Assembly (NCBI GenBank): GCA_000151295.1
Contig: GG745328.1
Coordinates: 1,053,585-1,117,584 of the forward strand
Reading direction: 5' to 3'
DNA from: Allomyces macrogynus ATCC 38327
Taxonomy: Eukaryota > Blastocladiomycota > Blastocladiomycetes > Blastocladiales > Blastocladiaceae
Length of the DNA: 64,000 nucleotides
This document shows, one piece after another, positions 1-64,000 of the stretch. Position numbers and translations under genes: made by a program. Below the pieces are notes generated by a model. That model was not told the DNA's origin and searched no databases. It was given only the letters and a program-made list of their open reading frames with translations. Every line of letters starts with the position of its first letter. The stretch's first letter is position 1.

Positions 1-299
1 TCCATGTCGACATCTTCGCGCTCGCGGCGCGCGAGTTCTTGTCGCACACGATGTTCCTCGCGGTCGATTTCGGCGAGCTTCATGACTTCAGCATAGGACC
101 GGCCGCCATTCGCGTCGTTGGAAGAGCCGGCGGTAAAGACGTCGGCGCGGTCGGGCGAGAGTGCGCGGTCGCGGCGGCGCGCGTGGTAGGCGGATTCGCG
201 GTCGGCGATCCGGCGTGAAGTCTGGGGATCGTCGACGCGCATCGGGTCGAGGTCTGCGCCCTCGGCCTCGAGCTCGGCGAGGAATTGCTTGGCCGACAT
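1..299 (-). CDS. SF3B1: Splicing factor 3B subunit 1 (SF3B1/Hsh155), N-terminal fragment
   Basis: Reads leftward from an ATG at 299 and runs open off the left window edge, so only about 99 residues are visible. SF3B1 is the HEAT-repeat scaffold of the U2 snRNP SF3b complex that grips the branch-point helix in the nucleus. The fragment carries the SF3B1 N-terminal signature: RRIADRESAYHARR, then RALSPDRADVF, then GRSYAEVMKLAEIDREEHRV and QELARREREDVDM, which parallels the IADRE-EY / ISPERLDPF / ARTYMDVMREQ / EIRQQLAEK order of the animal protein. The start codon lies close upstream of this conserved block, so the N-terminus is about 35 residues shorter than usual before IADRE. The HEAT repeats lie outside the window. 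Identification is by remembered family sequence. Confidence 0.85.
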   Translation of the reverse strand, partial: MSAKQFLAELEAEGADLDPMRVDDPQTSRRIADRESAYHARRRDRALSPDRADVFTAGSSNDANGGRSYAEVMKLAEIDREEHRVRQELARREREDVDM

Positions 300-969
300 G
301 GCGGCGGGCGGGATGGCGTAGGGTGCGGGTGCGGTTCGTGTGCGGGTGGTTGCAGCGCAGTTGGATCGACGTCGCCGTCGTGGTGGTGGTGGGCAGCAGC
401 GGGTGCTGTGGTTGTCGAGCGAATCGAAAGGGCGGTTGGTCAGTCTGATCTGCGTCATGTGTGCACGATGTTTCTGACGTTGAAGCACGTCACACGTGTG
501 AGAGACGTGATGCCAGACGCGCCTTTCCGTTCCTCTCCGCTCCGACGCTCCGACGACCTGACGCTGCGACGGGCACGAGGGCGAGCACGAGATCTTCGAT
601 TGCAACGGCGACAGGCAAGCGGTGAGCAAGGACGGCCATGGGAATCGTATTATGACAGGGAGCGGCGAACGCGCTGGAAAACAAAAAAAAGTAAGGGGCC
701 AGCACCAATAGTGGCGCGGACGGAACGGGAGCAGGGCGCAGGCGCAATGGAAGCAACGTCACCGAGCATCCACGACGACGACAACAACGACGACGACAGA
801 GGCAATGAGAGAGTGGGGTACTAGCAGTAGCGGTCGCAACGCCAGGTCCGTAGCGGCCCAGCGGCAAATCAACCAACGACAAATGGTTGAGACGAATCGA
901 CGAAACGAAAAAATGGGTTTTTCACAAAAGTCAAAGGACAGCGGTAGGCAAGCGTGGCAATGGCATGGC
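300..969. other. Intergenic region between SF3B1 and the cyclin gene
   Basis: Lies 5' of SF3B1 and 3' of the cyclin gene, so it should hold the SF3B1 promoter. It contains GTG/CGA-rich simple sequence near 376-395 and 771-800 but no open frame that looks like a conserved protein. Confidence 0.5.
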
Positions 970-2220
970 TCACAGACTCGGTGTCGCGCCAGTACCGTCA
1001 TGCGCAAGCCACCTCTGCTGGGCCGTGGCCGCGTCGACCGTCGGCCACCCCTCGATAGGCGCCAGCGTTGCAGCGTCGTTGAGCATGCGCATCAACACCA
1101 GCGCGCCTGCCGAGGCCAGGTCTGGGTGCTCGTTGGCGAGTTTCTGCACGTGCGCAGCCAACTCGGCGGGACCGACCCACAGTCGGTGCTGCAGCGCTTT
1201 GCAAAACACGCGCTCCATGACGAGAATTTCCGAAGCCGAGTAGACGCCGCAAATGGCCGCCAATGCTGCGGGCGACGTGGCCGATGCGCCTGCCGCAAAC
1301 GGACACGACTGCGGCGCGCTCGGTGGATTCGACGACGGATTGAGCGACGAATTGTCCGTGGCTGCCCTTGTCCTCGAGGCCGACGAGTCGGACGACCGCG
1401 CGACAGGGATAGCGACAGGATGCTGAGGTTCAGGTACGGCATTGACGACTAGTGACGGCGGCGCGCTCGTCGACAATGGTGGACGCGTCATCCCCGTCAC
1501 GGGTCCCGCTGGCGGGTCGTGACACACCTTGGCCGCCACGAGCAGGGCCGCGAGAAAGAGCCGGTGCGGCGTGTCTGGGCTGACGGCGCGTACGCGACCG
1601 TGCTTGGTCAGGACGGCGACGACACGGCGGAGCAGCACGTCGGCGACGAGGTAGGCCGGCAACGGCAGCGCCGTGATGCGCACGAGCCGCGTCATGAAGA
1701 GCAGTAGGTCCGGCAAGTTGCGACCGGCCGTGGCGGCAGCGGCAGGCGCGGCCGCGGTTCCCGGTGGCGCCGTTGTCGTGGCAGAAGGCGCGGACAGAGG
1801 CACGGCGCGGTTCGGGCTGGCAGCCGTGGCGGCCGTGGCAGTGGCGAACCGCTGTGCGCCACCTGGACCCTGCCACGAACTGGTGGCGCCGGTGGTGGCC
1901 GGTGCAGCAGTCGAAGCGGCAGCCGGGGCAGCGGCAGGGAACGATGGGCGGGTGGCCAGCGTCGGGCTCGGCGATGGCGTCGGGTAGGTGGCCATGGAGG
2001 GCGGCACGGCGACCCGCTGCTTGGTGGAGAGAACGTCAAGTGGGGCGAGCTTGGGCGCCGGCGTGGCAAACACCGAGCATAGCATCGTGGCAGTGTGCGC
2101 GATCCAACACCGGCGTACGCGCTCGAGCGGCGCGGCGGCGGCGGCGGCGTCGTCGTTGTCGGCGGGCATGGCGAGCTGTTGCTGCTGCTGTTGTTGTTGT
2201 TTTGCGAGCCGGGCTGCCAT
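970..2220 (-). CDS. PCL/Pho80-like cyclin
   Basis: Single-exon gene of 416 codons. The start is the ATG at 2220, in a good context (ACC ATG G); the frame is open upstream but has no earlier ATG. After a polyglutamine run (about residues 6-14) and a long Ala/Pro/Thr-rich linker, a cyclin fold begins with LPDLLLFMTRLVRITALPLP, then PHRLFLAALLVAAKVCHD, and ends with YSASEILVMERVFCKALQHR followed by LWVGPAELAAHV. The spacing (helix 1, the HR-LaaL-vA-K helix, the E-LE--F---L--RL helix) is that of fungal PCL/Pho80 cyclins, which bind Pho85-type kinases. A low-complexity insertion of about 80 residues separates the third and fourth helices, which is unusual. The partner kinase is not in the window. 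Family call is firm, the subfamily less so. Confidence 0.75.
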   Translation of the reverse strand: MAARLAKQQQQQQQQLAMPADNDDAAAAAAPLERVRRCWIAHTATMLCSVFATPAPKLAPLDVLSTKQRVAVPPSMATYPTPSPSPTLATRPSFPAAAPAAASTAAPATTGATSSWQGPGGAQRFATATAATAASPNRAVPLSAPSATTTAPPGTAAAPAAAATAGRNLPDLLLFMTRLVRITALPLPAYLVADVLLRRVVAVLTKHGRVRAVSPDTPHRLFLAALLVAAKVCHDPPAGPVTGMTRPPLSTSAPPSLVVNAVPEPQHPVAIPVARSSDSSASRTRAATDNSSLNPSSNPPSAPQSCPFAAGASATSPAALAAICGVYSASEILVMERVFCKALQHRLWVGPAELAAHVQKLANEHPDLASAGALVLMRMLNDAATLAPIEGWPTVDAATAQQRWLAHDGTGATPSL

Positions 2221-2892
2221 GGTCTGGTACTTGTCGTGGATGATGAGGAAGTGGAAGTGGTGGAGGAGAGGGGAGAGGGCCGCGCTGTCAACGGAAAGCA
2301 GCACCGCTGTGAAATGGTGTCGGGTCCGTCGTTCCGTCGAGCTGTCGTCAGTTTTAGCCCCCGCGCGCAGCACTTGACCCACCACGACCCCGGCCACCGC
2401 CGCACCGTCGCCGAAACACGCGCTGCGTGATGCGCAATCGAGCGCCGTGGCAGCGTTCTCGCTTTTGGATTAGGATCACAAGGTAATGCACCTGATGTCC
2501 CTCGCATTATCCCATGACACGCCCAAAATTGACCTTCTCCGCCTCGGTGCCTCATCCCTCATTCCTCGTCCCTGCTCCGAAAAAAGAAAACATAAATCAG
2601 GCGCGCATGCAAGCGCGGCATCTCTCCACATCCACGCGGCGTGCACGTTGCACACATCCGCCTGTCGTTCTGGTGTTGGGGCCGGCAAGGTTGAACGACA
2701 TCCGCGACGACAGCATCATGGGTGCAACGGACGGGGCAAAAGGGTGCGGGTGGGGGACGCGTCGCACGGACAGGTTGATCTGGCAGCGCGTCGAGAGCCT
2801 GGGTTCTGGACAGCATTGCCACGTCGTTGCTGAAACACACAATGAAACCACGGTCGAACAGACAAGCAATTCATTGAACCTGCTCACAATCA
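2221..2892. other. Intergenic region upstream of the cyclin gene
   Basis: Holds the cyclin 5' region and the end of the next leftward gene. I see no gene in it. Confidence 0.5.
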
Positions 2893-3694
2893 TCAGGGTA
2901 CCTGCTCCTCGCCCTCGCTGTCCTCGCCCATGCCCGACAGCGACGCGTCACCCTGCACTGACCGAGATGGCTCCTCTCGTCGCGTAGCGCCCACCTCTGT
3001 AACAGGAGCACTATCGACAGCGCCCGCTCTCCTGCTCTCCGCGTCGCCATCCGCGTCGGCCACAGCAGCCTCCCTTGCCTGCTCAGCCGCCGCAACAACC
3101 GCGTCAGCATCCATTCCGGCCTCCCCGAGCGCGGCACGCAACGCGTCGTTTTCGGCAATCGCGTCAGCGGCCAGCTGCTGCCACTCGCGCGCAATATCCT
3201 GCTCCTCAAAGAGCGCCATGTGCAATCGATCGCGCTCGTCAATGGTGACAGCGAGCTGCGATTTCAGAATGTCGGCCAGCGCATGCGCCTCGGCCAGCTC
3301 CTGCCGCAACGCGTCGACGGTCCGCGCCGAATCGGATTGGCTGCTGAATCCGGTGGAAAAGGACGGGCTCGGAGTTGCGGATGCGCGAGTCGCGGTGCGA
3401 GACTGAAGATGGGCAGAAAACGTTGTGAGTCAGCGTCGCTCTGGGAAATGCATGCCTCTTGCTCGTTGGCGGGGGAAAACGCACCTCACTCTGGCCCGTC
3501 TTCTCGGCAGCTTTAGCGGCCGCACCAAACGGCAGCTTTTGCTGGTAAAGTTGCGGCGCCTGTCCGGGCTTGATGGGACCCGTTGGTGGGGTGGTTGCGC
3601 GCATGCCCCGGCTTGCCCTCGGCGAGGTCACAGCATTCTCGTCGTTCAGGCCGGGTGCGTGCGGCGGGCGGGAATCAATCGGCCGGTACGACAT
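2893..3694 (-). CDS. Hypothetical protein with Ser/Pro-rich N-terminus and coiled coil
   Basis: Two exons, 3694-3485 and 3402-2893, joined in phase 0 across an 82-nt intron (donor GTGCGT, acceptor TTCAG, with a CTGAC-type branch site); 239 residues. The first 70 residues are basic and Pro/Ser/Thr-rich. The second exon encodes a heptad-patterned helix, beginning LRQELAEAHALADILKSQL and continuing through DRLHMALFEEQDIAREWQQL, followed by an acidic, Ala-rich tail ending EGEEQVP. This is the profile of a small coiled-coil scaffold, but I do not recognise a family. It is divergent from the IMPACT homologue with a 485-bp gap between starts. Either ATG choice in exon 1 is possible (a second Met lies at residue 31); the first is preferred. 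Confidence 0.6.
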
Positions 3695-4179
3695 GGCTTG
3701 CCTTGACTTGGTCAGAAATGGATGGCGGTCGCTGCTGGCTTGGCTCAGCACGCAATGGGCTCGAAAAGGACGCGAATTGGTGCGCCGCCAGGTGGAGAGT
3801 GTAGTGCGGCAAGTCGGGCGTGCTCGGAGCAGGTTGGTTGAGAGCTGAGATTGTCGACGTGACGCTGAGCGCAATGTCAAAGGCTGGAGACGGCAAAGAG
3901 TTGACGATGGTGATGCGGTGGGGCGGTGGGTGCGGTGAGGCAGCACTGCGTGATGTTCCTGCCATAGCCATCGAATGGAATGTTACTGCACTCTCTTTTC
4001 CAAGCAGCACCCATCAGAGATACTTGCTAGACCGCGCCCAAGTTGCTCAATTTATTTGCACGGCTCGAGTTTTGTCTGGCGCAAGACCCGCTCATTCGAG
4101 CCCAGTGGCAGGAGTACCAAGGGCCACAACGAAAATAGACTCCATTTTGTCCTCTGCACACCACCAAGAATAATTGACC
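3695..4179. other. Divergent intergenic region
   Basis: Shared 5' region of the leftward coiled-coil gene and the rightward IMPACT gene. No gene or clear motif seen. Confidence 0.5.
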
Positions 4180-5334
4180 ATGGACGACGACCTCGGCCTC
4201 GACAGCCCGCTCCTGTCGGGCGACGCCCGCGACGAAATCGAAGCGCTAGCTGCCATTTACGCGCCGCACTTTGTTCGCGCACCTCACGCAACCGCCAGCT
4301 CCGACCTGGCCTACCTGATCACCGTGCCCATGCCCGACTCGTGGCCCGCGCATCTGCACCCGCGCCTACGTCTGACGTTCCCGGGCGCGTACCCGCTCCA
4401 CGCGCCCGTCGCTGTCCATTTTGACGCGTGTCCGCTTTGGTCCGGCGACATGCGCTCGCACGCGACCAGCGAGCTGGCAACGATGTGGGCTGCGACGAAT
4501 GGCGGGTGTGCGGCGCTGGACGAGGGAGGGATCGTGTTTGCGCGCGCGGGAAAGGGGAGTGCTGGGTTGCATCCGAACTGTCATCACGGGATTGTGTTGT
4601 TTGATTGGATTGAGTGGCTGCGCGAGTATGTTGCCAGCGAGCTCGGGCCCATGGTTGACGCGATGCTGGCCGCACAGCAAAATTCGGCAGCGAGTGACGA
4701 TGTTGCTTCTGCGGCCAAGGCCGAAGCCATGGCGCGTGTCGTTGAAAAGGTGGCCGAAACTGGGAGGCCCGACTTGCCCGACCTGACCGTCGCGCCAACG
4801 CCCACCATTGGCCGGCTCTACTCGCATTCTGACCCCATCATCGGTTCGTACCAGACCTCCTCCACCCTGTCCACCTTGTCTCTCATCAAGCTGACGGCCC
4901 ACTCTCTCACTTTACCAGACCGCAAATCTGTTTTCCTTGCGCACTCGGCCTACATTTCGTCCCCCACCGACCCGGCTGCGCTTACAGCTTATCTAACCTC
5001 GCACCGGCGCATTGCGCGCGCAACGCACAACATCACCGCCTACCGGCTCGAGATGCCCAACGGAATCATGCACCAGGACTGCGACGACGATGGCGAAGAC
5101 GCCGCGGGCAAGCGTTTGTTACACCTGCTGCAACTCGTCGGCGCGCGCAACGTGTGGGTTTGCGTGACGCGGTGGTACGGCGGGATCCAGCTGGGGCCCG
5201 ACCGATTCGCGCACATCAATAACGCGGCACGCGCGGCGCTGGTGTCAATGGGAGTCGTGGAGGGCGCCGAGACGAGCCAGGAGGCGAGGAGGAAGGCGGC
5301 GGCAGCGGCAGCGGCGGGTGGCGGTCGTAGGTGA
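4180..5334 (+). CDS. YIH1: IMPACT/Yih1 homologue (RWD plus UPF0029 domains)
   Basis: Single exon, 384 residues, starting at the ATG at 4180. In this family an N-terminal RWD domain binds Gcn1 and so restrains activation of the eIF2-alpha kinase Gcn2 in the cytosol. Residues about 15-130 look like RWD: DEIEALAAIYAPHF, then LRLTFPGAYPLHAPVAVHF. After a helical linker, residues about 225-365 form the IMPACT/UPF0029 domain: KSVFLAHSAYISSPTDPAAL, then TAYRLEMPNG, DCDDDGEDAAGKRLLHLLQL, VWVCVTRWYGGIQLGPDRF and HINNAARAAL. The DGE-AG-R-L and RWYGG-LGP-RF motifs are diagnostic. Length is somewhat above the yeast protein (258), owing to the linker and an Ala-rich C-terminal tail. No intron was needed. 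Confidence 0.9.
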   Translation: MDDDLGLDSPLLSGDARDEIEALAAIYAPHFVRAPHATASSDLAYLITVPMPDSWPAHLHPRLRLTFPGAYPLHAPVAVHFDACPLWSGDMRSHATSELATMWAATNGGCAALDEGGIVFARAGKGSAGLHPNCHHGIVLFDWIEWLREYVASELGPMVDAMLAAQQNSAASDDVASAAKAEAMARVVEKVAETGRPDLPDLTVAPTPTIGRLYSHSDPIIGSYQTSSTLSTLSLIKLTAHSLTLPDRKSVFLAHSAYISSPTDPAALTAYLTSHRRIARATHNITAYRLEMPNGIMHQDCDDDGEDAAGKRLLHLLQLVGARNVWVCVTRWYGGIQLGPDRFAHINNAARAALVSMGVVEGAETSQEARRKAAAAAAAGGGRR

Positions 5335-5706
5335 AGGAATCGTTCGTTTGTTGGATATTGCTGTGTGTGGGTGGAATAGGATAAGCATGCATGTTCACTC
5401 CATACTTTCCTGATGGATAGAGCGGGGCATAACTCTGCCATTGCCCTCAACTCTGGCACAACAACACATCTCCCCCATGTTGACGAAAGCGGAATGACGC
5501 TCCAAGCCAAGTCCTCTGAGCCAGGTTGCGAGTGGGTTGATCGGTATGGCGGCGCCAGGGTTGGTGGCCTCTGCGTCCATGACCATGGCCGGAGCTAGTG
5601 CGGGTGGTGCGGTGAGTTCCAAGTATGACCGCATGTCGTCGCTGCCTCGGCTAGAACTGGGGCGGATCAAGCTCCAATGAGGGGACGGCATTGTTGCTCA
5701 GCTTTA

Positions 5707-5768
5707 CAAGTTGGCGGACAGGTCGGAGATGATGGTTGACAAGTTGGCGGACAGGTCGGAGATGATGG
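5707..5768. repeat. Tandem repeat, 2 copies, period 33 bp
   Basis: A 29-bp block beginning CAAGTTGGCGGACAGGTCGG occurs at 5707-5735 and again at 5740-5768 with a 4-bp spacer. Confidence 0.85.
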
Positions 5769-5800
5769 AGAGAGTGAGTGAGAGAGGGAGCCGAAGGGAG

Positions 5801-5857
5801 GCACCACTACGACAGGAAGGCACCACTACGACAGGAAGGCACCACTACGACAGGAAG
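5801..5857. repeat. Tandem repeat, 3 perfect copies of 19 bp
   Basis: The unit GCACCACTACGACAGGAAG is repeated perfectly at 5801, 5820 and 5839. Confidence 0.9.
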
Positions 5858-6227
5858 GCAGGCACTAGAAATCAACAAGCCAGGTCTTCTTGCGACGTCC
5901 ATCGTCCCTCCGGCTTGGGCACGATCACCGCGCAGAGCGCCTGGCCCAAGCCATGTTTCCGCGTCTCGGGGCGCCGTGGGTATCAAAGTCGCGCTGGCAG
6001 CTGTGGAGCGCAAGTTTGCCCTGCTCCGCGTTCGCCGTTCGCCGGCCATGGCCGCCCAAGGCCCACACAGAACCCCACCGGAGAACCGCGCCGCGCCGGC
6101 CTTTTCTCTCCCCTAACTACCGCCCAAACAAGTCTCTCTCCAATTGTGACGACAGACCTTGCCCCATCGCCTGTGTCGCCCCTTGAGCCCCGCACACCCG
6201 GCCCTCATTCTCTCGACGTTGGCGACC

Positions 6228-6656
6228 ATGGCTCCATTTACGGCCCTGCTTCCCGCTTTTCTCGCCATCGTGCTCGCCATACTTGTGGCCACGGCACATC
6301 TGGCACGTGCGTCACCCGTCTCCAACGGCCGCGACGTGGTTGACGGGAATGGCATTGGCGACACCGATTATGATCCGTCCTGGTGCTGGTGCGCATCCAT
6401 TCTTGGTCGCTTTGATCGGGTCGAATGAATCAACACCTGTCGGCTGCGAATGCTGAGTTTTTGGCTCGATGTCGATGTCGATGTCGATGAATGTTTGTTC
6501 AGGCGCTCGTTCGACCACCAAAAGCATTGCACCAAGTGCTACCAAAAGGCGAGCGGGCGCACCTGGTGCATGCGAGAGCCATGCATGATGAAGGGCAACC
6601 GGCGTTACTGTCCCGAGTGTCCTTCCGGCGCGATCAGCAACAAGTTTTGCCGTTAG
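6228..6656 (+). CDS. Small secreted cysteine-rich protein
   Basis: Two exons, 6228-6388 and 6503-6656, in phase 2 across a 114-nt intron (donor GTGCGC, acceptor TTGTTCAG); 104 residues. The N-terminus is a clear signal peptide: MAPFTALLPAFLAIVLAILV then ATAHLARASP, with cleavage expected near residue 28. The mature part is about 75 residues with eight cysteines, one just before the splice junction and seven in exon 2 (spacing C-x2-C-x9-C-x4-C-x8-C-x2-C-x9-C), basic and without further hydrophobic stretches. This is what extracellular disulphide-bonded effectors, toxins or wall proteins look like, but no family is recognised and no function is claimed. A GATGTC hexamer repeat lies in the intron (about 6467-6489). 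An alternative donor 6 nt upstream would keep the frame. Confidence 0.65.
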
Positions 6657-7495
6657 GTCGGTGCTCTGTCGTGGTTCGTGGTGGATTCTGGTTCGTGGTG
6701 GATTCCGTTTGCCAGCCGTGTTGTATGGAATGGAATACATGACGGGTCGTTTGTCCATTGTTCCCATCTTCACGTCAGGCCGCGAGCGACTGCGGATTAG
6801 GAGCGGACACTTCATGGGCGTGCTGAACTTGCCTCCACAATCGCGCCAAAGATGTGTCGATGCATCTGCTGTGACGTGAGGGTGAGGATGCGGGAAAGCA
6901 GTTTCGCACAGCACAAACAGGATTTGATTTGCTCCAACACAAGAAAAGATATCCTCCTTGAGCAAGGGCACGCCTCGCGCTGCCAATGCATGTTGTTTTG
7001 ACATTTGACATCCTCTCTTCTTCGAGTTGGTCAACTTTTGCACAGCGACAATCTATCCTCGACGCGCAGCGCGAGCACACAGAATGGGCTGTCCAGACGT
7101 CGTTGTGTTGCTGTGAGCCTGGGTGGTTGGGAGAAATTGGCTTGCCACGTTTGGGTCGGCCTCCCTGTTCCGTCGAGGCGTGGCCGCGTCGGCAACTCGT
7201 CACTTCAGCGTCGCTCCACTTCTGTCCTCGCCACACCCGCACGCACCAGCACCAGAGCTGGCCGAACCTCGAGCACTTTGGAAATGATCAGGAACAGAAT
7301 CACACCCTGCTGCAGACTGTCGAGGCCAAGTCGAGCCCGAGTCTTCAGCATGTCACTCAAGATGCGCGCTGGACCAGCAATAAATACTTGGCCAGTCTTG
7401 CCCTCGTTTCCAAGAGCATCAAACTCGACATCAAGTACCGTACTCAGAACACGAGCGCTCCTCGCTTGCACGCTCGCGCCCCATTCGCCGTCATC
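6657..7495. other. Intergenic region upstream of the E2-F-box-TerD gene
   Basis: Presumed promoter and 5' leader of the fusion gene. The frame of its first exon stays open upstream of 7496, but the ATG at 7496 is the first that opens onto the recognisable domain. Confidence 0.5.
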
Positions 7496-9587
7496 ATGGC
7501 TACTCTCTCCGCCTCGACCTGCACGGACGTGCCCTTGCAGCCGAGCCCCAAGTCGACGCTGCGCGGCCAGACGCCCGCCGTTCGCCGGCTCATGTGGGAC
7601 TGGAAGGAGTTGCGGGCCGACCCGCTCGATCACGTCGTGGCCGCGCCGCTCGAGGACAACATGCTCGAGTGGCACGTGAACCTGATTGGTCCCGCCGAAC
7701 TCAGCAAGATGTGCCCAGAAGTCGAAATGGCCCAGTCCGTTTGGCACATGGTGATCCGGTTCTCCGATTTCTACCCGGCGCGCCCACCGTCGGTTGTGCT
7801 GTGCACGTCGATCCCGGGCCACCTCAACGTGCTCGGCGCTCGCCCGCGCGACGGGCTGTTCCCGGTTTGCATGGACATGCTCGAGACGGGTACGTCGAGA
7901 TGCTTTGCTCCTCTCTGGCGGATGTGCCGTCTCATTGGTGCCGTCTCATTGGTGCCGTCTCATTGGTGCCGTGAAGCTGACGCGGTCCCTCTTCCCGACC
8001 GCTCACAGGCAACCTCAAGCAAACGTCGACGCACCAGTACACGGGCTGGAGCTCGGCCTACACGGTGCGCTCGATTCTCATGCAGCTGCAGGCGCTGCTC
8101 TGGCACCGGGACATGTACAAGCGCGCAACGTACAAGCAGCTCGGCGCGGCCGTGGAAAAGACGCGCCAGTTTCGGTGCGACTCGTGCGGGCATGCCCGCA
8201 AGACGCCCTTCCCGCCGCTGCCTTTGAAGAAGATGCCGCCCAAGTCCGAGGAACAGGAAGCGGCGACGACGCGAGCTGTCATGCTTGACATGCCGCGGCA
8301 CGTTTTCGACCAGCTCGGCCACCTGCGCAGGATATTGCGCGAAAACGACGCGGCGTTTCGGCAGCCCAAGTCCGTGGCCAAGCTCGACGTGGCGTGGGCG
8401 GCGGCGGTCGCAAAGCAGGACAAGGTGCCCGCTGTGCAGCAGCACCCGCTTGTCGCGCAGGCCAAGCAGCGGGTAGAGGAGACCAAAGCGGCCGTGATGA
8501 GCCACGGCCAAGGCACGCTGAAGCCCTCCGCCCCAGCCTCGCGCGACGCTGGTGCTCTCGGCGGGCTCCCGATCGAGCTGCTGCTGCAGGTTCTCGGCCA
8601 CGCGACACTGTCCATGAACGATATTTTCCGCGCTGCCGGCACGTGCCGGTACTTGCACTGGGCGTGCCAAGCTGCCGACGTTTGGCGTGGCCTCGTGCGC
8701 AAGCAGTCGGGGCTCGCTGGGCTCGCGCGCGGTTGGCGGTACCTCTACATGGCCGAGCACAACCAAGCGGTGCGCGACCTGCGGTGCTGGTACACGCGCG
8801 TGTCGTTTGCCGACGACGTGCTGGGTCTGCCCGTCGAGATCACCGTCAACCCGCGCACCAAGCAGGTCGATTACGCGATGCCGACCATGGCGTTCCTGTC
8901 GCGTACGGCCTACTACAACTTGCATGTGCGCGTCACGCCCGGCGATAAGCGCACCTTCACGCACTGGCTCCCGCTTTACTTGAGCGAGGCGCACTTTGAC
9001 CGCGCGCTCGCCGATGTGCAGCGGTTTGTTGCTGCACTCGCCCAGCCGGGCACGGCGAGCCCCGTGTTTGACCCGAGCACGATCAACGTCGTGTTCCCCA
9101 AGCTACTCAACACGTGCGCCGTGCTCTTGGCCGACCGCAGCCTGCACGCGTCCGACACGGCGATTGAGCTCTACACGCAGCTGCACCGCGTGTGGGTCGC
9201 GTGCCTGCACCGGCACCCAGCGCAGCAGGCGAATGTCGAGCACCGGCTCGCGCGGTTCATGAGCGGCGAGGTGCACCGCACCAAGACCGCGGTCCCGTCG
9301 CTCGGCGACTTGCTCGCGCTGCTCTCGGTGAGCGAGCAGTACGGGTGGGCGCAGCTCGCACAGCCCTTGCTCGAAGAAGTCATGCACCGCAGCGTGCTGT
9401 GGATCGGCAAGTCGAACCCGGCGCTGATCAAGAAGTGGCAAGACGACGACCGTGTCGCGCAGGCACCCGACCGCGAGCTGCTGGCAGCCGCGTTTGAGGC
9501 CACGGCCGTGTCGCGGCGGCTGGTTGCGTTCCACGTGCTGTTCCTCGACGAGCACCGCGGGCGACAACAGGCGGGTGCCACGAGTCA

Positions 9588-9622
<35 letters not shown>

Positions 9623-10452
9623 AGACAGTCGCTGAAATGGCGCTGACGGCCGACGTGCTGTACGGCAAGCTGCCGATGCGTGTGACGGCGCGCATCCAGG
9701 AGGGTATTCGCGCGATTCTCAACGAGACGCCGCACTGGGGCGCCTGGTTCCAGCGACTGCGCGTCTCGGTGCTCTCGCAGCTCGCCACGACACGGTGGAT
9801 ACACGGCGCCGTGGCCGCGTCGCTGCGCAAGGGGTACCACACGCGGCACACGGTGTTTTCCAAGATCCAGTCTCGCGGCGTGTCCAAGATTCTGCTGCGC
9901 GGCGAGTCCTACTCGGTGGCACCGACGGCGCGCAAGATTGCCGTCGAGGAGACGTGGAGCTCGGCAACGGGCCTGTTTCTCGACGCGTCGGTGCTGCTGC
10001 TCGACGGCGCGGGCAACACGCGCGAACACGTCACGTACTGCCACCGCAAGTCGCAGAACGGGTCGGTCGAGCACTCGGGCGACACGTTTGTGCGCGACCG
10101 CAACGAGGGCGTGCACAAGATGACGATTGACCTCGACAAGGTGCCCAAGAGCGTCATGCACTTGGCATTCTTCATGTCGGCGTGGGCCGGGGCCTCGCTC
10201 AAGGACATTGACGCGCCATATATTCGCATGACCGACGGCGCGCAGGAGCTGTGCACGTATACGTTTTCCGAGTCGGCGGTCGGCGAGCACAAGTCGGTGC
10301 TCATGGCGGTGCTGTCGCGGGAGGTGGGCAAGGGCGGTGCACGGAGCAAGTGGGTCATGCACGCGACGGGCGTGCATGGCAATGGGGACGTGTCGAGTGA
10401 TCGGCCGATGCGCGATACGGCGCGGCAGTGTGTGAAAAACGGACAGCAGTAG
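7496..10452 (+). CDS. E2 (UBC) - F-box - TerD fusion protein
   Basis: Two exons, 7496-7889 and 8009-10452, phase 1, intron 119 nt (donor GTACGT, acceptor CTCACAG); 945 residues. Residues about 30-165 resemble a ubiquitin-conjugating fold: MVIRFSDFYPARPPSVV, then GHLNVL where E2s have HPN, then DGLFPVCMDMLE with Cys125 in the place of the catalytic cysteine, then TGWSSAYTVRSILMQLQALL. Residues 318-362 form an F-box (LPIELLLQVLGHATLSMNDI, then TCRYLHWACQAADVWRGLVR). The centre holds an unassigned region (FTHWLPLYLSEAHFDRAL) and an 11-proline run at 659-669. Residues about 755-925 are TerD-like: GLFLDASVLLLDGAGN, NGSVEHSGD, IDLDKVPKSVMHLAFFMSAW, KWVMHATGVHGNG. E2s transfer ubiquitin, F-boxes bind Skp1, and TerD proteins act in bacterial tellurite/stress systems. 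The Cys is present but the changed HPN makes E2 activity uncertain. Domain calls are by eye. Confidence 0.75.
7926..7967. repeat. Intronic tandem repeat, 3 perfect copies of 14 bp
   Basis: The unit GCCGTCTCATTGGT is repeated at 7926, 7940 and 7954, wholly inside the intron of the fusion gene. Confidence 0.9.
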
Positions 10453-11789
10453 ATAAATCCATTTTGAGACAGTTCTTGGTTTACAATCGCACAACTCAGC
10501 TTGCAACATGCAACGGAGCGCATGTGCGCAGATGGCAGCAGCGCGATGTCCTGAGAGTCAACCGACGGCGGAGAATTGCCGTCGGCTGTTCTGGCCGTTA
10601 CATGTATTACTTAGAACATTGGTGCCCATTCATGCTCGGTAGAAGTATGAACGATAAACAGCACCACGGTTTCATGCTGAAACATATTCAACATCGTCCA
10701 CGCTCACGAGCATGGGCGCTACCGCCTTTCACACCGACATGTGATGTACCAACCGAAAGATCACCACGAGTTTCCATGAATCGTGCGGTCGTGGGCTCAC
10801 AAGCGGTCAAGCATCGAGTGGGCATGGTCGGAAACACGATAATGTTACATACAAGCAAAATGAGCAGAGAACAAAATATCGATGCTGCTGGTATGATTAC
10901 AGGGGGTCATATCAAACAAAATCAAAAATGAGGTCGGGGTCACTTAACTGCCGCAAAACAGCGCATTCTGCAGCATCTCAAGCGCAAGCAACCAATTCTG
11001 TCACCGCCCTCGACACGGCTCTTATCCTTACTCCAGCTTCACCACAAGCAATGACGACGACCTGGCAGCGCTGGTCTCCAGGCACGGCTCTCGGCACTTC
11101 AACGTCGATGGCGTTCAACCATGCCATGACCAATTCATAACTAATTTGATCCCAACATTGCTGCCGAGAGCTTGGTTGTGCTGTGCCCACGCACACGTCT
11201 GAAACAGTGGTCGCTCAGCGTGTCAGCACGCGTCACCCAGTTTGCAGTCTGACTTGCACATCAGACAAAAGGAACATCATGCATGATCATTGGAAAGCAT
11301 CACTGTTGTCCACTTTCGTCGCCCACAGAGCAAATAATACATCCAATCGACATTGCTCAGCCGGTCCCCAAGCTGCGAAGTCTGCATCACGCAACGTTCA
11401 GCTTCCGTGTCGCGAGCAGTTGAACAGCATCTAATCTGAGATCGCAATCCCCTCCATCTCCTGTTAACCAAAGCTCAATTGCCGTGCAGGGCGTGAATGT
11501 GACGATCTCAGTTGCAAAGTTGACCTGACGAGCTGGCATGTCGCTCTGCTTGCCTCGGTCACGTTCTGGCCCACCGCATGTTCTGGCCCACCACACGGTG
11601 CAGTGAGTCCCACTCTGTTCCCACTTAGTTACCGCTGCCACCTCTTCCAACGTTTCTTGCTGCAAGAAACCCGCTGCAATCCCGACAAGTCAGCCCACCG
11701 AAAAAAGTAGCGAGCAGGACGTCAAGCGAGAGCACAGCCAGCTGTCCTGCCCGAAGTCTGCCAGAATCACGACCAGTCTAAGCACCAAT
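10453..11789. other. Long, relatively AT-rich intergenic region
   Basis: About 1.3 kb with lower GC than its neighbours. Open frames exist (for example one running from 10428 to 10931 that overlaps the 3' end of the fusion gene) but none has a recognisable motif or coding-like composition. No tRNA was found. Confidence 0.5.
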
Positions 11790-13706
11790 ATGGCCGCATT
11801 ACATCAAGGGGATGCCGGCGCAATGGAACCGACGTCGACGACGCCTCTATCAATATGCGACCCCGAACCGTTCGTGGAGACGGCACGCAAGCTGCGCGCC
11901 ATCGTCAAGACGGCCGCGCCTCTTCCGATGCCTGTGCTGTTTGCTGCCATGCGGCGGTTTGAGATAAGTAATACGATGTGTGCTGATTGATGATGCGATT
12001 GCCGTTCTTGTCTGACCCGGGCTCGAATTTTACATTGCCGTACAGCAGGCGCTCGATCCGGCATTTGTCGTGACGGCGCCTTACCACGCCAAGGAACCCA
12101 TGCACATTTCCGTCCTCTTTTTGGTCATGGCCTTGCGTGAGGCCGTGCAGCACATTTCTTGCATCGGGTGGCCGCCTGACGCGCTCACACCATCGACTGT
12201 GGACCTCGGGCCCGCGGCACGCGCTGTCGTCACGAAACTGGCGTGCAAGACGTTTCCTCTCGTGCGTGGATGCTCTCGCGACTCGAAATGATCCGGTGGA
12301 TAAAGTTGTTTCTTACCGTAGCTGCCCTGATTTAGATCTGCCACCTCCTGTGCGAAACGCTTGGTCTGCCGCCGGCCGACGACACCGACGTGAACGCCAA
12401 TTGGGTCATTGGCGCTGTCGAAGAACCGGATATCGTCCCCGGCGCGTCCGGGTTCTGGTCTCCACCCTACGCCACGTCCGACAAGCGCCCGCGGCTTTTA
12501 CGCGAGACGATTCTCCTCGTCTCCGCCATGATCCAGCTAATCCCGGACCCGCGGCTGCACGTCGGCCCGATCTGGTCGAACTCCGTCTGCGCGCTCCCCG
12601 TTTCCACGGCGTACTTGACGGCCCTCGCCGTGACTCTCGCGCACCCGGCATCAACCCTCCCCGGTAAAGTACACCCGCTCTCGGCGTTTGTCCCCTGGGC
12701 CAAGTGGTACATGTCGCTGCCCGACACCCACGCGCCCAATGCGCGATTCGTACTCAACGCCCTCGCGCGTGTTCTCGTGGTATTGCCACGACACCCGGAC
12801 CATCCATGGACCCCGCGCGACGCGATCGCTCTCGGTGCAGCTCTCACCAGGTCCGCGACTTGGATCCACGCGCTCGTGCAAGTTCCTGCCGATTCGACCT
12901 CCGCCGCCGCGGCGCTCGACGAGGAGCGAGACGTTCTCGCGCCAATGCTTGCTGTCGCGCAGTGCGCCGCCGCGCTCGGCACGCTGACATTCACACCCAC
13001 GTCACCACCGCCACCGCCAATTCTCACGTCTCTCCTGGACGCGATCACGCTACTCGCGTCGGTCCCGCACGTTACCGCCTCGATCGCGCACGACGACCAT
13101 ACGGCGCTCCGCGTTTTGCGCGCTCTGTCATTGACCTCGGCGCTGGATTCACCACCGCACGCGGCGCTCGATCGCGCCATGGCCACGTTGACGACCACAT
13201 CGATCCCGTCGATCGCCGTGAATGACCGTGCCGTGCTCACCGACATGGCGCACATACCCGAAGGTCGGCCCACGACACGCGCGCATGCTGCGTGGTTTGC
13301 CGTACTTCTCGCGCACTGGGACGACCCGACGACGGGGCTGGATGCGGTGGAGGGTGAAACATGGAATGGGATTGCCGAGTTTGCGGCCGCAGTTGAGGCG
13401 GCCGAGTGGGATGGAGATGGGTGGAAAATGGCGATTGCGCGCGCGTTGTTAGTCCCGCTCGCAGGGGCCAGGACGCAGGTGGGGGTCGCGCGGTGGGTAA
13501 GATCGGTGGTGAAGATGATGGCGGGGGCGACGAGGAGGGGGGTGGTGGTGGCGGTGGCCAAGACGCTGAGGGAAGCGGCGCGCGCGCGGCCGGCATCGGT
13601 GGGGGTGATGGTGAGGGAGGTCGTGCAGGTGATGCGGAGTAGGGGCACGGGACAGGCTGGGGTCGATCCGGGCAAGTGGCAAATGGTGCTGGATGTGTTG
13701 TCATAG
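11790..13706 (+). CDS. Hypothetical alpha-helical protein, three exons
   Basis: Exons: about 11790-11963, then 12046-12261, then 12336-13706. The second intron is clean (donor GTGCGT, acceptor TTTAG, phase 0, 74 nt). The first is not: after the FAAMRRFE codons the only plausible cut has ATAAGT rather than GTAAGT, and the nearby GTAATA at 11969 does not keep phase with the acceptor at 12045, so this junction is unresolved. The product is about 585 residues, rich in Ala, Val, Leu and Thr, strongly helical (for example RETILLVSAMIQLIPDPRLH, FVLNALARVLVVLPRHPDHP), with no signal peptide and a basic, Arg-rich C-terminal quarter. It could be a HEAT/ARM-like solenoid, but no repeat consensus is clear. 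Function unknown. Confidence 0.55.
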
Positions 13707-14053
13707 CGGGGCGAGACGAATCGGACGTGCGTGTATGAGCTTTGGGGCCCGATGAAGGTTTGCTTCTTGAGTGGGCGACAGCAGTGAGGGGGATGCGAGT
13801 CGCGACGACAGGGGAAGAGCATTGCTCAGACGCTCAGAGCAACGTGGAGGAGTGTCGCTAGCGACTGGGCCAGCAAGAGGTGAAAAAAAACAGGCGAAAC
13901 TAAAATATTCGGCGCCTGGGCTACATAGGTACAACAAAGCTTGGACAGAAAAGAACACAAAGTGGCCGGCTCCCGTTCAGCTGGACGAGGAGAGAGCGGG
14001 GAAAATAGAGGGTGGTGGCGAGGACATTCGTTAAGATCGACCCGCTGGTCCCT
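13707..14053. other. Convergent intergenic region
   Basis: 3' regions of the helical protein gene and of PPME1 face each other here. No gene seen. Confidence 0.5.
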
Positions 14054-16084
14054 TCATGGGTGCCGCGGGACCTTGTGCGCGGGCAGGATCAGGCGCGCGT
14101 TGCGTGCCGTAAACTGGGTCAGCACACGCGCCGTGGCCTCGGGCGCGTCCTCGTGCAGGCAGTGGCCCACACCGCCGCCCATGACGTGCAGCTGGAACCG
14201 GCCTTGCATTTGCGCAATCGTGAGCGTCTTGTCGAGCCGGTCGGTTCCGGCAACAATCAGGATCTTGGCGCACGGCGCGTGCAGGAACGTGTCGGACAGG
14301 TTGGCGAACCAGTCTGTGCGCGAAAAGAGTGAGTCATGGAATACGAGGAAGAGAATAGGGACACAAATGCGCACCTTGCCAGTACGGCTCGGTCGCGGCC
14401 AAGTCGGCGATCCAGACAATCGGCGAATTTGGGTCGTCCGGGTCCCGCGGCCGCAACTGCGACTGCACGGCGAGCCGCGCCGACTGCACGTTCGACGTTT
14501 GGTGGTTTTGAACCCTATGCATGTTGCCAGCGAGTCAACTGTTTGAATCTCTACGATCAAGAGGTTTACGGCAACGTACGCCCACCGCACCGCGTCGGCG
14601 ACCTTGGCAAACTCGCTGGGTCGTGCCATGATCAGTGCTTGCATCCCACCACCCTCCATGGCCTCCAATGCTGTCCCTTCCACGACATCCAGGACCGCGA
14701 GCCCCAACACCCGTCCACCACGCGGCCAGGCACCGATCGCGGGCGCGTGTGTCGCCAAATGCGCCGCGACGGCCCCACCAAGACTGTGCCCGACAATCAC
14801 AAAGTCGCGCGGACACGGCCTCTTGCGTTCTTCGTCAAATCGAGGCACGACCGCGTCTCCCGGAACAAACAGCGCCGCCCCCGCGTGCAAGTGCGGGTCG
14901 CGCTCCATTTCAAACAACTCGCGCAATACCGCAACCAAGTCGCCCGCGTACTGCGCGCGCGTGAGTGGTGCTGCCGGGTTACCAACGTGCGTTGCGCCGT
15001 GACCGCGCAAGTCGATCGCTATCGCGAGTACGTGTGCGGTAGACGGTTCAGTCGAGGGCGCTGCCGTGTACGGCACGGGCGGCTCGCGCACGAGCGTTTG
15101 GGCACACAACGTCCATGCGAGCCCCGTATGGCCGGCGCCGTGGATCAAGACGTAGACGGTTTCCGGGTCCGGCAGTGTCGCGAGCGACAGCGGCGCAACA
15201 CCAGCCTCCGAATCGGCATCGTCCATATCGCCCTCTTGCTGCTGCTGCTGCTGCGCCCTCGCGGCGGCGCGGAGCGCCGGCGAGACCGTCCAGTAGACGC
15301 GGAACGACGACCTCGGTGCGTCCGGCTCCGGCACGTCCTCTGGCGCGGCCGATCCTGGCGGGATCAGCGGCAACGGATTTGCGACGGTCACGTCCTCGAC
15401 CCCGTCCCACATCTCGGTCCACGGCAGCGGCGAGTATTCTGGCCCACGAATCGACGTGCGCAGGTACGATGCCCACGGGTCGGCGGCGATGCGCGTTTCT
15501 GGCGGTTCCGTCGGGAACGCGTCGGCACTCTCGTCCTCGTCCATATCGTCCTCGTCCTCTTCGGCAAACGACGGCAGCGACCCGAGCCCGCGCACAAGAC
15601 TGCTGGCGCGGTGCAGCGGTGGAGCACTGGTATCGATTTTCTCGCCGCGCGAGTCGGTCAGCGGCAGTTCGGGGCGCTGGTAGTCGTCGTCGTCGTCGTC
15701 ATCGTCACCGTCATCATCATCATCATTATCATCATCCTCGTAATCGTCCTCGTCCTCGACATCCGCGTCACGATCGGCACCAGAGCCGTTATCGTTCAGC
15801 TCGGCGTGCAAGTGCAGCGGCGGCCGGCCTGGTGGCAAACGCGCGGCGCCGCCGTTGGTGCGAGTCGGTGGGTGCGGCACGGCGAATCGTGGCGCTGCAA
15901 CGTCGTGATCGGCCGCGTCGTCGTCGTGATCATGCTCGTCGTCGCGCTCGTCGTCGTTGCTGCTGCTGCTCGAGTCGTCGGAGGTGAACGTGACCTCGTT
16001 GGCGAGCCGGCTCCGGCGCACGGGCGCGGCACCCGCAGCAGCACCGGCACGCGCGCGCGGGAGACCCGTTGACGGCAGGGCCAT
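14054..16084 (-). CDS. PPME1: Protein phosphatase methylesterase 1 with long acidic N-terminus
   Basis: Three exons: 16084-14580, 14514-14375, 14313-14054, with introns of 65 and 61 nt (donors GTACGT and GTGCGC); 634 residues. PPME1/Ppe1 is the alpha/beta hydrolase that removes the methyl ester from the C-terminal Leu of the PP2A catalytic subunit. The oxyanion loop YVLIHGAGHTGLAW, IAIDLRGHGAT, the nucleophile elbow GHSLGG (Ser near residue 433), VLDVVEGTALEAM (acid residue) and GHCLHEDAP (His) are all present. The short middle exon encodes NHQTSNVQSARLAVQSQL and ends in ATEPYWQ, joining to DWFANLSDTFLHAP, which matches the family order and confirms both introns. Family members are usually near 400 residues. 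The extra roughly 290 N-terminal residues are acidic, with Asp/Ser runs around 40-60 and 105-140 and a short polyQ, probably disordered. Confidence 0.92.
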   Translation of the reverse strand: MALPSTGLPRARAGAAAGAAPVRRSRLANEVTFTSDDSSSSSNDDERDDEHDHDDDAADHDVAAPRFAVPHPPTRTNGGAARLPPGRPPLHLHAELNDNGSGADRDADVEDEDDYEDDDNDDDDDGDDDDDDDDYQRPELPLTDSRGEKIDTSAPPLHRASSLVRGLGSLPSFAEEDEDDMDEDESADAFPTEPPETRIAADPWASYLRTSIRGPEYSPLPWTEMWDGVEDVTVANPLPLIPPGSAAPEDVPEPDAPRSSFRVYWTVSPALRAAARAQQQQQQEGDMDDADSEAGVAPLSLATLPDPETVYVLIHGAGHTGLAWTLCAQTLVREPPVPYTAAPSTEPSTAHVLAIAIDLRGHGATHVGNPAAPLTRAQYAGDLVAVLRELFEMERDPHLHAGAALFVPGDAVVPRFDEERKRPCPRDFVIVGHSLGGAVAAHLATHAPAIGAWPRGGRVLGLAVLDVVEGTALEAMEGGGMQALIMARPSEFAKVADAVRWAYVAVNLLIVEIQTVDSLATCIGFKTTKRRTCSRRGSPCSRSCGRGTRTTQIRRLSGSPTWPRPSRTGKVRICVPILFLVFHDSLFSRTDWFANLSDTFLHAPCAKILIVAGTDRLDKTLTIAQMQGRFQLHVMGGGVGHCLHEDAPEATARVLTQFTARNARLILPAHKVPRHP

Positions 16085-16649
16085 GGCGTGCGGAGGGTGG
16101 GACGGGACTGGGCGGGGCTCGACCTTGTCGACGCGGACAGGAGAGTAGGAAGGCGAACGGGAGGAAGGCGGGCGAGCGGGCGGGCGGGCAGGCGTGAAAG
16201 CGGGCCTGATTGATCACACAGAGCAGACTTGTTGAGGCGTGTCCGACGGTGTCGGCGGCGGCGGCGGCGGCGGCGGCGGCGTGGTGGTTATCGAGAAGGT
16301 CTGGTCAGTGTCGACTGTGGAGCCGAAGTGGTGGTGGATTGTGCGGCTTGGTGCCGAGCCGGCGCAGGGTGTATGCCGCCTTGCGCGAGCGAGCGGTGCA
16401 CGGGATGCAACAGGGGCCCATGTCACACGCAGAAGCGTCTGCCGCTTGACAAATGGCCCCTCGATCACGCTGCACGATGCTCCACGTCACCCTTCCCAGC
16501 ACCGTGTTTCAGGGCGTTTCAGGACGCCAGGTCGGTCGCACATCTACTCGACAGCCGCTGGCGCAACGTCCTCGACCAACCTCAGCAACGACACCGGCAA
16601 CGCACTTGCCGCACTCGCTTGATCGTCGTGCTGCACCACTGATTCGTTC
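16085..16649. other. Divergent intergenic region, PPME1 / ATG12
   Basis: Shared 5' region of PPME1 (leftward) and ATG12 (rightward). Contains a GGC triplet run at about 16253-16281. No gene seen. Confidence 0.5.
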
Positions 16650-17071
16650 ATGAGCGCGCCATCAACTCCACCCAGCACGTCCCCCGCGCCGCCACCACCA
16701 GCAGGTGCCGCGGCGGCCAAGGGTACGCGTTCGCGCTGCTGCCAAACATCTTCAACAACAATCTCTGACCATCGAGCCCAAACATCCATCCAGTCGTCTT
16801 ACGCTTCCACGCCATCGGCGACGCGCCCATTTTACGACGACCTGTGTTCCGCGTCTCGGCCAGCCAGAAATTCGCTGCGGTCGCTGCGTTCCTCAGGCGC
16901 GAGCTGGGTCTCGCTCCCGACGCATCGCTGTTCCTGTATGTGAACCAGGCGTTTGCGCCGGCGCCCGACGAGATCATGCACAACCTGGACCGCTGCTTTG
17001 CCGACGCGCAGGACGCAAGCGGGACACGAGCTCTGCGCGTGCACTACTGCACGACGGCGGCGTGGGGGTGA
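16650..17071 (+). CDS. ATG12: Ubiquitin-like autophagy protein ATG12
   Basis: Two exons, 16650-16722 and 16794-17071, phase 1 across a 71-nt intron (donor GTACGC, acceptor ATCCAG); 116 residues. ATG12 is conjugated to Atg5 and, with Atg16, promotes Atg8 lipidation during autophagosome formation. Exon 1 gives a Pro/Ala/Ser-rich leader. The splice creates KVVLRFHAIGDAPILRRPVF, then FRVSASQKFAAVAAFLRREL, SLFLYVNQAFAPAPDEI and LDRCFADAQD, and the protein ends LRVHYCTTAAWG. The terminal Gly exposed without processing is the ATG12 hallmark, as is the FLYVNQAFAP block. Length is close to the shorter animal and plant forms. Confidence 0.95.
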
Positions 17072-17764
17072 GTTGGCGAGGAGGTAGATGGAACAAGATG
17101 AGGCAGTTTTGGATCACCGCTGGGTTCGGTTGGTTCTGGTTTGACGGCGGACGGAGCGAACCGCGTTCATTACAGGCACGGCAAGTCGAGGACACGCCGA
17201 CCCGTCGTTGTTTCGTGTCACCGCGTTGTTTCGTGTCACCGCGTGGATGAAACGGCCTTTGTCTGGATGCAGCGGACAGGGGCGTCTGCGGGCGGCACAG
17301 TCGTTCGTGCGCGCGGTTTCGTGCGGTACCCTCCACAGCGCCGAACCTGGTTCGGGCGGTGCAAAGGCGCAACGACGCGTCTCCCACGTGTCTCCCGCCA
17401 CGTTCCTCTGCACCACCACCACTGCCGGCCGTGGCCCTCGCGCGGCCTGCCGCTCTCTCTCTCTCTCTCCCGGCACCAACAACGTCTACCGTCCATCATT
17501 CGATAGACGAGCTGCATTCCATGACCTTGGTCGACACCCGCTGATCCACGACTTCACGCAAACACACCCCCCCGTTTCTCCCAAGCTCCCACTTTGCGCT
17601 TATTTGACCTGACGGTCGTCCCGCCTTCATGCCGCCCACCTCTTCCCGCCATTCGTCGGGGTACCTCGGTAAACTCGGGCCTCTTTACTCGTCTACATGG
17701 CCGCGAGGCACCCTGTGCCGAGGCAGCGCATTTCCATCCGCGCTGTCAAGTCGCTGACCACTGT
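17072..17764. other. Intergenic region between ATG12 and the CFAP210-like gene
   Basis: Contains a CT-dinucleotide run at about 17455-17470 and an 18-bp duplication. Frames are open in places but without recognisable content; part may be 5' leader of the next gene. Confidence 0.5.
17206..17241. repeat. Tandem repeat, 2 perfect copies of 18 bp
   Basis: The unit CGTTGTTTCGTGTCACCG occurs at 17206-17223 and 17224-17241. Confidence 0.9.
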
Positions 17765-20019
17765 ATGCTCCACCCTTCAGGCAGTACAGCCAGCAGTCGC
17801 GCGCGCCAAGTGTACGCCTTCTCGCCTATGGCCGTCTTTGACCGTCTCGCCGCGTAACTCACCCAATCTCGCTCTGCTAGCCCCTCGCACGCCGAACTCC
17901 GCGCGCGCGACCGAGCGCACGCCGCAGCCGTCGCCGAGTACCTTGCCGCTGAAGATCGTGCCGCGCGGTCATGGAACGCGCCGCCCTCGCCGACGCCCAC
18001 ATCCTCGTCGAGTGTCGGCGGACGGCCCACGGTCGTTTTACCCGCAACCACCGTCGCGCGCGTCGCGCGCACGGCCATCGTGAAAACCGGCGCACAGAAC
18101 AGTACCGCGTCGGCCGCACTCGCCCGATCCGGTCCATCCACATCCACCGCGGCCGAGACTGGGCTCGCGGTCGCCGGTGGATCCGTCGCACTCGCGTCGC
18201 TGTACCATACGGACCCGCCGACAGCTGACGAAGCGGCGGACGATGAGCGTGCACGGCAGGAAGAGGCGCGTGTCTCGGCTCCACCTCCCCGCGCTCCCCT
18301 GCCTCGGTGTCGACCGTTTCTGACGCGCCCCACTCTGAACCCGTGTAGCGTCTCCGCCTACACCAAAAATCGCGCGCCTGGGTGGCCACATGGAACGGGA
18401 CCCTGCTCGGGCAACGCCAAGCGTCGCTCGCCGCCCGCGCGCACCGACTCGCCGCCGAAGAATCGCAGCGACAGGCGGCCGACGCCGCATGGGCCGCCGA
18501 AGAGCAAGCGCGGCGCGATGCTGCGTTACACCGTGCGCGCGCCCTCCAGGCGGTCGCGACCGAACCCGCGCGTGAACGCGCGTCGGCGCAGTTACTCGCG
18601 GCGGTTCTCGACGAGCGCGAGCGGCAGATCGCCTACAAGAAGGAAGTGACCGCATTGCGCGCGAAACGCGATGCCGAGGATCCGGCGGGCGCGGTGTTGC
18701 CGTTACCGAGTACGCGCAATGCGCCGGTGACTGGGGATAAGAAGGCGACGGCACGGCAGACAGCGCAGTGGTTGCAGGAAAAACGCGCGGCCGTGGAGCG
18801 GGACCGCGAGGCTACGCGCGCCGCGGAGGTAAGGGACCGGCAACTCGTGCAGGAGCAAGTCGAAGGCGAGACGCGCGCGCGTGAAGCGGAGCGACGCGCT
18901 GCGATTGCTGCCCAGCGTGCCGCGCTCGATGCGCAGGTGGCTGAGCGCAAGAAGGTGGAGGCCGAGTTGGCGGATGCGGCGCGGGATCGCGACAAGGATT
19001 TGCACATGTGGCGGCAGCACAAGAGTTACCTCGGGTCCAGGATTCACCAGGTCGAGACGAACCGGCGGGCTGCGCGGGCCGCGGTAGCGAAGACGCTCGG
19101 TGTGCAGTGTTCGGAGCGGGATAAACAGGCCGAGGAGGTCTGGGAAGCGGCCGAGCGACGCGCACAGGAGATGCGCGAGGCCGAGGAAGTGGCCAAGGTC
19201 GCGCGCGAGGCCAAGGTCAAGATGGAGCGCAAGGATGAGCTGCAGGCGTTCTTTGAGGCCCATGTACGTTGTCGTTGGTTCAGGCGAAAGCGCATCCTCA
19301 GCTTCGATGCGAGACTGACGGTTCATTATTCGATGATCCAGAACCGGCAACAAGAAATTGCGAGACAAGAACGGCTCGCCGCCAAGGCCGAAGAGCGCCG
19401 CGTCATGCTCGCCGATGCCGAGGCTGCTCGTGCTGCTAAAGTACGCGAAGAGCAGGCGCGGCGCGACGCGCGCGCATCTCTCGCATCAACGCACCGCGTC
19501 CAGCGCGGGCAGCGCGCAACACACGCCGTCGAGGAACGAGCGACCACGCGCAGGGAAGTGCGCGAGTCGGTGCCCAACCCGGTTCAGACGCTGCGCGACT
19601 CGCAGATCTTCAACTTGATCGAGAGCTACTACGCCAAGCAGTTGCCGCCTGACCCACCCGCAGGGCTCACGGCCCTCGAGGTCGAGGATCTCGGCGCGGC
19701 AACGCCGACAGGTGGACGGTCGCGGCCTGGGTCGGGCGACGTCAAGGCCGGGCGACGGTCGGTGGTACCGCGACCCGCGTCAGGGTCGGTGCCAGCGTCA
19801 CGCACTACGTCGCGGCCAGCGTCATCGGACGTAACCAAGGCGCGCGCGCTCGGGTCGGCGATTGGCACGCGGTCGGGCATGGGGCCGGCCGCCGTGCGCG
19901 GACGACGGGCTTCGGTCGCGGCCCTGCCGCCACCTGCTGAGGACGTGAATGGGGAGGCGCAGGCGCAAAGGCGGGGTGGGGTGGGCGAAGCTGGACCTGC
20001 GATCTCAGCGGCGCCTTGA
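17765..20019 (+). CDS. CFAP210: CFAP210 (CCDC173)-like axonemal coiled-coil protein
   Basis: Four exons: 17765-17811, 17881-18271, 18349-19263, 19342-20019; 676 residues. Introns 1 and 3 have good donors (GTACGC, GTACGT). Intron 2 uses GTCTCG, which is weak, but only that cut keeps phase with the single acceptor at 18348. CFAP210 is a microtubule inner protein of ciliary doublets. Across the second junction the sequence reads EEARRLRLHQKSRAWVATWN then GTLLGQRQASLAAR, matching the K-W-NTL-GQR-KLEA block I remember from the family; further on RARALQAVA and LLAAVLDERERQIAYKK match its LH-ALLLTEVLKER-AQIE-KK block. Nearly the whole middle is charged coiled coil (about residues 130-540). The last roughly 100 residues are Ser/Pro/Arg-rich and probably a lineage extension. 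An alternative for intron 1 (donor at 17854) would be only 27 nt and is less likely. Confidence 0.65.
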
Positions 20020-20541
20020 TTGCGGCGATGGAAAAGAAGGAGAGGGCAGTAAGGAGACATCAGCAGATGGCAGGCATGATCTGACATGGATGGGATCTGA
20101 TTACATCACCGGGGATGGCATTCGAACGCGACGTGGCCCATGAAGTAAGTGGTCAGATCAGCATCGGAGCTGCAGCCTCCAGCATTACTCGCGGTGGCCT
20201 GAACTGTTTCTCGTTCGACCAGCAGGCCAACAGCACATCGGCCTGAAGGCGTTCTGGCCGGCAGGCTTGCGCGACGCGATCTGTTGGTGTTTGACGCGGA
20301 AACCTGCTACAACCACTCCGCAGTTGCGCCGCGGTCACATGCAGCAGACATCACAGCCAAGCAGCAACGGCCTGGCCACGGCAGCAAGGCACGACAGCAG
20401 GACACGACGCTGAAAGGTCGCTGGCAGGCAATCAGTTCATGGTTCGGCCTCCCCCACGCGCGCCGGCAGCTTATCTCGCATTCTCTCTTCCGCGACCCTC
20501 TACGACCACCAACTGCAACTGCAACCGCAACCGCAACCATC
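20020..20541. other. Intergenic region upstream of the first isomerase gene
   Basis: 5' region of the first crotonase-family gene; a CAAC/GCAACC-type simple repeat (about 20512-20539) directly precedes the start codon. No gene seen. Confidence 0.5.
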
Positions 20542-21481
20542 ATGGCAGACAAGACGACCGATTTCGTGCCGCTCTCGTTCCCGCGCGACAGCGCGAAGCC
20601 CGTCATGACGCTCTCCAAGGCCGGCCACGTCTTCACGCTCACCATGACCTCGCCGCCCGACAACCGTTTCAATCCGACTTTCGTCCAGAGTATGAACGAG
20701 GCACTCGACATTGTCGAGGACTGGGCGCTCAAGTCGCATCGTGGCGAGCCGTGCGCGCTGATCACGACCAGCAGCAACGACAAGTTTTACTCGAACGGCC
20801 TTGACGTCATGTACCTGTTCAAGAACCCCGACACTTGGTTCATTTCGGACCAGTACTTGCAGTTGCTCAAGCGAGTGCTGCTGTTCCCGGTCATCACGGT
20901 CGCTTGTACGGCCGCAAAGCGCGTCCTTTGCGCGCACGGTTTCGGACAGCGACTGATCCTGGCACCCGCTCCTGGTCTCGCTTGTAGCTCTGAACGGCCA
21001 CACGTTTGCCGGTGGCTTGCTCTTTGCCCTCTGGTACGCGTTATCCTGCTTCTCCACCCCAATTTTCCTGCAGATCACGCCATTCTGACCCCTCTGCTCC
21101 ACCAGCCACGACTACCGCATCCTGCGCGCCGACAAGGGCCTGCTCTCGCTCAACGAAATCGACCTCCCGTCGTCGCTGCACCCGGGTATGGCATGGATCG
21201 CACGCGCCAAGCTCCCGCCGACCACGGTCCACCCGTTGATTTTCGAACCCAAGCGTTATGGCGGCCAGGCCGCTGTCGATGCTGGCCTCGTCGACGCGAT
21301 CGCGCCTGCCGACCAGCTGCTCGCCGTTGCCCACAAGTGGGCGAACCACGGCGCGCCCAAGGTCGCACGTGCCGGCCCGATTGTCTCGGAGCTTAAGCTC
21401 GGGACTTACGCGGATGTGGTGGAGAAGCTCGACATTCGCATGGAGATTGACGTGCGTAAGTTTATGAAGCCGAAAATGTAA
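20542..21481 (+). CDS. Crotonase-family enoyl-CoA delta-isomerase-like protein, copy A
   Basis: Three exons: 20542-20905, 20988-21033, 21106-21481; introns 82 and 72 nt; 261 residues. The crotonase fold is read from VFTLTMTSPPDNRFNPTFV, CALITTSSNDKFYSNGLDV, FPVITVA joined to SLNGHTFAGGLLFAL, then CHDYRILRADKGLLSLNEID and YGGQAAVDAGLVDAIAP. The NGH-FAGG and HDYR motifs form the oxyanion hole; the Glu of LNEID is in the position used as general base by delta3-delta2-enoyl-CoA isomerases and their plant relatives, which act on unsaturated fatty acids in peroxisomes. Which acyl-CoA reaction it performs cannot be told. The C-terminus is KPKM, at best a weak peroxisomal targeting signal. It is the upstream half of a tandem duplication with copy B, same intron phases and near-identical intron positions. 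Confidence 0.85.
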
Positions 21482-22086
21482 AATGGCAAGCGTGTGGAAG
21501 GAGGGGCCGTGGTGGCCCCTCGATCAGCTTGGCCCACTTGATTTGCAGTCGCTTCGGATCTTGGCAGGAATCATCTTCCGTGCTTGAAAGGTTCGAAAGG
21601 TAGATCGCAAGCTCCAAGCTCCGCGAGCTCGACAGGTTCGACATGATCGCACGCGACTTGAAGACTGCACGCTCCGAAGCTTCCACACGCTCAACACGTT
21701 CCACACGTGCAGTAACGCGAGACGTGCCCAACGAAAGCGAGACGCGCTCCACCCGCTCCAGCCGCAGAGTGGCATGCACCGCGCGCTCGACTTGCTCCCA
21801 GGCCTTTGCCATGCATGATCGACAAGTATACCGTGCTCAATACGCGCAGTACCAGTTGGAGCCGAGATACCCGAGCCGAGATACCCGAACCGGGACACCC
21901 GAACCGAGATACCCGAACCGAGATATCCGATCGACGACCTGGTGCGGGACATGCCATTCAGGGACAAGGGCGCGACGCGTCGCGTCTCGCTCGATCAGTG
22001 ACTCGCACCTGTCGCCGTATATAACTCCCTGACCCCGCGTGCGACTCAACACCGGCACCAAGCATCTCTTCTCAGTCACGGCCGAC
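21482..22086. other. Intergenic region between the duplicated isomerase genes
   Basis: Holds the promoter of copy B. Contains several diverged CACACG/TCAACACG-like short repeats (about 21680-21760) and the 5 x 14 bp array listed next. Just after each isomerase stop codon is a similar short sequence ending in GTGGTGGCCCCTCGAT, a remnant of the duplicated 3' end. Confidence 0.6.
21861..21930. repeat. Tandem repeat, 5 copies of 14 bp
   Basis: Five units of consensus (G/A)CCGAGATACCCGA, slightly diverged from one another, end 156 bp before the ATG of isomerase copy B; the array is absent upstream of copy A. Confidence 0.9.
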
Positions 22087-23024
22087 ATGTCCACCGATTT
22101 CGTGCCCATCTCGTTCCCACGCAACAGCGCCGAGCCCGCCGTCAAGCTCACCAAGGCCGGCGATGTGTTCACGCTCACCATGACCGCGACGCCCGACAAC
22201 CGGTTTAACCCGACTTTCGTCAAAAGTATCAACGACGCGCTCGATGTCGTCGAGGACTGGGCGCTCAAGTCGCACCGCGGCAAGCCCTGCGCGCTGATCA
22301 CGACGAGCGACAGCGACAAGTTCTACTCGAACGGGCTCGATATTGTCTACCTGTTCCAGAGCTCCGACACGTGGTTTGTCGCGGACCAGTTCTTGCAGCT
22401 GCTCAAGCGCGTGTTGCTGTTCCCGGTTATCACGGTTGCGGGTCCGCGTTTTTGGGCTTGTTGGACCGTGCCAGCGAGAGTTCACGTGACTGACCTATAT
22501 CCCGCCGTCGTCTACCTCTCTAGCCGTGAATGGCCACGCGTTTGCCGGCGGCCTGCTTTTTGCGCTCTGGTACGCTTCCCCTCGCTTCTCCACCCCGTTA
22601 TCACTCGACCCTCGCGATTCTGACCACGCGTTGATCCGCACGCGCCAGCCACGACTACCGCATCCTGCGTGCCGACAAGGGTCTGCTCTCGCTCAACGAA
22701 ATCGACCTCCCGTCGTCCCTTCTCCCGGGCATGGCGTGGATCCCGCGCGCCAAGCTCCCGCCGACGACCGTGCATCCGTTGATTTTCGGGCCCAAGCGGT
22801 ACGGCGGGCAGGCGGCCGTCGACGCCGGGCTCGTCGACGCGATCGCGCCCGCCGACCAGCTGCTGACTGTCGCGAACAAGTGGGCCGAGAAGGGCGCGCC
22901 CAAGGTCGCGCACGCGGGACCGATTGTGTCGGAATTGAAGAAGGACATGTATGCCGACGTGGTGGCCAAGCTCGAGATTCGCACGGAGGTGGATGTGCGC
23001 AAGAAGATGCAGGCGAAGATGTAA
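22087..23024 (+). CDS. Crotonase-family enoyl-CoA delta-isomerase-like protein, copy B
   Basis: Three exons: 22087-22441, 22524-22569, 22649-23024; introns 82 and 79 nt in the same phases as copy A; 258 residues. The first donor is GTCCGC, weaker than the GTACGG of copy A, but joining gives VITVAAVNGHAFAGGLLFAL, exactly the expected crotonase strand. The rest parallels copy A (KFYSNGLDIVYLF, CHDYRILRADKGLLSLNEID, PTTVHPLIFGPKRYGGQAAV). The middle exon is 46 nt in both copies and the last exon 376 nt in both, so the duplication included the whole gene. The C-terminus is QAKM: the final AKM fits the loose PTS1 consensus ([SA]-[KR]-[LM]), so this copy is the better candidate for peroxisomal import. 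Proposed role is isomerisation in fatty-acid beta-oxidation; substrate unknown. Confidence 0.85.
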
Positions 23025-23275
23025 AATGGGAAGCGAGAGAAGGAGGGGCTGTGGTGGCCCCTCGATGAGCGATAGTCCATTCAATTTGATCTTTTCTTGT
23101 TCAGCACGGTTGGCAACGCTGGGAGCCGGGTTTCCCATGCGCGGTAACCTTGTTTCTCGAGAAGCGTCTCAACAGTCGAGGGCCCAATGTTTCCAGCAAG
23201 AAAGTGCGATATCAAACGGCAATAATTTGAGCACAAACCCTTCCGTATCCACCCTCCCCCTTCGGTTTCACGAGA

Positions 23276-26200
23276 TCATGGCAGCAATGGGTGCTCCATC
23301 GCCGGCGACTGCAAATCATCCTCTTCCTCGATGGGCGCCGGTGGCGGCACCGCCGCTTCCTTCTCCACCGCTGCCGCCGTGGCCGCAGGTGCAACCGGAG
23401 CCGCCAACGTCTTCTCAGCCGTCGACGCGCCCGACGTGGACGCGGCGCGTGCCCTGAATACGGCCTTGAGCGGGTTCAGCGCAGACCTGCTGATACTGCT
23501 CTCTGGAGCGGCCGCGCCCGGGGCCGACACGTCCGTGAGCGACGACAAGTCGCGGTTACTCGACCGGATATCCTGGATAAACTGGTTGTACTTGTCCGGC
23601 GTCGCCTTGAGGTCGCCAAACGACATGGACGACTCGTGCCGCGCCAAGTTCGGTGCCGGGTCCGTCGCAGTCGCGGTCGGGGCCAGCGGGTTCCCGGCGA
23701 GCGGCGTGCCGTCACCCTCCGAGGGCGTCGCGAGCGCGGTGGTACTGCCGGTGGCGGTGGCGGTGGCGGGGGTCGTGGGCGCGGCCGGCTCATCGAATCC
23801 GAGCTGGTCGAGGAACTTGTCCACTTCCGAGAGCATCGTCAGGTGCTTCGACTCGGCCGCCGCTGCTGCGGCGGCTTTCGTTGGCGACGACGGCCGGCTC
23901 CCACCGGCACTGCCACCGCCGAGCAACGACTTGCGCCCGGACCGCGTCGAATCGGCCTCGGAGAACCCACCATCCTCGTCATCTTCCTCATTCTCGTCGT
24001 CAGGCTTGACGAGCACCGACGCCTTGCGTGACGCGGCGCGCCGCTCCTCCATGTCTTTGACCATCTTTGCCGACCGTTTCTGCGCCTCGGCCACATTCTC
24101 CTTGAGCGTCTTGGCGAGCTTCTTCGACCCGGACCACAGAGAATCGAGAATCGATTTCTCCTCGATCGTGTCGCGCGCGGGGGCTGTCAAGACGAGCGAC
24201 GCGACGAGCCCCGTGTCGAACAAAAACTCGAGCACTTGGTCCGTCAAAATCGTTGCGCGGAACGCCGGCAACGACATGGCAATCGCGTCTGTCGGTGCCG
24301 TGGGCGACGCACCGTTGTTGTTCTCGCCCGACGCCACCGACTTGCCATCGTCCGACGCGGCCCCATCGGCCATCTGGAACGCCATGTGCAGGAAATTCGA
24401 GACCGCCGCCAAATGCGAGTCCTCGGAAGCTCTTTCCGCACGGAAAATAAAGAGCAGCGACTCGGAGACGCGCAACAGGTCGTCGCGCGACAAGATCCCG
24501 TCCTTGTCGGTATCATGCACGCGGAAAAACCACTCCATGCGCGCATTCAAGTCGGCAAAGACCACTTGTCCAAGCCCCGTGACCAAGTCCTGAAACCCGA
24601 CGCGCGCGTCGCCGTTCGTATCAAACGCATTGAAGAGCAACTGCACGAGGTGCGCGCCAGTAGCCCCGCCGTCGCGCGTACCCGCCACCATTTTCGCCGT
24701 CTCGTGCTCGGCGAGCCGTGCCCAGGGCGCCACGAACCCGAGGAACCGCGCAAAATGCGCGACGTCGAGCGTGTTCTGGCCCGAGGCCGCGGCGTCGCCG
24801 TCGTAGAACTGCACTTTCGTGTAGCATTCCCAAAGCCACTCGAGCTGCGGTTTCTTGAACTTGGACGGGTCCTTGAGGTTGCGAATGACCGACCGTTTCG
24901 TATAGTTTTCGATGCCGTGCACGACCTTGAGCTGGTGTTGCTTGCGCGCCTCGACAATCATGTCGAGCGAGACCATGCGGAACTCGCGCAAGGCCGTAAA
25001 CAGCAGCTGGTCAAAGACGGTCGCCTTGCCCGTGCCGATTGGGTCGTCGAGCGACGCGAAAAAGGTCTTGAACACGTGCAGCAGCATGCCGTCATCTTGC
25101 ACGCGCAGAATTTCCTCGGCCTAGTGGGGATTCGGTTGCTCAGCCAATGTCCCGGTCGAGAAGGGGAAGAGAAGAGAGAGACGTACGTTGATCTTGAGAA
25201 TCGCCAAGCCGACCTGGAACAGCACCTTGGGCCCGTCCAAGAAGAAACCTACACAAACCAAACGCGTGAGCACCTTCCCACCTCCACCGATCCAACCAAA
25301 CCGTCCAACGTACAATCCAAGACGCGAAACGCGTGGTGCAGCGGCATCGTGTTGACAAACAGCGACAGAAACCAGCTCAGGCACGCGACCGACAGCTGAA
25401 TGTCGAGCTTGCGAATATGATCGTGAATCGTCGGCAAAAATTTGGCAATCAGCGACTCGAACACTTGCGCGTCGACTTGCGCGCCGACCATGGTCGTGCT
25501 GTAGTAGCCCGGGATCACGCGGTCGCACAGCACGCACAGCGTCCAAAACGCTTGCTCCTCGGACATGTAAATGAGCAGCGCCGAGACGATCAGGTTCATG
25601 GCCTGGCAGTAGCCGAGTTCTACACGGTTTCACGCCATATCGTTAGCCCACAAATCCAGAAATCTCGACCGCTCCAACGCAAATTCACGTACCCGGGTCC
25701 TTCCACGAATACGCCGTCAAGACACGCCGCAACGAGTCGATCCCCTGCTCCGTCTGGTACGCCGGGTACTCGGGCAAGGACCGGTTCAAATCCTTTTCAA
25801 TCTCCTCGATCGAGAAACTCGTCTTACTGGCATTCTCGCGCAACAGCGCCGCATAGTACCCGGGCTGCGTGCACCGCAAGAACATGGCGCCCGACGTCAA
25901 TTCCCAAATTTCGCCGCGCAGTCGGTTTGGCACGCCCACTTGGATCAGCCGCGTGAACATGGGCGTGCGCACGACCGAAATGTGCCGCCCGCGTTCTTTG
26001 CTGTAGGTCAACCACGCCTTGATCTTTTGCCGCTCCTTGCTCCTGCGAAAAAGGAGGGTAGAGTAGGTGAGCGCGGAAGTAAACGGGTGGAGAGGTCACG
26101 GCGAAAATGAAGGCAACGCACTTGGTCGCTTGCGGGTACCCAAACTGGACCTCCCACCCATGCGGCTCAGCATACTTCTTACCCGCGAGCAGTGCCTCGG

Positions 26201-27881
26201 TCGTGCACGTGCCGAGAAACGCGCCGAGATTCTTGACATTACTCGACTGCGCCTTCAAGTTATCGCGCAGTACCGTACAAAACCGGGCAAACGTGGGCTT
26301 ATCAAAGAACACGGCGAGCGTCAACTTGGTCGCGTGCCACGTCTCAAGCGCAATCTGGACGTCTCCCTTGGCGGCCACCCGTTCCACGCGCTTGACGGCA
26401 AACAGCGGCAGGATAAAGCTCACGTCGGCCTTTTCCGACTGGAAACACAAGAACGTTTCCGACAGGTAGGCGCGGCCAAACGAGTCGGGCAGGCCCGTCA
26501 TCGAAAAGAGCGTCTCGAAATCGAACAGCACGTGCTCGGTCGCCGGCAGGTGGAACTGGTTCGTGAACGCCGCGTTGCGCCGCTGTTGCTTGATGGCCGT
26601 TGGCACGTGCGCGACGTCGGGTGCGGGAGCCGAGCCGAGACTGACTTCGATCCCGGCGATTTTCTCCACGTCATTAGTTGGCGACCCGCTCGCGGCGGGG
26701 GACTTGGCCGACTCGATGGCCTGGCCCGGCGGCGGGCTCGTCGTCGACGACTTGAGCAACCGCTGCATGGCCTTGCCGCACAGGCTCTCGATGAGGTCGT
26801 AGGTCTCGTCGCGGTGGAAGAGGTTGGAGAAGAGCATCTGGAGTGCATACGATCATGGTCAGCCAAGTTCGATGCAAGAACAAGCACACGAGGAGCGCTC
26901 ACTCTGGTACCTGCTGCTGGTCCTTGAGCGTGAGCCGAATCGAGTCGTTGATGAGGCCCGATTTGGACTTTTCGCGCTTGATCTCGACAATGTCCTTAAA
27001 CTCGAGAAAGAGCTTGGTCTCAGTGCCGAGTACAAACGCGTAGAAGGCGAGAAAGTGCTCGCTGATGTACATCCACCCTTGTTGCATGCCGTTTTTGCGG
27101 AACGCGGCCGAGTAGACTGGTAGGCAAGTGTCATGGTGAGGTGAACGGCAAATGAGACTCTGGATCGAGAGAGGGAAGCGCACAGTTGAGCAGCCGCTCC
27201 GACTCAGGCACGTCAAACGTCTTGCGCCAGGCGCGCGAGGCCTGCCGGATCTTGTCGTCGCGCACCGTCTCGTCGGACCCGCGGTCGGCTAGTGGTATTG
27301 GAATTCGAATCAGTTCTGGGGTTCGCGACCAGAGACGCAGTAACGACAAGAAACGGGCAACGCACTGACTTCGGCGACGAGCGCCTGGAACTTGGTCAGG
27401 GCAAAGTTTTCGCGCTCGTCCTTGTCCTGCAGCGTGCGCAGCTCATCGGTGAGGTTGTCTAGACGGCGCCCGGTATGCGGGTCAGTGTCGATTACGCGTT
27501 GCGGAGAGAGTCACGACCGGATCGAGCGCACCGTCGATCCATTTCCAATTCACTTCAATCTCCTTGAGCGTGTCGCCGACCGCGACCAGGTATCCCGTGT
27601 CCTGGCCACGCGCGGGCGTCTTGAAGATGATGCGGTACGGGTGCTGCCGCGTGTCGAAGCTACGCAGGGCGAGCGTGTCACAATCCAGGACGGTGCGCGC
27701 GCGTGCGCGCGGGGGTGGCGCGACGGAGAACAGCAAGAACATACACGTTCTGCAGCGTGCCAATCACATTTTTCAAGAGCTTGCTCTCGTACTGGCGCGC
27801 CTTTTGCAGGACAAAGTAGTCGTTGCCGCGCTCGTCGTCCCAGAGCGCCGTGATGGTCACGGCGGTCGGGTTGGTCCACAT
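23276..27881 (-). CDS. TBC1D9/Gyp2-type Rab GTPase-activating protein (GRAM-GRAM-TBC-EF-hand)
   Basis: Ten exons: 27881-27745, 27659-27532, 27458-27366, 27288-27184, 27116-26911, 26837-26122, 26042-25693, 25619-25314, 25248-25187, 25120-23276; introns 65-85 nt; 1315 residues. The N-terminus ([20 protein letters not shown]) and every splice-joined block follow TBC1D9: WKWIDDNL, then a first GRAM region ([20 protein letters not shown]), a second GRAM ([20 protein letters not shown]), then the TBC domain with arginine finger ([16 protein letters not shown]), [20 protein letters not shown] giving the YCQ glutamine finger, and [14 protein letters not shown]. Both catalytic fingers are intact, so it should be an active Rab-GAP on endomembranes. 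Two EF-hands follow near residues 870 and 905 ([24 protein letters not shown]). The tail of about 300 residues is Ser/Ala-rich and low in complexity. The target Rab cannot be inferred. Confidence 0.93.
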
Positions 27882-28534
27882 GGCTGGCTGGCCGCGCGCG
27901 GGTCGCGGATCGGGTGGCCGGCGGCGCTGAGCGCGAAGGTGGTGGGGTCGATCAGGAGAAAGGGGCCGAGGTGACGGGCGGGGGGGGGTGCGGGTGCAGC
28001 ACAGGTCGCGGCGGATCAGGGCCGTGCGGGTCGGTGGAAAGAGCTGGGATAGCGGCCTTGGCGCGACTGCAGCTGGTTGCGTGCGGTGCGCACTGGAAGA
28101 GCGCGGGTCAAGATGGCTGGCCGTGAACGGCGGCCGCGCCTTGGTGGAGCACGAGTGAAGCGAACGAGCGCCGCCTGTTCGCTGTCGCCGAGCGCGTCTC
28201 GCACCACCAATCACACGTGACGTTTGCCTTCATCTCCCGTGGCTGTCGACCGCCGCCGATCGACGCTGATCAGCGCTGATCGCCGCGTACACATCCGTCA
28301 ACGTGGTGCTCCGTGCTGCTCAGCATGCTCAGCATGCTGTTCGTGCTGATCTGCCAAGCCCGAACTTGATTCTGATCGGAAGAGAGACGTGGGGCTCCCA
28401 ACATCGCTCCGCTCTTCAATCAACATGGTCAATGTATCCGCTCTGAGCCTCCCATCCATCATCACAACATGTGCATATTACCCCGGTTCCATCCGTCACA
28501 ACGACATCAAGCACCTCCGCCACACCGACTTCAC
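27882..28534. other. Intergenic region between the Rab-GAP and GYF genes
   Basis: 5' region of the Rab-GAP and 3' end of the GYF gene, both leftward. A short G run (about 27980-27989) and repeated GCTGATC/GATCGC words (28261-28290) are present; no gene seen. Confidence 0.5.
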
Positions 28535-31500
28535 TTAGCGCTTGCCGGCCTTCTTCTTCTTGCCGACCGTCACAAACCCAGCGCCCGACTGCGCGCGGGA
28601 CGACCCACTCCCGGAGCCCGCACCCGACGTATTCGCCGCCGACCACGACGCGGCCAACCCGGCTTCAACACGCCGGCGCCGGACAAACTCGGCGGCAAAC
28701 GCGCGCCCATCGACCGACGTCGACATCTCCAAAATCAGCGTAGCAATCGTATCCGCCGTGGCCGCGGCATTCGCGTCATCCACGCGGAAATCCGCCATCA
28801 TTGTCAACAATTCCGGCACGAGTTGCGCGGCGGAGGGGAGCTTGTTGAGCGCCTGCCGCGCCCACTTGCTAATCTCGTCCGACAGACCACGCTTGGCCGG
28901 GGCAGCGGGGACAGCAACGATGCGCGGCTGCGGCTTGGGCGCGGCGGGTGCCGCGGCGGGGGTCACGGTGGCCGTCTTGGCGGGCTTGGGCGCGCCGACC
29001 TTGACCCAGTCGGACGATCCGACAGGCGAGGGCGCCGCTGGCTTGGACCCGCCGCGAGTCGCCTTGCCGCCCTGCAGGAACACGGCACCGGGGACACTGC
29101 TTGCCGCCGACGCGTTCGAGGTGACCGACGCGTTCGACCCGGACCGACGGAGGGCGGGCGAGGCCGCGGCAGCAGCCGCCTGCGCGACAGAGACAGGCAC
29201 GGCGTTCACGGCGGGCGCGGCCCAGACCTTACCGGCGGCACTCGACGGCGCGGGCGATGCGGACGCCGACTTGGGCGGGACGGGCGATGAGCCCGCAGCG
29301 GCCGCAGCCGCAGCGAGGACCGACGTGGAAACGGGCGCGGACGTAGCCGACGTGGTCATGCCCATAGCCGCCGCGAGTTCCGCCGCGGCCGCGGCCTGCT
29401 CGGCGGCGCGCTTGCGCGCACGCTCCTCCTCCTCGCGCTGGATCTGTGCAAATGACTTGGTCCCGGACGAGGGCGCCTTCCAGGGGGCCGCAGCGGCAGC
29501 GGCAGCCACCGCGGCGGTCGCGGCGTCGGCCGAGTTCTTGCCCATGGCCGTGGTCGGGGTGCCCCACGACAGGAGCGTCGTGGACGGCGAACCGGTCACA
29601 ACAGGAGCAGCGCCCGCGGGCGCAGCGGCACCCGTGCTGGCCGACGACCGCTTGGTGCGCTTCTGCTCCTGCTGAATGATATCGGCAAGCTTGGGTTTGG
29701 GCGCAGTCTCGGTCTTGGTCGCGACCGCCGACCAGGGGGCAGCGACCGTGGCAACATTACGCGGCTTGGGAGGAGCGGGCGACGAAGCCGCCGACGTGTT
29801 CGACGCGGCCGAGGGGAGCGACGGGACCGTGTCCCATGCGGTCGCGGCCGAAGTCACGGCCCAGGCATCGACATTGTCCTGCACGCCCCACGCCGACAGA
29901 GACGGCTGCTCGAAGTCCTCGACGCGCGCCGGCGACGGGGCACGCGGAGCAGCAGCTGGGGCCTCGGCCTTGGCGGCGGGAGCGGCGGCAGTCGCCGTGG
30001 TGGCGGCAGCAGTCTTGCGCGACGCCGACGTCGTCGTGGTCTTCTTGGTCGCAGCCGCAGCCGCCGTCTTCGTCTTGGACTGCGTCTCCTCGACGGGGGT
30101 CTCGCGCGTCGTCAGCGGCAGCGTCGCGTTCGCGGCCACCTCGACAATCGGGCTCGCCGCCTTGGGCGCGGCAGTGGCCTCGGGCGACTTGGCAGCGGGC
30201 TCGTCAGCGGCCGCGTACGACTCCCAGGTATCGACGACTTGCGCGGGCTCCTTGGCAACGGGCGACTGCTTGGCGGGCGACGCCGATTTGCGGACAGGGG
30301 ACGTGGGCTTCACGGGGGACGCCGGCTTGACGGGCGATGCGGCACGCGGCTCGGGTTCGGGCACGGGCTCGGGCGCGACTTCCTGTGTCGGCTGCTGCAC
30401 TTCCTGCTGCTGCTGCTGTTGCTCTGGCTGCTGCACTGGTGCCGCCGTCGGCTCCTTCGGCGCTTCGGCAACCGGCGCCTGCGCGGCCGCCCACGCGGCC
30501 GCCGCCGGATCATGCAAATTCAGTCCCTGCATCCCATGCGCGAGCGGGTTCACTGCCGCCGCGGCAGCCGCCGCGGCAGCCGACGCCTGCAACTGGGCGA
30601 GCTGCTGGAGGAACTGCGGGTTGTACGCCGCGGGCGACTGGCCGTAGGGGTACCCCGCGGCGGCGGCAGCCGCAGCTGCAGCCCACGCCGGATTATACAG
30701 CGCCGGATTCGCCGCGGCGGCTCCACCCCACCCACCCATGGCGCCAGCGTACATGTTCCAATCGGACGCGCCGCCCGCGGCGGCCGTGGGCGCACCGAGC
30801 GCGCCGTACCCCATCATCGACATGGCGAGCGGGTTCATCGCGCCCATCCCGGCGCCGGCACCGGCACCGAGCGCGTTCAGGCCGCCAGCTCCACCCATCC
30901 CGCCGAGCCCCATCCCCATATGCACGCCGCCAAACGGGTCGTAGACGGCGGGCTGGTCGGGCGCTGCCGACGCAACGGACGTGCCGCCGAGATCACCGGC
31001 GCCAGTCGTCGGGACCGCACCGCCACTGCCATAATAACCGGCGGCCGTCGCGGGCGACCCGCCCGGCTTGTGGTGCCCGAGCATATCATACTGCTGCTGC
31101 TTGGCGGCATACGCACCACCCGGCGCGTTGAGCAGTCGCGCCGAGAGGAACGGCGTCTCGGTATCCCCGCGACACGCAGTCGCGATCAGCTGGTCGAGCG
31201 GGGTGTAGGGTCCCGAATCGTGCGTCGCGCCGGTTCGCGCGCCTTTGAAGACGGCCTTGACGAGCAAGTCGCCGGCAAAGTACTTGTTCTGATACCACTC
31301 TTGCATGCGGTCGGGCTCAATGGGCCCTGTTCGTTGCCCTGCGGGTCGCGATAGAACCACTCGTGCAGGACCCAGTCGTCTACGGTGGCAGGACCGCCGC
31401 CGTAGAGGCCCGCAAGGGCCGCACCGGGATCGCCGGCACCCACACCGGGCGCGGCCCCGTACATGCCACCACCGGGCATGCCAGACGGGTTGGTTCCGCC

Positions 31501-32851
31501 AGGGGCGGCACCGCGCAGCGGCGACCGCGACCGGCTGCGGCGCGCTGTCCACCCGCCGGCATCAGCCGTGGTAGTGGACGCGCCCCAGGCGTCGGGTGCG
31601 ACACTGCCGCCACCGCCGGCGACGCCGGGGTCGCGGTCGCCAAATAGCGACCCAGGACGCGACCCGGATGCGGTCCCGGCACCCGTACTGGCCGGGAACT
31701 TGGCGTCGGACGGCGATGCGACGGTTGAGTCGAACCCGCCGCTAGAGCCGTACCCGGGCGCGCTCGAGATCGAGGCCGGGCGGTCGATGCGGCGGCCGCG
31801 CAGCGCCGCCGGGTTGGTGGGCGCGGCGGTGAGCGACCCGGCTGGGAGGAGTGGAGAGAGGAAGAGAGTGATCAGTCACGTGTCAAGAGCTTCTTGAATG
31901 AGGAACAGAGGAGAGAGGAAACCGCACCTCGACCGGGCACGGCGCGCGCAACAGCGAGTCGCGTCTGCGACGTCGACGTGTCGGGTTTCTTGCCGACGCC
32001 TTCCGGGTGGATGTTGCCCGTGGCGAGCGCCTGTAGGGTGCGCAGGGCAAAGTAAGCCGCAGGGTTGAGTGAGACACGGGCGCCACGACACGATACGCCA
32101 GGCGCACGACACCAAGCACAAGCGCGAGCGTACCTGGTGCTCGGCCTCGGTCATGGGCAGCACGGCAAGCGGGGCCAGCGGCGCGTCGGCAACGACGAGC
32201 GCGTGTTCGCCAGTCGGATCGTCGAGCAGGTTGGGCCCGGGCGGCGCCGACTCGCGAATGCGCAGCAGGCGATCCTTGGAGTAGACACCGGGCTGCGTGG
32301 TCGCGGCGGGACCGGCCGGGAACGACGACGACGACGGCGCATACCCGGCGTTGGCAGCACGGACACTCGGCGGCTCGTAGAGGCCCGAGCGCGAGGTCGA
32401 CGCGAGCGCGTGTGCAGGCGAAGCGGCGCGGCGCGGGGTCCTGTTTTGGGTCGCAAAAGGCAGATCAAGAGAAGGGAAGACGACAGGAGGTGAGTGGCGG
32501 TGATCAGTGATCAGCGATCAAGCGATCACGCAACAACAGCAAAGCACTGGCGCAGGAGACCCGCGCGCTGCGACCACCCGCTTCGCCTCGGCCAACCGAC
32601 GCGTGCAACACCACGCGTACACGACGCGTCGCGCGCGCGGTTGCAGCGAGAGAGTGGTCGCAGCGGCTCGATCTGCGGGAACAGCGCGCTCAGCACGCGT
32701 GAGACGCGGGGGAGGAATAGGCAGGCGCGCACCAGGGACCGGCAGAAGCGCGTCCGACAGCTGGGTTGGCAGCCGCCGCGGAGGCACCGGGCGGGACATA
32801 GGCAGCATGGTGGGCGCGGCCGAGCGCGTGGGCAGACGAGAGTTGCGACAT
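28535..32851 (-). CDS. GYF-domain protein (Smy2/GIGYF-like), frame interrupted in the GYF core
   Basis: Exons: 32851-32733, 32440-32134, 32030-31928, 31841-28535; about 1278 residues if the frame break is bridged. GYF domains bind proline-rich partners; the fungal Smy2 class acts in COPII traffic and mRNA metabolism. The upstream exons give YSKDRLLRIRESAPPGPN and LPMTEAEHQ, then an RS-rich stretch. The GYF domain starts HEWFYRDPQGNEQGP in one frame and resumes MQEWYQNKYFAGDLLVKAVF in the frame one base back, so one base appears to be missing (or a -1 shift occurs) near 31310-31330. It continues YTPLDQLIATACRGDTETPF. The rest is Ala/Ser/Pro/Gln-rich; the C-terminus has the conserved helical FAAEFVRRRR block and ends GFVTVGKKKKAGKR, typical of the fungal family. 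Intron 1 (292 nt) is longer than others, so the first exon is less certain. Confidence 0.8.
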
Positions 32852-33292
32852 GGCGAGAGGGTTGAGGGTCGTGGTGGTGGTGTGGTGGCCGAAGGGAAGC
32901 GGGGCGCGGAGAGCGGGCAGAGGGGCGGCGGGCGCGGGGTGACGAGCGGCGTGCAGGGGGGCGCGGATCGATCACGAAGACGGCGTCGGGACAGGCTCGA
33001 GGAGGTCACGGTCGCGGACGAGGCCAAGGTCGAGGACAGCGGGGCAGGACGTCGGCGAGGTGTGCAGGACGCACACGACGAAAGCGAACGACGGCTTGGG
33101 CCGATCGCCAACCTGTCACGCGCACCCTGCAATCCGCGTGACGCCACGTGCCGGAAATGCCACACCTATTGCACCTCGAACAGCGCACGCCAACCGTCCG
33201 CTCGTCGTGGGCGCCGACCCCATCGCGCGCACGCAGAGCACGACCACGACAAGGATAGCGCACGCGCTCGCAGGCGCACCAGGACCACGGCC
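32852..33292. other. Divergent intergenic region, GYF / CPSF1
   Basis: Only 441 bp separate the two divergent start codons, so a shared promoter is likely. No further gene seen. Confidence 0.5.
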
Positions 33293-36200
33293 ATGTTTGC
33301 CGTGCACCGCACACTGGCCCCACCCGCGGGCATCTCGCTCGCCGCGACCGCGCGCTTCACGACGGCGCTCGTCGACGAGCTCATCGTGATCAAGGGCACG
33401 TCGCTGCTGCAGGTCTGGCGGCCCATTCCCACCACACCAGCAACCACCAAGGATGCACCGCGACTGCACCTCGTCGCCGAATGGCCGCTCTACGGCGATC
33501 TCGTCGGCCTCGCGCCCGTGCGCGCCGCTGGACTCGCCGCGCCAGGCCGTTGCGGCCTGTTGCTGACATTTGCTGAGGCGCGCGCTGCACTCGTCGAGTA
33601 CGACGCGAGCGAGCACCGCTTGCGCACCGTCTCGCTGCACTCGTGGGAGCACGACCCCTCGCTCAAGACGACCACGCTGACCCCACTGCCGCCGCTGCTC
33701 AAGGTCGACCCGTCCCCTTTCCCGCGGTGCGCTCTCGTTGCAGTCTACGCCGACCACTGGGCCGTCCTGCCGCTGCACCAGCGCGACGCTCTCCTGCTCG
33801 ACGCGCACCCGAACGACGCTGCTAGTCCACAAGAGCCGCCCGTGCGCTCCTCGTTCCTGATCCGCCCGCGCGATCTGCCCTCGGAAGTCGTCAACGTGCG
33901 CGACCTGGCCTTTGTGCACGGGTACCTCGAGCCAACACTCGCCGCGCTGCACGAAACGGCGCCACCGACCGCCGCGGGCCTGCTCGATCTGCGCAAGGAC
34001 ACGGTGCGGTGCACGTTCCTGACCCTCGACTTGCGCGCCGGTGCACGCACCGCGCACCACGCCGACCCGTCGCCCGCCGCTGCCGCGCTCTTCACGTCGG
34101 TCCCGCTCCCGGCTTCGGCGACACGCGTCGTCCCCGCCCCGGCCCCACTCGGCGGTGTCCTCGTTCTCGCGGCCTCCGGCGTTATCTACCTCAACCAAGC
34201 CGTACCCGGCGGGATCGGTGCTGTGACCACCGCCTACGCGCTCGGTGCCGTCCCCAGCAACCCGGCTTGCGTGCGCGAAACCAGCTACTCGTTCGCGCAC
34301 GACTTTTCGCACCTTGGGCTACCCCTCGATAACGCGACGGCCGCGTTTGTTCCGCACCCGCGCGCTCTGCAAAACCCGAATGCGCCAAACACCCCGTTAC
34401 GGTGCCTGTTGGCGCTGCCCTCGGGCGATGTCTGGGCGTGCGACTTGTTGCGCGACCCGGGCATGGCCGGTGCGCGGACGGGGTTGAGCGGTTTCCAGTT
34501 CACGCGCGTGTTTGCCGCGCCCATGGCCTCGTATCTCGTGCCATGGGGCGACGATCGCACGCACTTGTTTTACGCATCCGCGAATGGACCGTCGGTGATG
34601 CTCGCGCTCGATAGCGACGAGGCGTCCTCGGTTCGGGGAACGCCGTCCAAGCGTCGCCGGCTCGAGAACGGGAACGGAGTGGACTCGACGGAGCCGAGCA
34701 AAGATGATCCGCCCGCTGTGCTTGTCAAGGAGGGCGATTCAGCACCGGGGTTCCGCGTGGTCGACGTCCTCGCGTCGGTCGGCAACTTGCGTGACGGGGT
34801 GCTGTGCCAGTCGAATGTGCGTTGGCTCTGCTCTTTGCTTCTTTTTTTTTTTTTTTTTTTCGCGCCACAAGACTGTCACTTTGAGAACTGGCCTACTTCT
34901 TTGGTGCTTGGCATTGTGCCAGCGCGCCAGACTTTGTCTGCCCCTGGGTGGATCTTGTTGGGCCATACTTCAATACACTGGCCGTTTTATTTCTCTTCTG
35001 GGTTCCGGGCTGACTGCCAGTGCACACCTCTCTGTGACCAACACTAGGGTCAAAACGTCACGTTTTGTCTCAGCGGCGATGGGCACGGGTCACAATATGT
35101 CGTCGTTCAGGTTCGTCGTGCTTCTGCGCCTTGGCCTCAATCACGCTCTCTTGACAATCGCTTCTATCCTGTCTCCAGCAAGCCATCCACCCGACGATCC
35201 AGGACCGGTTCAAGATGACGGGCGTACGCCGCATGTGGTCGCTCTCGTCTCCCTCGGCCGAATACGACACGCTTCTCGTGCTCTCGGGCGACCACAAGAC
35301 ACTCGTGCGCACTTCCCCTGCCCTCCCGCTCTCCTCTCCACCCAGCTCACCCTCTCTCCCTCTACCAGGTCTTCAAAGCCGGCCACGAGCTGAAACAAAT
35401 CAACGACACGGGCTTCACCACAACCACACGCACGCAATACGTTGGCGCATTCGCGCACCGCGCCTACCTCATCCAAGTCCTCGACCACGCGCTCGTCCTG
35501 CTCTCCGGCGACGGTCTCACGCGACTGCACGGTGTCGACGTCGACGCTGTCGTGCACGCCAGCACTGTGGCTGACGCGAACCATATTGTCGTTGTGACGC
35601 GCGTCGGGACCGCGCTCGTGTTCGCCGTGCAGAACGACCAGCTCGTGCAGGTGCATTCCGTGGAAGGGGTCACGGCGGCACACGTGGTCGCGGACGCGCG
35701 CGGTGTGTGGGCGACGCGCGGTGAGCTCGCGGCGCGGCAGACGCAGGTGCGGAATGCCGAAAAGGCGCGCCGCAAGCGCGCGGCAGCGGTTGCGTCGATG
35801 GCGGCACCCGCGGCTGCAGCAACGAGAGCCGCGCCCGTGACGATCGCGGCCATGGATGACTTGGACGATCTCGATGACCTTGACCTCGACCTGTATGGCG
35901 ACTCGGCCGTACCTGCCAAGCCTGCCGTCTCTGCTACTCACATGGCGCCCGCCATCGATGCCGTCCCTGACATTGCCGACGAGGAGGTTCCGCCGCACCC
36001 GGCCGCAGAAGCGCGGGAGGTGTTGATGCTCGTGCAGCGCCATCACGTGCGCGTGTTGCGGATGCCCGACTTGGTCGAGGTGTTTTCGATCGCGGACGTG
36101 CACGACGCGCCGATGGCAATGATCGACCAGGGCGCGGGCGAGGCGATGGAGACGGACGGCGAGACCACGGCAGCGATGCCGGGGCCGGCTGATGTGGTGC

Positions 36201-38698
36201 AGGTGCACATGCTCGAGTTTGGCGCACGCGTAGAGGACACGTATCTTCTGGTACGTGCGGACCGCATCTAGCTCTCTTTGGGTACGAGCGCTCACACTGC
36301 CCTCGTCCACCCATAGGTCGTCGCTCGTGACACGTCCATGACCGTGTACCAAGCGCGGCACCCAGACATCGATTCCGACTCCCCCACCAACCCCCACGCC
36401 TCGCGCTCCGCCGTCGTCTGGGCCAAAGTCGCGCTCGACCCGGCCCTTCTCGCCGGCGGGATCCCCGCGCACCCGTCGACCAAGGGCGATGTGACTCCGC
36501 CGTGGTTGACCGTGCACGCATTCAAGAATGTGGCCGGGCACCCGGGCGCCATGGTCGTGCGGCACGCAGGTGGTGCTGGCGCGCCGCGTACATGTTTCTG
36601 GCTCCTGGCGTCGCCGCGCGGGCATGTGGCCGCGGTGCCGATGGGACCGATCACGCCTCCAGCGCGCGCGGGGGCGGCAGCAGCGGCCGAGGGGGGCGCG
36701 GCAGCGGCGGTGCCGACAGCGGGGGTGGGGGCGGGGGCGAGTGATAAGGAGAGTGTGGTGATTGGGTTCACGCCGTTCCATCACGCACAGTGCCGGCACG
36801 GGTTTATTTTGGCGACGGCATCGGTACGGTTTTTTTTCCCCCCTGTTCTGACCATCCGAGAAGCCCGTGCGCCTCACGCGATTGGATCTCTAGGGCCATC
36901 TCCTGGTCGCGCAAATGGACGCGACGCTCGAGTTTGATGCGCGGGTCCCGCACCGCAAGATTCATACGGGCCAGACGGCGCACCTCGCGAGTTTTGATCA
37001 GGATTCGGGGACTTTGGCGGTGGCCGTGTCGTCACCTGTCGACTTCCACTTACTCGTGGAGGTCCCGGACCAGATCGAGCATCATCCGCCGACGGGCATT
37101 CGGAGTACGTGTTCTGTCGCCTTTTCTGTTAAGGTCATCTCGCCACTCACCCGTCTACAGCCCCACACCTGCACCAGGACATGCTCACTCGCACCAAGCG
37201 TCCCGGCGCGTACCTCGCGACGTCGCGGCAATTCCGGCTTGAGCTCGTATCCGCCGCCAATTTCGCCGTGGCTGCGACCTATGAATTCGAAGAGTACGAG
37301 CACGTGGTCGCGATCCACCACGCGGAACTGCACTCGTCACAGACACGGTCGGGCAAGCAGCGGTACCTCGTTGTGGGCACGGCGTTCGTCAAGGGCGAGG
37401 ACGTGTCAACGCGCGGCAAAGTCTACGTGTTTGAGACCATCACGGTCGTGCCCGAGGTCGGCCGGCCCGAGACGGCGCACCGGCTAAAGCTGCAGTGGTC
37501 CGACGAAATCAAGGCGCCCGTCACGGCGCTCTCGTCGCTGCGCGGCCACTTGGTCATCGCGCACGGACCAAAAGTGCTGGTTATGGACTACGAGGAGAAC
37601 AAGGACGGCGAGCGGTCGTTGGTCGGCATCGCGTTCCATGACGCGCAAGTGTATGTCACGCAACTCGCGACATTCAAGTCGTATATTCTCGTGGGCGATC
37701 GCGTCAAGTCGGTCGAGTTCTTGATCATGCAGGAGGACCCGCCGAAGTTGTTTTATCTCGGCAAGGACCACCACCCGATGCCCGTGACCGCGCTCGACAG
37801 TATGATCATGGGCAACCTCGCCGGGTTCTTGGCGGCCGACGAGTTGGGCGCGATGCACCTACTCATGTACGCGCCGCAGAATATTCAGAGTTATGGTGGG
37901 ACTAAGCTACTGCGCCGCGCCGATTATTTCTTGGGCGCTGTCGTCAATAAGCTGCTGCGGTTCCGCATGAACTCGGGCGCGCCGACGGCGGCCACGTCGG
38001 TGGTCGTGCCGCCTGCTGTGGCGAGCTCGAACAAGTCACCAGGCGCTCTCGTAGCGGTGGCGGGCATGGCCACGTCGGCCGCGGCAAGTACCAGCAGTTT
38101 GCCGTCCAAACCCGTGAACGGTGCCGCGCCGAACGGTGTGATGGGGGCCAAGATGGGACCTGCAAAACCAGCGGCTCTGGCCGCGGCAGCAGTGAATGCG
38201 CCGCCCGCAACCGCGATCGTCCCGGCCGAAGTGGCCATGGCCAACCTCGCGTGTACGTCACGATATTTTCCTCCCCAAACGTTCCTGCGTTACCTAACTG
38301 ATCGGGTATAATGTAGTGTGCACGGACGGGTCTGTCAGCGTCGTTGCGCCAGTTTCGGAAGTCGCCTACAAGCGGCTGCTGCTCCTCTACAATCGCATTT
38401 GCGAGTCGCTTCCGACCGCCGCGGCGCTGCACCCCAAAGCGTACCGGTACGCTGTTACACCCGCTCTCCACTTGCATCCGGCACCAGAGTCTGATATTTG
38501 CTTCCAACTAGCCACTACCTCGTCCAAAGTCGCCTGTTCTCCAACAATCCGGCCACGATGCTCGACCTCAACCTGATTGCCGATTTCTTGACCCGCCCGC
38601 TCCCCGAGCAGCACGAGCACGCGCGAGCGCTTGGGTCGACGCTGGCGCGGATCCGCGACGATGTGCGTGCGGTGAGCGCGGCGTGGACCGTGTTGTAG
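33293..38698 (+). CDS. CPSF1: Cleavage and polyadenylation specificity factor subunit 1 (CPSF160/Cft1)
   Basis: CPSF1 is the WD-propeller scaffold of the nuclear complex that recognises the poly(A) signal. Resolved exons: 33293-34816, 35179-35304, 35369-36250, 36317-36823, 36894-37104, 37161-38252, 38317-38446, 38512-38698. One further small exon is expected between 34817 and 35178; the conserved stretch SRFVSAAMGTGHNMSSFRFV (about 35056-35130) is its likely product, but I could not settle its borders. The protein is about 1575 residues, near the family's 1400-1450 plus Ala-rich inserts. Signatures: start MFAVHRTLAPPAGISL; AALVEYDASEHRLRTVSLHS; EDTYLLVVARDTSMTVYQAR across an intron; EFEEYEHVVAIHHAELHSSQ; RYLVVGTAFVKGED; FLAADELGAMHLLMY; LALCTDGSVSVVAPVSEVAY; and the last exons YLVQSRLFSNN and LDLNLIADFL. 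An acidic DDLDDLDDLDLDL segment lies in exon 35369-36250. Confidence 0.92.
34842..34860 (+). repeat. Poly-T tract of 19 in a CPSF1 intron
   Basis: A run of 19 T lies 26 bp after the donor of the first CPSF1 intron; length of such runs is prone to sequencing error. Confidence 0.9.
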
Positions 38699-39296
38699 GC
38701 CGACCGCGTGCATCGGAGGTTTAGTTTTGTTGGATGTTGTGGTGTTGCTTATGAATCGCAAAGCTGTTCTCACAGTCCTCTTTGATTGCAACGTTTCGTC
38801 AAACACATGGTCTGTCGGGGCTTCTGGTTGTGAAGCGAAGCGAACAATAAATCGCAAATACATCGCCCTCACACATCCTTGTGATCCGCAAACGTACGTG
38901 GATGCGTCTTCACGGATCGCCCAAGCACAATCAGGATCACACCTCGCGACCATGTTCAGGATCCGTGTCCCGATTGGCCCTTGAACGGATGGTACTGCAT
39001 GGGAAGTACAACAATTCGAGAGTTGCCGAGGCAAAAATGAAAAATGAGGTTTGCTGTCATTTCGTTTTGCGACGCGATCGTGCCAATATATCCATGCCTC
39101 AGCCCGTAGTACGGTGGGATTGGAAAGGACTGATGCGCCCGCACCCTCTCGGCCCGACGGTGGTGGAGGCTGATCAGGAAGGCCAAACGGCTGCTCCAAA
39201 AACCAATAACCAGCACTAGCCGATTCCACGACAAGGGAATCACGTAACTCTAACACACGGTTTCTTGTCCTCTGCTACCATTACAAACCTGCTCCC
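38699..39296. other. Convergent intergenic region, CPSF1 / LTO1
   Basis: 3' regions of CPSF1 (rightward) and LTO1 (leftward). An AATAAA at about 38847 could serve CPSF1 3'-end formation. No gene seen. Confidence 0.5.
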
Positions 39297-40029
39297 TCAA
39301 AACGCCAACGACTGCGACAGCGGTTTTTCTACGGCCACCGCTGCATCCGTGCTCCTCGATCGCACGGGTGTAAACGCGGCACCATGAGCATAAGCGGCAG
39401 CCGCGAGCGGCACACCCAGGACGGCACAGACGAGCTTCCACCGGCCACGAATCCGATCGAGCAGCTCGATCAGGCCCGTATCAAGCGCATTGTGCCGCGG
39501 GAACGACCGCGTCAATGTCAGGAACACCTCGAGTGTCGTGCGGGACCTAAACACTGAGCATCAGATACTTGTCCACCGGAAAGCGACCTCGAAAAAGGTG
39601 GACGTGCCTCGGCGGGAACGAGCGCGAGCGCGACGGGCGGGCAGCCTCGTCGTCGTCATCGCCAAACTCGTTGCTCTCGGGGGACGCAATGCTGGTCCGC
39701 TGAACGTGTGCGAGCCACGTTTCGGCACAAGATTGATAGTAAGCAACCTCCGTGAGCATTTCGTGGCCCTTTTCAAGGCCGAGCGTGAATCCTTCAGGTC
39801 GGCCGGCGCGCAGACCCTCGGCGATCCCTTCTTCGCGACCCTCCTCCTGGAACCTGGTCAATCCTTGATGCGTCAATGTAATGGTCTGGACATGAGATCA
39901 TGGCGGGACTTGGACGGACATTTCTTCCAGGTGCACAAGATCGCTGAGCTCGAAGTCGCGCTCGATGGCCTCGTCGGTGCGGACAGCGGATCCAGATGCG
40001 GGGTCACGGGCGGGTGGACTGTCCTTCAT
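39297..40029 (-). CDS. LTO1: LTO1 (ORAOV1) homologue with deca-GX3 motif
   Basis: LTO1 pairs with Yae1 as an adaptor that hands the Fe-S protein ABCE1/Rli1 to the cytosolic iron-sulphur assembly machinery. Exon 1 is 40029-39920 (MKDSPPARDPASGS to DLVHLEEM); a 66-nt intron with donor GTCCGT leads to exon 2 from 39853, which gives FQEEGREEGIAEGLRAGRPE then GFTLGLEKGHEM: glycines at four-residue spacing, the deca-GX3 motif. The final exon, ending 39297, gives LDTGLIELLDRIRGRWKLVC, matching the LDKIRGKFKQFC helix of the human protein, and ends SLAF. The junction between exons 2 and 3 is unresolved: the acceptor is probably at 39544 (TTTAG) but no strong in-phase donor was found. An acidic GDDDDEAARPSRSRSF segment at the end of exon 2 may be coding or intronic. 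Divergent from MRI1. Confidence 0.8.
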
Positions 40030-40346
40030 GGTCGAGGTTGGTGCCATTGCTGCTTAAAAACTGGGTCACTGGTGGTCGGGATCTGTTGAAGAGCGAGGAG
40101 AGAAGAGTGGAGAGGCAGGCACAGGCAGATGTGATCGGTCAGCTTGGAACGTGCGGTGGAAACGCCCGTCAAAAGCATCAATAGCCGCTCAGGAATGAGG
40201 CAATCGGCTGAGCCACATCTCCACCGCATCTTGGCCGACACTGAGCTGCTCCTCAAATCTCTTCTTCTTCATCCAAGCGAGGAGCACCGGGACTGATCTC
40301 CAGCAACAACTTCAAGGAAGAAGATTGCATTGTTACCGCCAGCAAG
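40030..40346. other. Divergent intergenic region, LTO1 / MRI1
   Basis: 317 bp between divergent start codons; presumed bidirectional promoter. No gene or motif identified. Confidence 0.5.
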
Positions 40347-41634
40347 ATGAGCCTCGAAGCAATCCGTTACCAGCGCGGCACGGGCTTGTACTTGCTCAAC
40401 CAGCTGCTCCTGCCGCACGAGTCGGTCTGGGAGCCCGTCCCGACCATGGCCGAAGCGCATGCGCAAATCAAGCTGATGAAGGTCCGCGGCGCGCCCGCGA
40501 TCGGTGTCACAGCTGCGCTTGCGCTTGCTGTTGAACTCGACTCGCACAAGGACCTCGCTACCCTGCCCGTTGCCGATCTGCTCAAGTGGATTCGCGCACA
40601 CCTCGACCACATTGCCACGTCGCGCCCGACCGCCGTCAACCTGTTCGACTCGATTGATAAGTTGTGGGCCAAGGCGCATGAGGTGGCCGCGAAGACCAAG
40701 TCTTCGGTGGAGGTGCGCGAGGCGCTGGTCGCGCTCGCGCAGCAGATTTTCGCCGACGATGTCAAGGATAATGTCGCGATTGGCCAGCATGGGATGGAGT
40801 GGCTCGTCAAGGCCGTGCCTGCGGATCAGGCGAGCCACCTGCGTGTCCTGACACACTGCAACACAGGGTTCGTCACTGTTTTGTGCGCGCTGAGTAGTCG
40901 GATCGGGGTGGAGAGATTGTATCCTGACATGCTGAAACTAGTTCGCTTGCGACGGCCAGCTACGGCACGGCGCTCGGCATCATCCGGTCGCTACACGCCC
41001 ACAAGAAGCTCGCGCACGTCTACTGCACCGAGACGCGGCCCTACAACCAAGGATCGCGGCTGACGGCCTATGAGCTGACCTACGAAAAGATGCCGGCGAC
41101 GCTCGTCACCGACTCGATGGTCTCGTTCCTGCTCAAGCAGCACCCTGTTCATGCGATCATCGTCGGGCGCCGACCGGATCGCGCGCAACGGCGACACGGC
41201 CAACAAGATTGGGACTTACCAGCTGGCATTGGCGGCGCGCGCGCATGGTGTGAAGATGATGGTGGCCGCGCCGTTGACCACATTTGATTTGGCGATTGCC
41301 GATGGGTCAGCGATCCCGATTGAGCAGCGGCCCGCGCACGAGCTGATTCGTGTCACGGGCGCGGTCGTTAAGGATGGCAAACCGATGAGCGAACTGGCGA
41401 CGGTGCAGGTGGCGCCGCAGGGCATGAACGTGTGGAACCCCGGGTTCGAGTACGTGGTTTTCTCGTGCCTTTCGCAGGGGTGGACTGAATGGATTACTGA
41501 CTGCTTGTGCTTATCACTGCAGCGTTACGCCCGCCGAGCTCATTGATGCGATCATCACGGAGAAGGGCGTCATTACCAAAACGCCGGGCAGCAAGGTCTT
41601 TGACGTTGCCGGGTTCCTCAAGACAGTGCAGTAG
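40347..41634 (+). CDS. MRI1: Methylthioribose-1-phosphate isomerase, one-base frame break
   Basis: Converts methylthioribose-1-phosphate to methylthioribulose-1-phosphate in the cytosolic methionine salvage pathway. Exons: 40347-40867, 40942-41449, 41523-41634; introns 74 and 73 nt (donors GTTCGT and GTACGT, both phase 2); 379 residues after bridging. Family blocks: [40 protein letters not shown], the catalytic Cys in LTHCNTG joined to [38 protein letters not shown], then the catalytic Asp in [20 protein letters not shown], and [20 protein letters not shown] across intron 2. The frame shifts by one surplus base between VG (codon ending 41167) and ADR (codon starting 41169), in GGGCGCC. Everything on both sides is conserved, so the gene is probably intact and the extra base an error, but a real lesion cannot be excluded. 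Confidence 0.88.
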
Positions 41635-41869
41635 AAGTTTGTGTGCTCGTCGCTCTTGCGTAGGCGTGTAGAAATATTGTGGTTTAGTCATTTTTGAAGC
41701 AGCTACGAGGACTTTTGCGACGCTTTGGTGCAGCTTCCAGGCTTGCACAAGTTGAGAACGGCTTGGTTGGAACACATGGTCATGTCGGGCGTGCAGACTT
41801 TGTAAGGACGATCTAACAACAAATTTGTTCAACCATCGACCATCAACTGCAACTCATCGACCACCCATT

Positions 41870-44800
41870 ATGACGACGTGGGACACGCGGCAACACCTTC
41901 GCGACGCCGTGCGCGAATGCTCGGACCGCGGCCTCGTTTTTGCCGCAAAATGGTCGGTTCATCCTCATTCAAGCATCAGCGCCGACTGCGATTTGACTAC
42001 CCACGACCAACCAACCATCCAATATCATCCCCAAATCTCCAGGGCCGCCGAGCAACTCAATGGCCTTTCCGAGTCGGCCTCGCAGATCCCGCCGCACATG
42101 CCCGCCACGGGCTCTCGTCCGGGCTCCAGTTACGGCGGCGGGTCGCCCTTTTACGCGGGAGGCGGATCACAATCACGGCTGTCGAACCTCACGCAACGTC
42201 CACGGTCGTCGCCGCTTTCGCTGACCTCAGCGCTCCCGCGGTCACGATCGGCGCTGTTTGCCTCGGCGGGACCAGCACAGCCGCCGTCGTACGCGGCCGC
42301 GACGACCACCGAGTGGGACACGCCCGCCGACCACGACATTTACTTGCTCGCCAAAGCGTATTTTGACTTGCGCGAGTACCGGCTCGCGGCCGAGACGGTC
42401 AAGGACGTCATGTCGCCCAAGGGCGTGTTTTTGTGGGCGCTCGCGCTGTTCCTGGTGCGCTTGAGCGAGCTTGGGGGCCGTCTACGTCGTGTGAATTCGC
42501 GAGTGATCTGACGCGTTCATGACCTCTAGGCGGGCGAACGCGCCAAGCAGGACAGGCAAGGCATCGTCCTAAGCGCGACCGACTCGAAATTCGAAGCGAA
42601 CCTGGAATTGACGGCCATCTACGCCAAATTGCACCCGTTTGTCGCGCCCGAATCGGGAAGGCGCGATCCGTGGCTGCTCTACATGTACGGCAGCCTTCAA
42701 TGCCTATTCCTGGTCGACCTCCAGTTGTTGACATTCAAGTTTACAATGCAGGCAAGGTCTGGTTCTGGCGCAATTGACCGGCCGGCAAGCCGACGCGATC
42801 GAACACCTGGTGGCGAGCATTCAGCTCTACCCGTTCAACTGGTCGGCGTGGGCCGAGCTTGCGAAGTGCATGACCTCGGAAATGCTGGTACCGTCGGGTC
42901 ACTCCACTTCGTTTCGCTTCGCAGCCGAGATCTCACGGCGGTCAAACTACCAGTAGTACCACGACACGGTCCCGCGATTACCCGATACCTACGCGCGCGT
43001 GTTTTTCCAGGCGCATTGTGCCGCTGATCTCGGTCTAGACCCAGCCATGCCTACGGTGATGCTCGAAAAAATGCAGCGCAGCTTACCCGACAGCGTGACG
43101 CTCCAGCGCATGCTGGCCGTCATGTACGTGCGGTTACGAGGTGCGCATGTTGAGGCTCTGAAGCTCCAGCAACGATCGACCCCTAACGCGGGGATCACTC
43201 TGCCTAGACTTTGAGACGGCCGAAGGCATGTTTTCACGGCTCTTTGCCAAACACCGTTACCTACTTGACTCTGTCGATGAGTACGCGTGCACGCTGCGCT
43301 CGTTGCAGCGCGCGCCCAAGCTGAAAATGCTCGCGCGGCAGGCGCTCGTCACGGATCGCGCGCGGCCCGAGGCGCTCATGGTACTCGGTGCGCGTTCTCT
43401 ACCATTGATTGTGGGTCAGCTGAGCAACCTTGTCTAACGTCGTTCCGTTTGTAGCGCACACGCTCATGGCCGAACCCGACCGACACGAGGACGCGATCGA
43501 GATCCTGCAGCGCGTGCTATGGCTCCGGCGGCGCGACGCACAGGCGTGGTGGATGCTTGGGCAGCAGCTGCAAGAGGTCTACAAGACCGAGGCCGCGGCA
43601 GAAGCGTATCGGCGCGCTATTGGTTCGTGTCGAATGGAGAATTGAACGAAGGGCCACCTGGGTCTTGGCTCACACTTGCGAATGATAGACCTGGCACCGC
43701 AGGATCCGCGTCCAATGGTCAGCCTCGGGATCGCCTACCAGCAGCTCGGCATGTACGCGTTTGCGATCGAGTACCTGGAGCGCGCCGTGACAGTGCGGTA
43801 CGTCATGAGCGGGAGTTGGATCGCATCGGAATCAAGGTGGACCAGGACACTCACGGTCCTCCAACACGCCTAGCCCCAACGAAGGCAATTACCGCGCGCA
43901 GCTGGCGATTGCGTACAAGAGCGTAGGCCGCGGCAAGGACGCGCGGGAAGCCGCGCGCACGGCACTCGCCACGTACTTTAACGCCAACATGCTTGCACTG
44001 ATTGCGGGCGTGTACGTGGACGAGGCCGTGACGCTCGAGGCCGCTGAAGAAGCCGCGCATAAGAAGGCCGATGCTTGCGGCGCGCCTGCGGCTGCAGCTG
44101 CCAACGACGGCGACTGGGAGTGGGAAGAGCACGACTATGTTGACTCGAGCGACCCGATCATGCGCGGCGACGCACTCGCCTCACCCGCCGCGTCTATTCC
44201 GCCATCAATCCTCGACCACGACGCGTCCGACACGGACGACGAGTTGAGCCCAAGCCGGCGGTCACCAACGACGGGACGGCCGCGGCGCCGGGACCTGGTG
44301 CTCCCCGCGATGCCGACGACGGTCAAGGCGGCCGACGCGGCGCGTGTGGCGTGTGCGTGGTACGAGCATGCGTGGGCGAACCGGAATGCGGGTATGGCCG
44401 ACGCACCGCTCAAGGGCAATGCATTCCTCGAAACGGTTGAGTTCCTCGTGCACGCGGCGGTCATGCGAATTGATGCGTTGGTCGGCGGCGCAATCGATGC
44501 AGCCGACGACGCGTGGGCCGGCCGAATGCGGGTCACGGCCATGCCAGAGATGCCTGCCCTTGCCACGACGCTCGAGCATGTCGCGGCCGTCACCAAGGAG
44601 CTGGATCTGATGGCCGAGTACGTGCACGAGGCGATGCATGCGCCGTTCTTGACCGCCGATGACCGGCCGCGCGTCGATGAGACGCATACGCTCGTGGCAC
44701 GCGTGATTGCGAATGCGGTGGCGCGCGGGTTGTTGGGACCCGAGAATGGGCCGTCGCGGCAGTTCTTGCAGGCCGCCGGGTACGGGATCGGCGGGGTGCA

Positions 44801-44957
44801 GTTTGCCGACGGGGTGGACAATGACGGTGATGAGATTGCGATGCAGCTGCAAGCGCAAATGGGTGACGGTGTGCATGAAATCATGGACGACGACGAGGAG
44901 GAGGGGGACGGAGGAGCCGATGTGTCGCCCACAGGGCCACGACGCGGGCAGCGGTAA
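41870..44957 (+). CDS. CDC23: Anaphase-promoting complex subunit 8 (CDC23/APC8), TPR protein
   Basis: Nine exons: 41870-41952, 42043-42454, 42530-42684, 42752-42887, 42957-43140, 43208-43387, 43455-43622, 43689-43797, 43874-44957; introns 66-90 nt; 836 residues. CDC23 is a TPR-superhelix subunit of the APC/C E3 ligase that drives exit from mitosis. The N-terminus RQHLRDAVRECSDRGLVFAA then KWAAEQLNGL (across intron 1) is the Cdc23 N-terminal motif. TPR blocks follow, nearly one per exon: DIYLLAKAYFDLREYRLAAE, PWLLYMQGLVLAQLTGRQAD, DFETAEGMFSRLFAKHRYLL, HEDAIEILQRVLWLRRRDAQ, AWWMLGQQLQEVYKTEAAAE, MVSLGIAYQQLGMYAFAIEY, GNYRAQLAIAYKSVGRGKDA. The C-terminal third (about residues 520-836) is a divergent extension with acidic runs. 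All phases close, which supports the model. Confidence 0.9.
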
Positions 44958-45674
44958 TGGCCGTTGAAGTTGCATATGGAGAAGGAAAAATGCATTTCTC
45001 GTCCGAGCATACTCAACATACCTCATTCTCCTTGTGGTCAGGTGCTCCGAATCTATACAATGAAGGCTCCTGCCAGCGCCGACCCTGGTCGCGCAGTTCC
45101 GGTCATCGTGATGGCGCTTGGTGTGACTGCTGCAATTGGCTCTGCGAACCCTTCATCGCCGCGCAGCAACTGCCGGCGATCGCGACCGTACCCTTGCCCG
45201 AAAACTCGCTGGCTTTCCGCATCGTGTGTTTGACAAGCAGGACGAGGCAAGGGCCAGATTGGGGTCGTGTCGGATTTGGACTGCATACACAACCTGGATG
45301 CCTTTCGGCCGCCGATCCCGCCCCCGGCGGCCGACACAAACATCGCCGCGAAACGAAGAAGGTAGCGAAACGAAGAAGGTAGCGAAACGAAGAAGGTAGC
45401 GGTGTCAGAGTCACTCGCTCGGGAAACCGACGCGGTCACGTTGCAAAGGCAGCGCGGGTCCAACGCGATCGCGTGTCGGCGAGGCCCCAGCAGCACCGGC
45501 ACACCACGGCCGGCCAGCCCGCCAAACGCGACGCGACTCGCGCACGACCGCCCGCCGCATCCTTCCACCCTCCCGTCCGACATCCGCACACCGTGCCGCC
45601 AAGCTCTCTGCCCCCACCCCCTCGCCCACGCACGGCCACACGCGCGCACTCCCCGCTCTACCCAACCCGCCCGC
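44958..45674. other. Intergenic region upstream of the mitochondrial protein gene
   Basis: 3' end of CDC23 and 5' region of the next gene. The downstream gene's frame is open back to about 45402 without an earlier ATG. A 3 x 17 bp repeat lies at 45348-45398. Confidence 0.5.
45348..45398. repeat. Tandem repeat, 3 perfect copies of 17 bp
   Basis: The unit GCGAAACGAAGAAGGTA is repeated at 45348, 45365 and 45382. Its complement read leftward also carries the TACCTTCTTCG words seen once more nearby. Confidence 0.9.
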
Positions 45675-46577
45675 ATGCTGCCCACCGCTCGCCGCGTCTT
45701 CTCGACGCGCCCGACCGCCACGCTCCTGTCGCGGTGGCCGCGCGCCACGGCCTCGGCCGCTGCCGAAGCCGACGCCGACACCGCTGCCGCCGCAGCTGAC
45801 GCCGCTGACGCCGCTATCGAGTCGTCGCACCGCGGGATCGGTGCCGTCGACGAAGGTGTCGACGGTCTGCGCGAAGCCGGCTTCCTCGACGACCACGCGG
45901 CCCGTTCCATGGCGCACCACCGCGCCTCCCCGCACAACCGCGCGCGCGCCCCCGCTCTCGCTCCGCCGGCGCAGACGCCCGACGGCGCCTCCAACGTCTA
46001 CGCGATCGACGACGAGTACAAGGAAATGGCGTTTGCCGTGCTGCGCATGACCGAGCAGGACTTCGGCGCCGCGCTGCACGCGCATGTTGCCAAGGCCCGC
46101 GAAAACCAAGTGGCGGCGGCGGCGGTCGTGGCCCCGGAACTCCCGCCCGACGCGGCGATCACCGCCCCGCGTGTTGCCAACCCGGCAGCTGCGCTCGACC
46201 CGGACCCGGAGGCCGTGCGCGAACTCGTCGAGGAGTCGTTCACGGACCCGATCATCGACACGATCGCGGCCGATATCTTGGTTGCGGAAGTCTCGCCCGC
46301 CGCGCGGATTCACGCGTCGGTTCTCTCGGCGGTAGCCTCGTCCGACACACGCGGTGCCGAGTGGGAGACGGGCGATTCGTCGATGTCGCCGCTCGACCAC
46401 CACCAGATTGACGAAATGATGCGGCAGCGTGTCGCGCGCCAGGACCCGTCGGCGCCCGTGCCGGGGTCCCGCCGGTCGGCGACGACGTCGGGCAACGCGC
46501 AGGCCATTTCGGGCGCGCCTGCGGGGCACGGGCCGCGGTCGGCCAAGGAACATCATCCGCACAAGCACCGCGGGTGA
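45675..46577 (+). CDS. Hypothetical protein, probable mitochondrial presequence
   Basis: Single exon of 300 residues from the ATG at 45675. The N-terminus MLPTARRVFSTRPTATLLSR then WPRATASA is basic, hydroxylated and lacks acids, as matrix-targeting presequences do; an Ala/Asp-rich segment follows. The middle has YAIDDEYKEMAFAVLRMTEQ and a helix around residues 115-150 that could be a short coiled coil; the C-terminus is Ser/Gly-rich and ends in a His/Lys cluster (KEHHPHKHRG). No transmembrane segment and no recognised domain. Function unknown; the start is chosen because it yields the presequence and is the first ATG in the open frame. Confidence 0.6.
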   Translation: MLPTARRVFSTRPTATLLSRWPRATASAAAEADADTAAAAADAADAAIESSHRGIGAVDEGVDGLREAGFLDDHAARSMAHHRASPHNRARAPALAPPAQTPDGASNVYAIDDEYKEMAFAVLRMTEQDFGAALHAHVAKARENQVAAAAVVAPELPPDAAITAPRVANPAAALDPDPEAVRELVEESFTDPIIDTIAADILVAEVSPAARIHASVLSAVASSDTRGAEWETGDSSMSPLDHHQIDEMMRQRVARQDPSAPVPGSRRSATTSGNAQAISGAPAGHGPRSAKEHHPHKHRG

Positions 46578-47098
46578 TCCATGAAAGAGAGCGCGTTGGG
46601 CCGACGTGCCAACGCGGACAAGCGAACGCGGAGCGCGCGTTTTGGCCGCACAGGGGCCAACATCACCAAGCGGCGAGCCCGTTCGAGGACATCATGTCGA
46701 GGTCGTTTTTGTTTCGAGTCTTTTTGCAACCAAACCACATCTCTGACCACCAACCCATCCATCCATTCAACCACCCACTTCGCGGCTTTGGTCGCGATTC
46801 TTTCTTCTCTTGAGCGTCTGCTCTGCCGCGCATCGATACGTTATTCTTTTGTCTTCTTTGCGATCCGATGTTGGGCCGCTTTCCTATTCAACCTATCCCT
46901 CACCACCCAACTCTTCGTCATCTGCGCCCTCAAACCTAATTGTTTTGACCCGTGGCGGCGCTGTCCATTCATCCAATAAAAACCCGTGAGATGAGACGAG
47001 CAAATGGATCAAAACATGGTCGTTTGCATTGCCATTGAAAACGAATCCACTTCCAGTCGCTCCATTCTCAGTCGTGATCCCTCCCGCACAAATCCTCC
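46578..47098. other. Convergent intergenic region
   Basis: 3' regions of the mitochondrial-type gene (rightward) and IFT172 (leftward). A 132-codon ATG-started frame at 46581-46979 with a hydrophobic C-terminal half was considered and not accepted. Confidence 0.5.
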
Positions 47099-50000
47099 TC
47101 ACCCACGCAGCGAGTACGATGGCCCCTGCGGCGTCAAGCACCACGGGCACTGCTTCTCCTGCACGACAAACCGGTTCCAGTCGTCCTTGTTGGCGGCCAT
47201 CCCGCACCCGCCGCACCGCGTAGCGTTCTTGAGCACCGGGTACCCTATTATCCATCAAAGTCAGTGTTTCGCTCCCCCATCCAACAGCCAAGCGTCAAAA
47301 ACCAGACGTACCCGTCACAATACACGGCTCGCACATCGCTCGACACGCGCCGCACGCCAGCGCCGACGCGGCCACTTTCGTCCCACACGCCTCACACGCA
47401 CGCCGATCCGGTTCCGCTGCACTTGTGCGCCGCTGCACCGACCACGCAAGCACCCAATCCCGCGCGCGCTCGCGGTCCTCGTCATTCACCGCCGGCGCCG
47501 GCGGCAATGCAAAAACGGGCGCGATCTCAGCCCCCGGCGTGCCCGGCGCATTCAACTGCGCGATCCACTCGGTTGCTGGCACACTCATATCCGCCGCCAC
47601 GTCCTCGATCGCCTCGGCCACGTCGAGGAACCGGTTGAGCAGGGCAAACGCGAGCCGCGCCATGGGTGATGGCGGATCGGTGGAACTGGTGGCCGTCCCC
47701 GCGGCCGCCTGGCACGCCATCCCCGCCTGGAACAGGGCGCGATCGATCGGGATCGGAAGTTCGCGGTACCGCAGGAGCGAAACGGCGTGCATCGCGCGGT
47801 ACTGCGCGAGCGGGGCTCCACCGCCGGCGGCCGCACCGGATGTGAGTTTCTGCTCGCAGTACTTGCGCATGAACAGCAGGTGCGCGACGACCAGGTACGC
47901 AGTAAACTCGGGCGGGAACGACGCGCCCCCTTGGACAGCAACGAGTTTCTTGAACAGGTCGCGCACGGCCTGGACCATGCCGATCGATCCGTCGTCGGCG
48001 AGGACCTTGGCACACAGTGCCGCATACATGTCAACAAATGCTGGCGTCGTCGGGGCGCCGTACTGCCCGAGCACCTTGAGCAGGGCCTCCGGGTTTGGCT
48101 GCGCGCCCATGAGCATCTGGTTGGCAAAGAGCATCAGGTACCGCTGCAGGAGCGCGCCGCGGTCAGCATTCGCGTTTTGCGCTGCCGCAGCGAGACAAGC
48201 GTCCCAGTCCCCCTTTTGCGCGTGCACTTGGCACGCGGCATCAACGTCGATTGCGGCAAGAGCGTCGGCTGCACCCTGTCGCTTGAGGTGCGCAACGTAC
48301 AATGCATCAATGTGTCCCTGCAACGCTGGCTGGATGCGGCCGAGTTGCTTGCACTTGTCCCACAGTGCCGCGCGGGCGTACATGTCGGCCGCGTCCTTGT
48401 ACTGCTCGGCGAGAACCAAGACGTCACCCGCCGCATCCGTGCGTCCAGCGCCTGCTGGAGGGGCGTCGGCGAGCTTGGCCGCGGCCTGACGCGCAATTTG
48501 GACCGCCGTCGCCCGGGACGGCGCAAACTTGTGCGCGAGTTCCGCCGCGCGCGTCCAGTGCGCGACGAGGAACGCGGTCTCCTCGGGACTCAAATCCTTG
48601 GCACCCGGCGCAGAGACCGCGGGCGAGAGCCGCAGGTACGTCTCGGCGGCACGGACGGCATCCCCCTGCTGCTCGAGCAACCGCGCTGCTGACAAGAGTT
48701 CGTCGCGCGACGCATCTGCCTTGTCGCGCAGGTACCCGTCGTGCTCCGCGGCCAGCGCGGCCACTTTCGCGGGCACGTACTCGCGCGCGAACCGCATCGC
48801 CTCGGCCCACTGCCCCGCGGCCTTGTACGCCGCAAGCGCGGCCTCGGGCCGCTGTGCGCGCAACCACAACGACTCGGCCGCCGCGTACTCGCCGCGCGTA
48901 AACAGCATCTTGGCGCGACCGCACTGCACGTCAACGACCGCCGACGGGTCGTGCTGTTCGGCGACACGCTGCGCCGCGTCCCAGTCCTCGTTGTGAATGT
49001 GCATGAGAATGGCTTCCTTGGGCTTTTGCGCGGCAACAAATGCGGCCTCGGCGTCGGCAAACTTGCCTTCGTCCTCGAAGAACATGGCCTGCTTGAGGTA
49101 GACGTCGGATTCCTTGGGGTGTAGCGCGTTCTGCTGTGCGCCAGGGGTCAAGGCCTTGAGCCACTTGCACAGCTCGAACGCGAAATCGAAAGCGGCATTC
49201 TCGGCCGCGAAATCGATTGCGTACTCGAGCAGCCCGTGCTTGATGAGCAGTTTGGCGCCGGCCTCGCCGCCGAGCGACCGCGCCCACAGGTACGCGACCT
49301 GCTTGGCGGCAAACGCGCCGCCGTGGAGCTTGGCCACCTACGTGTCGTGAAAGCTCGCAAGCGTCAGTGATTCCGCATCGCATCGCATTCACCGACCGTG
49401 AATTGCCATCGTACCCGATGTGCGTCCTCGTAGACATTGTTCGAGCAATACATGTTGACGGCGCTCTTCCAGTCACCCGCCTGCACGTAATGGTGCTCGG
49501 CCTGCTTGAAATTCTGCGCGGCTTCGAGCGTCTTGCCGAGGAACACGTGCGTCTCATTCAACAAGTCCTTGTGGTACACCGCGACCAACTCAATCATCTT
49601 GTCGTAGTTCTTGGCGTTCTTGTACATGTTGATGGCCAAGTCGGGCTCGCCAATCAACAGGTACAGCTTTTCGGCCTCGTGGTGCTTGCCCTGCGCCTCA
49701 CGGTCTTGTGCGTGCTGCGTGTAGAGGTGGTAGACGTCCTCGGCGGGCAAGACTGTGGCCGCCAGCCGGTGCGCCTTGTCCCATTGGGATTGGGAGTTGT
49801 ACATGTCGACGGCGTCGAGCGCTCGGCCGGCCTTGATAAAGTATTTTTCGGCCTTGGCCCAGTCTTGTGTCGCGTGGAAGTGTTGTGCAAGATCAGTGCA
49901 CAGTTTCTTGATGGTCGCGTCGGACGCGTCGAGCGAGTCGGCAATCGACGTGGCTTTCGTCCACTGGTAACGAGAGGGAGCAATGGTGAGGGCCAGGGTT

Positions 50001-53000
50001 TCGGCTAAAGAGAGGACGCTTCGTGAGCCAAAGTCAAATATGAACGCACCGACTTGGCGGCAATCGCCGTTTCGAGCGCCTTGAGGTTCTGATTGCCCTC
50101 AATGTAGTGGTGGATCGCGGCCTCGACTTGGCGCGTGCTGACGAGGTAGTCGCCCCATTTTCTACAACAATTCCAGTGCCGACACAGAGTAAACTGCAGT
50201 CCAAACGGCGTAAATTGCAGAAAGAGAGACAGCGTACCTCCTCGAGCTGCACGACACGCGCCGGGTCGTACGTGCGGCACAAGTCGATCGCGGCCTTGAA
50301 ACAATTGCCGCGCTCGTACGCGGCGAGCGCCTTTTCCTGCTGCCCAAGCACGCCATAAAAATCGCCCGCCTTTTCCCACAAATTCGCCTGCGCGAGCGCG
50401 TGCGCCGTGCGCTCCACGAGTTCTAAATTCCCGAGCAGACGGTGCTGCTTGAGCAAGACCGCTGCGCGCGACGGCATACTCGCCTGCAAGTACAACTGAA
50501 TCGCGGCCACATAGTCGCCACTCGCCTCGCGAAACTCGGCAGCGCCCTCCTCCTGCCCGGACTCGACGAGCCAAGTAAAGTAATTGCGGCGCAAATTGTC
50601 GACTTCCGGGTGGTGCGCGAGCTCGGCGACTTTGATCGACGCGTCCCACTTGTGCAGTTCCTGGTACATATCCATGGCCGCCTGCACCTGGCCCTGCTCC
50701 AGGTAGATGCGCTCGGCCGACTTGAATTCCTTGTCCATGACGGCGAGTTTGGCGCGAACTTGGAAGTGCATGGTTGGGTCGGTGAGCGTCGGGTCCATGC
50801 GCTGCAGTTGCTCGGCGAGGTCGGTGACTTGACGCAGATACTGCGCCTTGGCCATGTCGCCGAGCGCGGCAAAGCATCTGTGGGGAGGTGCGGCATGGTG
50901 AAGGTCAGTATTGGGACCGAATTCCAGACCCGCGAAAAAGAAATATAACACGGACCGCTCAGCCAGCGCCAGTTTTCGGTGCTGCACAGCGACCGCACTC
51001 AACGTCGTCCACATGGCCTCCGTCTCGGGCGTGATTTCCAACGCCTCGAGCAGCGTCAGCGCGCGCAACCAATCCAAGTCGTCCATGGCCGTCCCAAACT
51101 CGATCAATCCCTCGTCGAGCGTGTAGGTCGCCGTCGTCAAGCCCTCATCGACAACGACATTGGTCACACCGCCTTCGCGCACGATATCGAGCACGTCGCC
51201 CTTGATCGGGTGCATCGTGACGCGGTCGGGCGAGTTGATCCCGTACCAAACGCACAGGTTGGTGCGGCTCTGCGCAACGACCACATCCGAGTTGGGCACC
51301 CACTGCACGTAAGTGCAATACGCGAGCAGCGTCACTGACAGCTGCGTCGCCACGTCAAACAAGTGCAGCTGCTTCTTCTTGTCGCGGAAGAGCAACTTGT
51401 TGGCCTTGCCGGACAGCTCAAGCCAATCGACCTTGGCGTCGTGGTGCACGACGACCACATTCGCGGGCCGCGCCAAGTCCATGATGTGCACCGTGTGCGA
51501 ATCAATCAGGTACGCGAGCGTCCTCGACCCGGAATTGCGCTCGTTGAGCCGCACGCTCAACAAATGCGGGCTCATAAACTCGGTGCGGCAAGAAGCAATG
51601 ATATCGTTGAGCCCGTACTCGACGAGCAAGAGCTCGCCGGCATTGAAGACCATGCACACGCCCGGGTAGGCGAAATGGAACCGCTCGTTTCCGCCGGACT
51701 GCCACTGGATTTCCGAGAGCCGGCACGCGCCGAGATCACCGAGACACAGCGTGTGTTCCGTGTGCGCCACGAGAAACTGGTCCTGGAAAATGTTGATTTT
51801 CGTGAACGCCGACCCATAGGCTGACTTGAGCAGGATGCGCGCGCCCGTGGCCAGCCGCTTGACGAGGACTTGCGACGGCGAGACGTAGGTGAACTCGAAC
51901 GTGCCCTTGTATCGCGTCTTCTTGAGGCAGCAGTCGAACATGTCGACGGAGCCGGTCAGTGAGCCGAGGACGACTTTGGACCCGTCAGGTTTCCACGCCA
52001 TGGCCGTGACCAAGTGGTAGGACGGGAGCGGGAGCGCGGGCGCCTCGAGCCATTGTTGTCGCGTGGCCTGGAAGTTGAAAATGTGGACCTTGTCGAGCGA
52101 TCCGAGCAGCAGCGACTGCCCGGTTGGGCCGACGACGGCCGCAGTCAGGTCGCCCTGGGTCGGGTCGCGGCCATAGTCGAATTGCTGCTGTACCTTGCCT
52201 ATCAATCAACGAGATCAGTCGGGAGCTAGGTTTGTGGAGAGTCGAAAGAAATTAATGACGAACGTACCGTCAACGCCGTAAAACGTCACGACTTTGTCGA
52301 GGTCCACAACGACAATCGACGACAGCGTCCACGCGAGTGCAACCGGCACGCTCGTGTGCGTGACGGCAATGACCTGCGACGAGCTACCCTGGCCGTCGTC
52401 AAACGAGAACTTGATGACGGCGCCATTCGAGTGGCTTGAGACAATGGCGTTGCCGTCAAGCGACGACGCGAGACTCGTGACGTAGCCTTCGCCCTGGTAG
52501 AGTGTCGCGGCCTTGTTGGTCTTGAGGTTGCCGAGCTTGACCTACGAACGCAATTTCGTGGGAGTCAGGCGGAGGTGTGGGGGTAGCAACGACTTGACAG
52601 ACCAATAAATCGGACCTTCCCGTCAGCTATGCCAAACACGATGAGCCCGTGCTGATCCCTGGGCCATGCAAGAGCCGTCACGTCGGTCGACTGGATGAAC
52701 TTGTTGCAAATCGACTTCTTCTCACCCCACTCGAGCCCGAGTCGGTAGACGAAGACGGCGCCGTCGGATTGCGCGACGGCGAGTTTGGTCGAGTCGGGGG
52801 AAAAGGCGAGCGCGACTATGACGTATCCTTTCGGATTCTAGTTTGCGGGAAGATGAATTGCGCTGACCCAAACGACGCTCCATTCAGCGATTTTGCTGGC
52901 AAACATACTTGCGGGTCGGCGCCCTTGGTTGAAAACTTGTCCTTGCGCTCACCATTCTCGTCAAAGACTTGAATGATGCGGTCGGCATTGGCCACGGCCA

Positions 53001-53091
53001 GTTTCTGGTTGTTGGGCGACCAGGCCGCGGCCGAGATTTTGGCGATGCCGTCGGCGGGAGCCACGACCGCCTTGAGGTGCTTGATCTGCAT
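47099..53091 (-). CDS. IFT172: Intraflagellar transport protein 172
   Basis: Largest subunit of IFT-B, needed to build and turn over the cilium. Exons: 53091-52909, 52837-52616, 52541-52268, 52198-50956, 50877-50238, 50161-50050, 49963-49415, 49337-47312, 47244-47099; about 1797 residues (human 1749). The N-terminal WD propellers read MQIKHLKAVVAPADGIAKIS, GERKDKFSTKGADPQ, FSPDSTKLAVAQSDG, VTALAWPRDQHGLIVFGIAD, QQFDYGRDPTQGDLTAAVV, SVRLNERNSGSRTLAYLID, LDEGLIEFGTAMDDLDWLRA. TPR-like repeats follow (MYQELHKWDASIKVAELAHH, FAAKQVAYLWARSLGGEAG). The C-terminus, across the last intron, is CEPCIVTGYPVLKN then GMAANKDDWNRFVV, matching CLITGYPILRNK / AANKDNWNKF. It carries five CxxC pairs. At 50161 the exon begins with one A too many for the preceding phase (LEE|KWGDYLVS), an apparent one-base insertion. 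A homologue this complete implies a working flagellum. Confidence 0.95.
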
Positions 53092-53657
53092 GAGGTCGCA
53101 GCACTTTGGTCGTTGACGGTAATGGTCGAGTTGAGCAGGGGTCGAGAGCTTGGACAGGCGAATTGGTGATCGGGTCGAGAATCCCAGAGCGTTGATTCGG
53201 GCCGATCAACGGGCAGGTCGGTCCACAGCAGCCTCCTTTTTTCCAATCGTGTTGCAGCAAGTGGCGGCGAGTTGCTACGGACGCTCTGGCGGGCTGGTCG
53301 AAGGTCCTTTAGCCCCGGAGATGCAACAGGCCGAAAGAACGAAAGAACGACGACCAGCTGCGAGACGTGCAGGAACGACATTCTGTTTCTCACGTGCATG
53401 ATCAGCGAACAGCCCACCACACGCAACAGTGCCCAGCACTGTCGCTGTTGTTCTCTATTTCGCGGACTTCGATTTCTTCAAATCGTCCTCGAAGGTGACG
53501 CTCACCACTTCCTGCAATCCACTCGCCCCGCTTACGGACCCTTCTCCGCCGTCCGCGCCCGCGATCCACCCGCAATTCGCCTTCCAACCAACCGACCACC
53601 ACCGCCGCCTGACCGACCCACCACTCTCGCTGCCCACCAATCTGCAGACCACCCACC
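53092..53657. other. Divergent intergenic region, IFT172 / uL30m
   Basis: 566 bp between divergent start codons. I looked for but did not identify an X-box-like palindrome. No gene seen. Confidence 0.5.
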
Positions 53658-53984
53658 ATGTCATCCGCCGCTACGACCGCTGCGGCCAACGGCACCAAGC
53701 CCTTCTTCCGCGTGACGCTCGTGCGGTCGACGATTGGTCTCCCCGCCAAGACGCGGCAGTACGCCAAGTCGCTGCACTTGACCAAGATGCACCGTCCGGT
53801 TTTGATGCCGGCCACGGCCTCGTCGGCAGGTAACTTGCTCAAGCTCAAGGAACTGATCAAGGTGGAGAACGTGGCGCTGCCGCGCGGTGTCTCGCCGCTG
53901 CGCGCGCTCTACAACGAGAAGCAGGCGCGCAAGCCATTTGATGGGTTCCGCGTCGTTGGGAGTGCGGTGCCCAAGACGTGGTGA
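53658..53984 (+). CDS. Mitochondrial large-subunit ribosomal protein uL30m
   Basis: Single exon of 108 residues. The bacterial-type L30 domain opens with FFRVTLVRSTIGLPAKTRQY, continues AKSLHLTKMHRPVLMP and, after a Ser/Ala-rich turn, KLKELIKVENVALPRG. The TLVRS-IG-P---R---SL-L-K core is diagnostic for uL30; the C-terminal extension (RALYNEKQARKPFDGFRVVG) is as in fungal mitoribosomal L33/L30 proteins, and no cytosolic L7-type N-terminal helix is present. It binds 5S/23S-equivalent rRNA in the mitochondrial large subunit. The N-terminus is Ala/Thr-rich and only weakly presequence-like. No intron. Confidence 0.85.
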   Translation: MSSAATTAAANGTKPFFRVTLVRSTIGLPAKTRQYAKSLHLTKMHRPVLMPATASSAGNLLKLKELIKVENVALPRGVSPLRALYNEKQARKPFDGFRVVGSAVPKTW

Positions 53985-54190
53985 GTTTGGAATAGTGTTT
54001 TGGGTTGGGTAGTGCTGTTTATTTTCCATTAGGTAGAATTTGTTTACTTTTCATCTAGCGACTCGAATTTCACAGCCATGGTTATGTATTCAAAGCATCC
54101 ATCCTGTCGGGCGGTTTATTTACAAGCAGTTTTCGCCCCGACCAACTTCAACGAAGTGGAACAGCAGCGCACGAACCATGGGGAGCTCCC

Positions 54191-55310
54191 TCAGGTCAGG
54201 GCGATAATCAGCGCGAGGACTGCGGCAATCGCCACGAGCACGAGCAAGATGCGGCACTTGACTTCGCGCCACCACCGGCCGCGCTTGTTGGCCGTGTTGA
54301 GCTGCACGGCCGCGTTCTCAACGTGCACGTCGGCCGTTTGCAGGTTGGCCTCAATGTTGTCTGGTGGTGGAACCAGTGGATGGTGAGCGGACCGTAACGA
54401 AAGGCACAAAATGGGGGTCCGCGCGCAAACGTACCAAATAACTGCCCTTGGTCCTTGACCATGGTCCCGATTTTCCGGAATATGTCGTTCACCATGTGCA
54501 CGCCGTCCTCGATATCGCGAATTTCGGCCTCGCGCTCGGCAATCAGCGTCTCATTGTAGGCAATGTCGAGGTCGTGCACAAGCACGTGCTGTTGCGCGTC
54601 GCTGCTTGACGCGCCAGCACCCGTCGACAGCAGCGGCGCGTCCTCGCGGTCCATTCTAGGTCCATTGCATCGCGCATGAGCCAAAATGGGGTCCATTGGA
54701 AACTGCACCGAACCGAATCTCCGCGCGTACCGCTCCTCCTCGTGCGCGAGCGCCATCTTGGCACGCGCAATATCGGCCTTGGACTTTTCGGTAAATTCGG
54801 CCTGAAAGTCACGGAACCGCGCCGTCAAGGTCTGGAAGTCGGTCGTGATGCGTTGGGTTGCGAGCTTGTTCTAATCGGTCCAAGACAAATTACGGAATCA
54901 GCTTCTGTCCGCATCATTGCGTGCGGCACGCAGCAATGCATGCCAAGCGTGTCGATTCGAGTGCGGACAGACGAACCTGCGGCACGCCCGACTGGTTGGC
55001 GAGCGCCGCCAACCTGGACAGGTCGTTTGCGGTCGTCAGGAGCAGTTGCTTGGTCTCATCTTGGAGCCGGTGGCTAGGTCGTGCGGGACCCGTGGAACAT
55101 AGGTCAGCGCGTGTGGCGTGGGTCGAGCGAGAGGGATCCAACGAGGTTCGGTGCCCATTACATCTTGTCGCGCAGCGGTGCCGTGTCGCGTGGGGTGCCG
55201 AGCAGGCGCAGGCGCGAGTGCAGCGTGTCGATGTGCCGCTGCAGCGTGTTGAGCGCCTGCGAGACGTGTGCGAGCGTCGTGTCGTAGGATGCGGGTGGTG
55301 GCAAGGACAT
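54191..55310 (-). CDS. Endosomal Qa-SNARE (syntaxin 7/12, Pep12-like)
   Basis: Four exons: 55310-55162, 55073-54977, 54870-54435, 54360-54191; introns 88, 106 and 74 nt; 283 residues. The Habc region reads LAHVSQALNTLQRHIDTLHS, LGTPRDTAPLRDKIHRLQDE and TKQLLLTTANDLSRL, with the LGT--DT--LRDK motif of Pep12/syntaxin 7. The SNARE helix, split by intron 3, is LIAEREAEIRDIEDGVHMVN, DIFRKIGTMVKDQGQLFDNI, EANLQTADVHVENAAVQLN, with the zero-layer Gln in KDQGQ. The protein ends in a single transmembrane anchor (RILLVLVAIAAVLALIIAL). Membrane fusion at late endosome or vacuole is the expected role. One stretch between residues about 120 and 150 lacks family similarity and could hide a missed intron, but no in-phase pair of sites was found. 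Confidence 0.9.
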
Positions 55311-56317
55311 GGTGTTGATTAGGGATTAGGATGGAGAGGTCGAGTTGCTGCACCTCGCAGTTGGTGTGGATGGGATGGAGAAGTTGGACGTGCGGTGGGT
55401 CGAGCAGATGGAAGGGCAGGGAAGCCGCCGCAGCGAGTCAGCGCGCATGCGGTGAGTGAGGGCAGCGAGAGAGCACGTGCAGTCACGGCACAACTCACAC
55501 CGCACCGGGATGCGGGCTCAGCTTCTCGAATTTGGCAGGGCGTGACTGAGCTCAGTTAGGCAGGGCCAGGGCCCTCCACAACATGTTCCCAACCGGGCAG
55601 TCCGGCAAGCTCAAGGCTTCTGGGTGGTGGAGCCTTTACCCAAGTTACTCGCAACCTGAGCAAACTGGCCTTGATTTGTGACTTGTTCACGTCGATGCAG
55701 GAATAATTCACCGCTGGTCAACGGTGCAATGGGTCAGACGACAGACAACAACGACGAACAAGGTCTGGTCGTAAATATCTTCCAAGATGAGACCTGGAGC
55801 AGGGTCTGACACGCGATGGATGCTCTGTCGGCGACGGCAAAGCCAAACAGAAACATGCCGGCGCACGGCAACCGCACGTTCTTGTGTTGCGCCCGAGAAG
55901 AACGGTGTCGATGCGAACGCCGGCGGTTCGCGAGCGGCAGGCTCGCCGTGGCATTTTTTGGGAGTCGGGGGACGGGCCGGTGAAGACGCGGTGGTGGACC
56001 GGTGGTGTGCTGTGTGTTTCTTTCTGGGTGGTTTGGTTGATCAGGGCAAGCAGGCAAGGCGCGCCGCTCGCTTTGGCCGCGCCTCTTTTTGTCGTGTTGC
56101 TGCAGTCCTCAAAACTTCTCCTCTCTCCACGCTCGAAAACCCACCCGCTGCCCTCGTCGTCGCGCCAGTCCTCGACCCCCGACTTATTTATTCTGTTCCA
56201 GCTCGCACGCACGCGCGCCGCGGCATCGACCTCGACCAGTACCTTGCCGCCCGCCTGCCCGTCTCACCCGCCGTGCCTCGCTCGCTGAGAGCCCCCCGAA
56301 ACCGCCCGCCCGCCACT
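55311..56317. other. Divergent intergenic region, syntaxin / Skt5-like
   Basis: About 1 kb between divergent start codons. Long frames on both strands (for example leftward 56212-55718) have no recognisable content and appear to be chance in GC-rich DNA. Part is presumably 5' leader. Confidence 0.5.
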
Positions 56318-57654
56318 ATGATTGCCAGCAATAGCCCGTACGGCGGGTCCGGGTCGCCGCACGCGTCGGCGCACGCGTCGCCCGCATCGACGCCGCAAGC
56401 CGCGCCTGCCGGCATGATGATGACCGCGTCCGACTTTGAGGCGACCTTGTCGCTGTACCGGACCAAGGCCAAGAAATCCAACGACCCAGAGCTGCTGCTC
56501 GAGTTTGCGCGGTTTTTGATGCAGGTGGCCGTTGCGCAGGACGCCGACAAGGCGCAGGCGTACCGGCGCGAGGCCTACAAGATGTGCAAGAAGGCGGCGT
56601 CGACGGGCCACGATGAGGGCCCAGTTCTTGCTGGCCGAGTGCTACGAGACCGGCGCCTACTCGGACAAGAACAAGCCCGATTACGGCAAGGCCTTTTCAC
56701 TCTATTCGATTGCCGCCAAGCACTCGCACCCCGAAGCGGCCTACCGCGCAGCCGTCTATTACGAGAATGGCCGCGGCACGTCCAAGTCGCCGCCGCGCGC
56801 ATTGCAGTTTTACCAAAAGGCGGCCGCGTTGGGGCACCCAGGCGCCATGTACCGTATCGGCATGGCCGAACTGCACGGCGAGCTCGGCATGGTCGTGAAC
56901 CCGCGCAACGGGACCAAGTGGCTGAAAATGGCGGCCGCCGCGGCGACGCCCGAGCATCCGGAAGCCCTCTACGAGCTGGCGCTGTTGCACGAGACGGGCA
57001 TTGACCATGTCGTCTTTGTCGATTACGAGTACTCGGTCAAGCTGCTGCGCGAGGCCGCACAACTCGGGCACGTCATGTCCATGTACCGGCTCGGGTCCTA
57101 CTACGAGCACGGCAATCACGTTGCCAAGTCGCCGCAGACCAGCTTCTCTTACTTCAAGGCCGCGGCGGAACGCGGGCACCCAGACTCGATGTTTGGCGTG
57201 GCCTCGTGGTACTTGACGGGGTACAGCGAGGCCGGTGTCCCGCAGTCGGACGACCAGGCGTTTGAGTGGATGAAACGCGCCGCCGAGTCAGGGCTCGTCA
57301 AGGCCTTGTACGTTTGGTGTCTCAGTTTGTGTCTTGCACGCGCATCCCAACTGGACTGACACCTTGACGCGTTTCTCTCTATCCCCCAGTTTTGCTCTCG
57401 GCTACTTTTACGAAGAGGGTATTGGCACGCCCGGTGACCCGAAACTCGCGCTCGAGTGGTACCAGCGCGCGCTCGCCAAGGGCGACAAGCGCGCGGGCCC
57501 CAAAATCTCGGCGCTCAAGCAAGTTGTCGCGGGCAGTGCGACCATGGCGACGCTTGGCCGGCGCCGCGCGCAGCCGGCACCGCAAGAGACGGAGAACGAG
57601 CGCGAGCGCATTCGCAAGGCACGCACGGGCGAGGACGCGTGTATCATCATGTAG
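56318..57654 (+). CDS. Sel1-repeat protein, Skt5/Chs4-like chitin synthase activator with CAAX box, one-base frame break
   Basis: Two exons, 56318-57307 and 57390-57654 (intron 82 nt, donor GTACGT, phase 2); 417 residues after bridging a one-base surplus. In this family Sel1 repeats recruit and activate chitin synthase at the plasma membrane. Repeats: EAAYRAAVYYENGRGTSKSP, GAMYRIGMAELHGELGMVV, EALYELALLHETGIDHVVF, SMYRLGSYYEHGNHVAKSP, SMFGVASWYLTGYSEAGVP, and FFALGYFYEEGIGTPGDPKL across the intron. The protein ends DACIIM: Cys-Ile-Ile-Met is a farnesyl-type CAAX box, as found in Skt5. The frame breaks between STGHDE (ending 56617) and AQFLLAECYETG (from 56619), where GAGGGCCC has one base too many. 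The two halves join perfectly without it. The N-terminal 45 residues are Ser/Pro/Ala-rich. Confidence 0.85.
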
Positions 57655-58150
57655 ATTTTTTGTCGCTGCCGTTTGTTTGCCTACCTCCCCTGCGTGTGTG
57701 CCGTTTGTTAGCTCGAGTCTTTTTCGCTTTCGTTCCCGTTCCTTGTGTCTTGCATTGGGCTCGGTTCGTGCTCGGTCGGTTTCTTTCGCTTTTGTGCGGG
57801 CGCATTTGGCGACCGTTTAGTGTGCTGCCGCCACTCTGCTCTTGTTCCGCTCTTTTTTCCCTGCGCTGGAGTGGGGATATCCGGGAAAAAATGTCTAATC
57901 GATTGCACCAACGACTGGGCTGGGTAAGAGTTGCGAACGGGTCGGGTGCGGACAACTCTGCGCGGCCCGACCCGACATGATCGTGGGCAGCGCGAGCAGC
58001 GCTGCGTCCGTGACGACGCGACAGCGCGACAACAAGCGAGAGAGAGCAGGACAAGCAAAGGTTCAAAAAAAAAAAGTCGACTGGGTATGGGCACAAAATG
58101 GGGGGCAACTCCGCGAACCAAAAGACAAATGGCAACCAGCGCCATCGCGA
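57655..58150. other. Convergent intergenic region, Skt5-like / Bud6
   Basis: 3' regions of two convergent genes; T-rich on the left, with an A11 run at 58065-58075. No gene seen. Confidence 0.5.
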
Positions 58151-60178
58151 TCACGCCTGGTCCTCCTCACCTTCGTCCTCCTCCTCGCCGTGATCTTCCT
58201 CGTCCTCAACAATCTCAATAGCCTCGAGCGCCGCCCGCTCATCCTCCCCCACCTCCTCCCCTTCCCCGACCCTCCTCAACACGCGCTCCATAGCCTCGAC
58301 CGCATCCAGCATCGCAGCCGCCTCATCCACCTCCACCTCGGCCCCTTCCAGCACCTGTTGTTCGGCCACGACCCTGTGCAACTCGCGCTCCCAAACAAGT
58401 TTCCACGCGGGCGTGACCGCATCCACGCGCGAGGCCACTTCCGCCAACATCGACGTCACATTCGCCGCCTCGGTCTGGACATAATCGAGCGTTGTCCGTG
58501 CCGGAATCGCTGCGCGCTGCACCATATCCAGCCGCACTTGCTCGACCGTTTCCCACAGGTCGGTCGCTTGTTCGGCGACATGTTGTGCGCGATCCCGCAA
58601 GTCGGCTTTGGTCGCGACCAGTAAGCCGCGCGGGATCGGTGCGTCAGCGGCGGGCGCCACGTCCGTCAGGGCCGCAGACACTTGATCGATCCAGTAGCCG
58701 ACGGCCGTCGTCGCGGCCAACACTTGGTCCCTCGCCGCGGTCACGTCTGCACGCAATACGTGCACGGCCGCGAGTCCGACGGCCGGATCCAGCATCCCCG
58801 ATAACGTGCGCTGCGAGACCGACGACGGGGGTGCGGGCGACGCACGCGCGGCGGGTGACGGCAAGACCAAGGGTGAGACCGGCGCCGAGTTGGACAGCGG
58901 TTGCAGCTTGAGCAAGCTACCGTCGACGACGTCGTGCATGTCCTCGAGCTCGTAAAACAATGCGCTGTCGGCGTCCTTGATGTAGATTTTCGGGAAGTCG
59001 GCCGAAACAGGTAGGTTGAACCGGTGCGTAAAGAGCGCTTGTAAAGCGGCGAGCGAGATCGGGGGTGTGGCGCGCACGTTGACGCGTTTCACGTCGGCGT
59101 CGATTTGCAGGAAGAGTTTTTCAATGAGCGTGGGTGGAGCAGCGGAGTCGACGTCGTTGGCCGATTCTTCGGGAATGGGCGCATTTCGGAGCGGCGAGCC
59201 CTGGCTTGGTGCGGCGGCGACGGCAGCTGCTGGTGCAGACGGAACAGTAGCGGTGGTGGTGGAGGAGCGCCAGGGGAGCCAGTGAGGGTTGAGCCAGCTG
59301 GATCGCCACGGCGAGCGGGCAGCGTGGTGGTGGGAGGAACTCGTACTCTCGTTGGATTCGGCGAGCGACGGGAGCGTCGTGGCCATGGCGAGCATCGAGT
59401 GGCGTACGGGTTTCGACGACGACGAGGACGACGCCGCCATGGGATACCCGCTGATCCGGCGGTTGGCCTTGGTCGCTGCGGTCGCAACTCCTTGGTCAGG
59501 CATGTCCTCGAGCTTAACAAGCGCTTCGTCGCGCTTGGTCTGCAAATGCACGAGCAAGTGCTGCAGGAGTGCGTCCACGCGGTCGGCGCACGCGTCAGTC
59601 TCGAGCGATTCGAGCGCTGACGTGCGCCTCGCATTCGGGCCGGCCTGGTTGCGTGCGGCGGTCACGGCAAAGACGTGTTCGAGCGCGGCGCGGAAGTCGT
59701 CGGGGAAGTGGGCAATGTCGGTGGTACTGATACCGAGCCGGTCGAATACGTCGATCGAGGCAAAGTACTCCTTGACGATCGCCGTATACAGTGCCGACAA
59801 GTGCTCGTCCGAGACGTCGGCCACGTCGAGAATGGCCAGGACGAGTTGCCGCGCGGCTGACGAGATGCGCTTGATGCTCGTGGCGAGAATGTCGGCCGGG
59901 GTCGTGGGCGCGCGGAGTGTTGCGATGCTGGCGACACTCGACCGCCGGCGGACGACGGAGCCGCGGGGGCCTGGCGGCAGCAGGGCCTTTATCGCAGGGG
60001 CTGTGGTGGGCGCGGGCACGGGCGCGGCGGCGGAGGAGGTGACGACGGAGACGGGCAGCATGGATCCGACGAGTGCGCGCGGGATCTGGACGTAGGGCAG
60101 CCATGACGACGAGGATTTGGTGGTGGCCGGCGCGCGACGGGCGACGGTGGCCGCGTCGGCGCGCTTGCGCGACCACAT
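58151..60178 (-). CDS. BUD6: Bud6/Aip3 actin-interacting polarity protein
   Basis: Single exon, 675 residues from the ATG at 60178; the frame stays open to 60640, so a longer N-terminus is possible. Bud6 binds actin monomers and formins and promotes actin-cable nucleation at sites of polarised growth. Two family regions are clear: the N-terminal helices ILATSIKRISSAARQLVLAI, then LYTAIVKEYFASIDVFDRLG and DFRAALEHVFAV; and the start of the AIP3 domain, EKLFLQIDADVKRVNVRATP, ALQALFTHRFNLPVSADFPK, IYIKDADSALFYELEDMHDV, VDGSLLKL. The C-terminal region is long coiled coil and ends in a strongly acidic tail (EIVEDEEDHGEEEDEGEEDQ). Between the two conserved regions lies a Ser/Pro linker. It faces the Skt5-like gene tail to tail. 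Confidence 0.88.
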   Translation of the reverse strand: MWSRKRADAATVARRAPATTKSSSSWLPYVQIPRALVGSMLPVSVVTSSAAAPVPAPTTAPAIKALLPPGPRGSVVRRRSSVASIATLRAPTTPADILATSIKRISSAARQLVLAILDVADVSDEHLSALYTAIVKEYFASIDVFDRLGISTTDIAHFPDDFRAALEHVFAVTAARNQAGPNARRTSALESLETDACADRVDALLQHLLVHLQTKRDEALVKLEDMPDQGVATAATKANRRISGYPMAASSSSSSKPVRHSMLAMATTLPSLAESNESTSSSHHHAARSPWRSSWLNPHWLPWRSSTTTATVPSAPAAAVAAAPSQGSPLRNAPIPEESANDVDSAAPPTLIEKLFLQIDADVKRVNVRATPPISLAALQALFTHRFNLPVSADFPKIYIKDADSALFYELEDMHDVVDGSLLKLQPLSNSAPVSPLVLPSPAARASPAPPSSVSQRTLSGMLDPAVGLAAVHVLRADVTAARDQVLAATTAVGYWIDQVSAALTDVAPAADAPIPRGLLVATKADLRDRAQHVAEQATDLWETVEQVRLDMVQRAAIPARTTLDYVQTEAANVTSMLAEVASRVDAVTPAWKLVWERELHRVVAEQQVLEGAEVEVDEAAAMLDAVEAMERVLRRVGEGEEVGEDERAALEAIEIVEDEEDHGEEEDEGEEDQA

Positions 60179-61002
60179 GGCGGCGGATCGGCGCTCAATG
60201 CAGCAGCAGGGCAGTGCGGCAGGTTGTGCGGCAGTTGGAGCGCGCGGGAATGGTGATCGTTGTGGTTGAAGCTGCTGGTGGACGCGTGCGCCTGCTTTGT
60301 TCGCCGAGATGAGATGGCGGAGGCCGCGGTCGGTGGCCAGTTGGCGGTGTGGCGCAGCGGCAGCGGCACGTGCTTGGTTGGTGCGCAACATCGCGCGACG
60401 CAAGGAACACCGACATTTGCCCGAAGAATACCGCATTCTTAGTGCACAAGATACTCGCGCAAGCCTCACCGCGCGCCACATCGCGCTCCCCGCCTCCAAG
60501 TTCAACGGGCGGCCGCCACCAACAAACGACCGCCCAACGTCGCCCGCCAACGCCGACAACGACAACCTCTTCCGCGGACCGCCAGCAACGCCAACCACCC
60601 GCGCCCGACGCGCTCCACACTTGCTGCACTCTGCGCGCACCGCGACGCGACCGCCTGCAAGCTGCTCGCCGCGCCATTCTGTCCGTAATCTTCACGGACG
60701 CGCTCGAAATGGCCTTGGCGCCCCTTGGCAACCTGATCACGGCCCGTGGCGCCGCCTCCCAAAGCATATCGCGCACTTCACGGCGCGCGGACCCGCTTGG
60801 TTTGCGCACAATGGGGGCGCTCCTCTCAAGGCGAGCCCGAGTGCGAGGTGTTGCCAACGGGCCATGAGGGCACGACACGACCATGGGGGCGCCGTGAGCC
60901 TCGTCAAGTTCCTCCAACTTACCGACCGACCACCAACGCTCCCTCTTCGCGCTCCGCTAGTGTAGCCCTGACCCGATCACCTGCTCGTAACCCGCCCTGG
61001 CC
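60179..61002. other. Divergent intergenic region, Bud6 / tandem-PH
   Basis: 824 bp between divergent starts. The Bud6 frame remains open as far as 60640 with several in-frame ATGs (for example near 60380 and 60430) but shows no family similarity there. Confidence 0.5.
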
Positions 61003-62402
61003 ATGCCACCTGCTGCAACCGCAACGCGCGCTTTGTCCGACGCCGACGCGCCCGCACCGGCCGCGATCGCCACTCTAGCGCCGCTGACCGTTGATACGGA
61101 CGACGACGACGCGCCCGCCGACGACGTCGACGATACCGACGACACGGACGGCGAGCACGACGAGGCCAACGACGCCGACAACGATAACGACGATGACGAG
61201 GAGGATGACGAGGATGACGAAGGGGACGGGTTGCCCACAGCAGTCAACGCGTTGCCCGCCGTCCCGACCGTCACCGAACCCGACGCGCAGTGGCAGCTCG
61301 AGCTCGAGCGCGAACGGCTCGTGCGGTCCGGGTGGCTCGAAAAGCGCGGCGAGCGCCGCAAGACGTGGAAGCGCCGGTGGTTTGTACTGCGCGCCACGCG
61401 CCTCGCCTACTACAAGGACGAGTCGGTGCGTACAGTCGGCACCCATTTCATCATTTCATGGGATTTCGCGCACTGAAATCGTCTCTGACCGACGGCTGAT
61501 CCGCGACTATCCAGGAGTATTCGCCGCTCGGCCTCCTCTCACTCAACGACATTCACTCAGTCACGGCCACGCGGTTCAAGTCGCGCCCGCTCGTGCTCGC
61601 CATTGTCACGCGCGCGCGCACCTACTACCTCGAAGCGCCCGTCGCGTCGGAACTGGAAGGCTGGCTCGCGGCGTTTGACGAAGTCCTGCGGTCACGCCCA
61701 TCGTCGGCGCCCTCGGTCGGGTCCCTGACCGACAATGACGACCACACTGCTGCCGCACACGACGCGCCTGCCGCACCTGCTTCCGCTGCCACGTCCCCGA
61801 CCGCCGCTGCCGCCAACTTACCCGACGAGGTGTCGCGGCAAATCGCACACCGATCCGGATGGCTGTGGCGGCACGAGCGCCGAGGCGGTTCTTCGGCTGC
61901 AAATTCCGGGACCGCTGCGTTGATTATGGGTGTGGGCGGACTCCTCCTCGGTGCGGGCGCACGCCACTGGCGCCGCCGGTGGTGTGTCGTCCGTGACGAC
62001 CGACTTGTCGTCTACAAGGACCAGCGCGAGTACGCACCGTTGCGGATCGTGACCCTCGCTGCTGCGCTCGACGTGCTCACGGTCCCGACGCCGCGGTCGC
62101 TCGCCAAGCACTTGCCGCCACTGCCCGTGACAGCGACTGCTGCGGAAAGCGGAGGAGATGAGGACGGGGCACGCGCGGATGATGATACCTCATCTTCGTC
62201 GTCGTCGAGCGACGAGCACCACCACCGGTCGGGGAAGCACCACGATCCGCGCGAAGCGCTCGACCAGACGGTCTGTTTCCAGATTGTGTGTTCGGGCAAG
62301 AGTTACCAGTTTGGCGCTGAGACGCGCGAGGAAATGGTCGGGTGGGTCAGGGACTTGCGGTCGTTCTTGGCGATTTCGCCGGCTGCGGCGCCGTCGACGT
62401 GA
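61003..62402 (+). CDS. Protein with two pleckstrin-homology domains
   Basis: Two exons, 61003-61425 and 61515-62402 (intron 89 nt, donor GTGCGT, phase 0, falling inside the first PH domain); 436 residues. After an acidic, low-complexity N-terminus (Asp/Glu runs about residues 28-75), PH domain 1 spans about 108-225: VRSGWLEKRGERRKTWKRRW, FVLRATRLAYYKDES, then EYSPLGLLSLNDIHSV and ELEGWLAAFDEVL, the last carrying the invariant Trp. PH domain 2 begins HRSGWLWRHERR, has HWRRRWCVVRDDRLVVYKD, a low-complexity insertion of about 55 residues, and ends EEMVGWVRDLRSFLA. Basic residues in the beta1-beta2 loop of the first domain (KRGERRKTWKRR) would allow phosphoinositide binding. Likely a membrane-associated signalling adaptor; the specific family is not recognised. 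No catalytic domain. Confidence 0.85.
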
Positions 62403-62770
62403 TTTGGGTAGGTGGGATGGAATAGAGGCCGGGTTGCACGGCCTTGATTGCGCAAGGAGGAGCTTTTTGCGCGAGTTTGTCATTGTCGTCGTTGGACCGC
62501 GATCGATTGGGTACCCAATTTGCCCCCCCCCCCCCCCCCAGAATGGAAGCGACCAGTTTTGTGACCCGTTCAACCGATTCAAAATCAATCGATTCTAATT
62601 GAGATTTCGCAGCCTTCAAAAATGAACGTCGTGGAGCAGATATCAGCTGCTGCTCCGCGCTTTGACGGCCTCGTGCACGGCCTTGATCTTGTCAGAGTAC
62701 CCGACTTGGCTTGGCTCGACGATCGGATGGGCTGACCGACGTGGGACAAAGACGGGTCAGTTCTCTCCAC
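62403..62770. other. Convergent intergenic region with poly-C tract
   Basis: 3' regions of the tandem-PH and DNAJC11 genes. A run of 17 C lies at 62523-62539. The leftward frame GYSDKIKAVHEAVKARSSS (ending near 62650) could be a terminal exon of DNAJC11. Confidence 0.5.
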
Positions 62771-64000
62771 TCACCAAAATTCGTGCACACACAAAGCCGA
62801 TGAATCCGTACTTCGCAACGGCAACACGAGCCCCGCCTGGTCATTCACCATCACCTGGCGGAGCTTGCCGCGGAAACTATACGTGACGAGCAACTGCTTG
62901 TCCTCCCACGGACACGGGTCATAGAACCCGAGCAATTCCGAGAACCGCGTGCCTGCATCCACGCGCAAAGTCGACCGGTCCACCAAGAACATGACGGGCA
63001 CCGTCACATCAATCACACACATCTCGTCGCTCGGCGTGAGCGGGGCCCCCGCGCCCACACGCGCCTGCAAATCCTTGACCTTGCCGTACAGCGCCTGCAC
63101 GACTGTCAGCCCGGCACCCTCCGGCTTGCGTGACTCGTCGGCCCACTTCTTCTCGACGGTCGGGGTCAGGACGCGTAGGGCGTCGTCGGCCGCCTGTCGC
63201 CGCTCGGCGAGAATCGTCTCGTACCGCGCGCGCGCGGCGGCAAGGAACGCGGCCTTCTTCCGGCGGCGCCGCGGTTCGAGGACGGCCACGTACGCGGCGC
63301 CCGCGGCGGCGAGCGGGATGACCGATGCGACAACGGCCATGACGGCGTTCGGTGCCGGGAACACGGTCACGGGCACGTTGAGCTTTTGGCCGAGATGGTC
63401 ACCGGCGAGGTTCAGGACGGTCCCGCCCGACGAGACGGCAACACCCACGCCGAGTTTCGTATGGTCAGCAACACGGTGCATAACCTTCCACGACGCCGTG
63501 AACGACCCCTGCCGCGCGTCGAGCGCACCGACCAATTCGACGGTCGTCAGTTTCCCGACCTTGTGCTGGTGGAAGACCGTCACGGCCTGCTCGAACATGG
63601 ACGTGGCGAGCGCCAGGTACGACAGCGACTGCGCCGTCGACCACTGCAGACCCGTCGTGAACGAGGTCGCGGAACTCTTGTCGATTACCGGGCGCCGGTT
63701 CGTCTGCACCATTTCGGAGATTTGTGTTGCGAGATCGCCCGTGCCCCAGCTTCCGAGACGGTAGTGGCCCGAGTAGAGCCGCGCAAAGCCGAGGACCGGA
63801 CGGTTCTTAAGGAGGCGCCGCTGAATGCCGACGGTGATGGTGGGGGGCATGGCGAGCGGCCGCGTGGATTGCAGTTCCAGCGAGACGGACGTGTCGGTCG
63901 CGTCGTCGAGCACGTGGTCCACCTTGACGGAGCTCGTGTGCGGCGAGAGGAGGTGGAAGCTGGCCTATGGCGGGAGATCAGCGTCAGTGGCCGTTTGGAT
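62771..64000 (-). CDS. DNAJC11: DNAJC11 homologue, C-terminal part
   Basis: The visible exon starts at 63964, just after an acceptor (CGCCATAG), and reads ASFHLLSPHTSSVKVDHVLD; the J domain lies beyond the right edge. DNAJC11 is a mitochondrial J-protein associated with MICOS and cristae. The barrel-like middle (VSLELQSTRPLAMPPTITVG, FARLYSGHYRLGSWGTGD), the hydrophobic segment AVMAVVASVIPLAAAGAAYV followed by EPRRRRKKAAFLAAARARYE, and the DUF3395 region CVIDVTVPVMFLVDRSTLRV, LLGFYDPCPWEDKQLLVTYS, FRGKLRQVMVNDQ all match the family. The 3' end is ambiguous: the frame stops at 62771, but a GTACGG donor after LPLR (about 62808) joined to an acceptor near 62708 would give a different ending, IGYSDKIKAVHEAVKARSSS. 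Confidence 0.85.

Follow-up and report, generated by a model that had tools for sequence, protein, structure and literature searches.

What kind of protein is encoded at positions 7496-10452 of the 64,000-nucleotide stretch of Allomyces macrogynus DNA analysed here (the window), where a first-pass annotation had read a ubiquitin-conjugating (E2) fold, an F-box and a TerD domain in a single chain? Computation shows these domains and an E3-like module between F-box and TerD (Table 1), the folds predicted for them, how far they are conserved and how widely the layout occurs among relatives. I propose that the gene encodes a single-chain ubiquitin writer, in which an E2 is joined to its own UBR4-like E3 module, an F-box anchor and a TerD end, a reading to which I give an even chance of being right.

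Table 1. Features of the gene, in window coordinates.
Feature	Position	Strand	Remarks
Exon 1	7496..7889	+	N-terminus and first part of E2 (UBC); open frame; donor GT at 7890
Intron (GT..AG, 119 nt)	7890..8008	+	About six codons 3' of the catalytic Cys codon
Exon 2	8009..10452	+	Remaining E2, linker, F-box, E3-like module, TerD, stop codon
E2 (UBC) domain	7586..8109	+	Residues 31-165, split by intron; Rad6-like by sequence
Catalytic Cys125 codon	7868..7870	+	Aligns with Cys of UBE2B
HLN replacing E2 HPN motif	7820..7828	+	HLN at residue 109
C-x2-C-x-H motif after E2	8176..8193	+	Residues 188-193; C-x2-C kept in most fungal rows
F-box-like domain	8563..8700	+	Residues 317-362; Pfam E 7.2e-6
E3-like module, UBR4 hemiRING-UZI fold	8770..9816	+	Residues 386-734; predicted fold, also in AMAG_19444
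Invariant Cys391 codon	8785..8787	+	Lies near where UBR4 has zinc ligand Cys4838; placement by aligned range rather than by single residues
TerD domain	9901..10329	+	Residues 763-905; Pfam E 1.1e-14

Gene structure and copies

The joined exons (7496-7889 and 8009-10452) form 945 codons that stay open up to the stop, and from the E2 to the end of TerD a single frame runs for 823 codons without interruption. The splice junction annotated at 7889/8009 proved correct, with a GT..AG intron at 7890-8008. A copy on contig C57, which on either side of the split matches AMAG_19444 of Allomyces macrogynus, is split at the identical place by a different intron sequence. That this is one gene, as first claimed, is borne out by database proteins of the same layout, by the match of the C57 duplicate to AMAG_19444 across the junction, and by selection between the copies. 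A division into two genes between the F-box and TerD is ruled out by the continuous frame, the same-layout relatives and the conserved junction. Inside the intron (7920-7970) a 14-base unit, GTGCCGTCTCATTG, occurs in three repeats. A neighbouring open frame on the + strand (4174-5334) carries RWD and UPF0029 domains according to Pfam, the layout of YIH1/IMPACT proteins.

Besides the window gene the genome carries a pair of copies on contig C57, 88% identical to it over the second exon, a third on C71 at 67% and a fourth on C69 that is 54% identical and has stop codons. Because a C57 copy reads as AMAG_19444 and the C71 copy as AMAG_04797, the window copy is a diverged duplicate. The two C57 copies, L006 (near 932-935 kb) and L007 (near 980-983 kb), lie on opposite strands about 45 kb apart and share an identical 3,847-base block, pointing either to a recent duplication in inverted orientation or to an effect of the assembly. 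The C69 copy, L009 (near 497-500 kb), has six stops within a single matched stretch and one stop in each of two more, and is probably a decayed gene.

Comparison of the window copy with the C57 copy gives an overall dN/dS of 0.22 (one codon, at the exon split, being wrong by construction). The ratio is lowest for the E2 (0.11) and the middle region (0.14), intermediate for the F-box (0.29) and highest for TerD (0.37) and the linker (0.42). These low ratios argue, at the level of sequence, that the encoded protein is under selection. Synonymous divergence in the TerD part (9901-10329) is 0.10, below the 0.26-0.34 of the other parts, and this hints at gene conversion there.

Relatives and distribution

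Searches of a 5.8-billion protein set returned at least 40 related proteins, a lower bound because each search scored only about 8000 candidates sharing most words. E2, F-box and TerD occur together in 21 of the 40 by precomputed Pfam domains, and these 21 are named at most as hypothetical proteins or ubiquitin-conjugating enzymes. The named relatives belong to Allomyces and Blastocladiella among the blastoclads, to Zopfochytrium, Chytriomyces, Siphonaria, Obelidium, Podochytrium, Entophlyctis and Physocladia among the chytrids, and to Drechslerella and Orbilia among the Orbiliomycetes. The same architecture, for which a wider search had been advised, is thus present in other fungi. The green algae Apatococcus and Tetradesmus retain the E2, the middle module and a TerD-like end; no F-box scores above the Pfam cut-off in either, and Pfam calls no TerD in Tetradesmus.

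A tree of 27 middle domains (the window's and those of 26 of the 40 relatives), which resolves groups and not their deeper order, recovers, each as one supported group, the five blastoclad rows, the eight chytrid rows, the three Orbiliomycetes, the two green algae and the two rows of the S1 type described below. Since these groups follow taxonomy and the layout is spread across them, the layout can be read from the sequences as old and patchily kept. The earlier suggestion of a gain by domain transfer, if taken as a recent event, is not supported, for the layout is common to blastoclads, chytrids and Orbiliomycetes, each a single well-supported group. A recent bacterial transfer of the layout as a whole is ruled out by the same tree; TerD itself may stem from an old transfer. 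Prokaryotic relatives of the TerD part were not confirmed with the two patterns used, nor were relatives in scans of viral_contigs with two and one short peptide patterns, and PADLOC matched none of the six proteins given.

The annotation knew of no described protein with this architecture. None turned up in the papers searched either, but the 21 database proteins above carry all three domains. A literature search found no paper on an architecture of TerD with ubiquitin-conjugating and F-box domains, though Anantharaman 2012, reportedly the main paper on Ter systems, might mention it.

The E2, F-box and TerD domains

A Pfam search of the joined protein, proposed as a check on the three domains, finds UQ_con, F-box-like and TerD each above cut-off. 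UQ_con covers residues 31-165 (E 4.9e-11), and profile and predicted fold agree on a UBC domain. Cys125 lies within FPVCMDMLE (122-130), and of the 34 relatives that have sequence there 33 keep the active Cys, 31 by regular expression and P0003 and P0031 by eye. In P0010, P0028 and P0031 it sits in a shifted W-x-C and was assigned from its spacing to the W-S motif; the P0034 gene model skips the site, and the region is absent in 6 of the 40 (P0030, P0032, P0033, P0036, P0038, P0040). HPN is indeed replaced by HLN, as annotated, but the attendant worry over altered activity is lessened by the relatives: Allomyces has HLN, with Asn retained and Pro lost, or HFN, while the motif is an intact HPN in Blastocladiella, either HPN or HSN among chytrids, and HEN among Orbiliomycetes. 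P0011 and P0035 have HPH, with Asn lost.

By sequence the E2 of the window gene is nearest to the Rad6 subclass, which supplies its 16 best PDB sequences, at 47 to 36 bits against 32.5 for the following E2. For the family E2 profile Rad6 leads UBE2D2 only narrowly (66.7 against 64.9 bits), the Blastocladiella E2 ranks UBE2D1 first, and structure comparison leaves the classes nearly tied. Five residues of UBE2A are important for UBR4, and here Arg7, Arg8 and Ser97 have counterparts while Arg11 is Trp and Arg95 is Gly. In most members about 7-17 residues more than in Rad6 separate the active Cys from the W-S motif, an insert at the position of the acidic loop of Cdc34-type E2s.

The F-box-like profile, with the motif LPIELLLQVLG at residue 318, scores 26.1 bits, barely above its cut-off of 24.3. 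It is stronger in several relatives (7e-12 in Zopfochytrium) and above cut-off in most fungal members scanned. Four of the 40 relatives (P0011, P0012, P0035, P0039) carry S1 domains after the E2 and before the middle module; in them no F-box and no TerD is called by Pfam. P0037, like P0036 and P0039 a putative gene model on a short contig, has an S4 domain and, directly after the module, a VWA domain.

At 54.8 bits against a cut-off of 25.3, and by its fold, the C-terminal part is a TerD domain, with DASVLLLDGAGN at 790, NGSVEHSGD at 815 and IDLDKVP at 838. TerD and VWA are both Ter-system domains, and the acidic loop of TerD has a role in calcium binding. Unlike the bacterial proteins (3ibz, 2kxt), the Allomyces protein has lost this loop, reading FVRDRNEG instead, and its TerD is fused to ubiquitin-type domains. 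P0029 and P0034, from two chytrid genera, have a VWA_4 domain flanked on both sides by TerD sequence. At the usual TerD place (about 470-611) the metagenome relative P0036 has a C-terminal domain that contains the motif DLDLHV and matches no Pfam model above cut-off. The profile of the MXAN_6230/SCO0854 family RING domain proteins (NF041916) matches the TerD part of P0020 (E 1.6e-4), at 20 bits far below the 600-bit family cut-off. The accessible text of one paper proposes that TerD binds nucleotide derivatives (PMC7159879).

The middle module

A further conserved domain had been guessed at FTHWLPLYLSEAHFDRAL, which turns out to lie in a stretch of about 350 residues that the family conserves. 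Its predicted structure has the hemiRING-UZI fold, that of the UBR4 E3 module (PDB 8b5w, 8btl; PMC10873205), the UZI part of which was described as a novel fold in 2024. Because the modelled middle appears to have this UBR4-type E3 fold, the earlier idea of a ubiquitin-transfer module is strengthened. Cys391 is present in 39 of the 40 relatives, the partial P0038 giving no match.

The C2HC zinc site of UBR4 (Cys4838, Cys4841, His4887, Cys4890) was not found: its C-x-x-C half-site is absent in 39 of 39 members, and in an alignment of 27 rows the only invariant Cys or His in the first 125 module residues are Cys391 and His460. UBR4 and the module have no detectable sequence similarity, no UBR4 chain appears among the PDB sequence matches of the middle at E up to 10, the UBR4 family domain PF13764 is absent in a Pfam scan of seven proteins, and hhalign found no similarity between the middle profile and a single Ubr1 sequence from this genome. 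A search of the genome for PF13764, in which the controls stayed silent too, gave no match. I do not class the module as a member of the UBR4-type hemiRING-UZI E3s. Weak PDB sequence matches of the middle (dynamin, polyproline) were taken as chance. A CCG run at 9589-9622 encodes 11 prolines in a loop of the module and is shorter or absent in five aligned relatives.

Discussion

How might such a protein work? In the writer proposed here the N-terminal Rad6-like E2 would be charged by E1 on Cys125, and the covalently tethered UBR4-like E3 module with its hemiRING-UZI fold, probably zinc-free, would hold or activate E2~ubiquitin. The F-box would serve as the anchor to Skp1 and perhaps also to a cullin, and the C-terminal TerD, as an exchangeable sensor or target-binding end, would decide when or what to ubiquitinate, plausibly in a stress response. 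Catalysis, cooperation of E2 and E3 within the chain, Skp1 binding and TerD sensing are the steps I infer; the full-chain prediction (pTM 0.54) gives no E2-E3 arrangement.

The main alternative is that the F-box docks the fused E2 on Skp1-Cul1, where Rbx1 activates it and TerD binds the substrate, the middle being a scaffold without E3 function. The F-box calls in most fungal members scanned, the missing hemiRING C-x-x-C and the E2 insert at the place of the Cdc34 acidic loop all favour such delivery to SCF, but the middle module is kept in the four S1 proteins without an F-box call and in the two green-algal proteins without an F-box above cut-off, and its dN/dS is low. I consider this explanation rather unlikely. 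More improbable still is a non-catalytic platform that binds, for example, ubiquitin or a Ter-like ligand through its E2-like and E3-like parts without transferring ubiquitin. Loss of the HPN proline in Allomyces and absence of the zinc half-site would suit it. Against it, UEV proteins, which are E2-like, have lost the catalytic Cys, whereas 33 of 34 relatives here keep it, and the E2 has the lowest dN/dS of the parts compared. As for an artefact of the gene model, two genes fused by chance, or a bacterial TerD acquired recently by horizontal transfer, only the patchy distribution speaks for any of them; the co-occurrence of all three Pfam domains in 21 of the 40 relatives, spread over several fungal lineages, the 823-codon frame, the agreement of tree groups with taxonomy and the junction conserved in the C57 copy make them hardly credible.

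Yeast Ubr1 has a zinc RING and N-degron domains, and I know of no F-box or TerD in UBE2O or BIRC6. The Allomyces protein has an E2 in the same chain, unlike the UBR4 E3 module and unlike Ubr1 bound to Ubc2/Rad6 (7mex, 7mey), where the E2 is a separate chain, and a Pfam scan shows no UBR box in it. By description it resembles UBE2O, called a hybrid E2/E3 (PMC12635394), and BIRC6 (PMC11354881), in which an E2 lies within a large chain with ligase-like capacity.

For the family as a whole I suggest, more tentatively and at somewhat less than an even chance, an old, undescribed eukaryotic group of one-chain writers, each an E2 with its own zinc-free UBR-type E3 module, with two exchangeable slots, one in the middle (F-box, S1 or S4) and one at the end, where Ter-system domains (TerD, VWA) would act as trigger, wiring a bacterial-type sensor of stress or alarm metabolites to ubiquitin transfer. 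E2s and E3s normally meet only transiently. If the proposal is true, this natural E2-E3 fusion would be a ready system for the activation of Rad6-type E2s by UBR-type ligases, the UBR4 module would have relatives outside the UBR ligases, and the poorly understood bacterial Ter domains would be linked to the eukaryotic ubiquitin system.
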